Below are positions 1 to 64,000 of a stretch of 64,000 bases of DNA, in pieces. Each line of letters opens with the position of its first letter. Position 1 is the first letter of the stretch. The position numbers were made by a program, and so were the translations under genes. The DNA lies in the NCBI RefSeq assembly GCF_003130795.1, contig NZ_CP029352.1:361001-425000 (forward strand). The letters are read 5' to 3'. The DNA comes from Azospirillum thermophilum (lineage in GTDB: Bacteria; Pseudomonadota; Alphaproteobacteria; Azospirillales; Azospirillaceae). Under the pieces are notes generated by a model, which saw nothing but the letters and a program-made list of their open reading frames with translations, searched no databases and had not been told where the DNA came from.

Positions 1-820
1 GCTCGGCGAGCCGGATAGCGCGGGCCGGCGCCCGCTCATAGAGGAAATAGGACCGGAAATCGCGGATATCGGTCGGGACGCCATCCACGATCAGGCCGTC
101 TCCAAGATGTAGGACCGCCCGGCCCTCGTCCCACCAAGCTCCGCGGCCGCGGGCACGGTCGGGGTCGTAGATGCCGACGGCGTGGGCCTGCGCGATGAGG
201 TGGTTCGCCGCGGCCGTGCCGTCGAAGCCTGATTTCGCCGGGTATCTGGCCTGCCAGAAGTCGGCAGGGGCCAGCTCCATGAGGCAGGCGATCTCCCGCA
301 GGTCGCGGCTGGCGAGGTCGACGATCTGGCCGCCGGCGCGCCGGATGAAGAAGTAGCGGCGCCGGTTGTAGCCGAGAACCCGGTACGGCAGATCGTCGTC
401 ATAGTCGGGCGGCGGCGGGACATCGTCATTGGTGCCGCTGGGCGGCGTGACCGGTGCGGGGTCATGGACTGGGCCGGCTGCCGCCGGCATCTCCCGCCGC
501 AGCAAGCGGCACGCCGAGGAGACGGCCCTGGCCCGCTCCTCGGCGGTGGGCGCGTCCAGGGACGCCAGCACGGCGTCCAGCGTGGCCACCGCGACGCGAT
601 CGGCGCCGGCGGCGTAGAGGGCCTGCCCGACATCGGGATCGGTGGCGACGAGCTTGCGGCCGGGCGCCGGGACGCGCGACCAGTCGAAGTCGGGTCGCCC
701 GGCCAGCACGGCGACTCCTGGGAGGGCCGCAGCGATCCGTGAACGCGCCTCGGTATCAGTGGTGACGATGACGCGGGTGGCATCGGCGATGCCGGCAAGC
801 CCGATCGGTGGGTTACGCAT
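1..820 (-). CDS. Phage primase/helicase-like protein, C-terminal part beyond window edge
   Basis: The frame opens with ATG at 820 and stays open for 273 codons to the edge of the window. It overlaps the preceding gene by 8 bases, as neighbours in this operon do. Residues 1-100 could be a Toprim-like fold, containing VIVTTD and a DWSRV segment. After a Pro/Asp-rich linker comes a segment with YRVLGYNRRRYFF, then RGRGAWWDEG and LHLGDGLIVDG. This arrangement resembles the region ahead of the ATPase domain in large phage primase-helicases (DUF927-type), but the helicase motifs that would prove it lie outside. The function is therefore a family-level guess from remembered sequence style and operon position. 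Confidence 0.6.
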   Translation of the reverse strand, partial: MRNPPIGLAGIADATRVIVTTDTEARSRIAAALPGVAVLAGRPDFDWSRVPAPGRKLVATDPDVGQALYAAGADRVAVATLDAVLASLDAPTAEERARAVSSACRLLRREMPAAAGPVHDPAPVTPPSGTNDDVPPPPDYDDDLPYRVLGYNRRRYFFIRRAGGQIVDLASRDLREIACLMELAPADFWQARYPAKSGFDGTAAANHLIAQAHAVGIYDPDRARGRGAWWDEGRAVLHLGDGLIVDGVPTDIRDFRSYFLYERAPARAIRLAE

Positions 821-1520
821 GCACGGTCTCCGCCGGGGCGCCGCCGGTTAGCGCGCCGGGCTCCCCGATGACGAATGGTGTCCGCGCGAGCTGACGCAGC
901 CGGGTCTTGAGGAGGCGGCCGACGTCCGGGCTGGCCGGTTCGACGCGCCGGCACCGTGCGAAGACGTCGCGGGGATCGACGCGAGACCAGTCCAGCACGC
1001 AGGCGGCGTCGCCTCCGGCGCGCAGCCAGTCCAGGGGTGTGGCGACGAGTTGGACCGGCGCTCCGCTCTCAGCGCAGGCCTCGACATGATCCTCGCCCAG
1101 CAGGTCGGCCAGCCCGGAGCGCAGCCACCAACGGCCGGGCTGAGCGAGGTTGAAAGCGACGAGGTCCCAGACCTCCGCCCACATGCCGGTGTCCGGATCG
1201 GACGCACCGACCGGCACGACGAACGCCTTGACGATCTCGGTGCCGGGCGGTTGCGGTCCATCGCTCACCGGCTCGAACGCGCCGGACAGCCCGTCGGCAC
1301 CGGCATCGGCCCAGACCTGCGACCATCCGACGAGGCGGCGGGCCGGGTAAGTCTGGGGTTCAGCCGGTACCGGCTCCAGGCAGCCGCCGACCATCCGCCA
1401 ACCGGTGTCCGAGGTGTGCGCGGCATCGACGCGCAGCACACCAGCCTGGGCGAGGAAGTCGCGGTGACGGGCGCCGATGCGCGCCGACGCAGTGGCGAAT
1501 TCGCTGATGAGCCACGTCAT
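813..1520 (-). CDS. Hypothetical phage protein (235 aa)
   Basis: I do not recognise this protein. It is soluble, Trp- and Pro-rich and has no signal peptide, membrane segment or nucleotide-binding motif. Its start overlaps the stop of the VRR-NUC gene (ATGA), and its own stop overlaps the start of the next gene by 8 bases. It is thus translationally coupled inside the leftward early operon and very probably acts in phage DNA replication or modification, but no function can be assigned from the sequence. Confidence 0.75.
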   Translation of the reverse strand: MTWLISEFATASARIGARHRDFLAQAGVLRVDAAHTSDTGWRMVGGCLEPVPAEPQTYPARRLVGWSQVWADAGADGLSGAFEPVSDGPQPPGTEIVKAFVVPVGASDPDTGMWAEVWDLVAFNLAQPGRWWLRSGLADLLGEDHVEACAESGAPVQLVATPLDWLRAGGDAACVLDWSRVDPRDVFARCRRVEPASPDVGRLLKTRLRQLARTPFVIGEPGALTGGAPAETVHA

Positions 1521-1882
1521 GACGACACCTGCCCAGGCCCAGCCGCCAGCAATGCCGCAGCCTCTTCCGGCGACCGGGCGATGCCGGCGATCCCGCCCAT
1601 GCGCTGGACCATGGCGACGAAGGCACGCTGCGCGTCGGTCGGGCGGCCGCGCGGCGCCTTGACCTCGATGGCGGTGAAGACGGCGAGGCGGCGCCCGATC
1701 ATATCCGGGGTGACGGTGATGCTGGTCAGGCCGATGAGGTCTGGGCTGCCTGGCGCCAGCCCATAGACGACGCGGCTGCCGTCAGGATAGACCGCGACGC
1801 CGACGTTGTTGCGGAACAGCCGGACGCTGTCCCTGGCGCCCAGCGCCAGCAGGATGCGGCGGAGGATCGGGGATTCGGTCAT
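1517..1882 (-). CDS. VRR-NUC domain nuclease (121 aa)
   Basis: This is a small single-domain PD-(D/E)XK nuclease of the VRR-NUC family, which in phages cuts branched or otherwise structured DNA. The sequence shows the expected order: FRNNVG near residue 24, GSPDLIG with the first acidic catalytic residue, then EVKAPRG with the Glu-x-Lys pair, followed by a Gln (DAQRAF) on the next helix. The start at 1882 was chosen because it overlaps the stop of the upstream gene by four bases (ATGA) and gives the family's usual length; a longer open frame upstream reads as out-of-frame sequence of the methylase gene. It sits beside two SF2 helicases, a common arrangement for this family. Confidence 0.85.
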   Translation of the reverse strand: MTESPILRRILLALGARDSVRLFRNNVGVAVYPDGSRVVYGLAPGSPDLIGLTSITVTPDMIGRRLAVFTAIEVKAPRGRPTDAQRAFVAMVQRMGGIAGIARSPEEAAALLAAGPGQVSS

Positions 1883-2550
1883 GACAGGATACTCGGCAGT
1901 TCCGGTTGCGGCGCAGTCGAAGATCGAAGGGCGGCAGTCCTGGCAATGCCCAGCAACACGTCGCGGAATGGCTGTGGCGTTGCTGCGCGGATCTTCGCCT
2001 TGTCCTTGCCACCGATCATCGCGACCATGCCGATCCGGCGGGCCTTGGCGTAGCCATGCAGCTCGACGGCGCGGGGATGTAGGCGCTGCTCTCCCTTGGT
2101 CCAGATCAGGTCCGGGAGGTCCACCCCGCGGGCGTAAAGCCACGTCGGCTTGTTGGCGACGTGGCCGTAATGCCCCTGCTCAACGTAGCAGGTCCAGCCG
2201 CCGAAATTGTCCGCCGGCACCCACCCGGCGCCGATAGCCGGCTCGCGCAAGCCGAAGAACGACCAGGCGCGCGACGCGGCCGGGTGTTCCAGCACACCTC
2301 CGAAGTTGCGCACTGCCGTCAGCGCCGAGGCGAAGCACCCGCCGTCGGCGCCAAGCCGGAACTGGTGCGGCTTTCGCGTGCTGCCGTGCCAGAATCGTCC
2401 CCACCTTTGGCATGGCGGGTGCGCTACGACCGGGTGCGGCCCGTCGTACCGGCGCGCGTCCCGCACCTCGTCCCACGGGTCCACGCCAGGGAGGCCGTAG
2501 TAGGCGCCGTTTGTCTCGACATAGAGGGCGGCTACGATGGGCTCGATCAT
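1879..2550 (-). CDS. Putative DNA cytosine methyltransferase-like phage protein (223 aa)
   Basis: The protein has an AHPPCQRWG segment near residue 45, which matches the Pro-Cys motif carrying the catalytic cysteine of C5-cytosine methyltransferases. A VLEHPA segment near residue 105 may correspond to the ENV-type motif. The protein is shorter than full Dcm enzymes and a clear S-adenosylmethionine-binding FxGxG motif is not evident, so it is either a divergent phage member or a related deoxynucleotide-modifying enzyme. It is coupled by overlaps to the helicase upstream and the VRR-NUC gene downstream. Modification of phage DNA against host restriction is a reasonable inference. Confidence 0.6.
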   Translation of the reverse strand: MIEPIVAALYVETNGAYYGLPGVDPWDEVRDARRYDGPHPVVAHPPCQRWGRFWHGSTRKPHQFRLGADGGCFASALTAVRNFGGVLEHPAASRAWSFFGLREPAIGAGWVPADNFGGWTCYVEQGHYGHVANKPTWLYARGVDLPDLIWTKGEQRLHPRAVELHGYAKARRIGMVAMIGGKDKAKIRAATPQPFRDVLLGIARTAALRSSTAPQPELPSILS

Positions 2551-4103
2551 CCCGCGGCCCTCCGCGCCCCGTAGCCGTAGAGCCGTTCCTGATGCTCGAT
2601 CAGCCCGTCAAGCCGGCCATGGCCTCCGCCTCTTCCGCGGAATCGCAGCTGGTGCTCCACCCATCCCGGTTTATAGCCACGCTCGGCCGCGATCCGCTCC
2701 AGGTCCTCGCGGGTCCTGGCCTGCTCGACCTCGGCGCGACGGGCGGCTTTCTCGGCTTCCTTGGCGGCAGTCAGGGTGTCCCGGTCCACCGGCCTCAGCT
2801 CTCCATCCACCTCCTCCGGCGTCCGACCCTCCGGCTCGTAGATGTATCCGCAGGCCGGGCAGGCCGGCGCCGGGCGGTGTGCGGCGAAGCACTCTGGGCA
2901 CTGCTTGACCGGGGGCGAAGCGACCTCGTCCTTGGCCCTGTTGCGTTTCGCGCGCCCGTCCAGGCTCCACTCCCGGTCGTCATCCGGCATGCCGTGGCGC
3001 AGCACGTTGCCGACGTGGTCCAGGATCAGGGCACGGTCCTTCCCGGGAGCAGGGCGCAGGGCGCGGCCGACCTGCTGCAGGAACATGGACAGGCTCTGCG
3101 TGGGTCGCAACAGGATGGCGGCCTCGACCGCCGGGACGTCGAAACCCTCGGAGATCAGGGCGCAGTTGGTCAGCGCGCGGATTTCGCCCCGGCTGAACGC
3201 GGTGATGACGCGCGTCCTCTCGTCCGGGTCAGCCTCACCGTCGAGGTGCGTGGCCGGGATGCCGGCAGCACGGAACTCGGCGGCGACGTGCTGGCTGTGC
3301 GCGATGGAGCAGCAGAACGCCACTGCCCTGGCACCAGGGGCCAGAGACCGGTAATGCCCGACCACCGACCCCGTGATGGCCGGCTTGTCCAGCTTGGTCG
3401 CAGCCTCGTCGGTCGCGAAGTCGCCGGCCCTGGTGTGGATGCCGGACAGGTCCGCTCCGATCGGCGGCGCGTAGACGACCGGCTGGACGAGGTGTCGGCG
3501 CCGGATCAGGTCGGCGATCGTCGGACCCTCGACCAGTGCGTCGAAGATGCCGCCGCAGCCGGCGCCGAGGCCCTTCCCGTCCAGACGCTCCGGCGTAGCG
3601 GTGACGCCCAGCCAGCGGGTATCGACCAGCGCGGCGCAGACGCGGAGGTATTGCGCAGCCGAGGCATGGTGCGCCTCGTCCAGCACAATCAGGTCCGGTG
3701 CCCACAGCGAAGACCGCCTCCCGTTGGCCGGGAAGTAGAGCCGGCCGGACCGGGCGTCACGGAGCAGTCCGCGCCGCACCCAGCGGTCGAGCGTCTGGAT
3801 CGTGATGATCTGGATGGGCGCAGATATGTCGGGCGTGAACCCGCTGTGCAGGACACCGGCCCGGATCCCGTATTCGCGGAACTTCTCCGCGGTCTGGGAC
3901 AGCAGGACCAGCGACGGAACGACGAACCATGCGATCCGACCGCGCCTGGCGACGCCGTCCGCGATGGCGCCGGAAACCGCCGTCTTGCCGCCGCCGGTGG
4001 GCAGGACAGCCAGCGGCGCGCGGGCGCCGGCGGAGATGGATGCGCGAAGGGCCGCGACGAGATCGGCTTGGTAGTCTCGGAGGGTAAGGGTCATTGGGGT
4101 CAT
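2547..4103 (-). CDS. SF2 DEAD/DEAH-box helicase (518 aa)
   Basis: This is an ATP-dependent superfamily 2 helicase of the type III restriction/RAD25-like group. Visible motifs are the Q-like LRDYQ near residue 8, Walker A PTGGGKT near 36, DEAH near 142, TATPERL near 170, and motif VI QQVGRALRP near 345. A four-cysteine zinc knuckle (CPEC then CPAC) lies near residues 400-420. The C-terminus carries a basic, coiled segment ending in a GYKPGWVEHQ module that is also found in the gene at 7304-7729. It probably remodels DNA during phage replication or recombination and is coupled to the methylase-like gene downstream by a 4-base overlap. Confidence 0.88.
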   Translation of the reverse strand: MTPMTLTLRDYQADLVAALRASISAGARAPLAVLPTGGGKTAVSGAIADGVARRGRIAWFVVPSLVLLSQTAEKFREYGIRAGVLHSGFTPDISAPIQIITIQTLDRWVRRGLLRDARSGRLYFPANGRRSSLWAPDLIVLDEAHHASAAQYLRVCAALVDTRWLGVTATPERLDGKGLGAGCGGIFDALVEGPTIADLIRRRHLVQPVVYAPPIGADLSGIHTRAGDFATDEAATKLDKPAITGSVVGHYRSLAPGARAVAFCCSIAHSQHVAAEFRAAGIPATHLDGEADPDERTRVITAFSRGEIRALTNCALISEGFDVPAVEAAILLRPTQSLSMFLQQVGRALRPAPGKDRALILDHVGNVLRHGMPDDDREWSLDGRAKRNRAKDEVASPPVKQCPECFAAHRPAPACPACGYIYEPEGRTPEEVDGELRPVDRDTLTAAKEAEKAARRAEVEQARTREDLERIAAERGYKPGWVEHQLRFRGRGGGHGRLDGLIEHQERLYGYGARRAAG

Positions 4104-4109
4104 CCCCCG

Positions 4110-5129
4110 TCACTCCGCGGCCAGCAGGTCGAACAGCGACCCATAGGCGACCTGCCGCGACGCCTCGTCGAGGAAATGGCACGCCTGCCCGTAGTAGGTC
4201 GGATGCAGCTCGGTGCCGATGAACTTCCGGCCCATCGACAGAGCCGCGACTCCCTCTGAGCCGATCCCGGTGTAGGGGCTGAAAACGACCTCGCCCGGAT
4301 TGGTCCACAGCTCGATGGCGCGTTTCGTGATGTTCAGCGGCATCGGGCAGAGGTGCCGCTCGGCGTCCGGGTCGCGCGCCACCTCGACATTGAGGACGTC
4401 CGTCGCCGGCAGGTCGCCGTCGCCGCGGCCGGGGTCCTGAAGGTTCCAGACCAGCGACCCGACGGCGCGGCGCGGGTCGCCATAGGTCAGCGCCACCGAC
4501 GCATCGTCCGTCCGCCACACTGGACCGGCGAGGTCCTGCCAGCGTTCCAGCGGCACCTCCGCCTTGGGGTGCAGGACCGGCTTGACCAGCGCCTTCTCGC
4601 CCGGCCTCGCCCAGCGCCGGTAGACCATCAGATATTCGGGCATACCGACGCGGCAGAACGAGGCGTCTCCCTGAAAGGTCTTCCACAGCAGGCCGTGTGG
4701 GTTTGCCTTGGCGCGCTCCAGGACCGGATCACGGTGGATCGTGATCCGGCAATGGAAGGTGAACCCCTCCTCCAGGTGGACGCGGGTGCATCCGTCCGAG
4801 AATGCGCGCAGTCCTGCAGATCCGTCGGCGCTGCTGTTCTGGTAGTAGACGAGGTCCTTGACGTGAATCGCGCAGAGCCGGCCCGGCCGCGTGACCCGGT
4901 ACAGCTCGCGGACCAAGAACCGGTAATGGTCGAAGAACTCCTCGTCCGTGACGCAGTTGCCGTGATCGGCGGCGCTCTCGCTGTAGACGTAGAGGTTGGA
5001 GAACGGCGGCGAGAACACCGACAGGTCGACGCTGGCGTCGGGCATGGCTTGGGCGAAGGTGACGCAGTCGGCGTTGTAGATCGACCAGTCGGCGCCGTGC
5101 GCTTGGTCGAGGACGAGCGGATCACGCAT
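4110..5129 (-). CDS. DNA methyltransferase, N4-cytosine/N6-adenine type (339 aa)
   Basis: This S-adenosylmethionine-dependent amino-methyltransferase shows motif IV as SPPFSN near residue 39. Its SAM-binding motif is at the C-terminal side (FSPYTGIGSEG near 290, then GRKFIGTEL). That order, catalytic motif first, is typical of the beta class; SPPF leans toward N4-cytosine, but adenine is not excluded. The start at 5129 overlaps the helicase stop upstream (ATGCGTGA); a longer frame exists but begins inside that gene. It pairs with the Snf2-like helicase, a neighbour combination seen in many phages. It likely protects phage DNA from host restriction. Confidence 0.85.
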   Translation of the reverse strand: MRDPLVLDQAHGADWSIYNADCVTFAQAMPDASVDLSVFSPPFSNLYVYSESAADHGNCVTDEEFFDHYRFLVRELYRVTRPGRLCAIHVKDLVYYQNSSADGSAGLRAFSDGCTRVHLEEGFTFHCRITIHRDPVLERAKANPHGLLWKTFQGDASFCRVGMPEYLMVYRRWARPGEKALVKPVLHPKAEVPLERWQDLAGPVWRTDDASVALTYGDPRRAVGSLVWNLQDPGRGDGDLPATDVLNVEVARDPDAERHLCPMPLNITKRAIELWTNPGEVVFSPYTGIGSEGVAALSMGRKFIGTELHPTYYGQACHFLDEASRQVAYGSLFDLLAAE

Positions 5130-6546
5130 GGCGACAATCTCCCGCGCCGGCGCCGCGCAGCCACACCGGAAGCTCTGGTCGGACCGTCGGCGCGTAGCTA
5201 TGCTTGATGGTTCGGTGGTCGGCGGCGCGCTGCATGGCATCGGCCATGGCCGCCTTCATGGATTCGTGCTCGCCGGACTTCCGGCGGAGGGCCTCGCGCG
5301 GGGCAGCTTCGGTCTCGGCGTAGGCTAGATAGACGTTTACCGGTCGCTTCTGACCGAAGCGCCAGTTCCGGCGGACGGCCTGATAGAACTGCTCATAGCT
5401 GTAGCTGCAGCCGACGAACGCGGCATGGGCGACGTGCTGCCAGTTCAGCCCGAACCCGGCGATGCGCGGCTTCGTCACCAGCACCCGAATGTCGCCGCGG
5501 CTGAAGGCCTCCAGCCGCTCCTCCTTCATCTCTGGCGACATGGAACCCCGCACCTCGACGGCATCGGGGATGGCCGCCATCAGCGCATCCGCCTCGTAGT
5601 CGGTATCGCACCAGACGTTCCAGGGCTCGGCGCGCAGGTCCATGACGGGCTCGGCGATCGCCCTGGCCCGCGCCTCGGCCGTCCGGCGCTTCTCGGCGTG
5701 CAAAGCGGTGGAGCTGGTTCCGGGAATACGGAGCAATCGGAGCTGGCCGTCACGGTCCTGGCCGGCGTCGGTGGAGGTATCCACCCTCACCAGCAGGTCA
5801 TGCATGACGAGGTCCGGCATCTCATAACCGGCGTCGCTGTAGCCGAGGTCGGACGGGCGGGACGCGCAGCGCGCCCAGCTCGCCACCCAGGACCAGAACG
5901 GGCGGACGCCGTGCTTCTTCAGCCGGTAACGACCCATCTGCTTCTGATCGGCGACGAACCAGCGGGACAGCATCTCGTTGCTGTCCATCACGCCCAGGAA
6001 CTGGCTGTGCTGCCCCAACTCGGTATGGTCGTTCGGGGCCGGCGTCGCGGTGAAAGCGGCCCGCCAGTTCAGCGCGGCGCTGAACTGCATCAGCTTGCGT
6101 GTCGTGACGCCCGAGAACGACTTCAGGATGGACGATTCATCCAGGAAGACGCCGCCCAGGGCATCCGGGCTGAAGAGGTGCATCCTCTCGTAGTTGGTCA
6201 GGTTGACTCCCGGACGGATATCGTCCTGGCAACGCACGACGCGGACATCCTGGATACCGGCGGCCTCGGCCTCTCGGACGTGCTGTGGCCCCACGGCCAG
6301 CGGGACGAACCCAAGCACCGGCAGACCGGTGACCTCAGCGACGACGCGTGCCCAGGCGAGTTGAATGCGGGTCTTGCCCAGCCCGGTGTCCAGGAAGCCG
6401 GCGCCGCATCCGGACTGCAGCAGGAAGGCGGTGACGTCGCGCTGGAGGTCCGACAGGGAGCTGGGCAGGGGCGGTACAGTGTCGAGGCCGCGCTGCGGAG
6501 CGGTAACGGCCTTGCGCGCCAGCATATCAACGTATGCGTCGCCCAT
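5122..6546 (-). CDS. Snf2-like SF2 helicase (474 aa)
   Basis: This is a phage-type helicase of the SNF2/DEAD-like group. Motif I is DTGLGKT near residue 48, motif II is LDESS near 133, motif III is TATPAPND near 162, and a C-terminal helicase domain ends with a QAVRRNWRFGQ motif near 400, the arginine-finger motif VI. The start is set at 6546 because TGATG joins it to the preceding gene; upstream residues in the same frame are out-of-frame sequence of that gene. It is co-transcribed with the methyltransferase behind it, suggesting the two act together on phage DNA. Confidence 0.85.
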   Translation of the reverse strand: MGDAYVDMLARKAVTAPQRGLDTVPPLPSSLSDLQRDVTAFLLQSGCGAGFLDTGLGKTRIQLAWARVVAEVTGLPVLGFVPLAVGPQHVREAEAAGIQDVRVVRCQDDIRPGVNLTNYERMHLFSPDALGGVFLDESSILKSFSGVTTRKLMQFSAALNWRAAFTATPAPNDHTELGQHSQFLGVMDSNEMLSRWFVADQKQMGRYRLKKHGVRPFWSWVASWARCASRPSDLGYSDAGYEMPDLVMHDLLVRVDTSTDAGQDRDGQLRLLRIPGTSSTALHAEKRRTAEARARAIAEPVMDLRAEPWNVWCDTDYEADALMAAIPDAVEVRGSMSPEMKEERLEAFSRGDIRVLVTKPRIAGFGLNWQHVAHAAFVGCSYSYEQFYQAVRRNWRFGQKRPVNVYLAYAETEAAPREALRRKSGEHESMKAAMADAMQRAADHRTIKHSYAPTVRPELPVWLRGAGAGDCRHA

Positions 6547-6905
6547 CACCCGACTCTCCAGACCCGCACTCCGCCTTCGACGCGGCGCATGGTGAACTTG
6601 AAGCCGGTCCGGTAAGTCGCCGCTACGACGCGGCCACCGAAGGCGTTGGCGCTGGGGACGCCGGCGGCCAGGAAGCTGTCGCCGATCTCCATGTCGCCGA
6701 ACGGCCACTTCGTGCGCATGCGCGGCTCCGGTGTCGGCACTCCGCGGTCGATGGTGACGGGCAGGGAGGAGGGCGCGCGGCCGGCAGCGCTGGACCGTCC
6801 AGCGGCAACGCGGACACGCGGCCTCGGTCCTGCACCGCGGATCGGGCAGTGAATGACAATAGCCTTACCGGCCGGGGCGACGCGATTGGTAATCGGGGGC
6901 TGCAT
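6546..6905 (-). CDS. Small phage protein with MEIGDSF/VWR signature (119 aa)
   Basis: The C-terminal 70 residues carry GVPTPEPR, then FGDMEIGDSF and a closing RVWRV. This pattern recurs in small phage and prophage proteins of unknown role next to replication or transcription genes. No catalytic motif is visible. The ATG at 6905 is preferred over that at 6920 because GAGAGG lies five bases ahead of it. It is the first gene of the second block of the leftward operon, directly behind the AT-rich control region, and joins the Snf2-like helicase through TGATG. Confidence 0.7.
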   Translation of the reverse strand: MQPPITNRVAPAGKAIVIHCPIRGAGPRPRVRVAAGRSSAAGRAPSSLPVTIDRGVPTPEPRMRTKWPFGDMEIGDSFLAAGVPSANAFGGRVVAATYRTGFKFTMRRVEGGVRVWRVG

Positions 6906-7303
6906 TGGAGCCTCTCGCATTGGTGTTTCTGGCTGAAAATGGAAAAACGCAAAATATTATTGTGATAGATCCGTGTATTGAATTTCGGTAACTTCGGTTA
7001 TTGAGCTGAAACAATACTCGGAAGTATTATAGCTCTGTAGCCGTATATTTGTTGCCACCTATACGATTGCTTCGTCACCGTATTCGCATGATCAAGACTG
7101 CTACATACGAACGGCGCAATCGCCGGTGCGCATCGAAGGTGGTGGGTATCGCCTCGTCAGAGGTGCCGGTGCCCCACCGATGCGCGCTGGGCGTGGGGTG
7201 GCGCGATTTCGTAGGATTGACAGGCGTGGGATGGTGGGGGGCGTGTGCCCCGTCCTGGGGTGACGGCGAACGGCGAGCACATCATGCTGAGGGCGAGCAT
7301 CGA
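6906..7303. other. AT-rich non-coding control region inside leftward early block
   Basis: These 398 bases hold no convincing gene. Roughly 6940-7090 is far richer in A+T than its surroundings. It contains a consensus -10 box with an overlapping palindrome (see 7013-7031) and two direct copies of TTCGGTWA at 6984-6991 and 6993-7000, whose complement TWACCGAA resembles a half of the CI operator. A promoter for the helicase/methylase genes or a replication origin are both possible. Confidence 0.5.
7013..7031 (-). promoter_or_regulatory. Putative leftward promoter with overlapping palindromic operator
   Basis: On the minus strand a perfect TATAAT occupies 7031-7026, with a weak -35 (GCAACA) 18 bases upstream. 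The palindrome AATACT-CGGA-AGTATT (7013-7028) overlaps the -10 box, so a bound protein would block RNA polymerase. The repeat does not match the CI operator, so another regulator, such as the Cro-like protein or a host factor, would be expected. Confidence 0.45.
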
Positions 7304-7729
7304 TTAGGCCCGTGCTCTGGCGGAAAAGGTCGAGTGGACGGAGCGGGACCTGGAGCGCTCCAGGTCGCTGAGGAACTGACGGAGACCGCGTTTGCTGAAG
7401 CTCCCATCTTCGGCGCCGAGCATAGCTGCGGCCGGAACTCCATCCCGGGAAAACCGCGCCTCGATCCGGCCGTCGCCGGTGGGATCGAAATGCGTCACGG
7501 TCAGGCCGTACTGGGTGACGAACGACTCCAGGTCGGCGCGGGAGGTGATGCGGGGATATTCCTCTCGGCAACGCTCCAGAAACCGCATCTGGTGCTCCAC
7601 CCAGCCCGGCGCGTAGCCGCGATCCTTGGCGATGCGTTCGAGGTCCTCGTGGGTCCGTGCCGGACGGGCCTCGGAGCGCCGGTCGGCGCCGAACAGCCGG
7701 CGCAGGAACGCGGCGATGAGATTGCTCAT
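7304..7729 (-). CDS. Hypothetical phage protein with GYxPGWVEHQ module (141 aa)
   Basis: The function is unknown. Residues 26-50 (HEDLERIAKDRGYAPGWVEHQ region) closely match the C-terminus of the SF2 helicase at 2547-4103. That segment is a short helical module seen at the end of phage helicases, where it may bind DNA or a partner. The rest is a compact alpha/beta region without known motifs and a Ser/Arg-rich tail. Its start overlaps the stop of the Cro-like gene (ATGA), so it is the second gene of the leftward operon and would be made immediately after derepression. Confidence 0.7.
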   Translation of the reverse strand: MSNLIAAFLRRLFGADRRSEARPARTHEDLERIAKDRGYAPGWVEHQMRFLERCREEYPRITSRADLESFVTQYGLTVTHFDPTGDGRIEARFSRDGVPAAAMLGAEDGSFSKRGLRQFLSDLERSRSRSVHSTFSARARA

Positions 7730-7938
7730 GGGGTTTCTCCTCTACGGCGACGGACGCGAAGGAAATCCTCGGCCCGAACGGCCCCGTCGGTTGCCTCCTC
7801 GATGCGTTCAATGATCTCGGGGCGCGGGAAGCGAATACCGCGCTCATAGCGGCTCATTGCCACTTCGGTCACGCCAACCGCCGCCGCCAATCCGGCCAGC
7901 GTGATCGACTTGGCGTCTCGGTATTCCTTGAGTTCCAT
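7726..7938 (-). CDS. Cro-like XRE-family DNA-binding protein (70 aa)
   Basis: This is a short single-domain helix-turn-helix protein: LAGLAAAVGVTEVAMSRYERG covers the HTH, followed by the PRPEIIERI helix of the XRE fold. It starts at 7938 and is transcribed away from the larger repressor gene at 8021, with the operators lying in the 82 bases between. Size, position and orientation are those of Cro in lambdoid switches, where it represses the repressor promoter and commits the phage to lytic growth. A binding preference for one of the three sites is expected but cannot be read from the sequence. Confidence 0.82.
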   Translation of the reverse strand: MELKEYRDAKSITLAGLAAAVGVTEVAMSRYERGIRFPRPEIIERIEEATDGAVRAEDFLRVRRRRGETP

Positions 7939-7944
7939 GCACCG

Positions 7945-7973
7945 ACACTAACCGCAGCGGTAATTCATGTCAA
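7945..7973 (-). promoter_or_regulatory. Leftward early promoter (PR-like) for the Cro-like operon
   Basis: On the minus strand, the perfect -35 TTGACA lies at 7973-7968, a 17-base spacer follows, and TAGTGT at 7950-7945 serves as -10. The start codon of the Cro-like gene is at 7938, leaving almost no leader. Operator 2 overlaps the -35 box and operator 1 the -10 box, so repressor occupancy would shut it off. Confidence 0.7.
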
Positions 7974-8010
7974 CCGAAACGGTAAATGACTTTCCTTACC
8001 ATTCCGGTAA
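7949..8010. promoter_or_regulatory. Three repressor operators between cro-like and cI-like genes
   Basis: Three 15-base imperfect palindromes share the form TWACC-N5-GGTAA: 7949-7963 (TAACCGCAGCGGTAA), 7971-7985 (CAACCGAAACGGTAA) and 7996-8010 (TTACCATTCCGGTAA). Their centres are 22 and 25 bases apart, about two helical turns, which suits cooperative binding of repressor dimers. The first two cover the leftward promoter. The third lies 10 bases ahead of the cI start and could mediate autoregulation. Two more copies occur at 11465-11502. Confidence 0.75.
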
Positions 8011-8020
8011 GCTCGCTGGC

Positions 8021-8764
8021 ATGAATATGCTGCGACAAATCCGAGAGGCGCGAGGGCTGACTCAGAAAGAGTTGGCGGAGCGCCTTCATACAACCGATGT
8101 CTCCGTTTCTCGATACGAGAAAGAAGACAGTCGGTTAAACTTGCCGCTTCTCCGAAAAATCTCTGAAGTTCTGGATTGCAGTATCGGAGAGTTAATTGGC
8201 GAAAGGCCGCTCTCTGATACCAAGATCGCAACGCTTGACATCCCTGGTGTCCAGAAGGGTGCCGCAAATCTGAAAATCCGCGCTGATCGGAGCGCGCATC
8301 CCGTGCATCCAGCTTCTCCAGTCCCGGAGATCGATGTCCGTGCCGGCATGGGGGCTGGTGGTGAGGCGCTGCTGGAGTTCCGGCCGGATGGCAACGGCGG
8401 CCTGATGGAGATGGACGCGGTTACGGCTCTCTGGGAGCTGCCGCCGGATTACTTGCACCGTGAGCTGCGGGTGCGCCCCGGCGCGGCCCGGATCATTGAG
8501 GTGCAGGGCGATTCGATGGAGCCCCTGCTACAGTCCGGCGATCGCGTGATGGTCAACCTCCTCGACCGCGCCCCCTCGCCGCCTGGCGTGTTCGCGGTCT
8601 GGGACGGGATCGGCGTAGTGGTGAAGCGCCTGGAGTTCATCCCGAACAGCGATCCGCCCTGCATCGTCATCAGTTCGGACAACCAGAAGCACCGGACCTA
8701 CGAGCGCACGGCCGACGAGGTGAACATCATCGGCCGCGTGGTGTGGTTCGCCCGGCGCATGTAG
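8021..8764 (+). CDS. CI-like repressor: XRE HTH plus S24 autoprotease domain (247 aa)
   Basis: The N-terminal XRE domain (residues 3-60) contains LTQKELAERLHTTDVSVSRYE. A linker leads to a LexA/S24 peptidase domain with the nucleophile in GDSMEP (Ser165) and the general base in VVVKRLE (Lys202). Their spacing of 37 residues equals that of the LexA dyad. Candidate Ala-Gly cleavage sites lie near residues 108-113. Such repressors maintain lysogeny and cleave themselves when RecA is activated. The start is placed at 8021 (ATGAATATG); an in-frame upstream start would run back through the operators. No Shine-Dalgarno sequence is evident, so the mRNA may be leaderless, as for lambda cI. Confidence 0.88.
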   Translation: MNMLRQIREARGLTQKELAERLHTTDVSVSRYEKEDSRLNLPLLRKISEVLDCSIGELIGERPLSDTKIATLDIPGVQKGAANLKIRADRSAHPVHPASPVPEIDVRAGMGAGGEALLEFRPDGNGGLMEMDAVTALWELPPDYLHRELRVRPGAARIIEVQGDSMEPLLQSGDRVMVNLLDRAPSPPGVFAVWDGIGVVVKRLEFIPNSDPPCIVISSDNQKHRTYERTADEVNIIGRVVWFARRM

Positions 8765-8803
8765 GCGGTCAGCCCAAGACTTGACTCTCGACGCCTCGAA
8801 CGA

Positions 8804-8818
8804 GAACATAATGCGAAC
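8804..8818 (+). promoter_or_regulatory. LexA box (GAAC-N7-GAAC)
   Basis: The sequence GAACATAATGCGAAC matches the alphaproteobacterial LexA consensus exactly and lies 20-34 bases ahead of the start codon at 8838, behind a TTGACT at 8781-8786. It also forms half of a 9-base inverted repeat (8807-8815 and 8820-8828). LexA bound here would block transcription of the following gene until DNA damage. Confidence 0.7.
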
Positions 8819-8837
8819 ACGCATTATGGAGTTCGCC

Positions 8838-9080
8838 ATGCCAGAGCAGGATGCCCATCAGCTCTATGTCGTTGAGGCCGCCCGGCGACGCGTGGTCGTG
8901 TCGGCGCGGGATGCCGGCCGGGCTCGCGCCATTGCGGCGGTCATGCTGCTGGGCAGCCCTCATGCTCCTGCGAGGGATTCGCTGGTCGTGCGGGAGCCGG
9001 AAGAGGAGGAACGAGAGGCGTTCCGGGCGCGCGAGTTCGGCCCCGGCAGCGAGGTCAGGCTGGGCGCCATCCCGCTGTGA
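8838..9080 (+). CDS. Small hypothetical phage protein under LexA control (80 aa)
   Basis: I do not recognise this acidic protein, which has a VVEAARRRVVVSARDAGRARAIAAV stretch in two overlapping parts suggesting a small alpha/beta fold and a Glu-rich middle (EPEEEEREA). The ATG at 8838 follows GGAG by six bases; earlier in-frame starts fall within the LexA box. It is the only gene behind the box and directly follows cI. By position it may help induction, as antirepressors do in other SOS-induced phages, but nothing in the sequence proves that. Confidence 0.65.
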   Translation: MPEQDAHQLYVVEAARRRVVVSARDAGRARAIAAVMLLGSPHAPARDSLVVREPEEEEREAFRAREFGPGSEVRLGAIPL

Positions 9081-9362
9081 GCGGCGGCGCTGCTCGGTCG
9101 GCGGGGCGCCGCGGACGCCCCTCGCCGAAGCAAGCCAGCCCCAGGCACCGGTGGCCCCTTTTCATCCGCGTTGCACGGGCGTCTCGGGGAGCGACGGATC
9201 CTCGCCGGCACCGCCTCCGACTCGGCGGGAACACTGCGCGGCGACCCAGGTGGATGGCCCCAGGCTGGTGGTTGAGTTTATCTCACGATCGATCAACCAA
9301 CAGCAATAGTGCCGATTCGCAGAGGTTGTATGCAAAGCAATTGCGTTAGGTCGACACAAAAC
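9081..9362. other. Non-coding stretch without recognisable content
   Basis: No frame here shows a plausible start, Shine-Dalgarno sequence or protein-like composition; the open frames are Arg/Pro/Ser-rich readings of GC-rich DNA. The right part (9270-9360) is more A+T-rich and leads into the terminator at 9363. I see no operator copies or other structure. Confidence 0.5.
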
Positions 9363-9387
9363 AGCCCGTCAGGTTGACTGACGGGCT
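9357..9387 (-). terminator. Rho-independent terminator of the DUF2335 gene
   Basis: A perfect 10-base stem (AGCCCGTCAG at 9363-9372 and its complement at 9378-9387) encloses a five-base loop. On the minus strand it is followed by GTTTTG. It lies 36 bases behind the stop of the DUF2335 gene. Confidence 0.75.
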
Positions 9388-9422
9388 AGTCCCACAATCC
9401 GCTAATGCTGCCTATACCAATA

Positions 9423-10049
9423 TCATCGACTCGTTTTCTTTGTACGACGATTCTGCTGCGGCTTCCTCTTCTGTGGAGGAGGCGCTTCAGGCTGTTGTTT
9501 AGCTGAGTCAAACCAATTGAATAGCCCTCTACCCTTGATAAATGCAGGAATTAAGCCCAAGGTTGTCGCTCCAATAAGAGCGCCAGCAAGTGCGTCTTTA
9601 CCCAGATATGCGCATGCAACTGCCGCAGACACCAAAACAACTAGAGCTAGAAATCCAAAGCACAAACCGAGAAATGAGCTTCTAGTTTCTGCGCGTATTG
9701 CTGTTTGTTCCCAGAATATTCGATGCGCTTGCTCCGACTCCGCCATCTGAAGTATCCGATCCGCCGCCCCCGGAAGAACATGGTCGTACTGACTGAACTG
9801 CTCTGGCGGGGGCAGTGGGCCTTGGAAGAACTCCTTAGCGACAACTGCCAGAACTTGCTCCGTGGCTTTGGGGAGTTTATCTGGGGGAACGACCCCACCT
9901 AGTGCCCTTTCAATTCTCTCCTCAACACGAACCGGCGCGAGGACGTCCGCTTCGGACGCGCTAGGCGCACCATCTCGTTGCGCCGGTTTCACAGTTCCCT
10001 CAGTAGATTGCTCAACGATCTCGAATTTCGTCGTACCGGCGGAGTGCAT
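9423..10049 (-). CDS. DUF2335 family membrane protein (208 aa)
   Basis: The protein has a soluble N-terminus of about 90 residues, then the DUF2335 signature LPPPEQFSQYDHVLPGAADR and an AESEQAHR helix. Two membrane segments follow (FLGLCFGFLALVVLVSAAVA and ALAGALIGATTLGLIPAFI), and a basic tail with many Lys, Gln and Pro closes it. The family is common in prophages and its role is unknown. The start at 10049 has AAGGAG seven bases ahead; an upstream GTG/ATG extension lacks such a site. Its base composition is noticeably more A+T-rich than the neighbours, which suggests a moron-type gene. Superinfection exclusion would fit but is inference. Confidence 0.8.
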   Translation of the reverse strand: MHSAGTTKFEIVEQSTEGTVKPAQRDGAPSASEADVLAPVRVEERIERALGGVVPPDKLPKATEQVLAVVAKEFFQGPLPPPEQFSQYDHVLPGAADRILQMAESEQAHRIFWEQTAIRAETRSSFLGLCFGFLALVVLVSAAVACAYLGKDALAGALIGATTLGLIPAFIKGRGLFNWFDSAKQQPEAPPPQKRKPQQNRRTKKTSR

Positions 10050-10236
10050 TACGCATCTCCTTGCCGACGGAACGCCAGTCCGCGCCAACCCCTTCCCCTG
10101 GATAGCGAGGAGGGTTGAACTGAGGCGCCCCTAGCATGGTAAGTGCACCGATTCCCATCAGGAAGCCTGACCACATCCCACGAGCCGACGGACGAACAAA
10201 CGCATGAAATTGCACCGATTGCTTCTTGCCGCGCAT
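10012..10236 (-). CDS. Small membrane-associated hypothetical protein (74 aa)
   Basis: The start at 10236 has GGGAGG five bases ahead. After a basic N-terminus (MRGKKQSVQF) a single hydrophobic stretch, GMWSGFLMGIGALTMLG, is followed by a polar C-terminus. Its last 38 bases overlap the start of the DUF2335 gene, so the two are translationally coupled and probably act together in the membrane. I know no family for it. Confidence 0.6.
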   Translation of the reverse strand: MRGKKQSVQFHAFVRPSARGMWSGFLMGIGALTMLGAPQFNPPRYPGEGVGADWRSVGKEMRNALRRYDEIRDR

Positions 10237-10663
10237 GTCGCCCTCCCTGGTTTCGCATATGGGCCAATTTTGAGGCCGGATCATATATCAGATTGGTGTG
10301 CGATAACGCTAGATCAATTATGCCATGCCTTGTCAACAGCGTCACTCCACAAAGTAGCTCTGTCGAGGCGAATGGCCAGCTCTAAGGCCTATTCACTCGC
10401 CCATTCTCCTCAGCCATCCCCGCTTGCTATCGCTCGAGACAGGGCAGATATGTCGTATGGCCCGTCTGTCGCTCCCCCACTGAGCGAGCATCCAAAGAAG
10501 CGGGGCATCGCCACGGCGCTGACATCTCACCCTTTGTTAGTCATCTGATTATCTTGGCTGCCCTCCAGTGGTTTCACGATCGAGCATCAGGCGTAGAGCA
10601 GCGTCATGATCGCACAGAAAGCCACGCCCTCAACCAGCACGCTCAGCCAGTTTGGTTACTGTC
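10237..10663. other. Non-coding stretch, A+T-richer than its surroundings
   Basis: No gene is convincing in these 427 bases. The part next to 10237 must hold the promoter of the two membrane-protein genes; TTGACAAG occurs on the minus strand near 10335. No repeat, operator copy or clear terminator was found. Confidence 0.4.
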
Positions 10664-11380
10664 TCACCGCTCCGACCTCCGCCAGCCGGCCGACCGTGCC
10701 TCGTCCTCGCTGCAGAACCAGCGCTCCCCCGAGCCGGTGTCGATCTGCGTCTGGTCGTAGAAGCGCCCGCCGGGGACGTGGTAGATGCGCTCCCCCTTGC
10801 TGTTGATGTTGCCCTTGATCTGGCAGCCGCTGGACGGCGCTGCTGACGGGGCTGCCGCTGGGGCCGGGCGACTCTGGTTGGCGGCCTGGGGCTTATCGCC
10901 GTTCCGCTTCGCCGTGCGCCATTCCCACGGCGGCTGAAAGGTGCCGGCCCAGATGCCGGCACGCGCCGCCCGGGCCGTCGCCTCGGCGCCGACGTAGTCC
11001 GTGCTGTACTGGCGGTAGGCCATCGCCCAGCCCTGCGACACCATCCAGGCATTGAGCGACTCGCCTGCGACCGAGCACGCGGCGACGCTCCGGCCGTACC
11101 TGTCGGTGTCCTTGACCTCGCAGCTCACCGGCCGCCGGGCGATCCGGTCCGACAGCGCGAGCGCCGCCTGCTGACCGCAGCGCCAGTCCTTGCCGGCGGC
11201 GTCCTGGCAGAGCTGCGCAGACTCCGGGGAATCGATCCCGTGCAGGCGAATGCGCTGCCCGTGGACCTCCAGCGTGTCGCCGTCGATGACCGTGGCCGTG
11301 CCGGTTAGATCGGCGGCGAAAGCGGGGGTGGCGAGGATCGCGGTGCAAAATGCAGCCGCAATCAATCCAATTTCCCTCAT
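10664..11380 (-). CDS. Secreted thermonuclease-family (SNase-like) nuclease (238 aa)
   Basis: A signal peptide (MREIGLIAAAFCTAILATPAFA) precedes a staphylococcal-nuclease domain at residues 25-155. It has TGTATVIDGDTLEV, RLHGIDSPE and DRYGRSVAAC, which carry the usual Asp/Arg/Glu catalytic and calcium-binding positions. A Pro/Ala linker leads to a C-terminal Cys-containing module (CQIKGNIN to WRRSER) often attached to such nucleases. The ATG at 11380 is used because it begins the signal peptide and has AGGGGA ahead; 11398 is possible. It is transcribed away from the rightward early genes. A role in degrading host or foreign DNA in the periplasm or outside the cell is inferred. Confidence 0.85.
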   Translation of the reverse strand: MREIGLIAAAFCTAILATPAFAADLTGTATVIDGDTLEVHGQRIRLHGIDSPESAQLCQDAAGKDWRCGQQAALALSDRIARRPVSCEVKDTDRYGRSVAACSVAGESLNAWMVSQGWAMAYRQYSTDYVGAEATARAARAGIWAGTFQPPWEWRTAKRNGDKPQAANQSRPAPAAAPSAAPSSGCQIKGNINSKGERIYHVPGGRFYDQTQIDTGSGERWFCSEDEARSAGWRRSER

Positions 11381-11464
11381 CGCCGATTTCCCCTGCATAC
11401 TCCAGGATGTTCGCTCACCAGCGAGCGCAACCGGATTATGAAGGCGGTCGAGCGGCGATGTCAC

Positions 11465-11505
11465 TTACCAATACGGTTGACTTCCTCCAACCGACGCGGT
11501 AACTA
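11465..11505 (+). promoter_or_regulatory. Rightward early promoter with two repressor operators
   Basis: TTGACT at 11477-11482 and TAACTA at 11500-11505 are separated by 17 bases. Operator TTACCAATACGGTTG (11465-11479) runs into the -35 box, and CAACCGACGCGGTAA (11488-11502) covers the start of the -10 box. The layout repeats that of the leftward promoter at 7945-7985, where an operator ending GGTTG also merges with TTGAC. This makes the rightward recombination and replication genes a second target of the same repressor. Confidence 0.7.
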
Positions 11506-11621
11506 TCTCCCCATACCACCTCTTCGGCGGCATCGAGAACCCGACCGAGGTGGTTGGCTCACCCATCCGGAGAGCCTGGCACGCACCCCATCACTTCCAC
11601 CGCCAGCGCCGAAGTCTGACC

Positions 11622-11813
11622 ATGAACCCGATCAAGATCACGCAGTTCAACTCCTACGAGGTCTGGGCGCTGGGCGGAGGCCGCTTTGCCGTCCGTGACG
11701 CCGTGGGCATCCTGGATGTCGAGTTCATCAGCCTCGACCTCGCCACCGGCTACGCGATGGACCTCGCCAGCCCGGACGGCAAGGCGTCGCTCAAGTATTT
11801 CCGGGCCTCCTGA
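11622..11813 (+). CDS. Small hypothetical phage protein (63 aa)
   Basis: This is the first clear gene behind the rightward promoter, encoding a compact protein beginning MNPIKITQFNSYEVW with aromatic and beta-prone residues and no membrane segment. The codon pattern is that of a real gene. No family is recognised. There is a leader of about 110 bases between promoter and start, in which I see no other gene. Confidence 0.6.
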   Translation: MNPIKITQFNSYEVWALGGGRFAVRDAVGILDVEFISLDLATGYAMDLASPDGKASLKYFRAS

Positions 11814-11894
11814 CCAGGCGGCCCGCGCCACCGGTACCACCACCAACCACCCTGACATCGACCGGCCAGCGCGCCGGAACAGGAGAGCTTTGCC

Positions 11895-11975
11895 ATGAGC
11901 AAGATGCCCGACGCCGTCCCGAGCGACACCGCGCGCACCATCCCCTTCACGTTTCACGCCGGGGCGAGGGCGTGA
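11895..11975 (+). CDS. Very small phage protein (26 aa)
   Basis: ATG at 11895 follows AGGAG by about eight bases and the frame closes at 11975, where its GTGA overlaps the start of the next small gene. The peptide is MSKMPDAVPS followed by a Thr/Phe-rich end. Tight coupling to the next frame is the main support; it may be only a leader peptide. Small peptides of this kind are usually missed by automatic annotation. Confidence 0.4.
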   Translation: MSKMPDAVPSDTARTIPFTFHAGARA

Positions 11976-12055
11976 CCCGCTTCATTCTCGACCTGCTGGC
12001 CCTGGCGCTGATCTGGGGCGTGCTGGCCATCGCCACCATCGCTTTCGGAGGTTGA
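11972..12055 (+). CDS. 27-residue single-span membrane peptide
   Basis: A GTG at 11972 overlaps the stop of the preceding frame. The product is one hydrophobic helix, with FILDLLALALIWGVLAIATI spanning most of it, ending in FGG. The codons for the last residues contain the GGAGG used as ribosome binding site for the next gene, so translation is probably coupled. No homologue is known to me; small hydrophobic early proteins of phages sometimes act on host membrane proteins. Confidence 0.45.
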   Translation: MTRFILDLLALALIWGVLAIATIAFGG

Positions 12056-12056
12056 C

Positions 12057-12365
12057 ATGCGTTGGCATGACGCCCCGCCCGTCATCTTGACAGTTGACGG
12101 CGACAGGATCGCCAGTTGGCCGCTGCGCTTCTGCGGGATCATGCACCCGGAGGTGCGTCAGACCTCGACGGAGCCGGGCTATCCCCCCGGGTTCGAGGTC
12201 TACAGCATCGAAACCAGCTATGACGGAGAGCATTGGCTCTCCCTGCCCGATGCGCTTCTGACGGAGGAGCTCTACGAGGCCTTGGCGCGGATCGGTGTCG
12301 ATGCCGAGACCGGTGCGCAGGAACGGGAGCGATCGGAGCGCCAGCCGATGCGGGGTGGTGAATGA
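12057..12365 (+). CDS. Hypothetical phage protein (102 aa)
   Basis: ATG at 12057 has GGAGG six bases ahead. The product starts MRWHDAPPVIL, has a beta-rich middle and an acidic helical C-terminus (LTEELYEALARIG), and carries no recognised motif. It overlaps the following gene by four bases (ATGA), within a run of small early proteins between the operator-controlled promoter and the RecD-like helicase. Confidence 0.65.
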   Translation: MRWHDAPPVILTVDGDRIASWPLRFCGIMHPEVRQTSTEPGYPPGFEVYSIETSYDGEHWLSLPDALLTEELYEALARIGVDAETGAQERERSERQPMRGGE

Positions 12366-12577
12366 TCCGCCGCGATGACATTCCCGACGACCTCGGGCAC
12401 ACGCTGGCTGTCGTCATGTCCGCCAAACTGGACGCTTACAAAGCGCAGTACCGAGCCATGGTCGCGTCCAGGCTCGTCGAGATCCGTGACGGATACGAGC
12501 CGGGCAGCCCAGAGCACAAGGTGCTGGACGCAGTGCTCCGCCGCATCGGTGCCGCACCGCGGAACCCGGAGGCGTGA
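12362..12577 (+). CDS. Hypothetical phage protein (71 aa)
   Basis: This is a small, mostly helical protein (MIRRDDIPDDLGHT then KLDAYKAQYRAMVASRLVEI) without recognised domain. It is coupled by ATGA to the gene before it and lies immediately ahead of the helicase gene, whose ribosome binding site GGAGG sits in its last codons. The function is unknown. Confidence 0.65.
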   Translation: MIRRDDIPDDLGHTLAVVMSAKLDAYKAQYRAMVASRLVEIRDGYEPGSPEHKVLDAVLRRIGAAPRNPEA

Positions 12578-12579
12578 GC

Positions 12580-13737
12580 ATGCTGGCCGGCAACATCACC
12601 CCCTCGCCAGCCCAACTCGCCGTGATCCGCCAGATCGTGGAGTGGTACGGCGAGCGCGGCCATCAAGAGTTCTACCTGGCCGGCTATGCCGGCGTCGGTA
12701 AGACGACGATCGCGGCCCTGGCCATCGAGGAAATCAAGCACCGCTACAAGCGCTGCAAGAAGGTCATCACCGGGGCCTACACCGGCAAGGCCGCGCATCG
12801 CCTCCGCCAGAAGGGCGCTCCGGACCCCAGCACGATCCACGCCATGATCTACCTGCCGAAGGTTGTCGAGGGCCGGCTGGTCTTTGAATTGGCTGCCGAC
12901 GGGCCGGCAAGTTCCGCGGACCTCATCGTTCTGGACGAGGTCTCCATGGTCAACCGTGAGCTGGCCGCCGACCTGCGCTCGTTCGGAAAGAAGATCCTTG
13001 TCATGGGCGACCCCGGCCAGCTCCCGCCGGTCGCCGGCGCCGGAGCATTCACCAACCGGAATCCTGATGCCTTCCTAACGGAAATCCATCGCCAAGCGGC
13101 CGGCAGCCCGATCATCAGGCTCGCCACTGCGGCACGTCTCGGGGAAACGATCCGGCCCGGCGACTACGGCAGCGACGTCCACGTCGCCGTCCTCACGCAG
13201 GAGACTCAGCACCAGGTCTATGAGCCCAGGACGCAGGCCATTTGCGGCGTCCACCGCGTCCGCTGGACGATCTGCCAGCGCGCCCGGCGCCGGTTCGGGT
13301 TCGAGGGCCCGCTCCCGCTCAAGGGCGAAAAGCTGATCTGCACCAGGAACAACCGGGAGGAAGGACTCTTCAATGGTGCTTTGGGCGTCGCAACCGCCGA
13401 TGCCGAGCCCGAGGTGCGGCCCTACGTCAACATCCGCGTCCACCTGGAGGACGAGCCCGAACCGCGGAACCCACTGCTGACGCATCCCTGGCAGTTCGCC
13501 CAGCACTTCGATGCCAGCACCCGCAAGCCGGAGCGGCTGGAAAAGGGCATCAACGAATTCGACTGGGCCTATGCGATCACCTGCCACAAGGCGCAGGGCT
13601 CCGAATGGCCGCATGTCACCATCGTGGACGACAGCGCCGCATTCCGCCGCGCCGGCCAGAACGACGCCCCGAAGTGGCTCTACACGGCGATCACGCGCGC
13701 TCAGACCGGGTTGACGCTGCTGTTGCGGGGTGCGTGA
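12580..13737 (+). CDS. SF1 helicase, RecD/Dda-like (385 aa)
   Basis: This 5'-3' DNA helicase of the RecD2/Dda group has Walker A GYAGVGKTT near residue 36, VLDEVSM (motif II) near 115, MGDPGQLPPV (motif III) near 140, and an AITCHKAQGSEW motif (V) near 330. The closing YTAITRAQ is motif VI. The ATG at 12580 is favoured by GGAGG seven bases ahead; a GTG two codons earlier overlaps the previous stop. In phages such enzymes act at origins or forks and in recombination, which suits its place between the early promoter and the clamp gene. It joins the following gene by TGATG. Confidence 0.88.
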   Translation: MLAGNITPSPAQLAVIRQIVEWYGERGHQEFYLAGYAGVGKTTIAALAIEEIKHRYKRCKKVITGAYTGKAAHRLRQKGAPDPSTIHAMIYLPKVVEGRLVFELAADGPASSADLIVLDEVSMVNRELAADLRSFGKKILVMGDPGQLPPVAGAGAFTNRNPDAFLTEIHRQAAGSPIIRLATAARLGETIRPGDYGSDVHVAVLTQETQHQVYEPRTQAICGVHRVRWTICQRARRRFGFEGPLPLKGEKLICTRNNREEGLFNGALGVATADAEPEVRPYVNIRVHLEDEPEPRNPLLTHPWQFAQHFDASTRKPERLEKGINEFDWAYAITCHKAQGSEWPHVTIVDDSAAFRRAGQNDAPKWLYTAITRAQTGLTLLLRGA

Positions 13738-14147
13738 TGGAGGCTCCCGCCGCCGGCCTGCGCCGCCCCAACACCAGCGGCCCGCGCCCCGTCGCCCGGC
13801 TGCCGACACGCCCCGGCGAGACCCGGTATTTCCGCACGCGCCTCGTCAAGGGCGGTCCGTGGGTGCCGGCCAGCGTGTCGCTGATCGACGGCGACCGCGA
13901 CCCGGTGACCTGGGAGCTGATGTCCGATCAGCAGCTCACCGCCGAGGTCGACGGTCGGCCGGTGCCCTGCGACGGCTGGGAGCCGCGAGGCTGGCCCTGG
14001 CACCCTATTGACGAGGCCGAATACCGCCACTTGCGCGACACCGCCGACTGGGCGCGCCGCTATGCCGCGGTCAGTCCGGAGGCTGCGTCTCACCCGCTCG
14101 CCAACCCGCGCCAGCCCATAGACCGGGCGGTCGCGCCGATATTCTGA
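13737..14147 (+). CDS. Hypothetical phage protein (136 aa)
   Basis: The start shares bases with the helicase stop (TGATG). The sequence is Pro-, Trp- and Arg-rich, with GETRYFRTRLVKGGPWVPA near residue 29 and GWPWHPIDEAEY near residue 84, both typical of small phage proteins of unknown function. No signal peptide or metal-binding pattern is seen. It is expected to work with the helicase or the coiled-coil protein behind it. Confidence 0.7.
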   Translation: MEAPAAGLRRPNTSGPRPVARLPTRPGETRYFRTRLVKGGPWVPASVSLIDGDRDPVTWELMSDQQLTAEVDGRPVPCDGWEPRGWPWHPIDEAEYRHLRDTADWARRYAAVSPEAASHPLANPRQPIDRAVAPIF

Positions 14148-14155
14148 GGCCATTC

Positions 14156-15022
14156 ATGAGCTCCCCCACCACCGGCCACAACGGCGGACCGGATATCGCC
14201 GACGTCCTCGCCGTCCTCCGCGCCACCTTGCTGGACCCCGACCAGCCCGGCCGTTCCGGTCTCGTCTCCGACCTGCACGGCCTCCTCCTCGCCGTCGCCA
14301 CCGCCGACGATCCTGCCCGCGCCGCCGGCCGAGCCAAGCTGGAGGCGGTCATTGCCCGTTGGGACGCCGAGCGGCCGGAGATCACGGACGACGATCAAGC
14401 CGCCAAGGCCACGGACTGCGCCGGCCGCGTCGCCGCCGCGCTGAAGGCCGAGGAAGGCGCCCGCACTGCCGCGAAGCGGCCGTACCTCGACGGGCAGAAA
14501 CGCATCGACGCCGCGTTCAAGGCGCGCTCCGTCGCCCTGGAGGCTGGCCTCGGGGACAACCGCCTCCGCACCGGGCTCCGCGGCCGGCTGATCCGCTGGA
14601 CCGAACTGCAGCAGCGCCGGCAGGAGGAGGCCAGGCGCAAGGCCGATGAGGAGGCTCGCCGCCTCGCCGCCGAGGCGCAGGCCGCGGAGCAAGCGCTGCG
14701 CGAAGCGGCTGAGGCTGCCGCCCAGGGCGCGCCGGTAGACGATGCGCTGATGCAGCAGCAGGCCGCCGAGGCCGCGAAGCTGCGCGAGCAGCAGGCGGCT
14801 GTGCAGGCCTCGGCGCCGACCGTCGACGCCGGCCGCATCAGGACCGACTACGGCACTCTCGCCAGGGCGCAGACCCGGTACCGCGTCGAGATCACCGATT
14901 CCGCTGCGCTGCCCCGCCAGTACCTCATCCCCGACATCGCCTGCATCAAGGCCGCTCTCGAAGCCGGCCAGGAAATCCCCGGCGCCCGGCTGGTGCCGGA
15001 AACCGTGCTGACCGTGCGCTGA
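14156..15022 (+). CDS. Phage coiled-coil early protein (288 aa)
   Basis: Residues 150-230 form a long Glu/Arg/Ala-rich coiled coil (RRQEEARRKADEEARRLAAEA). It is framed by a globular N-terminus and a C-terminal domain closing with IPGARLVPETVLTVR. That ending recurs in proteins found beside recombination genes in siphophages. No enzyme motif is seen. It lies between the RecD-like helicase and the Gp3-like protein, so a structural or accessory role in phage recombination is probable, but this is inference. Confidence 0.7.
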   Translation: MSSPTTGHNGGPDIADVLAVLRATLLDPDQPGRSGLVSDLHGLLLAVATADDPARAAGRAKLEAVIARWDAERPEITDDDQAAKATDCAGRVAAALKAEEGARTAAKRPYLDGQKRIDAAFKARSVALEAGLGDNRLRTGLRGRLIRWTELQQRRQEEARRKADEEARRLAAEAQAAEQALREAAEAAAQGAPVDDALMQQQAAEAAKLREQQAAVQASAPTVDAGRIRTDYGTLARAQTRYRVEITDSAALPRQYLIPDIACIKAALEAGQEIPGARLVPETVLTVR

Positions 15023-15052
15023 ACCGCACCACCACACCCCAGAGGCCATCCG

Positions 15053-16492
15053 ATGACCAGCACCGAACTTGTCATTCCCGAACGGCGACAGCTCGCCGAT
15101 TTCCGACCGCAGGGGCGCTCCCTCCGCATCAAGACCATGCCCCTTCAGCTCCCCGAGATCGGCAAGATCAAGATCGGCCAGAAGGGCGCCGTCCGGCAGA
15201 GCCGCAGCGGCACCGAGTTCCAGCCCCCGCAGAAGCTGGATCACTTCCTCGTCACGACGCTGGAGCGCGGCCAGGACAACAACTATCTCCGCGACGAGCG
15301 CGTGCACGCACAACTCGGAGACAAGCCGCGCGACCTGCCGGTGCGGCTTGTGTTCGATGACCCGGAGTTGAACTTCCAGAGCCGGCTCGTCGCCTATCAG
15401 GGCAAGACGCTGTGGTGCCACGGCGACGGCGTCACCTCCCAGAGGCTCCAGAAGGACGGGACATGGAAGGAGCACAACTGCGCCGCCTGCCCGCTGGCCG
15501 ACCCCACCTTCCAGGCCATCCCGGAGAACCAGAAGTACCCGAAGTGCAAGATGAACGGCCGTCTCGCCGTCATGCTGGACACCGCCAGCACGGTCGGCGG
15601 TGTCCATGTGCTCCGGACGACCAGCTACAATACCATCGTCGGCATCACCTCATCGCTGGCCTTCCTGACCTCCGTCACCGGCGGTCCGCTCGCCGGCATC
15701 CCCCTCACGATGTCGATCCGGCCGAAGACCGCGACCGACCCGACCGGCAAGACGCAGACCATCTACGTGGTGTCGCTGGGCTTCGCTGGGGCCATGGAGG
15801 AGTTGCAGGCGACGGCCCTGGATATCTCCCTTCGCCGCGAGCGGAACCGGGCGCGGATCGAGCAGGTCGAGCAGGAGGCCAAGCTCATGCTGTCGGCCCC
15901 GATCGGCAGCGGTGATGTGCTGGGCGACGATGCCGGCGATGTGGTGGACGAGTTCTATGCGGAGGAGGTACAGCGCGCCGCCGATGCCACCCCTCCGAAG
16001 CCGGCCCGCGCCAAGGCCGCCATCGCGACCGACAGACCGGCGCCGGCCGAGGTCATTGACGCGGGCCCGGCGCCGATCGCGCCCGATCCGGTCGCCCCGG
16101 AACCGGAGCCCATCGCGGCCGATCCCGCGGCCGATTACGAGCTGGTCGCCGCGGACGGAGAGGTGCGGACCTGGATGCGCGGGCAGGAACAGCATTACGT
16201 GACGTCGTTCCTGGCGGAGCTGAGCAATGCTGCCCGCGCCGGCCTCCAGGAGCTCGACGGCCTGTGGGAGAGCAACTCTGCCGGTCTGTCCGCTGCTCCG
16301 GAGGGGCTGATCTCCGAGATCCAGGGCGAGTACCGCCGTCTGCGCGGCGAGATCGAGGGGAAGGCCAAGCCCACCCAGACGGCCACTCAGACGGGCGGCC
16401 AGCCCCCGGCCGCGATCAAGCAGCCCAAGGCTGCCAGCAACTCCGCTCCGCCGCCCCCGCCGCCTGCGGCCGATGACGACGACCTGTTCTGA
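15053..16492 (+). CDS. Gp3-like (recombination-directionality-factor-like) metal-binding protein (479 aa)
   Basis: Residues 30-250 match the layout of proteins usually listed as Gp3-like or 'hydrolase or metal-binding protein'. A GKIKIGQKG strand is followed by PPQKLDHFLVTT, then a cysteine set CHGDG, NCAACPL and KYPKCKMNG likely to hold zinc. A low-complexity Ala/Pro linker (residues 310-360) leads to a C-terminal helical region near DGLWESN. The family is named after the factor that reverses serine integrases. Here the integrase is a tyrosine enzyme, so a general role in DNA recombination or replication is more likely. Confidence 0.7.
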   Translation: MTSTELVIPERRQLADFRPQGRSLRIKTMPLQLPEIGKIKIGQKGAVRQSRSGTEFQPPQKLDHFLVTTLERGQDNNYLRDERVHAQLGDKPRDLPVRLVFDDPELNFQSRLVAYQGKTLWCHGDGVTSQRLQKDGTWKEHNCAACPLADPTFQAIPENQKYPKCKMNGRLAVMLDTASTVGGVHVLRTTSYNTIVGITSSLAFLTSVTGGPLAGIPLTMSIRPKTATDPTGKTQTIYVVSLGFAGAMEELQATALDISLRRERNRARIEQVEQEAKLMLSAPIGSGDVLGDDAGDVVDEFYAEEVQRAADATPPKPARAKAAIATDRPAPAEVIDAGPAPIAPDPVAPEPEPIAADPAADYELVAADGEVRTWMRGQEQHYVTSFLAELSNAARAGLQELDGLWESNSAGLSAAPEGLISEIQGEYRRLRGEIEGKAKPTQTATQTGGQPPAAIKQPKAASNSAPPPPPPAADDDDLF

Positions 16493-16499
16493 TCGATCC

Positions 16500-16528
16500 G
16501 GCAGGCGCGTCCCGGCGGCGCGCCTGCC
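16500..16528 (+). repeat. Intergenic inverted repeat (10-bp stem)
   Basis: GGCAGGCGCG (16500-16509) pairs perfectly with CGCGCCTGCC (16519-16528) across a nine-base loop in the 49 bases between two phage genes. No T run follows, so it is not an ordinary terminator. It may stabilise mRNA or lower expression of the genes ahead of the clamp. Confidence 0.55.
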
Positions 16529-16541
16529 GAAGGAGACCGCC

Positions 16542-16961
16542 ATGACCGACATCTCGCGCACCACTGGCGTCCCGATGCCCAGGGGCAAAGCCATCGCCGC
16601 ACTCACCGTCGAGCAACTCCGGCGCCCGCGCAATCTCGTCCACCTGCCTCATGGCATCTACGCCCGCGCGGTGCGCCACCGGCTCGACCCGCTCTGGGGT
16701 CTTGCCGGCGACGAGCCGGAGCTCTGGGCCGAGCTGGAGAATGAGGTCCGGGATGCTGATCTGACTTGGCACGAGCCGCCGCTGGCCGCGAAGGGCTCGG
16801 TCATGAATCTGGAGGACGCGGCGCGACCGCTGATCCGGCATGGCACGAATCTGATGCTGCTGGACCTGATCGACGAGGTCTGGTGGGGCTTTGCGGGGAA
16901 GCGCTGCGGCGGATGCGACGAGCCCGTGCGGGATTGCACCCGCAACGATGACGACGAGTGA
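16542..16961 (+). CDS. Hypothetical phage protein with Cys-pair C-terminus (139 aa)
   Basis: ATG at 16542 follows AAGGAG by seven bases; the longer frame from 16473 starts inside the previous gene and was rejected. The C-terminus has KRCGGCDEPVRDC, a possible metal-binding knuckle. It also has a helical ENEVRDADLTWHEPP segment. It sits seven bases ahead of the sliding-clamp gene, so the two are co-translated. The function is unknown; a clamp partner is only a guess from position. Confidence 0.65.
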   Translation: MTDISRTTGVPMPRGKAIAALTVEQLRRPRNLVHLPHGIYARAVRHRLDPLWGLAGDEPELWAELENEVRDADLTWHEPPLAAKGSVMNLEDAARPLIRHGTNLMLLDLIDEVWWGFAGKRCGGCDEPVRDCTRNDDDE

Positions 16962-16967
16962 TCCATC

Positions 16968-18083
16968 ATGCACTTCACCATCGACCGCGCCGACCTGCTG
17001 ATGGCGCTGCGCCGCGGCGGCCAACTCTCCGGCCGCAACAAGACGATCCCCATCCTCGGCTGCGTCGTGCTGCGCGCCGCCGGAAATGGCCTGACCGTCG
17101 CCAGCACCGACATGGACCACTGGTCCTCGCTCCAGGTCCCCGCCGCCCTGGCCGCGCCCGGCGACATCGCGGTCAGCGGGCCGCTGCTGACCAAGGCCGT
17201 GTCCGAGTTGACCGCCGGTAACATTGAGGTCTGTCTCGACAACGGCATGCTCCGCGTCGGCGCCGGCCGGACCAAGCTGCGCTTCGCGACGCTTGATGTC
17301 CGCGACTTCCCCGCTACTGATCCGGTCAAGGGCAGCGCGCTGACGGTCACGGCCGGAGAGTTGCGCAGGATCGCAGAGGTAACGACGTGGGCAGCATCCG
17401 CGGAGGAGACGCGCTATTACCTCCGCGTGACCTGCCTGCGGCCCACCGAGGGCAAGCTCTTGGCCTGGGCGACGGACGGACACGCGATGACGCGTACCGG
17501 CGTGGCATGCGCCGGCGACGTTCCTGCGCACGATGTGATGCTGCCGACAACGGCGTGGGTTCCGCTGCGCTCGATCCTCGATGGTGTCGGCGACGAGGAC
17601 GAGGTCACCGTAACGCTCTCCGCCAATGCTGTCGCGTTCAAGGCCGGGCCGGCCCGGTTCCGCTGCAAGCTCGTCAAGGGTAGCTTCCCGCACAACTCGG
17701 CCGTCATCGTCGACCATGCCCTGGCCGGCAAGCACGCGACCGAGTTCGACCGGGACGCCATGTTGGCGGCCCTGCGCCGCGTCCGCGTCGCCGCGACGGA
17801 CAAGATCAACACCACCCGCCTGACGATCGCCCCGGACGGCATTGGCCTGCGCGCGGCCGGCGGGAATGGCGCCGAGGCCGAGGACGCCATCGAGGCCTCG
17901 GGCAATGCGGAGATCGTCATCGGCTTCGCCGCGCCCCTCCTGCTCGACGCGCTGGGCTCGATGCCGGTCGGGCGCGTCGCTATGCGGCTCAGCGACCCGA
18001 CCGGACCCGCGGCGCTTTGGCCGTCGGGAACCGGTCCGGACGAGGCGCCCCAGGTCGCGCTGGTCATGCCGTGCAAGCTGTAG
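16968..18083 (+). CDS. Phage-encoded DNA polymerase III beta-type sliding clamp (371 aa)
   Basis: The length and fold pattern are those of DnaN. It opens with MHFTIDRADLLMAL and has GRNKTIPILGCVVL near residue 25, where bacterial DnaN has a T-x-P-I-L motif. TDMDHW follows near 48, FATLDVRDFPA near 110, and YYLRVTCLR, ATDGHAMTRTG and SFPHN in the second domain. The chain ends in VALVMPCKL like the VMPMRL end of beta. All three domains appear present. The clamp tethers the polymerase to DNA; a phage copy may recruit host polymerase III selectively. No phage polymerase gene is visible in the window. Confidence 0.85.
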   Translation: MHFTIDRADLLMALRRGGQLSGRNKTIPILGCVVLRAAGNGLTVASTDMDHWSSLQVPAALAAPGDIAVSGPLLTKAVSELTAGNIEVCLDNGMLRVGAGRTKLRFATLDVRDFPATDPVKGSALTVTAGELRRIAEVTTWAASAEETRYYLRVTCLRPTEGKLLAWATDGHAMTRTGVACAGDVPAHDVMLPTTAWVPLRSILDGVGDEDEVTVTLSANAVAFKAGPARFRCKLVKGSFPHNSAVIVDHALAGKHATEFDRDAMLAALRRVRVAATDKINTTRLTIAPDGIGLRAAGGNGAEAEDAIEASGNAEIVIGFAAPLLLDALGSMPVGRVAMRLSDPTGPAALWPSGTGPDEAPQVALVMPCKL

Positions 18084-18095
18084 GGGGCGCCAGCA

Positions 18096-18536
18096 ATGAG
18101 CGACCCATCCGACCTGCTGACCATCCCCGAGGCCGCCCGGTTCCTTCACCCGGGCGGCGCCGTGAAGCCGGCAACCGTTCGGGCGGCGATTGCCAGCGGC
18201 ACCTTGCCCGCGAAGCGATTTGGCCGCACGCTCCTCGTCCTCCGAACCGACCTGGAGCGCTACAAGATGACAGGTGATTCATGGCAAAAGCCAACACCGG
18301 CCCCAAGCTCGTCCTCTACGGACCGGACGAGCGACATGGGGCCACGCCAAAGCGCGGCTTCAAGCAGTACATCTACTTCATCCGCTGGTACGAGCACGGC
18401 GCTAAGCGCGAGCGCTCAACGGGTACTGGCGATGTGCGGGAAGCCCAACAAGCCCTCGCAGCCCTCATCACCGAGCAAGCCCAACCCGTCGATGTCGTCC
18501 GCCGAGGTCCTGCGCCTGCCGACCAACTCAGCGTGA
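18096..18536 (+). CDS. Excisionase-like helix-turn-helix protein, reading frame runs into integrase gene
   Basis: Residues 1-57 form a short MerR/HTH_17-type domain: LLTIPEAARFL, a helix, then AIASGTLPAKRFGRTLLVLRTDLERY, as in excisionases and phage targeting proteins. After residue 58 the frame lacks a stop and continues 256 bases into the integrase gene. The Ser/Pro/Thr-rich sequence there looks like out-of-frame integrase. One extra base near the AA at 18264-18265 would give a stop (TGA 18275-18277) just before the integrase ATG, the normal xis-int layout. The true protein is therefore probably about 60 residues. Confidence 0.6.
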   Translation: MSDPSDLLTIPEAARFLHPGGAVKPATVRAAIASGTLPAKRFGRTLLVLRTDLERYKMTGDSWQKPTPAPSSSSTDRTSDMGPRQSAASSSTSTSSAGTSTALSASAQRVLAMCGKPNKPSQPSSPSKPNPSMSSAEVLRLPTNSA

Positions 18537-19444
18537 CGGACATGCTCGGGCTGTACCTGGAGCACCACGCCCCGCACGCGGCCGACCCTGAGCGCATCCG
18601 CTACGCGATCCGCAACCTGATCCCGTGGTGGGATGGCGCGACCGTCTCCGGGATAACTGCCGGCGCTTGCCGGCGGTACGCCTCGGAGAGCGGCCGGGCG
18701 CCGGGAACCGTCCGTCGCGAGCTGGGCACCTTGGCCGCCGCCATGAACTGGTGCGAGACCGAGGGTTATCTCGCCGGGCACGGGGTGGTGGTTCTGCCGC
18801 CCGTTCCGAAGGACGAGCAGGCGTTCCTCACCCGCTCCGATGCGGCCGGGTTGCTGTGGGCCGCGTGGCGGCGCCGGTGGCGGTGGAAGGACGCCGACGG
18901 CACGATGCACATGAACCTTCACCTGCCGATGTTCATCCTGATCGGTCTGTATCACGGGGCACGCAAGGAGGCGATTCTGGGGCTGCAGTGGCAGCCGAAT
19001 ACGGACGGCGGTTACGTCGATCTGGATCGCGGATTCATCGACTTCAATCCCATCGGCCGGGTGCAGACCAAGAAGCGTCGGGCTCGCGTGCCTATTGCCC
19101 CGCGGCTCCTGCCGTGGCTGCGGATCGCGCGACGGATTACCCGCCAGTACGTGGTGGAGTGCGATGGCAAGCCGGTGGGGGATGTGAAGAAGGGGTTCGC
19201 CGCGGCCGCGACGGCGGCGGGGCTTTCCGGCGTCCACCCGCACACGCTGCGCCACACCTGCGTGACGTGGTTGCTGCGGGACGGGCTGGATGTCTGGCAG
19301 GTCGGAGGCTTCGTCGGCATGAGCCCGCAGACGGTCCAGCAGGTCTATGGCCACCATGCGCCGGAGTACATGCAGGAGGCCGCGAACGCATCGCGTGGCA
19401 GGGATGCGGGGATGAAAGCGGGGATGGAAAGTAAAAGAGCCTAG
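18281..19444 (+). CDS. int: Phage tyrosine recombinase (integrase, 387 aa)
   Basis: This site-specific recombinase integrates the element at the adjacent tRNA-Arg gene. An N-terminal arm (residues 1-75) is followed by a SAM-like core-binding domain (80-175) and the catalytic domain. The catalytic set includes Arg228 in YHGARKEAI, the His-x-x-Arg box HTLRH at 321-325, and the nucleophile Tyr356 in QQVYGHH. AGGTGA lies ahead of the ATG at 18281. The stop codon lies inside a hairpin 30 bases from the tRNA 3' end, the classic position for an integrase at its attachment site. Confidence 0.93.
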   Translation: MAKANTGPKLVLYGPDERHGATPKRGFKQYIYFIRWYEHGAKRERSTGTGDVREAQQALAALITEQAQPVDVVRRGPAPADQLSVTDMLGLYLEHHAPHAADPERIRYAIRNLIPWWDGATVSGITAGACRRYASESGRAPGTVRRELGTLAAAMNWCETEGYLAGHGVVVLPPVPKDEQAFLTRSDAAGLLWAAWRRRWRWKDADGTMHMNLHLPMFILIGLYHGARKEAILGLQWQPNTDGGYVDLDRGFIDFNPIGRVQTKKRRARVPIAPRLLPWLRIARRITRQYVVECDGKPVGDVKKGFAAAATAAGLSGVHPHTLRHTCVTWLLRDGLDVWQVGGFVGMSPQTVQQVYGHHAPEYMQEAANASRGRDAGMKAGMESKRA

Positions 19445-19466
19445 CCGTTGCAGCGGCTAAGCTCTT
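19431..19466 (-). terminator. Terminator hairpin between integrase and tRNA-Arg
   Basis: AAGAGCCTAGCCG (19435-19447) pairs with CGGCTAAGCTCTT (19454-19466) with a single G-T mismatch and a six-base loop. On the minus strand it is followed by TTTTAC, so it would stop the tRNA transcript. It also contains the integrase stop codon. Because it lies on the element side of the tRNA, the tRNA now uses a terminator brought in by the element. Confidence 0.6.
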
Positions 19467-19474
19467 GAAGAAAC

Positions 19475-19551
<77 letters not shown>

Positions 19552-19625
19552 GGCGTCAGCGGAGGCGCACCATAGCGCAATGCTCCGGGCAGCGCAAACA
19601 TTCCTTTCAGGAAAAATTGCATCCC

Positions 19626-20630
19626 CTATTTCGCCGCCAGAAGCTGCCGCGGGGCGCGGTCGGCGCCGCTGGCCAGCGGTATTTTGGGATCGGCGATCCA
19701 GGCGGCGATGTCCTCCACCACCAGCGAACCCTTCAGGTCGCGCAGAAGCATGTGGTAGCCGTCGGGATAGACCGCCACGACGTGCCGGCCGCCGGCCTCG
19801 AAGTCGGCCAGCGCACGCTCCACCGGTTTGGGCGGCAGCACCTGTTCGCGCGCTCCGTACAGCACCAGCGACGGCACCTCCAGCCTGCCGCAGGCGGGAA
19901 GGGCGGCGCTCATCAGGTCCGTCAGTCCTTCCAGCGCATCGACCCGCGAGCCCTTGATCACCAGCGGGTCGCGGCCGAGCGCACGCAGCATCTCGATGTT
20001 GTCGGACGGCTGGATGTTCAGCTCGCGCGGCGGGTGGACCACCATGCCGGGGACGAGGTTGTAGGTCACCCACAGCGCCGCCCGCGGAAAGAAGCCCATG
20101 GTCTCGCGCCCCCAGACGGCCGGGGCGACCAGGATCGCGCCGTCCACCCGCGGGGCGTCGGGGCGGGTCAGGGCGGTCAGCACCACCGCGCCGCCCATGC
20201 TCTCGCCCAGGACATGGACCGGGACCCGCGGATGGCGGGCGCGGACCTGCTCTACAGCCGTCCCGAGGTCGGCCACCAGCGTGTCCGTGCCCGGCCAGAT
20301 GCCGCGGTCGCGCGTGGCGCCGAAGCCGCGCTGGTCGTAGGCATAGGTGGCGATGCCGTGGCGGGCGAGATTGCGGCCGGCCGTCTCGAAGGCGTTGGAG
20401 TAGTCGTTGAAGCCGTGCAGCGCCACGATCACCGCCCGCGGCGCCTCGCCCCCCTCCGGCAGCCAGACGCGCATCGGCAGCTCGAACCCGTCGGCAGCGA
20501 CCAGCGACTGCGCGGTCAGTCTCGGCTGGGTGACCGGCCGGCCCATCGGCTGGAAGGTGGCGGAACAGGCGCCGAGCAGCAGCCCGAGGCCCAGCACGGC
20601 GACCGTCGCGACCCGCCTACGCAGCGTCAT
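19626..20630 (-). CDS. Lipoprotein alpha/beta hydrolase, monoacylglycerol-lipase-like (334 aa)
   Basis: A lipoprotein signal with lipobox LLGAC (Cys22) is followed by a serine hydrolase domain. It has the oxyanion-hole LHGFND near residue 71, YDQRGFG near 98, and the nucleophile elbow GESMGG (Ser144). The later VLYGAREQVLPP region (catalytic Asp/Glu neighbourhood) and DGYHMLLRD provide the other triad residues. The enzyme would be anchored in the membrane and cleave lipid esters, as in the YtpA/PldB group. Its start overlaps the end of the ABC ATPase gene by 14 bases, so the two are co-transcribed. Confidence 0.85.
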   Translation of the reverse strand: MTLRRRVATVAVLGLGLLLGACSATFQPMGRPVTQPRLTAQSLVAADGFELPMRVWLPEGGEAPRAVIVALHGFNDYSNAFETAGRNLARHGIATYAYDQRGFGATRDRGIWPGTDTLVADLGTAVEQVRARHPRVPVHVLGESMGGAVVLTALTRPDAPRVDGAILVAPAVWGRETMGFFPRAALWVTYNLVPGMVVHPPRELNIQPSDNIEMLRALGRDPLVIKGSRVDALEGLTDLMSAALPACGRLEVPSLVLYGAREQVLPPKPVERALADFEAGGRHVVAVYPDGYHMLLRDLKGSLVVEDIAAWIADPKIPLASGADRAPRQLLAAK

Positions 20631-21651
20631 TCACGGACCCCGTGCCGCTCTCCCCGGACGGAGGAAGGGTGCCGAGCTCGCCGTGCGCTCCGCCGGTAAG
20701 CTGAAGGAAGATGTCCTCCAGGTCCGACTCCTCCGTCGACAGGTCGACGATACCGAGCCCGGCCGCCGACAGTGCCGCCAGGATGGCGTCCACCCGCTGC
20801 CGGCTCGGCTGATAGCGCACGATCAGGCGTCGCGGCTCCGCCAGCTCGACGGTGAAGCCTTCCAGCGTGGCCGGCGGCGCCGTCAGGTCGCGGTCGAGCA
20901 GGACGGTCAGCGCCTTGGCGTCCACCCGGCGCAGCAGGGTCCGCGTCGGCTCGCAGGCGACCACCTGGCCATGGTTGATGATGGCGATGGTGTCGCACAG
21001 CTCCTCCGCCTCCTGGAGGTAGTGCGTGGTCAGCAGCACCGTGGTGCCGCGCCGGTTCAGCTCGCGCACATAATCCCAGAGGTGGCGGCGCAGCTCCACG
21101 TCGACGCCGGCCGTCGGCTCGTCCAGCACCAGGACGGGCGGCGAATGCACCATCGCCTTCGCCACCATCAGCCGCCGCTTCATGCCGCCCGAAAGCGACC
21201 GGGCATGGGCGTCGGCCTTGTCGAGCAGCCCGACCGCGTCGAGCAGTTCATCCGTGCGGCGGTCGCGCTTGGGCACGCCGTAGAGGCCGGCCTGAAGCTC
21301 CAGCATCTCCCGCGGGGTGAAGAAGGGATCCATGTTCAGTTCCTGGGGCACGATGCCGATCGAGGCGCGGGCGGCGCGCGGCGCCTCCTCGGTATCGTGG
21401 CCCCAGATCAGGGCGTTGCCGCCGGTCTTGTTGACCAGCCCGGCGAGGATGTTGATCAGCGTCGACTTGCCGGCGCCGTTGGGTCCCAGCAGTCCGAACA
21501 GGGAACCGCGCGGGATGGCGAGGTCGATCCCCTTCAGCGCGTGCTTGGGACCGGCCTTGCCGGTCGGGCTGTAGATCTTGGTCAGTCCGCGAAGCTCCAC
21601 GGCATGGGCCGGGAGGTTGACGGCGGCGGGGGAGGCGGCGTGGGCGGGCAT
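20617..21651 (-). CDS. ABC transporter ATP-binding protein (344 aa)
   Basis: A complete ATPase domain is visible: Walker A GPNGAGKST near residue 54, Q-loop IVPQELN, signature LSGGMKRR near 153, Walker B VLVLDEPTAGVD, and the His switch TTHYLQEAEELCD. A C-terminal extension of about 100 residues ends in DLSTEESDLEDIFLQLTGG, typical of the CcmA/DrrA-type exporters. The permease is not adjacent; upstream the operon appears to begin here. The substrate cannot be told. The lipoprotein hydrolase downstream may act on the exported lipid or drug. Confidence 0.88.
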   Translation of the reverse strand: MPAHAASPAAVNLPAHAVELRGLTKIYSPTGKAGPKHALKGIDLAIPRGSLFGLLGPNGAGKSTLINILAGLVNKTGGNALIWGHDTEEAPRAARASIGIVPQELNMDPFFTPREMLELQAGLYGVPKRDRRTDELLDAVGLLDKADAHARSLSGGMKRRLMVAKAMVHSPPVLVLDEPTAGVDVELRRHLWDYVRELNRRGTTVLLTTHYLQEAEELCDTIAIINHGQVVACEPTRTLLRRVDAKALTVLLDRDLTAPPATLEGFTVELAEPRRLIVRYQPSRQRVDAILAALSAAGLGIVDLSTEESDLEDIFLQLTGGAHGELGTLPPSGESGTGSVNDAA

Positions 21652-21824
21652 GTCTGTCTAACCAGGGTCTTTCGTGAGCGGGGAGAAAGCGTCCGGTCCC
21701 CTCAATCCCGTTGATCCGCGCGGCGCGTTGGGTATCATCCGGCCCGCGCCCGCGTCCCACGCTTGGGGGACAGCTTAACGATGCCGCCAAACCACGGCGT
21801 GTGTCAAAAGAGAGGATGACTGCC

Positions 21825-22007
21825 ATGCAGCCGATCGAAACGATTCAGGTGGAAACCCCGACCGTCGGGTGCGACGGGGGTGGCGGCGCGCTGGGCCATC
21901 CGCTGGTCTACCTGACGCTCGGCAAGGATGGCCGCGTGGAATGCCCTTACTGCTCGCGCCAGTATGTCCTGAAGGAAGGCGCCAAGACCGGCACTCACGG
22001 ACACTGA
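21825..22007 (+). CDS. Zinc-finger (CHCC-type) domain protein (60 aa)
   Basis: A small protein with the zf-CHCC layout: VGCDGGGGALGHPLVYL, then VECPYCSRQYVL. These supply Cys, His, Cys, Cys ligands as in the zinc-binding subunit family that includes mitochondrial NDUFS6. AGAGG lies nine bases ahead of the ATG at 21825; the ATG at 21816 directly abuts that site and is less likely. In alphaproteobacteria this protein is a stand-alone conserved gene, probably linked to respiratory complex I. Confidence 0.85.
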   Translation: MQPIETIQVETPTVGCDGGGGALGHPLVYLTLGKDGRVECPYCSRQYVLKEGAKTGTHGH

Positions 22008-22479
22008 CCGTTCCGGGCGCCGTCCGGCCGGGGGCCGGACCGGCCGCCCCCGCCGGCAGGTCGACAGGACAGGCGACGCCGCGGCCCCGACGGGCAAGCG
22101 CGTCGCCTATTTTTGTTGGTCATCGGCATTTATTGACCATTTGCCGGTCTGCCGCGCCTGTCTGGCTCCTGTGCGCAAAGCCGTTCGACTACGAGTCTTT
22201 TTTTCTTTTGTATACGTTGGTTAAGAGTTGATGCATCCGTGACCACCGGTAACGAAGTCGCCGGGGTGCGCTGTTTTTCGCCGGGACTCCATTACAATCC
22301 TGTTATATTTTTCGTGCGCTTGTGCGAAAAGAGATGAGTTGTGCCTTGACGGGGATGCGCCGGCTGGCGTCTACTTTGCTGCAGTGCAGAAAGGCTCATG
22401 GTTTGGCGAGTCCTTAGGTTCGGATTGGAAGATGTTGTTTCCTGGCGGTATAGGCTTGGCGTCGGATGAGGCGCGCACC
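22008..22479. other. Intergenic region: terminator followed by A+T-rich promoter region
   Basis: The left part holds the terminator at 22071-22115. From about 22110 to 22470 the sequence is much more A+T-rich than the genome average and must contain the promoter of the GGDEF-EAL gene. An open frame extends back from that gene to 22339 but lacks a Shine-Dalgarno sequence. I see no other gene. Confidence 0.5.
22071..22115 (+). terminator. Rho-independent terminator of the zinc-finger gene
   Basis: AGGCGACGC (22071-22079) pairs with GCGTCGCCT (22100-22108), followed directly by ATTTTTG. The loop can fold further. Confidence 0.7.
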
Positions 22480-24528
22480 ATGAGTCAAGAGACCGAAGAG
22501 CAATACCGCAGTATTTTCGAGAACGCGGTCGAGGGCATCTACCAGACGACGACGGATGGCCGCTACCTGCGGGTCAATCCGGCATTGGCGCGGATATACG
22601 GGTATGACTCGCCGGACGATCTGATCGACAACCTCACGGATATAGCCGGGCAGCTTTATGTCGACCCCGGCAAGCGCGAGGCCTTCGCCGACCTCATGGC
22701 GCGGCAGGATGTGGTGCAGAATTTCGAGGCCCGCGTGTTCCGCCGCGACGGCTCGATCATCTGGATCGCGGAGAATGCCCGCTGCGTGCGCGATGCCGGC
22801 GGGCGCATCCGTTACTATGAAGGAACAGTCCAGGACATCACCGAACGCAAGCGGCACGAGGAGAAGATCCGGCTGCTGGCGACCGTCTTCGACAGCGTGG
22901 CCGACGGCATCCTCATCGTCGATCCGGAACTGTCGGTGCAGGCGATCAACCCGGCCTACGAGGTGATGACCGGCTTCCAGCGGGACGAACTGATCAACCG
23001 GCCGCTGGTGCTCTTCGCGCCCGGGTCGCATGAGCGCTCCTTCGTCGACAACATCTGGATGACCGCGCGCCAGTCCGGCCGCTGGCAAGGCGAGGTGACC
23101 AGCTTCCGCCATGCCGGCGACGCCTTCGCCGCAGCCCTGTCGGTGACAGCCGTGCATTCGCCGGCCGGAGTGCTGGAGCATTATGTGCTGACCATCGCGG
23201 ACATCAGCCAGCGCAAGTTCCAGGAACACCAGATCCGCTATCAGGCGAGCTTCGACCGGCTGACCGACCTGCCCAACCGCTGGCTGGTCTGCGAGCGGCT
23301 GGAGGACGCCATCGCCCGCGCCCAGCGCTCCAAGACCAAGGTGGCGGTGGCCTTCCTCGACCTGAACCGCTTCAAGCAGGTGAACGACACGCTGGGCCAC
23401 CACGCCGGCGACGAGCTGCTGAAGCTGGTGGCGCGCCGCCTGCGCAACTGCACGCGGATGACCGACACGGTGGGGCGTCTGGGTGGCGACGAGTTCCTGA
23501 TCGTGGCGCCCGATGCCGCCGACCGCTCCGCCGGCGCCCGGCTGGTGGAGAAGATCCTCTATTCGATGGCGGAGCCCTTCGGTGTCCACAACCAGGAGCT
23601 GTTCTGCGGGGCGTCCATCGGCCTCGCCTTCTATCCCGACGACGGCGAGACGGCCGACCAGCTCCTGCGCAACGCCGACCTCGCCATGTATCACGCCAAG
23701 CGCAGCCCGGAGCGCAAGTACGTCTTCTATGAATCCGGGATGCGCGAGCGGTCGGGCTTCACCCTGGGGCTGGAGAGCGACCTGCGCCGGGCGGCGGCGA
23801 GCGGCGACGAGTTCGAGCTGTTCTACCAGCCCAAGATGGACCTGCTGGCCAACCGGGTCATCGGGGCGGAGGCGCTGATCCGCTGGCGCCATCCGGTGCG
23901 CGGACTGGTCAGCCCGGCGGAGTTCATCCCGCTGGCCGAGGAGACCGGGCTGATCTGGGAGATCGGCGCCTGGACCCTGCGCGAGGCCTGCCTGCGCCTG
24001 TCCGGCTGGCTGCGGCGCGGGCTGCCGGTCGGGTCCGTCTCGGTCAACCTGTCGCCCCGCCAGTTCCAGGACGCCCGGCTGGTCGGCTTCGTCCGCAGCG
24101 TGATCGAAGGCACCGGCGTGCCGCCGGAGCGCGTCGAGCTGGAACTCACCGAAGGGGCGATGATCGGCGACATCGAGAAGGCGGTGACGATCCTGAACGA
24201 GTTGAAGGACGTCGGCGTCCGCCTGTCGATCGACGATTTCGGCACCGGCTATTCCTCGCTGGCCTATCTGAAGCGCTTCCCCATCGACACGCTGAAGATC
24301 GACCGCAGCTTCGTGCGCGACATCGTGAAGTCCAGCACCGACCCGGCCATCGTCGGCACCATCGTCAACCTCGCCGACAGCCTGGGCTTCGACACCATCG
24401 CCGAGGGCGTCGAGACGACGGAGCAGGCCGACATGCTGATGCAGCAGCGCTGCACCCGCATCCAGGGCTATCTGATCAGCCGCCCGCTGGACGTCCCGGC
24501 CTTCGAGCGGTTCCTGGCGGGGGAATAG
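22480..24528 (+). CDS. PAS-PAS-GGDEF-EAL cyclic-di-GMP enzyme (682 aa)
   Basis: The protein makes or degrades cyclic di-GMP in response to a signal sensed by two N-terminal PAS domains (about residues 8-125 and 130-250), each ending in a PAC-type DITER/DISQR. The GGDEF domain has an intact LGGDEF near residue 334 with an RxxD inhibitory site (RMTD) five residues ahead. The EAL domain has an intact EALIRW near 463 and DDFGTGYSSL. Both activities may therefore be real. No membrane segment is seen, so it is cytoplasmic. The ATG at 22480 with GAGG ahead is preferred to an in-frame start at 22339. It is monocistronic by position. Confidence 0.88.
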   Translation: MSQETEEQYRSIFENAVEGIYQTTTDGRYLRVNPALARIYGYDSPDDLIDNLTDIAGQLYVDPGKREAFADLMARQDVVQNFEARVFRRDGSIIWIAENARCVRDAGGRIRYYEGTVQDITERKRHEEKIRLLATVFDSVADGILIVDPELSVQAINPAYEVMTGFQRDELINRPLVLFAPGSHERSFVDNIWMTARQSGRWQGEVTSFRHAGDAFAAALSVTAVHSPAGVLEHYVLTIADISQRKFQEHQIRYQASFDRLTDLPNRWLVCERLEDAIARAQRSKTKVAVAFLDLNRFKQVNDTLGHHAGDELLKLVARRLRNCTRMTDTVGRLGGDEFLIVAPDAADRSAGARLVEKILYSMAEPFGVHNQELFCGASIGLAFYPDDGETADQLLRNADLAMYHAKRSPERKYVFYESGMRERSGFTLGLESDLRRAAASGDEFELFYQPKMDLLANRVIGAEALIRWRHPVRGLVSPAEFIPLAEETGLIWEIGAWTLREACLRLSGWLRRGLPVGSVSVNLSPRQFQDARLVGFVRSVIEGTGVPPERVELELTEGAMIGDIEKAVTILNELKDVGVRLSIDDFGTGYSSLAYLKRFPIDTLKIDRSFVRDIVKSSTDPAIVGTIVNLADSLGFDTIAEGVETTEQADMLMQQRCTRIQGYLISRPLDVPAFERFLAGE

Positions 24529-24602
24529 GCACGGTCGCAGCACTGTTGCAGTTTTGCGGATAAGCGCCATATCCTGCAGGTATGCAGCAGGAGGGTGCGA
24601 TC

Positions 24603-24998
24603 ATGGGTGCCGTCGCGCAGCAGGAACAGGCAATCCCCGGCGATACCGTCGCCCGCGGCATGGCCGGCGTTTTCGGCATCCTCAAGGCCTGGGGAGCCAG
24701 CAACGAGCAGGCGCGCCGGATCCTGGGGTCGCCGCCGGAGCGGACCTTCTACGCCTGGAAGTCCGGCAAGGTCGGGACCGTTCCGCACGACACGGTACGG
24801 CGTCTCGGCTATGTGCTGGGCATCTACAAGTCGCTGCAGATCGTCTATTCCAACCCGCAGCAGGCCGACGGCTGGCCGTCGCGTGAAAACCGGGCCTTCG
24901 GTGGCCAGACGCCGCTGGAGCGTATGGCGGCCGGCGATGTCACCGATCTGGCGGCGGTCCATCACTATGTCGATGCCCATCGCGGGGCGTGGTCGTGA
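24603..24998 (+). CDS. MbcA/ParS/Xre-type antitoxin (131 aa)
   Basis: The N-terminal part has an XRE-like helix set (AGVFGILKAWGASNEQARRIL). The C-terminal half has the MbcA/ParS toxin-binding region: LGIYKSLQIVYSNPQQADGW, then FGGQTPLERMAAGDVTDL. This is the usual partner of RES toxins. GGAGG eight bases ahead supports the ATG at 24603. Its stop overlaps the RES start (GTGA), the standard antitoxin-first arrangement. It would bind and neutralise the toxin and repress the operon. Confidence 0.88.
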   Translation: MGAVAQQEQAIPGDTVARGMAGVFGILKAWGASNEQARRILGSPPERTFYAWKSGKVGTVPHDTVRRLGYVLGIYKSLQIVYSNPQQADGWPSRENRAFGGQTPLERMAAGDVTDLAAVHHYVDAHRGAWS

Positions 24999-25690
24999 GA
25001 CTCGGCACCGTCTGCTGGCCGTCGGCGACCCGCATCATCGCTTCCCGCTTCCCCCCGATCGACCTGTTCGAGCGGCTGTCGTCCGATCCGCGCGACTGGG
25101 AAGCCTTCATCGCCCTGGAGTCGCTGGTCAATCCACGCCTGCGCCAGGAAATCGGCGAGATCTCCCTCGTCCCGCCGGAGGAGCGGGTGGCCGGACCGGG
25201 CGCCAGCTATGTCATGGGTGCCTTCACCCACGTCAATCCCAAGGGATCCCGCTTCTCGAATGGCCGTTACGGCGTCTATTACGCCGGGCGGGACTTCCGC
25301 ACGGCGCTGCGCGAGACGGTCTTCCATTACGAACAGTTCTATGCCGACGCCGATCTCGGCCTGATCCGGTCGGAGACGATGCGGGTTCTGGTCGGGCGCA
25401 TCGATGCCGCATTCCACGACGTCAGCAGCCTGGAGGAGGCGGAGCGCCTGCGGGTCCTGCACCCGGACGACTATTCCGCCGGACAGGCGTTGGGCGCCGC
25501 CCTGCGGGAGGAGGGATCGACCGGCGTCGTCTATCCCAGCGTCCGCGATCCGCAGGGGCTCTGCGTGGGGGTGTTCCGGCCGAAGGCGGTCGGCATTCCG
25601 GTCCAGGCGCGGCACCTGGAGTATCACTGGAACGGCGCCCGCATCGACAAGTACTTCGACTACGAGACGAAGGAGTGGACGGCGCTGTGA
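24995..25690 (+). CDS. RES-domain toxin, NAD-degrading (231 aa)
   Basis: RES toxins deplete cellular NAD. The conserved Arg86, Tyr96, Glu107 and His111 are visible in GSRFSNGRYGVYYAG and TALRETVFH, and the fold continues to an HLEYHWNGARIDKYFDY end. The GTG at 24995 overlaps the antitoxin stop by four bases; GTG at 24989 is also possible. The N-terminal extension of about 80 residues before the core is usual for the MbcT/ParT size class. Together with the preceding gene it forms a type II toxin-antitoxin module. Confidence 0.88.
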   Translation: MRLGTVCWPSATRIIASRFPPIDLFERLSSDPRDWEAFIALESLVNPRLRQEIGEISLVPPEERVAGPGASYVMGAFTHVNPKGSRFSNGRYGVYYAGRDFRTALRETVFHYEQFYADADLGLIRSETMRVLVGRIDAAFHDVSSLEEAERLRVLHPDDYSAGQALGAALREEGSTGVVYPSVRDPQGLCVGVFRPKAVGIPVQARHLEYHWNGARIDKYFDYETKEWTAL

Positions 25691-25712
25691 CCGCCCCCTC
25701 GGGGTCCAGGCG

Positions 25713-27815
25713 TCAGCGCCGCCGTCCCGGCCCCGTCTTCTCTCCAGCCTTCGCACCGGTCTTCGGTCCCGTCTTGGGGGCGTCCCTCGGCGGCATGCGG
25801 CGGCCCTGGCCGGTCTGCTGGGTGAGGAACTTGCCGCCCTTCGGCGCCGGCTTGCCGCGCGGCGAGGACACCGCCCCAACCGGCTGCCAGGCGGGGACGA
25901 GCTGGTGCTCGCCCGGACCGATCAGGTCGCTGCGGCCCATGCGCTTCAGCGCCTCGCGCAGCACCGGCCAGTTCTCGGGGTCGTGGTAGCGCAGGAAGGC
26001 CTTGTGCAGCCGGCGCTGCTTCAGCCCCTTGGCCGAGAAGACCTGTTCGGAGCCGACGCGGCGGATCGGGCGCAGCGGGTTGTGGTCGCTGTGGTACATC
26101 GCCGTCGCCAGCGCCATCGGCGAGGGCAGGAAGGTCTGCACCTGATCGGCCTTGAAGCCGTTGCGCTTCAGCCAGAGGGCGAGGTTCATCATGTCCTCGT
26201 CCGTCGTGCCGGGGTGGGCGGCGATGAAATAGGGGATCAGGTACAGCTTCTTGCCCGCCTCCTTCGCCGCCTTCTCGAACATCTCCTTGAAGGCGTCGTA
26301 GGTGCCGATGCCCGGCTTCATCATCTTCGACAGCGGCCCGGCCTCGGTATGCTCGGGGGCGATCTTCAGGTAGCCGCCGACATGGTGGGTCACCAGCTCC
26401 TTCACGTATTCCGGGCTGCGCACGGCGAGGTCGTAGCGCAGGCCCGACGCGATGTGGATCTTCTTGACCCCCGGAACGGCGCGCGCCTTGCGGTAGAGCT
26501 GGATCAGCGAGGAATGGTCGGTGTTCAGGTTCTTGCAGATGTCCGGATAGACGCAGGACGGCCGCCGGCACAGGGATTCCGTCTTCTTGTCCTTGCAGGC
26601 GAGCCGGTACATGTTGGCCGTCGGCCCGCCCATGTCGGAGATGACGCCGGTGAAGCCCTTGGTCTTGTCGCGGATGTGCTCGATCTCGCGCAGGATCGAC
26701 CTTTCCGACCGGCTCTGGATGATGCGCCCCTCATGCTCGGTGATGGAGCAGAAGGAGCAGCCGCCGAAGCAGCCGCGCATGATGTTGACCGAGAAGCGGA
26801 TCATCTCCCAAGCCGGGATGCGCGCGTCGCCATAGGCGGGGTGCGGCGCGCGGGCGTAGGGCAGGTCGTATACCTGGTCCATCTCGGTGGTTTCCAGCGG
26901 GATGGGCGGCGGGTTCAGCCACAGCTCCTTGTCGCCGTGGCGCTGGACGAGGGCGCGGGCATTGCCGGGGTTGCTCTCCTGGTGCAGCACGCGCGAGGCC
27001 TGGGCGTAGAGCAGCTTGTCGGCCGTGACCTGCTCGTAGGAGGGCAGCCGCACCACCGCCTTCTCGATGCCGGCGCGCGGGGAGACGACGGTGGTCTCAC
27101 CCTCGTCGATGCTGGAATAGTCGACGACCGTCCAGTCCTCCGGCACGGCGTCGCGCACGATGGCGGTGCCGCGGATGTCGGTCATGGCGCGCGGCTTCTC
27201 GCCGGCGGCGACCCGGTGGGCGACCTCGACGATGGCGCGCTCGGCATTGCCGTAGCACAGGATGTCGGCCTTGGCGTCGACCAGGATCGACCGGCGGATC
27301 TTCTCGCTCCAATGGTCGTACTGGGCGATGCGGCGCAGTGACGCCTCGATGCCGCCCAGCACGATCGGCACGTCCTTGTAGGCCTCGCGGCAGCGGTGCG
27401 AGTAGACGATGACCGCCCGGTCCGGCCGCTTCCCGCCTTCGTCGTTGGGGGTGTAGCTGTCGTTGTGGCGCAGGCGGCGGTCGGCCGTATAGCGGTTGAC
27501 CATGCTGTCCATGTTGCCGCCGGTCACGCCGAAGAACAGCCGCGGCTTGCCCAGAACCTTGAACGGCTCAGCACTGGTCCAGTCCGGCTGGGCGATGATG
27601 CCGACGCGGAAGCCCTGCGCCTCCAGCAGGCGGCCGATGATCGCCATGCCGAAGCTGGGATGGTCGATATAGGCGTCGCCGGTGACGACGATGATGTCGC
27701 ACTGGTCCCAGCCCAGGCGGTCCATCTCCTCCCGCGTCATCGGCAGGAAGGGGGCCGGCTTGGCGCGCACGGCCCGGTCGGGGCGGCGGGCGAACAGGGC
27801 GGGGGCTTGGAGCAT
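25713..27815 (-). CDS. YgiQ-family radical SAM protein (700 aa)
   Basis: A long radical SAM enzyme of unknown substrate. The iron-sulfur cluster motif CFGGCSFC lies near residue 360. The N-terminal UPF0313 domain ([15 protein letters not shown] near residue 42) and the family's fixed block ending with [17 protein letters not shown] near 560 are both present. Another Cys cluster ([15 protein letters not shown]) may bind an auxiliary cluster. The C-terminal 60 residues are a basic Lys/Gly/Pro-rich tail. It converges on the RES toxin gene with a 22-base gap and has no operon partner. Confidence 0.9.
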
Positions 27816-28231
27816 GACGCTCTCCGGGACAGGCTGAACGACGATGATATGGAGCGGGCGCAGTCATAGCGCGTCCGCGGCGCGAATCCTACCGGCCAAA
27901 TCGCACCGGGTTAATCGGATATTGCCGTGGCGGCCGCCTTCGACGACCCGAAGCGTCCCATTTGGGGAGGCACCCTCCAAGCGTCCAGAGGGCTTCCCCA
28001 AGTGACAGGGAATTTGAATGCCGGAGAAGATTTGTCGGGTGGTCGGAGCGGACCCCGGCAACCTTTGCCGGTAAAGCTCAAGTCGGAAGTAATATCGGCG
28101 CCACAGGGGGTAGCCCTTAAAAATATAAAATTCCAGCGCGAAAGTGAGTCGAGGGCAACACCGATGCTGCCTGGATAGAGGGCAAATGCATCGATATTTG
28201 TTATTCACTTTTTTGAATTGAGGTGATGGCG
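27816..28231. other. Divergent intergenic region with hairpins and A+T-rich end
   Basis: These 416 bases separate ygiQ from the carrier-protein operon. An imperfect hairpin spans about 27962-28006 (TTGGGGAGGC arm against CTTCCCCAA), and a perfect seven-base stem CCGGCAA/TTGCCGG lies near 28056-28072. From about 28110 the sequence is strikingly A+T-rich and ends with ATTCACTTTTTTGAAT just ahead of the ribosome binding site. A structured leader or activator-dependent promoter for the operon is likely; no known riboswitch was recognised. Confidence 0.45.
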
Positions 28232-28558
28232 ATGCGGCAAGACGTATGGCCGGCAGGTGGAGATATGGCAGGCAATCGACAGTCCGATGCGGCTCCGCCA
28301 CTGGCGGATGACATTCGCGCCATCCTGCGGGAAAGCGCCGCCCTGGCGGTCGACCCGGACAGCGTGTCGGACAGTGACGACCTCTATGCGGCCGGGCTGA
28401 CCTCCCACGGCTGCGTCAGCCTGATGCTGGCGCTGGAAGAGCGCTTCGACGTCGAGTTCCCGGAACGGCTGCTGCACCGCCGGACCTTCGAGAGCATCTC
28501 GGCGATCGGGAGCGCGGTGCGCTCGATCTTCGACGAGGCGGGAAGGAACCCGACATGA
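28232..28558 (+). CDS. Acyl/aminoacyl carrier protein (108 aa)
   Basis: A small carrier protein: an N-terminal extension of about 20 residues, then the four-helix ACP fold. The phosphopantetheine attachment site is AAGLTSHGCVSL (Ser58), LTSHG replacing the usual LDSL. DDLYAAGL before it and FDVEFPERLL after it are typical. The ATG at 28232 lies eight bases behind GAGG; starts at 28223 and 28265 are possible. It opens an operon in which the ligase at 29712-30638 is expected to load it with an amino acid on the phosphopantetheine thiol. The stop overlaps the next start (ATGA). Confidence 0.87.
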   Translation: MRQDVWPAGGDMAGNRQSDAAPPLADDIRAILRESAALAVDPDSVSDSDDLYAAGLTSHGCVSLMLALEERFDVEFPERLLHRRTFESISAIGSAVRSIFDEAGRNPT

Positions 28559-29715
28559 GCAGCCTGTCCGCCCTGGCGCGCGAGATCGGGGCCGAGGTCG
28601 CGGCCCGCCACGCCGACGCCGTCGACCGCGACGCCCGCTTCCCGCATGAGGCCTTCGAGGCGCTGAAGTCGCAACGGCTGCTGAGCGCCATGGTCCCCGC
28701 CGATTTCGGCGGTCCCGGAGCCCCGCTGTTCGACATCGCGGCGGCCTGCCACGCGCTGGCGCGGGCCTGCGGGTCGACCGGCATGGTCTACGCCATGCAC
28801 CAGATCCAGGTCGCCTGCCTGGTGAACCATGGCCAGTCGAGCCCCTGGCACCGCGCCCAGCTCGAACGCATCGTTGAGGAGCAGCTTCTGCTGGGCTCCG
28901 CCACCACCGAGGCCGAGACCGGCGGCGACATCCGCAACAGTGTCTGCGCCGTGGTGCCGGACGGCGAGCGCTTCACCCTGCGCAAGAACGCCTCGGTCGT
29001 CTCCTATGGCGACGAGTGCGACATCATCCTGGTGACGGCGCGGCGCAATCCCGAGGCCCCGTCCTCCGATCAGGTCATCGTGCCGCTGACCAAGGAGCAG
29101 TACCGGCTGGAGCAGACGCTGGGCTGGGACTCCATGGGCATGCGCGGCACCCGCTCCAACGGCTATGTCCTGGAGGCCTCGGGCGAGCTGGCGCAGATCA
29201 TGCCGCTGCCCTTCGCCGACATGTCGGCCCAGACCATGCTGCCGACCACCCACATCCTGTGGAGCAGCGTGTGGCTGGGCATCGCCGCCGACGCCGTCAG
29301 CCGGGCGCGCGCCTATGTCCGGCAGGAGGCCAAGCGCAAGCCCGGCACCACCCCGGCCTGCGCCACGCGGCTCGCCGAGGCGGTGACCCTGTTGCAGCAG
29401 ATGAAGGCCAGCGTGCTGACCGCCATCCGCCAGTACGAGCTGGCGGCCGGCTCGCCGGAGCTGCTGAGCTCCCTGTCCTTCGCGACGGCCATGGGCACGC
29501 TGAAGATCACCACGTCGGAGCTGGTGCTGCAGGTCATCGACCGCGCGATCCGCACCTGCGGGCTGGCGGGCTACCGCAACGACACCCCCTACAGCCTGGG
29601 CCGCCACTGGCGCGACGCCCAGTCCGCCGCGCTGATGATCGGCAACGACCGGATCATCGCGCACACCGCCAACCAGCTCCTCGTCCAGAGGGACGGCTCG
29701 GGACCCTTCGAATGA
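28555..29715 (+). CDS. Acyl-CoA-dehydrogenase-family flavoprotein (386 aa)
   Basis: The protein shows the family's helical N-domain with [25 protein letters not shown], a beta-domain with [14 protein letters not shown], and a C-terminal helical bundle ending in [15 protein letters not shown]. It would oxidise a thioester-bound substrate using FAD. Coupling by four-base overlaps to the carrier-protein gene before it and the ligase after it suggests the substrate is the aminoacyl or acyl group on that carrier, as in pathways that desaturate carrier-bound amino acids. No clear Glu base of the classical enzymes was assigned. It could also act as a monooxygenase of the same fold. Confidence 0.85.
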
Positions 29716-30638
29716 CCACCACCGACGTCAAGGACAAGCAAGCCGCCTATCGCGACGAGCTGGTGAAACAGGGTCTGCTGATCCCGACCGGGGTCGACGG
29801 GCTCTATGGCCGCAGCGGCGTGTTCGAGGACGTGATCGAGCGGTTCGACGCCCTGATCACCGTCTGGGGCCGCGGCGACGGCGCGGAAGTGATGCGCTTC
29901 CCGCCCGCGCTGAACCGCCGTGCCTTCGAGCAGAGTGAGTATCTGAAGAGCTTCCCGCATCTGGCCGGCACCATCCACAGCTTCGCCGGCGACGAGCGGG
30001 CCCACCGCACGCTGCTCCGCCGCCTGGAGGAGGGGCAGGACTGGACCGAGGATCAGGTCGCGACCGACGTGGTGATGACGCCGGCCGCCTGCTATCCGGT
30101 CTATCCGACCGTGGCGGCGCGCGGTCCCCTGCCCGGCGAGGGGCGGCTGATCGACGTCTTCTCCTACTGCTTCCGGCACGAGCCGTCGCTGGACCCGGCG
30201 CGCATGCAGCTCTTCCGCATGCGGGAGTACATCCGCATCGGCACGCCCGACCAGGTGATGGAGTTCCGCGAGCTGTGGATCGAGCGCGGCCGTGACCTGA
30301 TCGCCTCGCTCGGCCTGCCGGTCGGCATCGACGTCGCCAACGATCCCTTCTTCGGCCGGGCCGGCAAGATGCTGTCGAGCAGCCAGCGCGACCAGAAGCT
30401 GAAGTTCGAGCTGCTGATCCCGATCACCAGCGAGGAGTCGCCGACCGCCTGCCTCAGCTTCAACTACCACCAGGAGCATTTCGGCCATCTGTGGGACATC
30501 CGCACGGCGGACGGCGAGGTGGCGCATACCGCCTGCGTCGGCTTCGGGATGGAGCGCGTGGCGCTGGCGCTGTTCCGCCATCACGGCTTCGATCCCGCTA
30601 CCTGGCCGGCGCCGGTGAGGGCCGTGCTGTGGGGGTGA
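29712..30638 (+). CDS. Amino acid:[carrier protein] ligase, class II seryl-tRNA-synthetase-like (308 aa)
   Basis: The protein is a truncated class II aminoacyl-tRNA synthetase homologue without a tRNA-binding domain. It matches the described family that activates a small amino acid with ATP and transfers it to a carrier protein. Visible are motif 2-like [23 protein letters not shown], motif 3 with [13 protein letters not shown], and probable zinc ligands Cys127, Glu172 and Cys275 as in the family and in methanogen-type SerRS. The adjacent carrier protein is the likely acceptor. Glycine or alanine is the usual amino acid; which one cannot be read here. It overlaps the dehydrogenase stop by four bases. 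Confidence 0.9.
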
Positions 30639-30648
30639 CGGCCGGGGG

Positions 30649-31608
30649 GTGACGGCCGCCGCCGGGCGGGGGTGGACGGAGCTCGACCCCGCCACCCACC
30701 GGCCGCATGCCCTGCACGCGCCGGAGCGCAACTGGGCCGAGACCAACTGCTACGTCGACCTGTGGATCGAGGCGGTTCATGCGCTGGGGCTGGAGCCGCT
30801 GGCCATGCTGCCCTTCACTGTCGCGCAGGACTTCGAGGGCGACCAGTTCACCTTCTTCAAGGTGCCGCTGGAGGATCTCGAGGCGCTCTACGGCTTCGCG
30901 GTCCAGGAACTGGCGATCTACGACACGGTGGAAGCCCATGTCGTGGAGCAGCTGTCGCGCGGTCGGCTGGTGCTGGTGGAGGTCGACGGCTTTCACCTGC
31001 CCGACACCCGCGGCACCTCCTACGGCACGACCCATGTGAAGACGACGGTGGGCATCACCCGCCTCGACCCGGCGGCGCGGCGGATGGACTATTTCCACAA
31101 CGCCGGCTTCTATCGCCTGGAGGGGGAGGATTACGAGGGGCTGTTCGCCAAGGCGGCCGGTCCGCTCTTCCCCTACGTGGAGTTCGTCAAGCGCCTGTCG
31201 CCGCCGCTGGAAGGGGCGGCGCTGCGCGACCGTTCGCTGGCGCTGCTGCGGCACCACCTTGTCCGGCGGCCGCAGCGCAACCCGATCGGCGCCTTCCGGG
31301 AGGATCTGCCCCGCCACCTGGACGCGCTGGCCAGCCGGCCGATGGAGTACTTTCACCTCCATGCCTTCAACGTCCTGCGGCAGCTGGGCGCCAACTTCGA
31401 CCTGCTGGGCAGCTACGCCGCCTGGATCGACGGCCCGGCGGAGGTGGTCGAGGCCTGCGGCACCATCGGCTCGACCGCCAAGGTACTGCAGTTCCAGTTC
31501 GCCCGGGCCGTCGCGAAGCGGCGCTTCGCCGACTATGGCGAGCTGCTGGGGCGCATGGAAGCCGCCTACGACACGGCGGTCGGCGGGCTCGCCCGCTGTT
31601 ACGGCTGA
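30649..31608 (+). CDS. DUF1839 family protein (319 aa)
   Basis: This conserved protein of unknown activity recurs beside aminoacyl-[carrier protein] ligases. It opens with WTELDPATHRPHALHAPERNWAETNCYVD and has repeated His/Asp-containing segments (VEVDGFHLPDTRGTSYG, MEYFHLHAFNVLRQLGANF). The layout recalls a papain-like or transferase fold and suggests it takes the amino acid from the carrier. Cys at NCYVD near residue 36 and His in FHLPD near 120 are possible catalytic residues, but that is inference. It starts with GTG ten bases behind the ligase stop, preceded by a G-run rather than a clear Shine-Dalgarno site. Confidence 0.85.
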   Translation: MTAAAGRGWTELDPATHRPHALHAPERNWAETNCYVDLWIEAVHALGLEPLAMLPFTVAQDFEGDQFTFFKVPLEDLEALYGFAVQELAIYDTVEAHVVEQLSRGRLVLVEVDGFHLPDTRGTSYGTTHVKTTVGITRLDPAARRMDYFHNAGFYRLEGEDYEGLFAKAAGPLFPYVEFVKRLSPPLEGAALRDRSLALLRHHLVRRPQRNPIGAFREDLPRHLDALASRPMEYFHLHAFNVLRQLGANFDLLGSYAAWIDGPAEVVEACGTIGSTAKVLQFQFARAVAKRRFADYGELLGRMEAAYDTAVGGLARCYG

Positions 31609-31623
31609 CGCGGCGCGGATGCC

Positions 31624-34065
31624 ATGGCACGGATCCGGGAGGTCACCGGACGGCGCGTGACGCCGCTCGCCGACGGGTGGGAGATGACGGTCGGCGGGGA
31701 CGGGCGGTGGATTCCCGCCCCCGTTCCCGGGACCGCCGCGCAGGCGTTGCAGGCTGCCGGCCTGTGGACGCTCGACGCGCCCACGCCGCTGCACGACCGC
31801 GACGTGCTTTACCGCACCCGGCTGAGCGGCGACGGCCCCGGCATCCTGCGCTTCCAGGGCCTCGCCACCCTGGCCGAGGTGACGCTGGACGGGCGACCGA
31901 TCCTCGACTGTGACAGCATGTATCTCAGTCACGACGTGCCGGTGACGCTGGCGGGCGAGGCGCTGCTGGAGATCCGCTTCCGCGCCCTGCATCCGGTTCT
32001 CTCCGGCCGCAAGGGACGCGCCCGCTGGCGGCCGAAGATGATCGAGCCGGCGAGCCTGCGCTTCGCCCGGACCACCCTGCTCGGCCATATGCCCGGCTGG
32101 TGTCCTTCCGTCCACGCGGTCGGTCCCTGGCGGCCGGTTGAGCTGGTCGAGGAGGACGGGCCGGTCCGCGTGCGGGCTGCGGACCTGCGCACCGGCTTCG
32201 ACGGACGGGCCGGCACGCTGTCGTTGACCCTGACGCTGGCCGACACCCCCGGCCGGCTGCCGGCGGAACTGGAGGTCGGCGGCCATGTGCGGACGCTGGA
32301 GTGGCTGGACGACCGGACGCTGCGGGCGGAGGCGGTGCTGCCGGGGATCGAGCCCTGGTGGCCGCACACCCACGGCCGGCCGGCGCTCCACCCGCTGAGC
32401 GTGCGCATCGGCGACTCCCGCGTCGACCTCGGTCGCGTCGGCTTCCGCTCCATCGAGCGGGCCGGCGGGCCGGACGGGCAAGGGTTCGGCCTGCGGATCA
32501 ACGGCGAACCGGTCTTCTGCCGCGGCGCCTGCTGGACCCCTGCCGACATCGTCTCGCTTCCCGGCACGCGGGAGGCCTACGAGCCGATCCTGCGCCGGGT
32601 CGCCGGGGCCGGGATGAACATGGTCCGCGTCGGCGGCACCATGGTCTATGAGAGCGACGCCTTCTTCGAGCTGTGCGACGAGCTGGGAATCCTGGTCTGG
32701 CAGGATTTCATGTTCGCCAATTTCGACTATCCCGCCGATCCGGCCTACCGGGAGTCTGTGCGGGCGGAGGCGGCGCAGTTCCTCGATCGGATACAGGGCT
32801 CGCCCTCGCTTGCCGTGCTGTGCGGCGGCAGCGAGGCGGAGCAGCAGGCCGCCATGCTGGGCCTGCCGCGCGAGGCCTGGAGCCAGCCGGTCTTCACCGA
32901 CATCCTGCCGGGCGAGGCGGCGCGGCTGCGGCCGGACGTCCCCTATGTGACCAACTCGCCGAGCGGGGGGCCGCTGCCCTTCGCGGCCGATGCCGGAGTG
33001 ACCCACTATTACGGCGTCGGCGCCTATCAGCGGCCGCTGGAGGATGCCCGGCGGGCCGGGGTGCGCTTCGCCAGCGAATGCCTCGCCTTCGCCAACGTGC
33101 CGGAGGAGACCGCGGCCGGCGTGCCGGCCGTCCATCATCCCCGCTGGAAGGAGCGGGTGCCGCGCGACCTCGGCGCCTCCTGGGATTTCGAGGATGTGCG
33201 GGACCATTATCTGCAGCGGCTCTACGGGGTGGAGCCCAACCGGCTGCGTTACGAGGATCAGGACCGCTATCTGCGCCTGTCGCGCGCGGTGACGGCGGAG
33301 GTGATGGAGGCGACCTTCGGGGAGTGGCGCCGGGTCGGCTCCTCCTGCGGCGGCGGGCTGGTCTGGCTGCTGCGCGACCTGTGGCCGGGGGCGGGGTGGG
33401 GCGTGCTGGACGCGGCCGGCCGGCCGAAGGCGGCCTGGTACGGGCTGCGCCGCGCCTTCCGTCCTCTGCAGGTGATCCTGACCGACGAGGGGGTGAACGG
33501 CCTTGCCGTCCATCTGCTGAACGAGACGGCGGAGGCGGTTCCGGCGGTGCTGACGCTGACGGCGCTGCGTCATGGCGAGGTCGCCGTGGCGCGGGCGGAA
33601 CGTGCGGTGACCCTGCCGGCGCGCAGCAGTCAGGTGCTGTCCTCGGCGGAGCTGCTCGGCCGCTTCTTCGACTGGACCTACGCCTACCGCTTCGGACCGC
33701 CGGCCCATGACGTGACCGTGGCAATCCTGTCGCAGGCCGGGACGGACGGAACGGCGGCCGGGGAACCGCTGGCCGAGGCGTTTCATTTCCCCAATGGCAG
33801 GGCACTGCCGCGCAGCGACCTCGGGCTCGCAGCGACGGTCGCGCAGGCGGGGGAGGACTGGGTGCTGACGCTGCGGACGCAGCGGCTCGCCTGTTCGGTC
33901 CATGTGGAGGACGAGCGGTTCCGGGCGGAGGACGCTTGGTTCCACCTGCCGCCGGGCAGGGAGCGCCGGCTGCGGCTGTCGCCGCGGGACGGAGGCGGGG
34001 GCGGTGTGCCGGATGGCGAGGTGCATGCGCTGAATGCGCTGGCACCCATCCGCTTCCGGGGGTGA
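31624..34065 (+). CDS. Glycoside hydrolase family 2 protein, beta-mannosidase-like (813 aa)
   Basis: The domain order is that of GH2: a jelly-roll sugar-binding domain (residues 20-170) with FQGLATLAEVTLDG, an immunoglobulin-like domain (170-280), and a TIM barrel (280-590). The acid/base Glu404 is in LCGGSEAEQ and the likely nucleophile Glu485 in FASECLAF, replacing the common NE and SEFG contexts. Further beta domains complete the C-terminus. No signal peptide is present, so it acts in the cytoplasm, unusual for polymer degradation and suggestive of a role on a small glycoside or as a non-classical biosynthetic enzyme. It lies 15 bases behind the DUF1839 gene. Confidence 0.82.
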   Translation: MARIREVTGRRVTPLADGWEMTVGGDGRWIPAPVPGTAAQALQAAGLWTLDAPTPLHDRDVLYRTRLSGDGPGILRFQGLATLAEVTLDGRPILDCDSMYLSHDVPVTLAGEALLEIRFRALHPVLSGRKGRARWRPKMIEPASLRFARTTLLGHMPGWCPSVHAVGPWRPVELVEEDGPVRVRAADLRTGFDGRAGTLSLTLTLADTPGRLPAELEVGGHVRTLEWLDDRTLRAEAVLPGIEPWWPHTHGRPALHPLSVRIGDSRVDLGRVGFRSIERAGGPDGQGFGLRINGEPVFCRGACWTPADIVSLPGTREAYEPILRRVAGAGMNMVRVGGTMVYESDAFFELCDELGILVWQDFMFANFDYPADPAYRESVRAEAAQFLDRIQGSPSLAVLCGGSEAEQQAAMLGLPREAWSQPVFTDILPGEAARLRPDVPYVTNSPSGGPLPFAADAGVTHYYGVGAYQRPLEDARRAGVRFASECLAFANVPEETAAGVPAVHHPRWKERVPRDLGASWDFEDVRDHYLQRLYGVEPNRLRYEDQDRYLRLSRAVTAEVMEATFGEWRRVGSSCGGGLVWLLRDLWPGAGWGVLDAAGRPKAAWYGLRRAFRPLQVILTDEGVNGLAVHLLNETAEAVPAVLTLTALRHGEVAVARAERAVTLPARSSQVLSSAELLGRFFDWTYAYRFGPPAHDVTVAILSQAGTDGTAAGEPLAEAFHFPNGRALPRSDLGLAATVAQAGEDWVLTLRTQRLACSVHVEDERFRAEDAWFHLPPGRERRLRLSPRDGGGGGVPDGEVHALNALAPIRFRG

Positions 34066-34123
34066 GGGACGCGGGGACGGGAACTTGGCGGGCTGCGGAC
34101 AGGCCCGCCTGCAGGGGGATGGA

Positions 34124-35884
34124 ATGAAACCGGTGCCGGTGGTTTTCGAAGGGTGTTTCGGCTGGCTGCATCCGGCGTCGGGCCGGCGCGGCGTGGTGCT
34201 GTGCAGCCCGCACGGCTATGAGGAGCTGTGCGCCCACCGCGCCTGGGGCGGCCTTGCCGCCGGTCTGGCGGCGGCCGGCCTGCCGACGCTGCGCTTCGAC
34301 TATCACGGGCTCGGCGATTCCGCGGGGGAGGACACCGATCCGGCGCGGGTGCGCGCGTGGCTCGACAGTATCCATGCCGCCGTGCGGCGGCTGCGCGAGG
34401 ACACCGGCGTCGACGAGGTGGCGCTGGCCGGCCTGCGGCTGGGCGGGCTGCTCGCGGCGGCGGCGGCGGCGGAAATCGGCGGCATCACCGCGCTGGCGCT
34501 GGTCAGCCCCTTCGTCTCCGGCCGCATGGCGGTGCGCGAGACCCGGGCCTTCGCCCGCATGATGCCGCAGCCCGAGGGGGTGGAGGTCCTGCCGCACCGG
34601 GCCGACGACCTGAACGTTGCCGGCTTCGCCCTGACCGCCGCGACGCGCAACGATCTGGAGCGGATCGACCTGCGCACCCTGGAGGCTGCGCCGGCGCCGC
34701 GCATCCTGCTGCTCGACCGGCCGGAGGCGCGCGCGACGCAGGAACTGGCCGAGCGGCTGCGCGCCCTCGGCGCCGAGGTGGCGGAGGAGGCGATGCCCGA
34801 CGGCTCGGACCTCGTGCGCAAGGTCCAGGCCGGCGACGGCGCGCGCCGCAGCTTCGCCCGCCTCACCGGCTGGCTGGCCGACGGAGCCGAACCGGGCGGC
34901 AGCGTCAGCCTGACCGAGCGGCCAGCCGGCCTGATGATGCCGCATGCCGTCGAGCGGCCGGTCTTCTTCGGCGAGGATGAGGAGCTGTTCGGCATCTACT
35001 GCGCGCCGGTGGTGGCGGACCCGCTGCACGACCGGCCGGCGGTGATCTTCCTCAACAGCGGCGCCACGCACCATATCGGCTCCGGCCGGGCTTGGGTGCT
35101 GCAGGCCCGGCGGCTGGCAGCCAATGGCTATGCCTCGCTGCGCATCGACGTGGCCGGGCTGGGCGACAGCCCGGCGCGTCCCGGCCGGCCGGACAACATC
35201 CTCTATCGCCGGGACACGCAGCCCGACGTGCGCGCGGCCATCGACTGGCTGGAGGAGCAGGGGCACGGGCGCTGCGTCGTCGTCGGGCTCTGCGCCGGGG
35301 CGGCGCAGGCGCTGCACGGGGTGCTCAACGACGGCCGTGGTCCCTGGCGCAACGGCGGCCGGGTGGCCGGCGTCGCGCTGATCAATCCCGGCCGCTTCCG
35401 CCTCGGCGCCGGCGATCATGTCGACGCGGTCCAGCAGTCGGGCATCCACCGTTCGACCGGCGGCTATCTGCGGGAGCTCGGCAAGCCGGACAAGCTGCTG
35501 TCGGTCCTGCGCAACCACCGGCGCGGCGTCCGCCTGGCCAAGCGGCTCGCCGGCCGGCTGGCACAGCGCGCGCTGCAGACGGTCGGGCTCGGCGGCAGCG
35601 TGCCGCGCTGGTTCCAGCGCCTGTCGGCGGAGGGGCGCCGCGTCCTGCTGGTCTACAGCATCGGCGACGTGACGCTGCGCGAGTTCGAGCTGCAGCTCGG
35701 CCGCGATGGCGAGAAGCTGCGCGGCCTGCCCAACGTGACGCTCAGCTATCTGCCGGGCGCCGACCACAGCGTGACCGAATGGGCGGCCCAGGACCGGCTG
35801 GGCGGGCTGCTCGACGAGCTGCTGGCAGCCGTGGACGCGGATGCCGGCGCCAAGCGGGCGCCGGAGGTCCTGCGGTCCGCCTAG
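34124..35884 (+). CDS. Fused double alpha/beta hydrolase with non-serine nucleophile elbows (586 aa)
   Basis: Two complete alpha/beta-hydrolase domains are joined. The first (residues 1-255) has VLCSPHGYEE, LRFDYHGLGDS and an elbow GLRLGG with Arg105 where serine is expected. The second (275-570) has FLNSGATHHIGSGR, LRIDVAGLGDS and the elbow GLCAGA with Cys390. The two domains resemble hydrolases found with exosortase systems, which carry the same substitutions. AGGGGG lies ahead of the ATG at 34124; longer frames overlap the previous gene. The second domain may be a thiol acyltransferase or thioesterase for carrier-bound intermediates. The last codon overlaps the convergent amidohydrolase gene. 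Confidence 0.8.
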   Translation: MKPVPVVFEGCFGWLHPASGRRGVVLCSPHGYEELCAHRAWGGLAAGLAAAGLPTLRFDYHGLGDSAGEDTDPARVRAWLDSIHAAVRRLREDTGVDEVALAGLRLGGLLAAAAAAEIGGITALALVSPFVSGRMAVRETRAFARMMPQPEGVEVLPHRADDLNVAGFALTAATRNDLERIDLRTLEAAPAPRILLLDRPEARATQELAERLRALGAEVAEEAMPDGSDLVRKVQAGDGARRSFARLTGWLADGAEPGGSVSLTERPAGLMMPHAVERPVFFGEDEELFGIYCAPVVADPLHDRPAVIFLNSGATHHIGSGRAWVLQARRLAANGYASLRIDVAGLGDSPARPGRPDNILYRRDTQPDVRAAIDWLEEQGHGRCVVVGLCAGAAQALHGVLNDGRGPWRNGGRVAGVALINPGRFRLGAGDHVDAVQQSGIHRSTGGYLRELGKPDKLLSVLRNHRRGVRLAKRLAGRLAQRALQTVGLGGSVPRWFQRLSAEGRRVLLVYSIGDVTLREFELQLGRDGEKLRGLPNVTLSYLPGADHSVTEWAAQDRLGGLLDELLAAVDADAGAKRAPEVLRSA

Positions 35885-37110
35885 CTCAGCAGCTCCGCCA
35901 CTGCCGCGGCGACGACCAGCGTCGCCTTGCGCAGGTCGTCCAGCTTCAGCTTCTCGTCGGCACGGTGGGCGTTGGCCTCCAGCAGGTCGCGGGGGCCGGC
36001 GCCGTAGAGAACCGTCGGCACGCCGGCCTCCGAATAATGGCGGGCGTCGGTGTAGAGCGGAATGCCGTGCTGGCCGACCGGCACGCCGAGGACCGCTTCG
36101 GCATGGCGGGCGACGAGGTCGGCAAGCCGCGGGGCGTCGCCGACGGGCGCGAAGGGACGGGCGAGAAGGATGCGCCGCACCGTGACGCGGATGCCCGGCA
36201 GGCCGGCGGCGGCCTGCTCGATCAGGCGGCGCAGGCCGGCTTCGACCTCCGCCGGGTTCTCCTCTGGAATCATGCGGCGGTCGAGGCGGAAGGTGACGCG
36301 GTCGGGGACGACGTTGGTGTTGATGCCGCCGTCGATCAGGCCGACGACCAGCGTCGGGCTCTCGATTCCCGTCACCCGGGAGCGCCGCGTTGCGAGCTCC
36401 GGCCGATGGGCGTAAAGGGCGGAGAGGATGGCGGTCGCCGCCTCCAGCGCGTCATGGCCGGTGTCGGGGCGGGCGGCATGGGCCGACTTGCCGTCGACCT
36501 GGACCTCCAGATGCAGGCAGCCGTTGTGGGCGGTCACCACCGAATAGGCGAAGCTGGCGCAGATCGCATAGTCGGGGCGGGAGATGCCCTGTTCGATCAG
36601 CCATTTCGGCCCGATCTCGCCGCCGGCCTCCTCGTCGTAGGTCAGGTGCAGCTCGACCGAGCCCTTCAGTGCCGCTCCGGAGGCGATTAGCGCCTTCAGG
36701 GCGAAGGCATAGGTGGCGAAGTCGGACTTCGACACCGCGACGCCGCGGCCAAACATGAAGCCGTCGCGTACCTCCGCTCCGTAGGGGTCGGCGCTCCACC
36801 CCTCGCCCGGCGGCACCACGTCGCCATGGGCGTTGAGCGCCACCACCGGGCCGTCACCGAAGCGGTGGCGCACCACCAGGTTGGTCGCGCTGATCATGCC
36901 GTTGGCGCGCACCGTCTCCGCCGGGACGGGGTGGCGCTCCACGGTGAAGCCCATCGCCTCCAGCAGCTCGGCCGCGCGGACGGCATGGGCGGCGCAGTCG
37001 CCGGGCGGGTTGTCGGAAGGAACCTTGACCAGCTCCGCCAGGAAACGGGTCTCCTCCTCGAAGGCGGCGTCGATGGCGGCTGCAAGTTTGGTCTGGGACG
37101 GGTCGGTCAT
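35881..37110 (-). CDS. M20 family metallopeptidase/deacylase (ArgE/DapE-like, 409 aa)
   Basis: The two-zinc M20 fold is evident: VALNAHGDVVPPGEGW (His and Asp ligands), the bridging/catalytic Glu pair in LTYDEEAGGE, and the dimerisation domain with GKSAHAARPDTGHDA. A late His ligand lies near LEANAHRADEK. It hydrolyses N-acyl or N-carbamoyl amino acids or short peptides. The ATG at 37110 gives the usual N-terminus; one at 37134 overlaps the upstream stop and is an alternative. It follows the allantoate-type amidohydrolase in one operon, pointing to ureide or N-carbamoyl amino-acid use. Confidence 0.85.
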   Translation of the reverse strand: MTDPSQTKLAAAIDAAFEEETRFLAELVKVPSDNPPGDCAAHAVRAAELLEAMGFTVERHPVPAETVRANGMISATNLVVRHRFGDGPVVALNAHGDVVPPGEGWSADPYGAEVRDGFMFGRGVAVSKSDFATYAFALKALIASGAALKGSVELHLTYDEEAGGEIGPKWLIEQGISRPDYAICASFAYSVVTAHNGCLHLEVQVDGKSAHAARPDTGHDALEAATAILSALYAHRPELATRRSRVTGIESPTLVVGLIDGGINTNVVPDRVTFRLDRRMIPEENPAEVEAGLRRLIEQAAAGLPGIRVTVRRILLARPFAPVGDAPRLADLVARHAEAVLGVPVGQHGIPLYTDARHYSEAGVPTVLYGAGPRDLLEANAHRADEKLKLDDLRKATLVVAAAVAELLS

Positions 37111-37126
37111 CGGTCGCAGGATCCGG

Positions 37127-38380
37127 TCAGGCATGGGGGACGGGAGGGACGAAGTCTTCGACGAAGCGGGCGAGCACGCGTGCCCCGGCCTCGGCATCGG
37201 CGGCGGTGATCCGCTCCGCCGGATTGTGGGAGATGCCGCGCTCGCAGCGGACGAACAGCATCGCGATGGGGCAGAGCGGGGCGACCGCCATGGCGTCGTG
37301 GCCGGCGCCGCTCGGCAGCTCCGGCGCCTCCAGCCCCTCGGCGCGGGCGGCGGCGGCGAGCTGCTCCATCAGCCCGGGATCGCAGGCCACGGCCCCGCTG
37401 TCGTGCAGCACCTCGATGTCGAGCGCCACGGTCCGGCGGTCGGCGATGGCGGCGAGCCGGGCGCGCAGCGCGTCGGCCCGCTCCGCCCGCACGGCATCCC
37501 GGTCGGACCGCAGGTCGATGGTGAAGCGCACCTTGCCGGGGATGACGTTGACGGCGCCCGGCATCGCCTCGATCCGGCCGACGGTGCCGACCAGCCGCTC
37601 GCGGCCGGCGCAGAGATCCTCCACCGCCAGCACCATCTCCGCCGCGGCGGCCAGCGCGTCGCGGCGCAGGGTCATCGGCACCGTCCCGGCATGGCCGGCG
37701 GTGCCGGTCACGGTGACGGAGAAGCGGGTGGCTCCGGCGATGGCGGTGACGACGCCGACCGGCCGGTCCAGCGCCTCCAGCACCGGTCCCTGCTCGATGT
37801 GCAGCTCCACATAGGCCAGCACCTCGTCCGACCGGCGGGCGGCGGTGGCGAGCGCCGCCATGTCGGGCTCCAGGCCGAAGTCGCGCATCGCCTCGCCCAG
37901 CGTGCGGCCCCTGGCGTCGCGCGTCTCCAGGATGGCGGGATCGAGTCCGCCGGTCAGCGCCCGGCTGCCGATCAGGGTGGACTGGAAGCGGGTCCCCTCC
38001 TCGTCGCCGAAGCCGATCACCTCAACCGCGAAGGGCAGGCGGCGTCCGCGGGCCTCCAGGTCGGCGACCACCGCGATGCCGGTCAGGACGCCGAGCATCC
38101 CGTCATATCGGCCGGCGTCGCGTATGGTATCGAGGTGGGAACCGATCATCAGGGCCGGCGCACCCGGACGCTCCCCCTCATAGCGGCCGATCACGTTGCC
38201 GACCGCGTCCTCCCGCACCGTCATTCCGGCCTGCCGCATCCAGGTGCCGACGAGATGGTTGGCACGGCGATGCTCCGGCGTCAGGTAGAGCCGGGTCAGG
38301 CGGCCGGGCTCCTCGCTGATGGTGGCGAGCTCGTCGATGCGCTGGAGCAGCGCCGGGCCGGAGAGCGGGGACTGGGTCAT
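37127..38380 (-). CDS. Zn-dependent hydantoinase/carbamoylase family amidase (allantoate amidohydrolase-like, 417 aa)
   Basis: An M20-type enzyme of the AllC/N-carbamoyl-amino-acid amidohydrolase group. It has GSHLDTIRDAGRYDG (zinc ligands), GFGDEEGTRF with the catalytic Glu pair, and VELHIEQGPVLE. GTAGHAGTVPM lies in the dimerisation domain, and PSGAGHDAMAVA and ISHNPAERIT near the end. The family removes ammonia from allantoate or a carbamoyl group from beta-ureido acids. Which substrate is used cannot be settled here; no other purine-degradation genes are adjacent. It is the first gene of the pair with the M20 deacylase. Confidence 0.87.
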   Translation of the reverse strand: MTQSPLSGPALLQRIDELATISEEPGRLTRLYLTPEHRRANHLVGTWMRQAGMTVREDAVGNVIGRYEGERPGAPALMIGSHLDTIRDAGRYDGMLGVLTGIAVVADLEARGRRLPFAVEVIGFGDEEGTRFQSTLIGSRALTGGLDPAILETRDARGRTLGEAMRDFGLEPDMAALATAARRSDEVLAYVELHIEQGPVLEALDRPVGVVTAIAGATRFSVTVTGTAGHAGTVPMTLRRDALAAAAEMVLAVEDLCAGRERLVGTVGRIEAMPGAVNVIPGKVRFTIDLRSDRDAVRAERADALRARLAAIADRRTVALDIEVLHDSGAVACDPGLMEQLAAAARAEGLEAPELPSGAGHDAMAVAPLCPIAMLFVRCERGISHNPAERITAADAEAGARVLARFVEDFVPPVPHA

Positions 38381-38684
38381 GGCGGCGATACCGACGCAGG
38401 AAAAATGGGGCCGCCGCCATCATAGCCGGACCTGCGCCGACCGCCCTAGCCGGCGCGCGGCGAAGACAGTTTCAAAGGATCCGGAAGGGGGTAGGGCAAT
38501 CAGCTTATGGAGTATATCCATTCGGCGCCGTTCATTATCCGGACGCGCCGGACTTTCTTCCGCCAGTCCTTGGCAAGTCCCCGAAAGCATCACCATATCG
38601 GGAAATGCGTGCTCACCGGGAGGTAATGCGGCCTCTCGTTTGTGCAACTGCGAAAGAAACCGACAACAGCTCCGGGAGGAACCC
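38381..38684. other. Intergenic region between divergent genes
   Basis: About 300 bases hold the promoter of the amidohydrolase pair on the left strand and that of the small HTH-like gene on the right. A moderately A+T-rich patch lies near 38495-38540. I see no gene, terminator or strong repeat. Confidence 0.4.
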
Positions 38685-38945
38685 ATGATTCCCTTCGAGA
38701 ATGCTACGCCGGTATCCCCATACCTCCCTGTCCTCGCCACCCGCTCCCAGATGGCCCAAGCCCAGACGCTGGCCGGATGGATCGCCCTGATGGCCGAGGA
38801 CCGCGGCCTCGACGAGCACGCGCTGGCCGCCGCCACCGCCCTCGACATCGAGGAGGTTCGCGCGATCCTCAGCGGCGTGGTCATCATGATGCCACTGCCG
38901 GCCCTGGATCGCGCGCTGCGCCGTCTGGAGGGCCGGCCGCACTGA
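38685..38945 (+). CDS. Small HTH-like (XRE-type) protein (86 aa)
   Basis: ATG at 38685 has GGAGG five bases ahead. Residues 25-65 (LAGWIALMAEDRGLDEHALAAAT then ALDIEEVRAILSG) have the helix spacing of XRE-like DNA-binding domains such as HigA-type antitoxins, with a hydrophobic MMPLPALDRALRRLEG end. No toxin gene is beside it. A small regulator is the best guess. Confidence 0.65.
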   Translation: MIPFENATPVSPYLPVLATRSQMAQAQTLAGWIALMAEDRGLDEHALAAATALDIEEVRAILSGVVIMMPLPALDRALRRLEGRPH

Positions 38946-38955
38946 TCCCGCGGAG

Positions 38956-39342
38956 CTAGACTCCCGCCGCCGCCGTCCCGGCGCCCGCCTTCACCGGCCG
39001 GCGGGGACCGGCCGGCTGCGGCTTGGCGGGAGCGGCGGCCGGCTTCGGCGCCGCCGCCTTGGGGACGGCACCCGCAGCCGCCGCCTTTGCCCCCTTGGCC
39101 TCGCTTGGAGCCGGGACGGCGGCGGCATGGTCGGGAACGGCGCCGAGCGCCGCGGTGAAGTCGGCGAAACTGCCGAGCGGTCGCCAGCGTCCGTCCGGGT
39201 CGAGGGCGTGCGCCATCCAAGCCGCGCCCTCGCGGCGGATGCGCCCGATCTCGGCAGGACCGTCGGCGGCAGGCCTACCGCTGAGAATGGAGATGCCGGC
39301 CGGAGCGGGAACCAACCCCAAGTGTTCTTGTTTCGTTCTCAT
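38956..39342 (-). CDS. Hypothetical protein with Ala/Pro/Lys-rich tail (128 aa)
   Basis: The first 70 residues (MRTKQEHLGLVPAP, then IRREGAAWMAHALDPDGRWRPLGSFADF) look like a small folded domain. From residue 75 onward the chain is low-complexity Ala, Pro, Lys and Gly and probably disordered. There is no recognised family or strong ribosome binding site; the frame could begin earlier at 39396. It converges on the small HTH-like gene with an 11-base gap. Confidence 0.55.
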   Translation of the reverse strand: MRTKQEHLGLVPAPAGISILSGRPAADGPAEIGRIRREGAAWMAHALDPDGRWRPLGSFADFTAALGAVPDHAAAVPAPSEAKGAKAAAAGAVPKAAAPKPAAAPAKPQPAGPRRPVKAGAGTAAAGV

Positions 39343-39394
39343 AATCGCTACGATACCGGATCCTGCATGGCCCTGCAATGGGGATCCGCCCGGC

Positions 39395-39432
39395 AAAAAA
39401 GCCCTTTCCCCCGTACGGGGGAAAGGGCTTTT
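39395..39432 (-). terminator. Strong bidirectional-type terminator palindrome
   Basis: AAAAGCCCTTTCCCCCGT is followed by its exact complement, making an uninterrupted palindrome over 39397-39432 with a six-A/T run at its left side. On the minus strand it follows the 69-residue protein gene and ends in TTTTTT. Confidence 0.85.
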
Positions 39433-39454
39433 CCAGCGTCCGGAGAGGCTGGGG

Positions 39455-39664
39455 TCAGGCGACCGCCAGGACGTCCAGATAGATGTTCGCCGGCTCGGTC
39501 AGGTGGATCCGGTAGAGGACGCCGGACTGGTCGACCAGGATGTTGGCGACGGGGTTCTTGGCGGCGAGGTCGGTCACCGCGGCGCGCACGTTGCGCGGCA
39601 GGTCCTCGACGTTCACGTCGCGGTAGCCGCCCTTGTCGGAGAGCTTGACGGTCTGCTGGGCCAT
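39455..39664 (-). CDS. Conserved hypothetical protein (69 aa)
   Basis: A short protein starting MAQQTVKLSDKGGYRDVNVEDL, without membrane segment or metal ligands, ending IHLTEPANIYLDVLAVA. Protein-like codon use, a clean terminator behind it and its own promoter space of about 150 bases support it as real. I know no function. Confidence 0.65.
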   Translation of the reverse strand: MAQQTVKLSDKGGYRDVNVEDLPRNVRAAVTDLAAKNPVANILVDQSGVLYRIHLTEPANIYLDVLAVA

Positions 39665-39814
39665 GATGGCGCCTGTCTTCCAGTAATGTCGATGTTCAGT
39701 TGGTGGCGGGACAATGAGCTTGCGCGGTTAAGCAAGGGTTAAGCATCCATGTGCCCGCCGCAGGCCTGCAGCGCGCCGAGAAAAACGGTCGGGATGGATT
39801 AAAAATGACCGCGA

Positions 39815-41662
39815 TCAATGATGGAAATGCTCGTATACCCGGCGTGCCACGGCAGCGCTGATTCCGGGGGCGGCTTCCAGATCCTTCAGCCCCGCCGACG
39901 CCACGGCGGTGGCGCTGCCGAAATGGTGGAGCAGGGCCTTCTTGCGGGCCGGACCGATGCCGGGGATGCCGTCGATGCGGGTGTGGGACATCGCCTTCAG
40001 ACGGCGGGTGCGGTGGCTGTCGATGGCGGTGCGGTGGGCCTCGTCGCGCAGCCGTTGCAGGAAGTGCAGCAGCGGATCGTGGGGCGCCAGGGCGATGGGC
40101 TCGCGGTCGGCCAGGAACAGCCGCTCCCGCCCGGCGTTGCGGTCCGGCCCCTTGGCGATGGCGACCAGCGGCAGGCCGGTGATGCCATGCGCCTCCAGCA
40201 CGCCGCGCGCCGCGTTGAGCTGGCCCAGCCCGCCGTCGATCAGGACGAGGTCCGGCCACTGGCCGCCGCTGCGCTCCGGATCCTCCTTGAGCGCTCGGAC
40301 GAAGCGGCGGGTGAAGACCTCGCGCATCATGGCGAAATCGTCGCCGGCCGCCTGCGGGTCGCGGATGTGGAAGCGGCGGTAGGCGTTGCGCTGGAACCCC
40401 TCCGGCCCCGCCACCACCATGGCGCCGACCGGGAACGCCCCCTGGATGTGAGAGGTGTCGTAGACCTCGATCCGCGCGGGCGCCCTGGGCAGTCCGAACA
40501 GCCGCGCCAGCCCGTCGAGCAGGCCGGCCTGGGCGGAGCGTTCCGCCATGCGGCGGCCGTGGGCATCGCGCGCATTGTCCAGCGCATGGTCCACCGCGCG
40601 GCGCTTCGGGCCGCGGCGGGGACAATCGACCGTGACGCGCCGGCCGGCGCGCAGCGACAGCGCCTCGGCCAGCAGCTCCGGATCGGCGACCGGGTGGCTG
40701 AGCAGGACGAGGCCCGGCGGCGGATGATCCTCGTAGAGCTGGGCGGCGAAGGCGGCAAGGATGTCCGGCGCCTCCTCCTCCCGGTCGTGGCGGGGAAAGA
40801 AGGCGCGGGTGCCCTGGTTGCGCCCGCCGCGGAAGAAGAAGGCCTGGATGCAGGCGGTCCCGCCGTCGGCATGGATCGCCAGCACGTCGGCCTCGTCCAC
40901 CACCCCTTCGAGGTTGATGGACTGGCGGCTCTGCAGCGCGGTCAGGGCGCGGATGCGGTCGCGCCAGCGGGCGGCCTCCTCATACTCCAGCCGGTCGGAG
41001 CAGTCGGCCATGCGGGCGGCGAAGCGGGCCTGCACCTCGGCGCTGCGGCCGGCCAGCACGTCGCGCACCCCCTGGACCTGGGCGGCGTAGTCCTCCTCCG
41101 TCGTACGGCCGACGCAGGGGGCGGAGCAGCGCTTGATCTGGTACTGCAGGCAGGGCCGCGTCCGGCTGGCGAACACCCCGTCGTCGCAGGTCCGCAGCAG
41201 GAAGGCGCGCTGCAGCGCCGCGATCGTCACCCCGACCAGATGGGGCGAGGCGTAGGGGCCGAACAGATCCTCCTGCCGGCGGCCGTGGCGCGCCGCCGTG
41301 CCGCGGTGATGGATCAGCCGGGGAAACCCGTGGCCGCGCCCGATGGCGATGTAGGAGAAGGAGCGGTCGTCCTTGACCAGCACGTTGAAGGGCGGCAGCA
41401 GCGTGCGGATCAGGTTCGCTTCGAGGAGGAGGGCTTCCGCCTCGGTGTGGGTGGTGACGAACTCCATGGCCCGGGTCAATGCCACCATGCGGCGGGTGCG
41501 GTTGGGCAGCCCCTCGGTGCGGGTGTAGCTGGCGACCCGGCGTTTCAGGTTCTTCGCCTTGCCGACATAGAGCACGCGGCCGTCGGCCCCCAGCATGCGG
41601 TAGACGCCGGGGGTGGACGGCAGCACCGCAAGCTGGGCGCGGATCACCTCTGCCCCATCCAT
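39815..41662 (-). CDS. uvrC: Excinuclease ABC subunit C (UvrC, 615 aa)
   Basis: UvrC makes both incisions around DNA damage bound by UvrA and UvrB. The N-terminal GIY-YIG nuclease is clear (GVYRM, VLYVGKAKNLKRRVASY). The cysteine set CLQYQIKRCSAPCVG follows, then the UvrB-binding UVR helix (residues near 215) and the RNase H-like C-terminal nuclease with EVYDTSHIQG and DLVLIDGGLGQLNAA. A helix-hairpin-helix pair ends the protein (IPGIGPARKKALLHHFGS). The start at 41662 has GAGGGG ahead; the longer frame to 41737 lacks support. Length is normal. No LexA box was found directly in front. Confidence 0.95.
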   Translation of the reverse strand: MDGAEVIRAQLAVLPSTPGVYRMLGADGRVLYVGKAKNLKRRVASYTRTEGLPNRTRRMVALTRAMEFVTTHTEAEALLLEANLIRTLLPPFNVLVKDDRSFSYIAIGRGHGFPRLIHHRGTAARHGRRQEDLFGPYASPHLVGVTIAALQRAFLLRTCDDGVFASRTRPCLQYQIKRCSAPCVGRTTEEDYAAQVQGVRDVLAGRSAEVQARFAARMADCSDRLEYEEAARWRDRIRALTALQSRQSINLEGVVDEADVLAIHADGGTACIQAFFFRGGRNQGTRAFFPRHDREEEAPDILAAFAAQLYEDHPPPGLVLLSHPVADPELLAEALSLRAGRRVTVDCPRRGPKRRAVDHALDNARDAHGRRMAERSAQAGLLDGLARLFGLPRAPARIEVYDTSHIQGAFPVGAMVVAGPEGFQRNAYRRFHIRDPQAAGDDFAMMREVFTRRFVRALKEDPERSGGQWPDLVLIDGGLGQLNAARGVLEAHGITGLPLVAIAKGPDRNAGRERLFLADREPIALAPHDPLLHFLQRLRDEAHRTAIDSHRTRRLKAMSHTRIDGIPGIGPARKKALLHHFGSATAVASAGLKDLEAAPGISAAVARRVYEHFHH

Positions 41663-41848
41663 GGGAGCCCCTCGCTGACTTTGAAACGGCGGAGGGGCGC
41701 TACCAGAGCGGAAGAACGGAACGGGACCAAGTGACAAGGTTGCGACCTGGGCAGGGCCTGCGCCGGCTGCCGGTATGCCGGCGTGCCGGGGGTGGGGAGG
41801 CCGGGATGGCCGCGGCGGGCACGGCCATCCGGGAGGGGCGGGCCGGCC

Positions 41849-42892
41849 TTACGACCCGAAGACGGTGTTGAGCTGCGCGCCGACCCGCACGAAGGTCGTG
41901 CGCTTCGGCACCTCCTTCAGCTTGGTGGCGCCGATGTAGGTCATCATGCTGCGCACGCCGCCGGCGATCTCCTGCATGGTGCCCTCGATCGGCCCGCGGT
42001 AGGGAACCTCGACCGTCTTGCCTTCCGATGCCCGGTAATGGGCGACGCCGCCGGCATATTTGCGCATCGCGGTGTCGGAGGACATGCCGTAGAAGGTCAT
42101 GGCGACCGGCACGCTCTTGCCGTCGCGGTCCTCGTAGCGGATGTCGCCCTCGCACTCGTCATGGCCGGCCAGCATGCCGCCCAGCATGACGAAGTCCGCC
42201 CCGGCGCCGTAGGCCTTGGAGAGGTCGCCCGGCACGGTGCAGCCGCCGTCGCCGCAGACCTGGCCCTTCAGCCCGTGGGCGGCGTCGGCGCATTCGATGA
42301 TGGCGGAGAGCTGGGGATAGCCCACCCCGGTCATCTTGCGGGTGGTGCAGACCGAGCCCGGGCCGATGCCGACCTTCACGATGTCGGCGCCGGCCAGCAG
42401 CAGGGCCTCGGTCATGTCGCCGGTGACGACGTTGCCGGCCATGATGACGATGTCCGGATTCTCCTCGCGGACGCGGGCGACGAAATCGACGAAGCGCTCG
42501 GTATAGCCGTTGGCCACGTCCAGGCAGACCTTGTCGACCGGCGCCTTGGCCTTCACGGCGGCGAACTTGTCATGGTCGGCCTCGGTCATGCCCAGCGAGT
42601 AGAAGACGTTGCCGACCTCCTCCTCCTGGAAGAAGGAGATCAGCGCGTCGGCCGGGTAATGCTTGTGCAGAGCCGTCATCGCGCCGAAGCGGGCCAGCGC
42701 GCGGGCGACCGGCATGGTGCCGACCACGTCCATGTTCGCGGCGATCAGGGGAAAGCCGGTCCATTCCCGCCCGCTGTGCAGGAACTTGAAGGTCCGGTTC
42801 AGGTCGACGTCGTTGCGGCTCTGCAGGGTGCTGCGCTTGGGACGGATCAGCACGTCCTTGAAGTCGAGCTTGAGATCGCTTTCGATGATCAC
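41849..42892 (-). CDS. guaC: GMP reductase (347 aa)
   Basis: This NADPH-dependent enzyme converts GMP to IMP in purine salvage. It has the IMPDH/GMPR barrel with [14 protein letters not shown] near the start, [20 protein letters not shown] carrying the catalytic Cys, and a C-terminal flap with [12 protein letters not shown]. There are no CBS domains, and the length of 347 residues matches GMP reductase rather than IMP dehydrogenase. It stands alone between uvrC and the acyl-CoA synthetase gene. Confidence 0.93.
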
Positions 42893-43017
42893 CGGTCACA
42901 TACCCCTGGAATTCGCGGCGGAGTGCCGCTTCATCGTCACATAGGGAAGGACCCGTCCCTTCGGCAAGCGGTGATTCGGCGAAAGCGATCCCGGCTCCCT
43001 CATGCCCGCCCGTCCCG

Positions 43018-44646
<1,629 letters not shown>

Positions 44647-44711
44647 GTGTTTCACTCCCAGTCGTATCGTTCGTTGTCGGTGCGGCGGGTTGGCCCGCCT
44701 TCGGTGCGGCG

Positions 44712-45158
44712 CTACTCGGCCGCGACGGCCTCCCGGCGGGAGGCGGTCCCGCAGTGGGGGGCGGCTTCGCCCTCGCAGGCGGCCAGACGCCGTTCGGCGT
44801 CGGTCTGCATCGCCTTCAGCTCGGCGATGACCTCGGCGATCTCGCTCCGCATGCGCTCCAGCATGGTCAGCCGCTCGCCGATCTTGGCGAGCCCGTCGCG
44901 ATACTGCTGCGCGCTCGGCCGGCCGGGGCGGTAGAGCGAGAGATACTCGGCGATCTGTTCGAGGGAGAAGCCGACCCGGCGGAACTTCAGGATCAGCATC
45001 AGCCGGGCGCGGTCGCGGTAGGTGAAGACCCGGCGCCCGCCGGCCCGCTGGGGACAGAGCAGGCCCTTTTCCTCGTAGAAGCGCAGCGCCTGCGGAGTCA
45101 GGTCGAACTCCGCCGCCAGCTCCGTCACGCCATAGACCCGGTCCCTGGGATCGGCCAT
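44712..45158 (-). CDS. MerR-family regulator (LiuR-like, 148 aa)
   Basis: The N-terminal winged HTH (VYGVTELAAEFDLTPQALRFYEEKGLL) and YRDRARLMLILKFRRVGFSLEQI identify a MerR protein. A coiled dimerisation helix follows (IGERLTMLERMRSEIAEVIAEL), and a short C-terminus with a single Cys pair-like spacing (ACEGEAAPHC). Such regulators control acyl-CoA metabolism genes; the synthetase directly behind is the probable target. The putative operator lies at 45209-45250. Confidence 0.88.
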   Translation of the reverse strand: MADPRDRVYGVTELAAEFDLTPQALRFYEEKGLLCPQRAGGRRVFTYRDRARLMLILKFRRVGFSLEQIAEYLSLYRPGRPSAQQYRDGLAKIGERLTMLERMRSEIAEVIAELKAMQTDAERRLAACEGEAAPHCGTASRREAVAAE

Positions 45159-45208
45159 CAACCACCCGGTCGTGAATTGTCCGTCAGGGACGCAATTCAG
45201 GCATGCGA

Positions 45209-45250
45209 TTACGTAAAAGTCAACTGGAGGCTCATAAAGTGAACTTTATG
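45209..45250 (-). promoter_or_regulatory. Putative operators ahead of the MerR regulator and acyl-CoA synthetase
   Basis: On the minus strand TTGACTTTTACGTAA (45223-45209) resembles the TTGAC/TTACGTAA sites of LiuR-type MerR regulators. An 18-base perfect palindrome CATAAAGT-GA-ACTTTATG occupies 45233-45250, one to two helical turns further upstream. Both lie between the regulator start at 45158 and the end of lexA. Confidence 0.5.
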
Positions 45251-45293
45251 TCGCAGGGTGAGGGAGCCGGCGGGCCCAACCCCCGGAATGCAA

Positions 45294-45317
45294 ATGGCCG
45301 GGACGAAGCCCGGCCAT
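45294..45317 (-). terminator. Hairpin behind lexA, possible terminator
   Basis: ATGGCCGGG (45294-45302) pairs perfectly with CCCGGCCAT (45309-45317) around a six-base loop, 44 bases behind the lexA stop. The T run on the minus strand is short (TTTG), so termination may be partial. Confidence 0.5.
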
Positions 45318-45360
45318 CCGAAACCCGCCTTGGATCCGACGGGCCGATACTCTGCGCGGA

Positions 45361-46070
45361 TCAGTATTTGCGCAGCAGGCCGACGAGGCGGCCCTGCACC
45401 CGGACGCGGTCGGCGCCGAAGATGCGGGTCTCGTAGGCGGCGTTGGCCGGTTCCAGGGCCACGGTGTTGCCCTTGCGGCGCAGGCGCTTCAGCGTCACCT
45501 CGTTCTCGTCCACCAGGGCGACGACGATGGAGCCGTTGTCGGCCGTCTCGCAGCGCTGGATGATGACGGTGTCATGGTCGAGGATGCCGGCCTCCACCAT
45601 CGAGTCACCGGCGACCTCCAGGGCGTAATGGTCGCCGGCCGACAGCATGGAGGCGGGGATCTCGACCATCGCCGAATTGTCGCGCAGCGCCTCGATCGGC
45701 GTGCCGGCGGCGATGCGGCCGTAGAGCGGGAGCTGCACCGTCTCGTTGGCGGGGGCCGGCGCCGCCGCCACCTCGCGGCCGGCGAAGGAGAACTCTCCCT
45801 TGATGACGTTCGGCTGGAACCGGGCGCGCGGCGGACGGGCGGCGCGCTGCTCCACCCCCTCCGGCAGGCGCAGCACCTCCAGCGCGCGGGCGCGGTGGGA
45901 AGGCGGCGGATGAAGCCGCGCTCCTCCAGCCCGGTGATCAGGCGGTGGATGCCGGACTTGGACTTCAGCCCCAGCGCATCCTTCATCTCGTCGAACGAGG
46001 GGGACACCCCGCCCTGGCCGAGCCGCTCGTGGATGAACAGCAGCAGTTCGTGCTGCTTGCGCGTGAGCAT
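45361..46070 (-). pseudogene. lexA: lexA, SOS repressor, with single-base frameshift
   Basis: The winged HTH ([20 protein letters not shown] to [10 protein letters not shown]) is in one frame from 46070. The linker and S24 protease domain (cleavage region GRIAAGTP, Ser in AGDSMVEAG, Lys in TLKRLRRKG) are in another frame ending at 45361. The switch lies at the GGG at 45897-45899: one extra C on the coding strand would restore [16 protein letters not shown] and a normal 236-residue protein. The total of 710 bases is one short of a multiple of three. Because lexA is normally intact and tpiA shows the same missing C, a sequence error is more likely than a real mutant. A LexA box precedes the gene. 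Confidence 0.88.
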
Positions 46071-46546
46071 GGGGGTGCCTCCCGACCTGTGGCCCGTCGC
46101 GGCCGGCGGAACACCGCCTGAAATCCGCCTGTCCGGACCGGATGGAACAAAAGAAAAACGTTACCCCTTGTTCTAGTTTGGTTCTTCGGTTCCGTCAAGC
46201 CCTGCCGCCGTTTTTTTGCGGCCCTTCGTGTGCGTACTTCGCGCCGTCCTGACGAGCCGGAGCGCAGCGGGCTGCATTGGGCGCGTTGTGCGGACTCTCT
46301 TCGGCGCACAATTTGTCGATCCGGATATTCTCGTTCCGTATCAGCCACTTGCCATGAGCGTTCGTGCACGGCCGTTGTGCAGCCTCCGCACAAGGACGGC
46401 ACCCGTTCAGGGATATGAGGGCGCACGGAGAGCCGGTGTCGCCGCCGAGACTACGGGGCGCGCTGGAACACGGCAAGAACAAGAGGAAAAGAGAGGGCGG
46501 GCGCCGGCCGGCGGACAGCGCCCTGCCTGACGAGCTTGTCCCGCGG
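46071..46546. other. Intergenic region with lexA promoter
   Basis: The 476 bases between moeA and lexA contain the LexA box at 46170-46184 in a locally A+T-rich patch (46140-46200). Further left toward moeA no credible gene was found; the open frames are shadows. Additional GTTC-like half sites lie at 46181-46192 (GTTC-N4-GTTC). Confidence 0.5.
46170..46184 (-). promoter_or_regulatory. LexA box ahead of lexA
   Basis: GTTCTAGTTTGGTTC is a perfect GTTC-N7-GTTC site, the alphaproteobacterial LexA consensus. It lies 100 bases ahead of the lexA start, consistent with autoregulation. Confidence 0.85.
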
Positions 46547-47776
46547 TCACACCGACAGGCAGCCGCCGGACAGCGGGATGATCGTGACGCGCTCGCCCGC
46601 TTCGGCCGGCGGGGCGTGGGGCGGGCGGACGACGAGGCAGTCGGCCCTGGCGTAGAGCGAGGTGATGGCGCTGTCCTGGCGCGGGAAGGGAGTGGCGACC
46701 AGTTCCCCGTCCGCCGTGCGCGAGAGGGTGGCGCGCAGATAATCCTCGCGCCGGTCGTTGGCCCGCAGCGGGGCGCCGAGGCGGGCGTGATGCGGGCCGC
46801 CCGGCTCGTCCGGCGGCAGGCCCTGCAGCACGCGCAGGATCGGCCGCAGGAAGATCAGGCCGGTGACGCCGCTCGACACCGGGTTGCCCGGCAGGCCGAG
46901 CAGCGGCACGCCGTTCGCCCGGCCGAACATCAGCGCCTTGCCCGGCCGCATGGCGGTGCTCTGCACGGCCAGCGTCACGCCCTTGTCGGCCAGCACGTCG
47001 CGCACGAGGTCGTAGTCGCCCGCCGCCGCCCCGCCGGTGGTCACAAGCAGGTCGCAGCCGGCCGCCCCGGCAGCCAGCGCCGCGAGGCTTTCCGCCGTGT
47101 CGCGCGCGATGCCGAGGTTGAGGGCGATGGCTCCCTCCGCCACCGCAAGCGCGCAGAGGCCGAGCGCGTTGGTGCTGACGATCTGGCTCGGCCCCAGCGG
47201 CTCGCCGGGAAGCGCGATCTCGTCGCCGGTGGCGAGCACGGCGACACGCGGGCGGCGGTGGACGCTGAGCCAGGGGATGTTGGCGCCGGCGGCCAGCGCG
47301 ACGTCGCGCGCGGTCAGGCGGCGTCCGCGCGGGATCAGTTCCTGCCTGGCGGTGAAGTCGAAGCCGGCGGAGCGGATGAAGCGGCCGGCGGCCACGGCCC
47401 GGCCGACCCGGACATGGCCGTCGTCGGCCTCGCAATCCTCCTGCATCACCACGGCGTCGGCGCCGGCCGGGACTGGCGCGCCGGTGAAGATGCGCACCGC
47501 CTCGCCCGGGCCGACCGTACCGGCGAAGGCGTGGCCGGCGGCGGACTCGCCGATGCGGCGCAGGGCGACGGGGGAGCCGGGCTGCGCCCGGGCGATGTCG
47601 TCGGCGCGCACCGCCCAGCCGTCCATGGCGGCGGCGTCGAAGGGCGGCTGGGTCAGGCGGGCGACCACCGGCTCCGCCAGGACGCGGCCGAGCGCGTCGG
47701 GCAGGGCGACGGTCTCCGCCGGCAGTGGACCGAAGGTGGCGAGGATGCGCGCACGGGCCTCCGCGACCGGGATCAC
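46547..47776 (-). CDS. moeA: Molybdopterin molybdotransferase (409 aa)
   Basis: MoeA inserts molybdate into adenylated molybdopterin. The family motifs are present: [11 protein letters not shown] near residue 50, [18 protein letters not shown] near 100, [11 protein letters not shown] near 185, [11 protein letters not shown] near 250, and LPGNPVSS near 300. The GTG at 47776 overlaps the moaC stop by four bases and gives the normal length; the longer frame reads through moaC out of frame. The order trpD-trpC-GNAT-moaC-moeA-lexA is compact and co-directional, so expression is probably coupled. Confidence 0.93.
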
Positions 47777-48252
47777 GAGGCGGTTCCCCACTCGCCGCTC
47801 TTGCCGCCGGCCTTGTGGACGAGTTGCACGCCGGTGATGGTCATGCCGCGGTCCACCGCCTTGCACATGTCGTAGACGGTCAGGGCGGCGACGCTGACGG
47901 CGGTCAGCGCCTCCATCTCGACCCCGGTGCGGCCCTTCAGCTTGCAGGTCGCGGTGATGTCCACCGCATTGCGCCCGGGGTCGCAGGTCAGGTCGACCTT
48001 CACCGAGGTCAGCGCCAGCGGGTGGCACAGCGGGATCAGGTCGGGCGTGCGCTTGGCCCCCATGATGCCGGCCAGACGGGCGACCGACAGCACGTCGCCC
48101 TTCTTCACGCCGCCGTCGAGGATCAGCTTCAGCGTTTCCGGCTGCATGAGGACCGAGCCGCGGGCCGTGGCGGTGCGCTCCGTCTCCGTCTTGTCGGAGA
48201 CGTCGACCATCACGGCGCGCCCTTCGGCGTCGAAATGGGTGAAGCCGCTCAT
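47773..48252 (-). CDS. moaC: Cyclic pyranopterin monophosphate synthase (159 aa)
   Basis: MoaC completes the first step of molybdenum-cofactor synthesis with MoaA. Signature segments are [43 protein letters not shown], and [23 protein letters not shown] followed by KAVDRGM. Length and motifs are normal. It is coupled by four-base overlaps to the GNAT gene upstream and moeA downstream. Confidence 0.95.
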
Positions 48253-48728
48253 GGGGTCACCAAAGCCTTTTCGAGGAAGATGGACAACGGGTCGTCCGGA
48301 TAATCGGCGTAGGGGCCGCGGCCGGTGAAGCCGGCCTTGCGGTAGAGGGCGACCGCCTCCGGTTGCGCCACACCGGTCTCCAGCCGCAGGGCGGCGAGGG
48401 CGAGGCCGCGCGCCTCCTCCTCCAGCCGGTCGAGCAGGCGGCGGCCGAGGCCGGCGCCGCGGGCGCCGGGCCGCACATACATGCGCTTGACCTCGCCGTA
48501 GCCCTCCGGGTCGATGCGCAGGGCGCCGCAGCCGACCGCCCGGCCGTCGATCCGCGCCACGAAGAAGCGCACGTCGGGGCCGGCCAGCGACTCGATGTCG
48601 AGCAGGTGGCAGACCGTGACCGGGTAGATGGCGCGCAGATGCTCGTCCAGCTCGGCGACCAGGGCGCCGGCCTCGGGCTGCCGCGGATCCTCCCGCGCGA
48701 TGGTCAGGGATGCCGGGGCCACGGTCAT
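48249..48728 (-). CDS. GNAT-family N-acetyltransferase (159 aa)
   Basis: The acetyl-CoA-binding GNAT core is visible: VGCGALRI, then [27 protein letters not shown] (motif A with R-x-x-G-x-G/A) and the [19 protein letters not shown] ending typical of this subgroup. The acceptor is unknown. It is inserted between trpC and moaC, eight bases behind the former and overlapping the latter by four bases, so it belongs to the same transcript. Confidence 0.88.
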
Positions 48729-48736
48729 CGGGCGGC

Positions 48737-49525
48737 TCAGGCGAGAAGGGCGCGGGTGGCGGCGGTCACATCCTCCTGCCGCATCAGCGACTCGCCGACC
48801 AGGAAGCAGCGCGCCCCCACCGCCGCCATGCGCGACAGGTCGGCCGGGCCGTAGAGTCCGCTCTCCGCCACCAGCATGCGGTCGGCCGGGACGTGGGCGG
48901 CCAGCGCCTCGGTGGTCGCCAGATCGACGGCCAGCGTCTTGAGGTTGCGGTTGTTGACGCCGAGCAGGGGCGATTTCAGCGCCAGCGCGCGGTCCAGCTC
49001 CTCGCGGTTGTGGACCTCGACCAGCACGTCGAGCCGATGGGCGATGGCCGCCTCTTCGATCTCCTGCGCCTGGGCGTCGGACAGGGCGGCCATGATGATG
49101 AGGATGCAGTCGGCGCCGAGCGCGCGGGATTCGGCGATCTGGTAGGGGTCCACCATGAAGTCCTTGCGCAGGACCGGCAGGTCGACCGCGGCGCGGGCGG
49201 CCACCAGATAGGCGTCGCAGCCCTGGAAATAGGGCTCGTCCGTCAGCACCGACAGGCAGGTGGCGCCGCCCTCGCGATAGGCGCGGGCCAGCGCCGGCGG
49301 GTCGAAGTCGGGGCGGATCAGGCCCTTGGACGGGCTCGCCTTCTTGATCTCGGCGATCAGGCCGTAGCGGCCGGCGGCGACGGCCTCGCGCAGGGCGCGG
49401 ACGAAGCCGCGCGGCGGGTCGGCGGCGCGGGCGGCGGCCTCAACCTCGCCCGGCGGCCGGGCGAACTTGCGGGACGCGACGAGGGCGCGCTTGTCGTCGC
49501 AGATGCGGGCGAGGACGTCGCTCAT
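48737..49525 (-). CDS. trpC: Indole-3-glycerol-phosphate synthase (262 aa)
   Basis: TrpC closes the indole ring in tryptophan synthesis. Visible are [16 protein letters not shown] with catalytic Glu and Lys, [44 protein letters not shown], and [12 protein letters not shown]. The enzyme is monofunctional, without a TrpF domain. The start at 49525 overlaps the trpD stop by four bases; the longer frame is trpD out of frame. Confidence 0.95.
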
Positions 49526-50565
49526 GCCGCGGCTCCCTGGTTGGTGATGGCGACGAGGCGCTGCAGCGTCATGCGGGCGCCGCCGCTGTCGATGGCCTGC
49601 GCCGCCTGGGCGACGCCGTCCTTCAGGGTCTGCACCCGGCCGGCGACCAGCAGCGCCGCGGCGGCGTTCAGCAGCACGATGTCGCGGTAGGGGCTGCGCA
49701 CCCCGTCGAACAGGGCGTGGATCGCCTCGGCGTTGACCTGGGCGTCGCCGCCCTTCAGGTCCTCGATGCTGGCGCGGGGCAGCCCGGCCTCCTCCGGCGT
49801 CACCTCGAACACCGTCACCTCGCCGTCCCGGAGCTGGGCGACGGTGGTCGGGCCGGTGGTGGTGATCTCGTCGAGCCCGTCGGAACCGTGGACGATCCAG
49901 GCGGCTTCCGAGCCCAGCCGCTTCAGCACATGGGCGAGCGGCTCGACCCACTGGCGGGCGAAGACGCCGAGGAGCTGGCGCCGCGCGGTGGCCGGGTTGG
50001 ACAGCGGGCCCATCAGGTTGAAGATGGTGCGGGTGCCGAGCTCGACGCGGGTCGGGCCGACGTTGCGCATGGCGAGATGGTGGCGCGGCGCCATCAGGAA
50101 GCCGATGTTGGCCTCCCACAGTGCCTTGCGGATCAGCGCCATGTCGCAGTCGAGATTGACGCCGAGCGCCCCCAGCACGTCGGCCGCGCCGGACTTGGAG
50201 GACATGGCGCGGTTGCCGTGCTTGGCGACCGGCAGGCCGCAGGCGGCGAGCACCAGCGCCGCGGCGGTCGAGATGTTGTAGGTGCCGACCCCGTCGCCGC
50301 CGGTGCCGCAGGTGTCGATGGTGCCGTCCGGCGCGTCGACCGGGATCGCCTTGGCCCGCATGACGCGGGCGGCGCCGGTGATCTCGTCCACCGTCTCGCC
50401 GCGCACCCGCAGCGCCATCAGGAAGCCGCCCATCTGCGACGGGGTGGCGTTGCCCGACATGATGATGTCGAAGGCGAGCCCGGCCTCCTCCTCCGACAGG
50501 GTGGCGCCGGTGGCGACCTTGGCGATCAGGGACTTCATATCGGTGATGTCGCCGGTGCCGCTCAT
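49522..50565 (-). CDS. trpD: Anthranilate phosphoribosyltransferase (347 aa)
   Basis: TrpD joins anthranilate and phosphoribosyl pyrophosphate. The PRPP-binding segment [17 protein letters not shown] lies near residue 88, [17 protein letters not shown] near 117, and LMGPLSNPA near 177. The start at 50565 overlaps the trpG stop by four bases. It is the middle gene of the trpG-trpD-trpC set. Confidence 0.96.
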
Positions 50566-51164
50566 GCCGCCGTCTCCAGCCGGTCGCCGCCCGGGGCGGT
50601 CAGGTCGAGGAAATTCCTGAGGATGCGGTGGCCGTGCTCGCTCTCGATGCTCTCGGGATGGAACTGCACGCCGTGGATCGGCAGCTTGCGGTGGGCCAGC
50701 GCCATGATGAGGCCGTCCGCCGTCTCGCCCACCGGGTCGAGGCAGTCGGGCAGGGTCGCGCGCTCGACGATCAGCGAGTGGTAGCGGGTGGCGCGGAAGG
50801 GCGAGGGCAGGCCGGCCAGCACGCCGCGCCCCTCGTGACGGATGTTGTCCACCTTGCCGTGCATCGGGACGGGGGCACGGACGACGCGCCCGCCGAAGGC
50901 CTGGCCGATCGCCTGGTGGCCGAGGCAGACCCCCATCAGGGGCAGCCGCGCCTCGGCGGCGGCGGCGATCAGGGGAAGGCAGATGCCGGCGCGGTCGGGG
51001 TCGCAGGGGCCGGGCGACAGCAGGATGCCGCCGGGGCGGAGCGCCATCGCCTCCGCCACCGTCATCTGGTCGTTGCGGACGACCCGCACCTCGGCGCCCA
51101 GCTCGCCCAGGTAATGGACGAGGTTGTAGGTAAAGCTGTCGTAATTGTCGATGAGCAGCAGCAT
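50562..51164 (-). CDS. trpG: Anthranilate synthase glutamine amidotransferase component (200 aa)
   Basis: TrpG releases ammonia from glutamine for TrpE. The class I amidotransferase triad is seen in [11 protein letters not shown] (Cys), [15 protein letters not shown] (His, Glu); [18 protein letters not shown] is the family N-terminus. The start is at 51164. In this genome trpE is separate, 3.5 kb away, so the two subunits come from different transcripts rather than a TrpEG fusion. Confidence 0.95.
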
Positions 51165-51292
51165 CCAGGGGCGCCCCAAGCTTCGCCGTGCCGGCAGCAC
51201 AGGTCCGGCATCCTTCGTGGGACGCTACCCTAGCCGCTGGCATGACGGATTTCCAGCCTTTGGGGCCGTTCCGGCGGCGCATCGGGGGGCTG

Positions 51293-51352
51293 CGGTCTCT
51301 TCCCCGGTCTCTTCCCCCGGTCTCTTCCCCCGGTCTCTCCCCCCGGTCTCTC
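51293..51352. repeat. Tandem repeat of a 13-base unit ahead of the deacetylase gene
   Basis: GGTCTCTTCCCCC is repeated in tandem about four and a half times, with minor C/T differences between copies. It lies between the divergent starts of trpG (51164) and the polysaccharide deacetylase gene (51433). Copy number could vary by slippage and alter promoter spacing. Confidence 0.8.
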
Positions 51353-51432
51353 CTTTGTCCAGTTGCGGCGCGGTGCAGCCGGTGACAGTGTGCGGCCGAC
51401 CGTACGCCGTCCCATGGGTTCGAGACCTCCCG

Positions 51433-52563
51433 ATGCCGAAGAAGTCGCCGCGCAAACCCCGCAAGGCCGCGGCCCGTTTCCCTGCCATCCGTTTCCCTGC
51501 CGTCCAGAACCCGTTCCTGCTGGCCGCCATCGCCGTCGCGCTGGTGTTCGCCCTGGGCTTCGGCCTCTCCCGCCTCGGCGGCTCCTCCGGCGGGGATGCG
51601 CCGCCGAAGCCGGTGGCGGGCGTCCCGGCGCCGCCCGCCGCCAAGCCGGCCCCCCCGCCCGCGGCGACCGCCGCGCTGCCCTCGCCCGACGAGGAGGAGG
51701 GGGCCTATCCGACAACCGAGCCGGAGCCGGGCAGCCCGGCGGAGGAGCCGGCCCATGCCCCCGCCGTCCCGCCGCCGCCGGTCAAGCCGGTGGTGGCGAT
51801 GCTGCCGCCGCCGCTGCCGCCATCCCAGGCGCCGTCCGGCACGCCGGCCTGGCGGCGCAACGCCCTGCCCTCGAAGCCGGCGACGGACAAGCCGGCCATC
51901 GCCATCGTGATCGACGACATGGGGGTGGACCGCAAGCGTTCGACCCGGATGGCGTCGCTGGCGGGGCCGCTGACGCTGTCCTGGCTGCCCTATGCCCATG
52001 ACCTGCAGGGCCAGGCCAAGGCCGCCCGCGCCAACGGGCACGAGCTGATGCTGCACCTGCCGATGGAGCCGAGCGTCAAGGCGGATCCGGGGCCGGGGGC
52101 GCTGCTCGTCTCGCTCGACCGCGGCGAGATCCAGCGGCGGGTGGCGGCGGCGCTCGGCAGCTTCGACGGCTATGTCGGGGTCAACAACCACATGGGCAGC
52201 CGCTTCACCGCCGACCGCAGCCTGATGGCGCCGGTGCTGGGGGAACTCCAGCGCCGCGGGCTGTTGTGGCTGGACAGCCGGACCACGCCCAACAGCGCCG
52301 GCATCGCGCTGGCGCGGGAGATGAGGATGCCCTACGCCGCCCGCGACATCTTCCTCGACAACGACATGACCGTGCCGGCCGTGCTCGCCCAGCTGCGGAA
52401 GACCGAGCAGGTGGCGCGCAGCCAGGGCTATGCCATCGCCATCGGCCATCCGCACGATGCGACAATCGAGGCCCTGGCGTCCTGGATGCCGGAGGTGCAA
52501 AAGCGTGGGTTCGTGCTGGTGCCGGTCAGCGCGGTGGTGAAGGCCCACCATGCCGGCGGCTGA
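51433..52563 (+). CDS. Divergent polysaccharide deacetylase family protein (376 aa)
   Basis: A basic N-terminus and one membrane anchor ([20 protein letters not shown]) are followed by a Pro/Ala-rich spacer of about 95 residues, and then a periplasmic domain of the divergent deacetylase family. That domain shows [45 protein letters not shown] and [12 protein letters not shown]. The Asp and His positions resemble the metal-binding residues of carbohydrate esterases. The family is often associated with cell division or envelope peptidases, but substrates are not established. ATG at 51433 is the first start after the tandem repeat. Confidence 0.87.
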
Positions 52564-52594
52564 CCCGCGATGCGTGCTCCAGGAGGAACGAGAG

Positions 52595-52798
52595 ATGGCC
52601 GATAGCTACAAGGTGGACGGCATGACCTGCGGCGGCTGCGCCCGGTCGGTGACCAACGCCATCACCAAGGCCGCCCCGTCGGCGGCGGTGACGGTCGACC
52701 TGGCCAACGGCACGGTGACGGTGGACGGCGGCGTGCCGGCCGACACGGTGAAGCGGGCGGTGGAGGCCGCCGGCTTCGACTTCCGCGGTGCGGCATAA
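52595..52798 (+). CDS. Heavy-metal-associated domain protein, CopZ-like (67 aa)
   Basis: A stand-alone HMA domain: [19 protein letters not shown] carries the metal-binding Cys-x-x-Cys, followed by [14 protein letters not shown] and a final helix. It would bind Cu(I) or a similar ion and hand it to a transporter or enzyme. AGGAGG lies eight bases before ATG at 52595. No copper ATPase gene is nearby. Confidence 0.9.
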
Positions 52799-52886
52799 TC
52801 TTCGCAACCGCACAAAAACCCTTCAAGAGTTGCGGTTTTCAGCGGATACTCGACGGGATCCCGACACCGATCCCGTGCGAGGTCCC

Positions 52887-53117
52887 ATGCCGCTGTACTC
52901 ATACCGCTGCACCGCCTGCGACCACCCGTTCGAGACGCTGGTCCGCGGCGCCGAAACGCCCGCCTGCCCGTCCTGCGGCTCGACGGCGCGGGAGAAGCTC
53001 GTCTCCCGTCCCGCCACCCCCGGCAGCTCGGGCGAGATGCTGAAGACGGCGCGGCGTGCCGCGGCACGCGAGGGACACTTCAGCAACTACAGCAAGGCCG
53101 AGCGGTCGAAGATCTGA
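52887..53117 (+). CDS. FmdB-type zinc-ribbon protein (76 aa)
   Basis: Two Cys pairs, YRCTACDHPFE and CPSCGSTA, form the N-terminal zinc ribbon of FmdB-family proteins, starting MPLYSYRC. The C-terminus is basic (KTARRAAAREGHFSNYSKAERSKI) and probably flexible. Members are thought to act in regulation or assembly, but the role is not known. It follows the HMA gene by 88 bases on the same strand. Confidence 0.9.
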   Translation: MPLYSYRCTACDHPFETLVRGAETPACPSCGSTAREKLVSRPATPGSSGEMLKTARRAAAREGHFSNYSKAERSKI

Positions 53118-53250
53118 CCGCCCGTCCGAAGGAGCGGTTCCAGAACTCCTGCAATTACCGATGGACCTGCGGCGGCCCGGTTCGATAGCGTGGTCGCGGG
53201 GGTGCCGTCCGGCATCCTGCGCGGTGTGGATATCGGAACGAGGCGGCAGC

Positions 53251-53886
53251 ATGGAGTCCTTTCGTCGCGTCACCGAGGGCAGCGGCCTCGTGCTGCACGC
53301 TCCGGCCGCCCTCCGGCTCGACGCGGGAGCGCTGCAGGCGGAGTATGCCGCGCTGGACGCCGCGCTGCCGGAGGGGGAGCGGGGGCATTTCGGCGCGGGA
53401 TCCGGCAGCGGCTGGACCTCCGTCCCGCTGTTCGACGGGCGCGACCCGTGCCCGGCGGCTGCCTTCATGCCGAGCGTCGGCGCCCTGCTGGCGGCGCGGA
53501 CGGAGTGGCCGGTGCGGCGGGCGCATCTGCTGCGCCAGCCGCCGGGGGGCAGCCTCGCATGGCATTACGACAATCAGGCCCTGCACCGGGCCGAGACCCG
53601 CCTGCTGATCCCGATCCATCAGCCGCCGGGTGCGGTGACCCTGATCGGCCACGAGTCCGCCGCCTATCCCGAGGGGCAGTGCTGGACCGGCGACTTCTGC
53701 TTCCCCCATCAGGTGGAAAACCCCGCCGCCCGGGAGCGCATCGTGCTGGTCGTCGACGTGCTGAGCGTGCCGCCGGTCGCCGCGCTGTTCCCGCCGGTCC
53801 TGTCCGCCGAACTGGCCTTGCGGGAGCGTCTGGCCAGTGAAGCGGTCGGGCTGCTGCTGTCGTCGCGCGCCCGGTCCGCCGCCTAG
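53251..53886 (+). CDS. Aspartyl/asparaginyl beta-hydroxylase-like protein (211 aa)
   Basis: The double-stranded beta-helix pattern of 2-oxoglutarate-type oxygenases is suggested by LAWHYDNQALHRAETRLLIPIH, supplying His/Asp and a downstream Arg, and GDFCFPHQVENPAARERIVLVVDVL with the second His and the 2-oxoglutarate-binding Arg. This order matches the aspartyl/asparaginyl hydroxylase group. The protein has no signal peptide. ATG at 53251 is the best start; substrate unknown. Confidence 0.75.
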   Translation: MESFRRVTEGSGLVLHAPAALRLDAGALQAEYAALDAALPEGERGHFGAGSGSGWTSVPLFDGRDPCPAAAFMPSVGALLAARTEWPVRRAHLLRQPPGGSLAWHYDNQALHRAETRLLIPIHQPPGAVTLIGHESAAYPEGQCWTGDFCFPHQVENPAARERIVLVVDVLSVPPVAALFPPVLSAELALRERLASEAVGLLLSSRARSAA

Positions 53887-53913
53887 CGGCCCCGACGCTC
53901 GCCCCCCGGACGC

Positions 53914-54708
53914 TCAGCCCCGCCGCCGCAGTGCCAGCACGCCGACGGCCCAGGCCAGCGAGACCGCCAGCGCCAGGGCGAGCGCCGCGGCGCGGCCGAG
54001 CGGCTCGGCGGTCAGGTGGGCGCAGAGGACGCACAGCGCGAAGCCGGGATTGGTGACCAGGGCGCTGCGCATCGCCGCCGCTACCGCCGTGCCGCCCAGG
54101 CGGCTGTGCAGGATCACGGCGAGGCTGGTCAGGGCGATGGGATAGATGGCGGCGATGCCGGTAGCGGTCGGCCCGATGACATGGCTGGCGGTCGTCACCG
54201 TGGCGACCAGCAGCCCGACCAGCGCGGCGCGGGCCGGGATGTCGTACCAGCGGGCCACCGGACGGCGCGGCGATGCGGCATGGTCCGGCGGCGTCCGCAC
54301 CGCCAGGGCGGCCAGCCCATAGGCGGCGAGGTTGACCAGCAGGGCGCCCGTCAGGCTCCACGGCCCGGCGGCGCGCAGCAGTACGGCCAGGCCGATCCAC
54401 AGGGCCGAGGCCAGCCCCACCGTGGCGGCCATGCCGAAACGCGGCGCCGCCCGCACCAGCGCCGCCAGGAACAGGATCATCGCCCCGTTGGTGACGAGGC
54501 TGGACAGCGCGCTGTCGGCGATGAAGCGGTCGTCATGCTCCAGGGCGAGCAGCACATAGGCCGGCCCGGTCGAGACGGGCAGGGTGGAGATGATGCCGCC
54601 GATCGCCGGTCCCGCCTTCTCCGAGACGATGGAGGCGACGACGACGACCAGTGCGGCCGCCGCGATCTTGATCAGCAGCGGCAGCAGCAGCACCGCGTCG
54701 AACGGCAT
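53914..54708 (-). CDS. Polytopic membrane protein of unknown function (264 aa)
   Basis: About eight hydrophobic segments alternate with short loops, starting at MPFDAVLLLPLLIKIAAAALVVV; GPAIGGIISTLPVSTGPAYV is conserved-looking and recalls small transporters. No motif assigns a substrate. It begins ten bases behind the trpE stop and is therefore probably cotranscribed with trpE. A role in exporting an aromatic compound is possible but unsupported. Confidence 0.8.
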   Translation of the reverse strand: MPFDAVLLLPLLIKIAAAALVVVVASIVSEKAGPAIGGIISTLPVSTGPAYVLLALEHDDRFIADSALSSLVTNGAMILFLAALVRAAPRFGMAATVGLASALWIGLAVLLRAAGPWSLTGALLVNLAAYGLAALAVRTPPDHAASPRRPVARWYDIPARAALVGLLVATVTTASHVIGPTATGIAAIYPIALTSLAVILHSRLGGTAVAAAMRSALVTNPGFALCVLCAHLTAEPLGRAAALALALAVSLAWAVGVLALRRRG

Positions 54709-54718
54709 GGGGCGGGAA

Positions 54719-56230
54719 TCAGCGGTCCGCGGTGGCGCGGATCGTCTCCTCCGCCGCGCGGATCAGGGCCTTGGCCTTGTTGACCGTCTCCTGATACTCG
54801 GCCTCCGGGTCGCTGTCGGCGACCACGCCGCCGCCGGCCTGGACATACATCATGCCGTCCTTCAGCACGGCGGTGCGCAGCGCGATGCAGGTGTCCATGG
54901 CTCCCGAGGCGCCGAAATAGCCGACGCAGCCGGCATAGACGCCGCGGCGGGCCTTCTCCAGCTCGTCGATGATCTCCATGGCGCGGACCTTCGGCGCGCC
55001 GGACACCGTGCCGGCGGGGAAACCCGCCACCAGCGCGTCGAGCGCGTCATGCGCCGGATCCAGCTCGCCCTCCACGTTGGAGACGATGTGCATGACGTGG
55101 CTGTAGAGCTCGACGATCATCTTCTGCGTGACCTTGACCGTGCCGATCTTCGCCACGCGGCCGACGTCGTTGCGGCCGAGGTCGAGCAGCATCAGATGCT
55201 CGGCCAGCTCCTTCGGGTCGTTCAGCAGGTCGTCGGCCAGCGCCTGGTCCTCCTCCGGCGTGGCGCCGCGCTTGCGGGTGCCGGCGATGGGACGGATGGT
55301 CACCTTGCCGTCGCGCACGCGCACCAGGATCTCCGGGCTGGAGCCCACCAGCGTCAGCTCGCCGAAGTCGCAATGGAACAGGAAGGGCGACGGGTTCAGC
55401 CGGCGCAGCGTGCGGTACAGCGCCAGCGGCGACGGCTTGAAGGGGAAGCGGATGCGCTGGGACGGCACGACCTGGAAGATGTCGCCGGCGCGGATGTACT
55501 CCTTCGCCCGCTCGACGATCGCGTGATACTCCTCGCGCGTCGTGTTGGAGGTCCAGTCGAGCGGCAGCCCGGCCTCGCTGCGCGGCTCCCGCCGGTAGGG
55601 CAGCGGACGCTCCAGGTCGGCCAGCGCGTCGTCCAGCCGCTCCCGCGCGTCCGCCCAGGCGGCCCGCGCGTCGACCCCGGCCTTCGGCCAGACCGGGGTG
55701 ACCAGCGTCACCGAGTCGGTGTGGCTGTCGAAGATGGCGACGATGCTGGGGCGGGTCAGGATGGCGTCGGGGATGTTCAGCTCGTCCGGGTTGTCGTCGG
55801 GCAGACGCTCCATCAGACGGACCATGTCGTAGGTCAGGTAGCCGAACAGGCCGGCCGCCATCGGCGGCAGCTCGGCCGGCAGCTCGATGCGGCTCTCGTT
55901 GATGAGGGCGCGCAGCGTGTCGAGCGGCTTGCCCGGCAGCGGCGCGTAGGCGTCGCGGTCGTGCAGGGCGTCGCGGTTGACCTCCGCCCCGGCCCGCCGG
56001 CAGCGCCAGACGAGGTCGGGCTTGAAGCCGATCACCGAATAGCGGTCGCGCCGCGAGCCCGCCCCGCGTTCCGCCGACTCCAGAAGGAAGCCGAAGGGAC
56101 GGCCGTCCGCCAGCTTCATGTAGGCGGAGACCGGGGTCTCCAGGTCGCTGACCAGCGTGGTCCACACCACCTGCGGCTTGCCGGCCGCGTAGGCGGCGTC
56201 GAAGGCGGTGAATTCGGGCTGAACCTTCAC
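54719..56230 (-). CDS. trpE: Anthranilate synthase component I (503 aa)
   Basis: TrpE converts chorismate to anthranilate with TrpG. The N-terminal regulatory domain has LESAERGAGSRRDRYSVIG, part of the tryptophan-binding site. The catalytic domain has GDIFQVVPSQR, PSPFLFHCDFGELTLVGSSPE, RPIAGTRKRG, EHLMLLDLGRNDVGR, FPAGTVSGAPKVRAMEII, and QAGGGVVADSDPEAEY. The GTG at 56230 with AGAAGG ahead gives the normal length. Only 41 bases separate it from ppiD, leaving no room for a leader-peptide attenuator. Confidence 0.95.
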   Translation of the reverse strand: MKVQPEFTAFDAAYAAGKPQVVWTTLVSDLETPVSAYMKLADGRPFGFLLESAERGAGSRRDRYSVIGFKPDLVWRCRRAGAEVNRDALHDRDAYAPLPGKPLDTLRALINESRIELPAELPPMAAGLFGYLTYDMVRLMERLPDDNPDELNIPDAILTRPSIVAIFDSHTDSVTLVTPVWPKAGVDARAAWADARERLDDALADLERPLPYRREPRSEAGLPLDWTSNTTREEYHAIVERAKEYIRAGDIFQVVPSQRIRFPFKPSPLALYRTLRRLNPSPFLFHCDFGELTLVGSSPEILVRVRDGKVTIRPIAGTRKRGATPEEDQALADDLLNDPKELAEHLMLLDLGRNDVGRVAKIGTVKVTQKMIVELYSHVMHIVSNVEGELDPAHDALDALVAGFPAGTVSGAPKVRAMEIIDELEKARRGVYAGCVGYFGASGAMDTCIALRTAVLKDGMMYVQAGGGVVADSDPEAEYQETVNKAKALIRAAEETIRATADR

Positions 56231-56271
56231 GGCACTGGACCTTCTCTTGGCCTGCCTTCCGGGGCGGGGCG

Positions 56272-59107
<2,836 letters not shown>

Positions 59108-59141
59108 CATCTTCCGTCGTAGCGCGGTAGAAACAGTGGGC

Positions 59142-59188
59142 GCGCGCCACGGGCCCGATCAACGGCCCGTGGCGCGCTATCGATTTTT
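59142..59188 (+). terminator. Rho-independent terminator of tpiA
   Basis: A perfect 14-base stem (59142-59155 with 59164-59177) and an eight-base loop are followed by TATCGATTTTTC. Confidence 0.85.
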
Positions 59189-59215
59189 CAGGACGGGTTT
59201 GGGGAAGCGCTTCGC

Positions 59216-59569
59216 ATGGAATCGGTCATCCTGGTGGTTCATCTGCTGATCGCGGTGGCGCTGGTTGGCGTCATCCTGATCCAGCGGTCCGAAGGCGGCG
59301 GCCTGGGCATCGGCGGCGGCAACATGGGCGGCATGATGACCACCCGCGGCACGGCCAACCTGCTGACCCGCACGACGGGCATTCTGGCCGGCTGCTTTTT
59401 CCTGACGAGCATCATTCTGGCGATCCTGGCCGGCGGGCATTCGCGGCCGACCTCGATCATCGACACGCTGCCGCAGGGGATCCCGGCCCAGCCGACCGCC
59501 CCGGCGCAGCAGTCCGCCCCGGCTCAGCCGGCCGAACCCGCCCAGCCTGCACCGCCCGTCGCCCGCTGA
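59216..59569 (+). CDS. secG: Preprotein translocase subunit SecG (117 aa)
   Basis: SecG is the small two-span subunit of the SecYEG channel. The first span (VILVVHLLIAVALVGVILIQ), the conserved loop QRSEGGGLGIGGGNMGG, and the second span (GILAGCFFLTSIILAILAGG) are clear. A Pro/Ala/Gln-rich tail follows, as in other alphaproteobacteria. It lies between tpiA and pyrG, a usual position. Confidence 0.93.
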   Translation: MESVILVVHLLIAVALVGVILIQRSEGGGLGIGGGNMGGMMTTRGTANLLTRTTGILAGCFFLTSIILAILAGGHSRPTSIIDTLPQGIPAQPTAPAQQSAPAQPAEPAQPAPPVAR

Positions 59570-59601
59570 CCAGTCGCGGCGAACAGGTCGGGTGCGATAC
59601 G

Positions 59602-59636
59602 AGAGGCGGCCTCCCCGAAGCCGCCTCTTTCCTTTG
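59602..59636 (+). terminator. Terminator-like hairpin behind secG
   Basis: AGAGGCGGC (59602-59610) pairs with GCCGCCTCT (59620-59628) around nine bases, followed by TTTCCTTT. Confidence 0.7.
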
Positions 59637-59637
59637 A

Positions 59638-61335
<1,698 letters not shown>

Positions 61336-61359
61336 TCCCCCGCTCATCCGGATCGCGAG

Positions 61360-61391
61360 AAGGCCCTTCCCCCGCCGGGGAGGGGCCTTTT
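61360..61391 (+). terminator. Rho-independent terminator of pyrG
   Basis: AAGGCCCTTCCCC pairs with GGGGAGGGGCCTT with one G-T pair, followed by TTTTCC. The group II intron begins three bases behind the T run. Confidence 0.85.
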
Positions 61392-61783
61392 CCGTGTGCG
61401 CCCAGCATGGGCGCGTTCTTGAGGGTGTAAGTCCCTCCGTAAGCTGGTCACGGCGAACGAAGAGAAGCGCAACTGCGGAAGGGCAACCGACCGTGGGAAG
61501 GAAGCGTGGATCGCAGCTGCGGGCCGATGAACAAGAACCGGATATGAGGCGGTGCCGACCAGGGCGAGCGGGCATGGAACCGCGAAGCTCTTGTGACCAA
61601 GGGTCGGTGGCGTAAATCCGGCGGTCGTGCAGCGAAGGAACGCGTTCTTACCTGGGGAGATCCCGCCTTGCGCCTGAAAGGGCGACGGCGTCGAGCCGGA
61701 GCGGGAAGTCAGCAGAGGCCATAGTAGGCGAGGCGCGAGCCGGACCGAAGGGCCGAACGAGGGAGAATGGAGTCCACCCGACG

Positions 61784-63148
61784 ATGCGTGAGGCCATGCG
61801 TCAGATGCCGGAGCGATCCGGGAGGCGGGAGAGGAGGACGGGTGAAGCCCGTCCGGAGGCCCGTCTTGACGAAGCCGAGCGCCCGCGCCGGGACACGGAC
61901 GCCATGGGGCCGGGGCTGCTGGATGCGGTCCTGGCGCGAGAGAACCTTCTGCGAGCGTTGAGGAAGGTGCGGGCCAACGGGGGTGCAGCGGGAGTGGACG
62001 GCCTGGACATCGACCAGACCGCCGCACTGCTGAAGAGCCGCTGGCCGGCGATCCGCGACAGCCTGCGGGAGGGGACGTACCGGCCGCAGCCGGTGCGTCG
62101 CGTGATGATCCCGAAACCTGGGGGTGGCGAGCGCGCACTCGGCATTCCCCCGGTGACGGACCGCCTGATCCAACAGGCGATGCTGCAAGTTCTCCAGCCG
62201 ATCCTCGATCCCGGCTTCAGCGACCACAGTTACGGCTTCCGTCCCGGCCGGAGTGCGCACGACGCCGTCCTTGCGGCGCAAAGCTTCGTGCAGTCCGGCC
62301 GGCGGATCGTCGTGGATGTGGACCTGGAGAAGTTCTTCGACCGGATCGACCATGACCTTCCGATCGACCGTCTGTCCAAGAGGGTCCCGGACCCGGCCAT
62401 CATCCGGCTGGTGCGGGCCTACCTGGATGCCGGCGTCATGGAGGACGATGGGGCGGTCGCACGGCGTCGGACGGGCTCCCCGCAAGGGGGACCGCTGTCG
62501 CCGCTGCTGGCCAATCTGATCCTGGACGAGGTGGACAAGGAACTGGAACGCCGGGGCCATGCCTTCTGCCGCTACGCCGACGACTGCAACGTCCATGTGC
62601 GGTCGCGTCGGGCGGGAGAGCGGGTGATGGCCCTGCTGCGGCGCCTCCATGGCCGGTTGCACCTGACGGTGAACGAAGCCAAGAGCGCCGTGGCCCCCGT
62701 CTTCGGCCGCAAATTCCTCGGCTATGCCTTCTGGGCCGGACCGAAGGGAGAGGTCAGGCGGAGGGTCGCCGACAAGGCGATCACGGCGTTCAAGGACCAC
62801 ATCCGCGACCTGACGCCCCGGCTGACGGGACGGTCGATGGCCGCGGTGGTGGCGAGGCTGCGCGATTTCCTGCTGGGCTGGAAAGCCTACTTCCGACTGG
62901 CGCAAACTCCAAAGGTCCGGCGAACGCTGGACGAATGGATACGCCACCGGCTGCGGGCCATTCAGCTCAAGCAGTGGAAGCGGGGGAAGACCATCTTCCG
63001 GGAACTGACGGCCAGAGGGGCCAAGCCCGCCGTCGCCCAACAAATCGCGGCCAATGGCCGACGCTGGTGGGGCAACAGCGGCAAGCTTCTCAATGCAGTC
63101 CTCACGATCAAACGGGCAGACCAACTCGGACTGCCCAGGCTCGCATGA
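61784..63148 (+). CDS. ltrA: Group II intron reverse transcriptase/maturase (454 aa)
   Basis: The intron-encoded protein helps splicing and copies the intron into DNA. Reverse-transcriptase blocks are complete: YRPQPVRRVMIPKPGGGERALGIP, VVDVDLEKFFDRIDHD, GSPQGGPLSPLLANLILDEVD, and the active site CRYADDCN near residue 265. The maturase X domain (FRLAQTPKVRRTLDEWIRHRL) follows and the end is WWGNSGKLLNAVLTI. No HNH endonuclease domain is present, as expected for IIC-like introns. The N-terminal 40 residues are highly charged. Confidence 0.93.
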   Translation: MREAMRQMPERSGRRERRTGEARPEARLDEAERPRRDTDAMGPGLLDAVLARENLLRALRKVRANGGAAGVDGLDIDQTAALLKSRWPAIRDSLREGTYRPQPVRRVMIPKPGGGERALGIPPVTDRLIQQAMLQVLQPILDPGFSDHSYGFRPGRSAHDAVLAAQSFVQSGRRIVVDVDLEKFFDRIDHDLPIDRLSKRVPDPAIIRLVRAYLDAGVMEDDGAVARRRTGSPQGGPLSPLLANLILDEVDKELERRGHAFCRYADDCNVHVRSRRAGERVMALLRRLHGRLHLTVNEAKSAVAPVFGRKFLGYAFWAGPKGEVRRRVADKAITAFKDHIRDLTPRLTGRSMAAVVARLRDFLLGWKAYFRLAQTPKVRRTLDEWIRHRLRAIQLKQWKRGKTIFRELTARGAKPAVAQQIAANGRRWWGNSGKLLNAVLTIKRADQLGLPRLA

Positions 63149-63160
63149 CCTCAATCCCCC

Positions 63161-63236
63161 GAACCGCCCGGTGCGGACCCGCATGCCGGGTGGTGTGGCA
63201 GGGGTGCGACCTTCTCGGGTCGCCCCCTATGCCGAT
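63161..63236 (+). ncRNA. Group II intron domains V and VI
   Basis: Domain V: ACCGCCCGG (63163-63171) pairs with CCGGGTGGT (63186-63194). A four-base upper stem TGCG/CGCA carries the loop GACC, with a two-base TG bulge at 63184-63185, and the CGC triad lies in the lower stem. Domain VI: GGCAGGGG pairs with CCCC-TA-TGCC, leaving a bulged A at 63229 seven bases before the 3' end (GAT). Confidence 0.85.
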
Positions 63237-63379
63237 TGCACCCGCCCGTCCGGAAGGTTGCCGTTTAAAGACATTTCTTTCCCCATACGTCATAGTTCTT
63301 GAGCGAAACCATTCGTCGTGCCACCATTCGCGGCCTCGTTCAGAAGGCGAATCCTGACGGTCCCCGGGGGAGAGACTGG

Positions 63380-64000
63380 ATGCGTCCGCTTCGTTCCGCG
63401 CTCCGCGCCACCACCACCGCCGCCACCACCCTGCTGATCGCCGCCGCCCTTGCCGGCGCGGGCGCGACGGCCGGGGCGGCCGACTTCTCGAACACCATCT
63501 TCTTCGGCGACAGCCTGACCGACAGCGGCAGCTTCAGCCGCCTGCTGCCGGCGGGCGGCAAGTTCACCACCAATCCCGGCCCGGTCTGGGCGGAGGTGGT
63601 GGCCGGCGCCTTCGGCAAGGCCGCGGGACCGGCGGTGGCCGGCGGCACCGATTACGCCGTCGGCGGCGCGCGCGTCTCGCAGCTTCCCGGCAACCCGGCA
63701 AGCCCGCCGACCGCCACGGCGACTCCGCTGCGCAGCCAGATCGGCGCCTATCTCGCCTCGACCGGCGGGCGGGCCGATCCGAATGCGCTCTACACCGTGT
63801 GGGGCGGCGCCAACGATATCTTCGTCGCGCTGGGCAACACGGCGACCGCCCAGGCGGCCGTCACCCAGGCGGCGGCCGACCTGGTGGGCGAGGTGGCGCG
63901 GCTGCGCGCCGCCGGGGCCCGCTACATCGTCGTGCCGACGGTGCCCGACATCGGCATCACGCCGTTCGGCCGCGCCCAGGGGGCGGCGGCCTCGGCGCAG
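63380..64000 (+). CDS. GDSL-family esterase/lipase, possibly autotransporter, C-terminal part beyond window
   Basis: The frame begins with ATG at 63380 behind GGGGGAGAG and stays open to the edge (207 codons). A signal peptide ends near GATAGAA. The SGNH/GDSL core follows: FFGDSLTDSG with the nucleophile serine, GGTDYAVGGARV, and VWGGANDIF with the oxyanion Gly and Asn. The layout resembles secreted esterases such as EstA, whose C-terminal beta-barrel would lie outside the window. It hydrolyses lipid or short-chain esters outside the cell or at its surface. Confidence 0.88.
   Translation, partial: MRPLRSALRATTTAATTLLIAAALAGAGATAGAADFSNTIFFGDSLTDSGSFSRLLPAGGKFTTNPGPVWAEVVAGAFGKAAGPAVAGGTDYAVGGARVSQLPGNPASPPTATATPLRSQIGAYLASTGGRADPNALYTVWGGANDIFVALGNTATAQAAVTQAAADLVGEVARLRAAGARYIVVPTVPDIGITPFGRAQGAAASAQ

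Follow-up and report, generated by a model that had tools for sequence, protein, structure and literature searches.

To our knowledge, the tRNA-synthetase-derived aminoacyl-[carrier protein] ligases, on record since 2010, have no established product. Mocibob is reported to have described such amino acid:[carrier protein] ligases and the Agrobacterium tumefaciens Atu2571-Atu2574 neighbourhood in 2010 and 2013 (cited in PMC5370406). Other systems modify the cell surface with amino acids: Vibrio Alm glycylates lipid A, and Dlt D-alanylates teichoic acid. The pathway that we propose below would resemble Alm and Dlt in passing a carrier-bound amino acid to a cell-surface glycan or glycolipid. Both use another ligase family and other transferases, and form an ester where we presume an amide.

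Nearly the same pathway as ours was predicted in 2010 for an Agrobacterium operon, whose neighbourhood comprises a redox enzyme, a glycosidase and a conserved uncharacterised ORF, with liposaccharide genes adjacent (PMC2922099). A further parallel is lincosamide synthetase which, as set out in PMC4351081, combines stand-alone amino acid activation with a carrier.

The operon and its conservation

Here, we analyse a window of 64,000 nucleotides from Azospirillum thermophilum. It contains a packed run of six genes on the + strand (28232-35884), with intergenic spacings, in gene order, of -4, -4, +10, +15 and -32:

28232..28558, + strand: free aminoacyl carrier protein (CP), phosphopantetheine Ser58 in GLTSHG (PF00550, PRK07081.1)
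28555..29715, + strand: acyl-CoA-dehydrogenase-fold flavoprotein (PF02771, PF00441)
29712..30638, + strand: amino acid:[carrier protein] ligase, homologous to the SerRS catalytic core, with Zn ligands C127/E172/C275 (NF005479, 4h2w/3mey)
30649..31608, + strand: DUF1839, papain-fold, like CcbD/CtaG/AziU2-U3; C34, H129, H150 (PF08893, AF2 model)
31624..34065, + strand: GH2_14-like GH2 enzyme with acid/base motif S403-E404 and nucleophile E485 (PF22666, PF17753)
34034..35884, + strand: tandem alpha/beta hydrolase (ABH), nucleophile missing in the N half (GLRLG), Cys-Asp-His triad in the C half (TIGR03101/TIGR03100, below cut-off)

Coordinates and family matches agree with the initial annotation, which had described the same six genes. 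A sigma-70 promoter search returned no hit, with 0.3 expected. Downstream, at 35881-38380, genes for an M20 deacylase and a carbamoylase lie in convergent orientation. The deacylase gene recurs in nine Azospirillum loci, and the carbamoylase gene in 11 plus one non-Azospirillum locus. Because of this orientation and their recurrence almost solely in Azospirillum, we left both outside the unit. A role in defence was also considered and rejected: four of the five proteins checked with PADLOC had no match, and the GH2 enzyme matched a single CARF/beta-galactosidase-type model at 44 bits.

Conservation was assessed in the best 80 of 443 related stretches, so that the sample leans to close relatives. 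Residue counts refer to loci L003-L082 wherever the alignment covers the residue, leaving out the window copies (L001, L084). Genes in these loci were called by a codon-usage score, with some spurious ORFs remaining and some genes missed. The initial annotation had suggested a survey of the neighbourhood, in which absent co-occurrence would have counted against a conserved unit around the ligase. The survey found such a unit: CP, flavoprotein, ligase, DUF1839 and GH2 are adjacent and in the same order in 70 of these best 80 loci. Moreover, DUF1839 and a GH2 ortholog are present in the same five of 385 alphaproteobacterial genomes, in one of which they lie on separate contigs. Six of the seven loci (among the best 80 of 443) that lack GH2 nearby carry it elsewhere in the genome. 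The shared gene order, together with the joint presence of DUF1839 and GH2 in the same five genomes, indicates a grouping beyond chance. With five of 385 alphaproteobacterial genomes the distribution is patchy; the ligase family turned up in records whose names place them in the Alpha-, Beta- and Gammaproteobacteria and the Myxococcaceae, MAGs among them.

Carrier, ligase and flavoprotein

The carrier scores 31.8 bits against PF00550 and 97.6 bits against NCBIfam PRK07081.1 (cut-off 72). Its top PDB matches, at 65 bits each, are 4h2w_C ('Aminoacyl carrier protein') and 2jq4 ('Hypothetical protein Atu2571'); the carrier of 4h2s is matched at 22.5 bits. Ser58 is kept in all 76 covering loci of the best 80 of 443. 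Translation may begin at 28223, 28232 or 28265.

The ligase reaches 526.1 bits against NCBIfam NF005479, 'amino acid--[acyl-carrier-protein] ligase', and so passes the equivalog cut-off of 357. In the PDB it matches 4h2w (E 2.4e-102) and 3mey (E 3.8e-99). Each of the zinc ligands named in the initial annotation (Cys127, Glu172, Cys275) is conserved in 80/80 loci (best 80 of 443); once distant homologs are included, Asp replaces Glu172 in one row. For relatives of this ligase, loading of Gly or Ala is reported (PMC5370406). Linkage to DUF1839 marks one ligase clade. A distant SerRS-type ligase, at L119, is flanked by an MBOAT acyltransferase and a carrier-like protein.

The locus thus resembles Atu2571-Atu2574 of A. 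tumefaciens in its carrier, which is close to Atu2571, and in its ligase family, NF005479. Unlike in the Agrobacterium neighbourhood, liposaccharide genes were not seen beside the Azospirillum copies. From the gene order we infer that Atu2574 is DUF1839. In the literature searched, Atu2573 appears only in a hub-gene list, and we found no paper tying the ligase to Bradyrhizobium, exopolysaccharide, an exosortase or a flippase.

In the flavoprotein, the N- and C-terminal acyl-CoA dehydrogenase domains score above their cut-offs and the middle domain below (24.4 versus 33.3). The usual catalytic Glu of acyl-CoA dehydrogenases, in the C-terminal YEG motif, is absent from this position in all 76 covering loci (Ile in 66, Val in 10; from the best 80 of 443), though other positions may supply the base. 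DnmZ, an N-oxygenase, is among the nine top profile matches. The flavoprotein is predicted to oxidise the aminoacyl group held on the carrier.

DUF1839 and the GH2 enzyme

DUF1839 matches PF08893 at E 8.5e-127, and its AF2 model has a pLDDT of 94.0 and a pTM of 0.92. All 19 Foldseek matches of this model in the PDB at E<=0.001 are AziU2/U3, CtaG or CcbD. Query-normalised TM-scores are 0.54-0.59 for CcbD, 0.60-0.62 for CtaG and 0.51-0.56 for AziU2/U3; overall they are moderate (0.49-0.64), and the lowest E-values belong to AziU2/U3, not CcbD. These nearest folds come from antibiotic pathways. At the level of sequence, the DUF1839 profile found nothing in the PDB at E<=1, and another PDB sequence search gave a single chance match (E 0.97); CcbD entries are present in the fold library. 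Profile comparison did not bring out any kinship with BtrH: hhalign gave a probability of 4.7% for an alignment of seven of the nine fetched BtrH_N loci (L138 and L139 left out), with 0.2% for the unrelated control A3.

C34, H129 and H150 of DUF1839 are invariant in 77/77 covering loci (from the best 80 of 443). Compared at whole-chain level, the third residue differs from the Cys-His-Glu triad of the CcbD/LmbD type; a Cys-Thr/Ser-His triad is assigned in PMC10318531. For CcbD itself, PMC12945683 describes a Cys enzyme that depends on a CP, follows a ping-pong mechanism and couples proline with an amino sugar. Judging from the modelled fold, DUF1839 is likely the joining enzyme, a predicted aminoacyl-CP:amino-sugar N-aminoacyltransferase. 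The initial annotation had read the product from the GH2 enzyme and the hydrolase; a sugar conjugate still appears likely, while the joining step would now fall to DUF1839 through its match to CcbD, CtaG and AziU2-U3.

The GH2 enzyme scores above cut-off for PF22666 (48.1 bits) and PF17753 (22.9 bits), and its PDB relatives are beta-mannosidases (top score 198 bits). S403, E404 and E485 are present in 71/71 covering loci of the best 80 of 443. As in the GH2_14 enzymes BmGH2_14 and SdGH2_14, Ser-Glu replaces Asn-Glu, a likeness at the level of motifs. A small residue at the beta-mannosidase Trp position may be a further common trait, and, as in GH2_14, no signal peptide is visible by eye in the window enzyme. 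At this position near C2/C3, His or Trp in others, the window enzyme has Gly; among 73 loci it is Gly in 34, Pro in 22, Ser in 13 and Ala in four. GH2_14 has been described with the Ser-Glu motif and a wider pocket; of two members assayed by others, which act as slow pNP-beta-galactosidases and are inactive on mannobiose and mannotriose, one showed weak activity on two galactosides (PMC12243196). In CsxA, which cleaves glucosamine units, a Ser precedes the acid/base Asp (PMC6566704).

Proposed pathway and its alternatives

Taken together, we propose with moderate confidence that the operon specifies a route by which an amino sugar is N-aminoacylated with the help of a carrier protein; its catalytic steps, acceptor and product are our inference. 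The ligase would use ATP to activate a small amino acid, Gly or Ala going by its family, and load it onto the free CP. The flavoprotein may then act on the tethered aminoacyl group, by oxidation or N-oxygenation. Next, the group would pass to Cys34 of DUF1839 and from there to a sugar amino group, as with CcbD in lincosamide biosynthesis. The acceptor sugar would most likely sit within a glycan precursor, lipid-linked or nucleotide-linked, that is destined for export; none of the genes seen to be fixed to the operon is an acceptor-sugar gene. The hydrolase pair may cooperate with a Wzx export step. In the cytoplasm, the GH2_14-like enzyme could cleave a beta-glycoside whose sugar bears a substituent at C2, either for trimming or to clear faulty intermediates. 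Counting against the scheme are the moderate TM-scores with lower E-values for AziU2/U3 than for CcbD, the missing sequence link of DUF1839 to BtrH or the PDB, the galactosidase activity of the assayed GH2_14 members and the lack of a fixed acceptor-sugar gene.

This scheme parallels lincosamide synthetase (LmbC/CcbC, LmbN-CP/CcbZ-CP, LmbD/CcbD) in its stand-alone activation, its carrier and a DUF1839-fold enzyme for coupling the aminoacyl group with an amino sugar. In contrast, lincosamide synthetase activates by an NRPS-type A-domain and the Azospirillum operon by a SerRS-derived ligase. The latter has an extra flavoprotein, GH2 and hydrolase, and its DUF1839 matches no PDB sequence. More tentatively, a class II tRNA-synthetase derivative may here stand in for an NRPS adenylation domain and supply a CcbD-fold transferase, in a widespread system that would amide-link oxidised glycyl or alanyl groups to amino sugars in a polysaccharide exported by Wzx. 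In the literature searched, we met this way of decorating glycans only as a prediction.

The ABH raises a different possibility. Its conserved part starts at about 34124, which may be the true start. The N half scores 100.5 bits against TIGR03101 (cut-off 202.75) and the C half 96.9 bits against TIGR03100 (cut-off 168.45). The protein thus resembles exosortase-A-associated hydrolases 2 and 1, fused in one chain and, in some genera, near polysaccharide genes, but at about half of the family cut-offs, neither of which it passes. The initial annotation had called it a double hydrolase. The tandem architecture holds, but there is only one Cys-Asp-His site; where a nucleophile would be expected in the N half, 61/64 loci (from the best 80 of 443) have neither Ser nor Cys. 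The triad C390/D515/H548, numbered from the Met at 34124, does not vary among 30 aligned rows.

In two genomes without DUF1839 and the GH2 ortholog, ABH is nevertheless present, alongside ligase and CP in G131 and alongside the ligase in G316; the flavoprotein was not seen in the 19-kb stretches of either. ABH, rather than DUF1839, could therefore be the key transferase. Its C half would act on the CP as an aminoacyl transferase or releasing thioesterase, DUF1839 would be an amidase or editing enzyme, and the product would be an aminoacyl ester on a polysaccharide hydroxyl, in the fashion of Dlt. The invariant triad, two fusions of ABH to a Wzx-like domain and the setting of L119 are in keeping with this. 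Against it stand the linkage of DUF1839 to one ligase clade, the invariance of its catalytic-type residues, and CcbD, one of its nearest folds, which is CP-dependent and amide-forming. The AF2 model of ABH (pLDDT 87.5) gave 968 Foldseek matches at E<=0.001; the 50 listed are mostly general lipases and esterases covering about half of the protein, and so are uninformative; such matches, too, count against this reading. We consider this route unlikely.

For amide formation by DUF1839, the destination of the product is suggested by the neighbourhood in other genera. A Wzx-like flippase gene accompanies ABH in 22 of the best 80 of 443 loci, directly upstream in 18, one gene off in three and fused in one; the second fusion lies outside the 80. 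Wzx, Wzz or glycosyltransferase genes flank the unit in some genera. These ties of ABH to polysaccharide flippases point to a surface glycan. No Wzx of the searched kinds was found in the fetched stretches of the remaining 58 of the 80, all Azospirillum included, in 18 further stretches (several with the unit or its GH2-ABH part) or in L134-L136, and one Wzx query had no match in the window's own genome. The case for a glycan therefore comes from certain other genera.

The initial annotation had suggested an amino-acid-glycoside or a small metabolite. An amino acid-sugar conjugate remains likely, and the flippase ties in some genera favour a surface glycan over a small molecule. A small diffusible glycoside or antibiotic-like conjugate, akin to a lincosamide, would suit the patchy distribution and the nearest DUF1839 folds, which belong to antibiotic pathways. 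It would also suit plasmid copies: of 59 plasmid records with DUF1839, four were examined, and in those of Azospirillum lipoferum, Mycetohabitans and Caballeronia the annotation shows no gene for polysaccharide assembly directly beside the unit. An ArnT-type gene lies about 7 kb from the unit in the Mycetohabitans copy, and pelG about 11.5 kb away in that of Caballeronia. However, in the genera examined the unit has no recurrent partner among exporters, resistance genes or regulators, and the flanking Wzx, Wzz and glycosyltransferase genes, like the liposaccharide genes noted in PMC2922099, speak for a polymer. We regard a small product as rather doubtful. Lastly, an NRPS-like peptide route, with DUF1839 condensing a pair of aminoacyl units and GH2 a mere bystander, is highly improbable: ligase and CP do resemble a stand-alone A-T pair, with Gly/Ala loading reported for the family, but the six genes include no condensation domain or second ligase, and GH2, co-inherited even when unlinked, would have no role.

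Given the prediction of 2010, this kind of operon is already known, though uncharacterised; what the initial annotation put forward as a candidate new biosynthetic system is an uncharacterised conserved unit. Our analysis adds to that prediction the CcbD-type fold, the match to GH2_14, the tie to flippases and a measure of co-inheritance. With a candidate transferase that has a structurally solved counterpart, a candidate acceptor class and, in some genera, an export partner, an orphan family becomes a testable pathway. If true, this would tie enzymes that stem from translation to the glycan chemistry of soil and plant-associated bacteria.

Conservation and co-inheritance of the unit

Domain and family profile searches locate all six genes that the initial annotation had assigned to one operon of the window (28232-35884):

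28232-28558, + strand: carrier protein (CP)
28555-29715, + strand: acyl-CoA-dehydrogenase-like flavoprotein
29712-30638, + strand: SerRS-derived amino acid:[CP] ligase
30649-31608, + strand: DUF1839 protein
31624-34065, + strand: GH2 enzyme
34034-35884, + strand: double alpha/beta hydrolase

The successive genes are spaced by -4, -4, +10, +15 and -32 nt. Two further features were recorded in the window:

35881-38380, convergent to the operon: M20 deacylase and allantoate amidohydrolase-type genes, which adjoin it in 9 and in 11 Azospirillum loci, respectively
61477-63148: group II intron RNA (D1D4-3; D1D4-1 at threshold), then a 454-aa ORF, from RNA matches and an ORF call

Gene presence was scored in the best 80 of 443 stretches found, at thresholds of 60 bits (45 for the CP). 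The ligase occurs in 80 loci, DUF1839 in 77, the CP and the flavoprotein in 76 each, GH2 in 73 and the hydrolase in 64. The conserved co-occurrence on which the initial annotation hinged is borne out for the first five genes, which are complete in 70 of the 80 loci. The hydrolase is their direct neighbour in 47 loci, on the same strand in 34 and convergent in 13; in 17 it lies at another place in the fetched stretch, and 16 show no hydrolase there.

Ten loci lack at least one of the five genes. A contig end near the ligase truncates L037, L048, L069 and L079; L020, L023, L025 and L042 hold the first four genes only; L060 has CP and ligase, and L035 the ligase alone. For six of the seven loci L020, L023, L025, L042, L060, L069 and L035, a GH2 ortholog lies elsewhere in the genome, the exception being L069. 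In the MAG of L035, the GH2 is part of a complete unit that lies on a different contig (L049, identical to L128). Three of the four-gene genomes carry a second small operon of GH2 and hydrolase (L123-L125); the hydrolase was not called in the fourth (L126). In the L060 genome, flavoprotein, DUF1839, GH2 and hydrolase are grouped (L127), apparently ~29 kb away on the same contig. An OpgC-like membrane acyltransferase gene (PF10129; L125 5143-6378) lies ~1.2 kb upstream of one separate GH2-hydrolase pair.

DUF1839 is also found in 59 of 72,556 plasmid records. All four inspected carry CP, flavoprotein, ligase, DUF1839 and GH2 in that order. The hydrolase adjoins them in two and is flippase-fused, one gene further, in one; no double hydrolase is annotated near the Caballeronia plasmid copy.

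We then consider an unbiased sample of 385 alphaproteobacterial genomes. It overlaps with the 80 loci, because the ligases of G186 and L025 are identical and both apparently come from one genome. DUF1839 and strong GH2 matches (at least 53% identity, >800 bits) occur in the same five genomes, with a chance probability of 1.5e-11 when kinship is ignored (4 genera, 3 families); two more GH2 matches are at 29% identity. The ligase is above cut-off in 10 genomes and at E<=0.001 in 19. The hydrolase (E<=1e-40) is found in eight: all five with DUF1839, two with a ligase but no DUF1839 (G131, G316), and the fragment G147, where no ligase lies within the stretch examined. The CP is present in the stretches of G000 (the window's own genome), G186 and G283. 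G280 and G358 have the other five genes, but no CP was called in their stretches. In a ligase tree of 98 rows (root for drawing only), the 85 DUF1839-linked ligases group together. The only unlinked rows among them are L060, with its split unit, and L069, at a contig end; ligases without DUF1839 (L035, L111-L115) fall outside.

Ligase, carrier and flavoprotein

The window's ligase clears the NCBIfam cut-off, and its residues 22-306 align with a crystallised amino acid:CP ligase in a PDB sequence search. Its top matches among the best 80 of 443 are 84-88% identical, every one from Azospirillum. The zinc ligands proposed initially (Cys127, Glu172, Cys275) are unchanged in 80/80 loci. The closest solved relatives of the CP are 4h2w_C and the Agrobacterium carrier Atu2571 (65 bits each), with the carrier of 4h2s at 22.5 bits.

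More distant ligases keep other company. A second homolog in the window's own genome (L116, on contig C3 of G000; 35% identity) shares its stretch with ornithine-cyclodeaminase-like and 3-hydroxyacyl-CoA-dehydrogenase-like genes. At L119 (8065-11118; 33% identity) an MBOAT acyltransferase and, by eye, a small carrier-like protein flank the ligase; this make-up resembles Dlt, but the ligase is of a different kind. L122 (8373-11787; 30% identity) suggests N-oxidised carrier-bound amino acids, because it groups the ligase with an AurF-type N-oxygenase and a nitronate monooxygenase, beside a carrier-like protein (by eye). Flavoprotein-ligase pairs without DUF1839 occur at L113 (8828-16613) and L114 (6697-11189); nearby genes encode a Cys/Met-metabolism PLP enzyme and homoserine O-succinyltransferase (by Pfam in L113, by sequence start only in L114).

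The flavoprotein falls among acyl-CoA dehydrogenases (Pfam, PDB). Where such enzymes normally carry the catalytic Glu, 76/76 loci have Ile or Val. Ordinary dehydrogenases are among its nine top profile matches, as are DnmZ and two 'FAD-dependent oxidoreductases' (3m9v, 4kcf) that act as N-oxygenases of amino sugars. From its sequence, it may catalyse dehydrogenation or oxygenation; monooxygenation was guessed for the redox enzyme of a related operon, as described in PMC2922099.

DUF1839 and GH2

DUF1839 is the candidate joining enzyme. Its AlphaFold2 model (37 sequences) has a mean pLDDT of 94.0 and a pTM of 0.92. A fold search against 350,542 PDB chains gave 19 matches at E<=0.001 (TM 0.49-0.64), by rising E-value AziU2/U3 (3), CtaG (8) and CcbD (8); the next match has an E-value of 0.06, and cathepsins rank lower still. 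By fold, the model would link DUF1839 to these three. CtaG forms amides in closthioamide biosynthesis. AziU2/U3 works in azinomycin biosynthesis and is, to our knowledge, not an amide synthase; the reaction of DUF1839 is therefore not fixed by fold alone. Sequence comparison finds no relation to BtrH and no relative among PDB chain sequences. C34, H129 and H150 are unchanged in 77/77 loci, all of which have Thr or Ser at position 132. In the model, C34 lies at a helix start and H129 immediately before a long strand. Papain-like enzymes have their Cys at a helix start and their His just before a long strand. DUF1839 has been assigned to the papain-like superfamily, with Cys-(Thr/Ser)-His as its triad, and a role on glycans at the cell wall has been suggested for it (PMC10318531). 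In contrast, a Cys-His-Glu triad is described for the CP-dependent CcbD/LmbD, which attach proline to a thiooctose at its amino group by a ping-pong mechanism (PMC12945683) and are stated to have had no sequence relatives as of 2015 (PMC4351081).

The nearest solved structures of GH2 are beta-mannosidases (top 198 bits). Its acid/base motif is Ser-Glu in 71/71 loci, and in 73/73 the Trp of beta-mannosidases is replaced by Gly, Pro, Ser or Ala. GH2_14 is described by Ser-Glu and by Gly in place of this Trp; few members have signal peptides, and the authors suggest that substituted substrates may fit (PMC12243196). By eye, the window's GH2 has no signal peptide. Two GH2_14 members are described as slow pNP-beta-galactosidases, one also weakly active on lacto-N-tetraose and beta-1,6-galactobiose, with no activity reported for either on mannobiose or mannotriose (PMC12243196). 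In the GH2 glucosaminidase CsxA, Ser468 precedes the acid/base residue Asp469 (PMC6566704). We infer that the substrate is a C2-substituted sugar, probably amino or N-aminoacyl, which the GH2_14 galactosidase activity does not show.

The hydrolase, surface glycans and the proposed pathway

In the N half of the hydrolase, the nucleophile position lacks Ser or Cys in 61 of 64 loci and is Ser in three; in the C half, Cys, Asp and His are kept in all covering loci (57, 56 and 56). Fold matches are general lipases/esterases, and matches to exosortase-A-associated hydrolase profiles stay below cut-offs. L112 (5455-10371) combines CP, ligase and double hydrolase, and L115 ligase and hydrolase; DUF1839 and GH2 orthologs are absent from both genomes, and the flavoprotein from both stretches. 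This arrangement ties the hydrolase to the aminoacyl-CP itself.

A single protein of Rhizobium sp. NLR16a (L108) combines the hydrolase with a flippase domain (PF13440, residues 30-327; 22.8 bits against MOP flippase NF007773, far under cut-off), a layout also seen in L081. Wzx-like genes occur in 22 of the 80 loci, always on the hydrolase strand: immediately upstream of it in 18, separated by a GH5 gene in three (gene calls in L038 and L072; a gap and a GH5 match in L039) and fused in one. Going by record titles, these loci come from Bosea, Pannonibacter, Stappia, Roseibium, Mesorhizobium and Rhizobium; as many are Bosea, there are fewer independent cases than loci. Group 4 glycosyltransferase relatives are found in 23/80 loci for each of two queries, Wzz in 17/80, and a Wzy-like protein in 16/80, so labelled from place, size and hydrophobic start, with no Pfam family matched. 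Among the 80 loci, those of Azospirillum hold no Wzx of the searched kind. Wzx, Wzz and Wzy queries matched nothing in 18 further stretches, several carrying the unit, which gave one weak glycosyltransferase match. Around the A. lipoferum 4B copy, glycosidases and an ABC transporter are annotated, and no polysaccharide-assembly gene; an alpha-galactosidase, a GH1 beta-glucosidase and the transporter lie upstream of that unit (L107 3471-8284). A cluster resembling the GH1 beta-glucosidase is found again in 8 Azospirillum loci and one resembling the ABC transporter in 7, but neither adjoins the window's copy.

The candidate for a 'new biosynthetic system' in the initial annotation is a real, conserved and uncharacterised biosynthetic unit. 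Its core idea, an aminoacyl-CP pathway to a sugar, is not new, since nearly the same pathway was predicted in 2010 for a related Agrobacterium operon (PMC2922099). In the literature searched, mostly titles and abstract openings of open-access papers, we met no mention of a CcbD-type fold for DUF1839 or of the match to GH2_14, nor of a fusion between Wzx and the hydrolase or of co-inheritance at split loci. With moderate confidence, we propose that the unit most likely constitutes a CP-dependent pathway for amino-sugar aminoacylation, which would serve a surface glycan in some genera at least.
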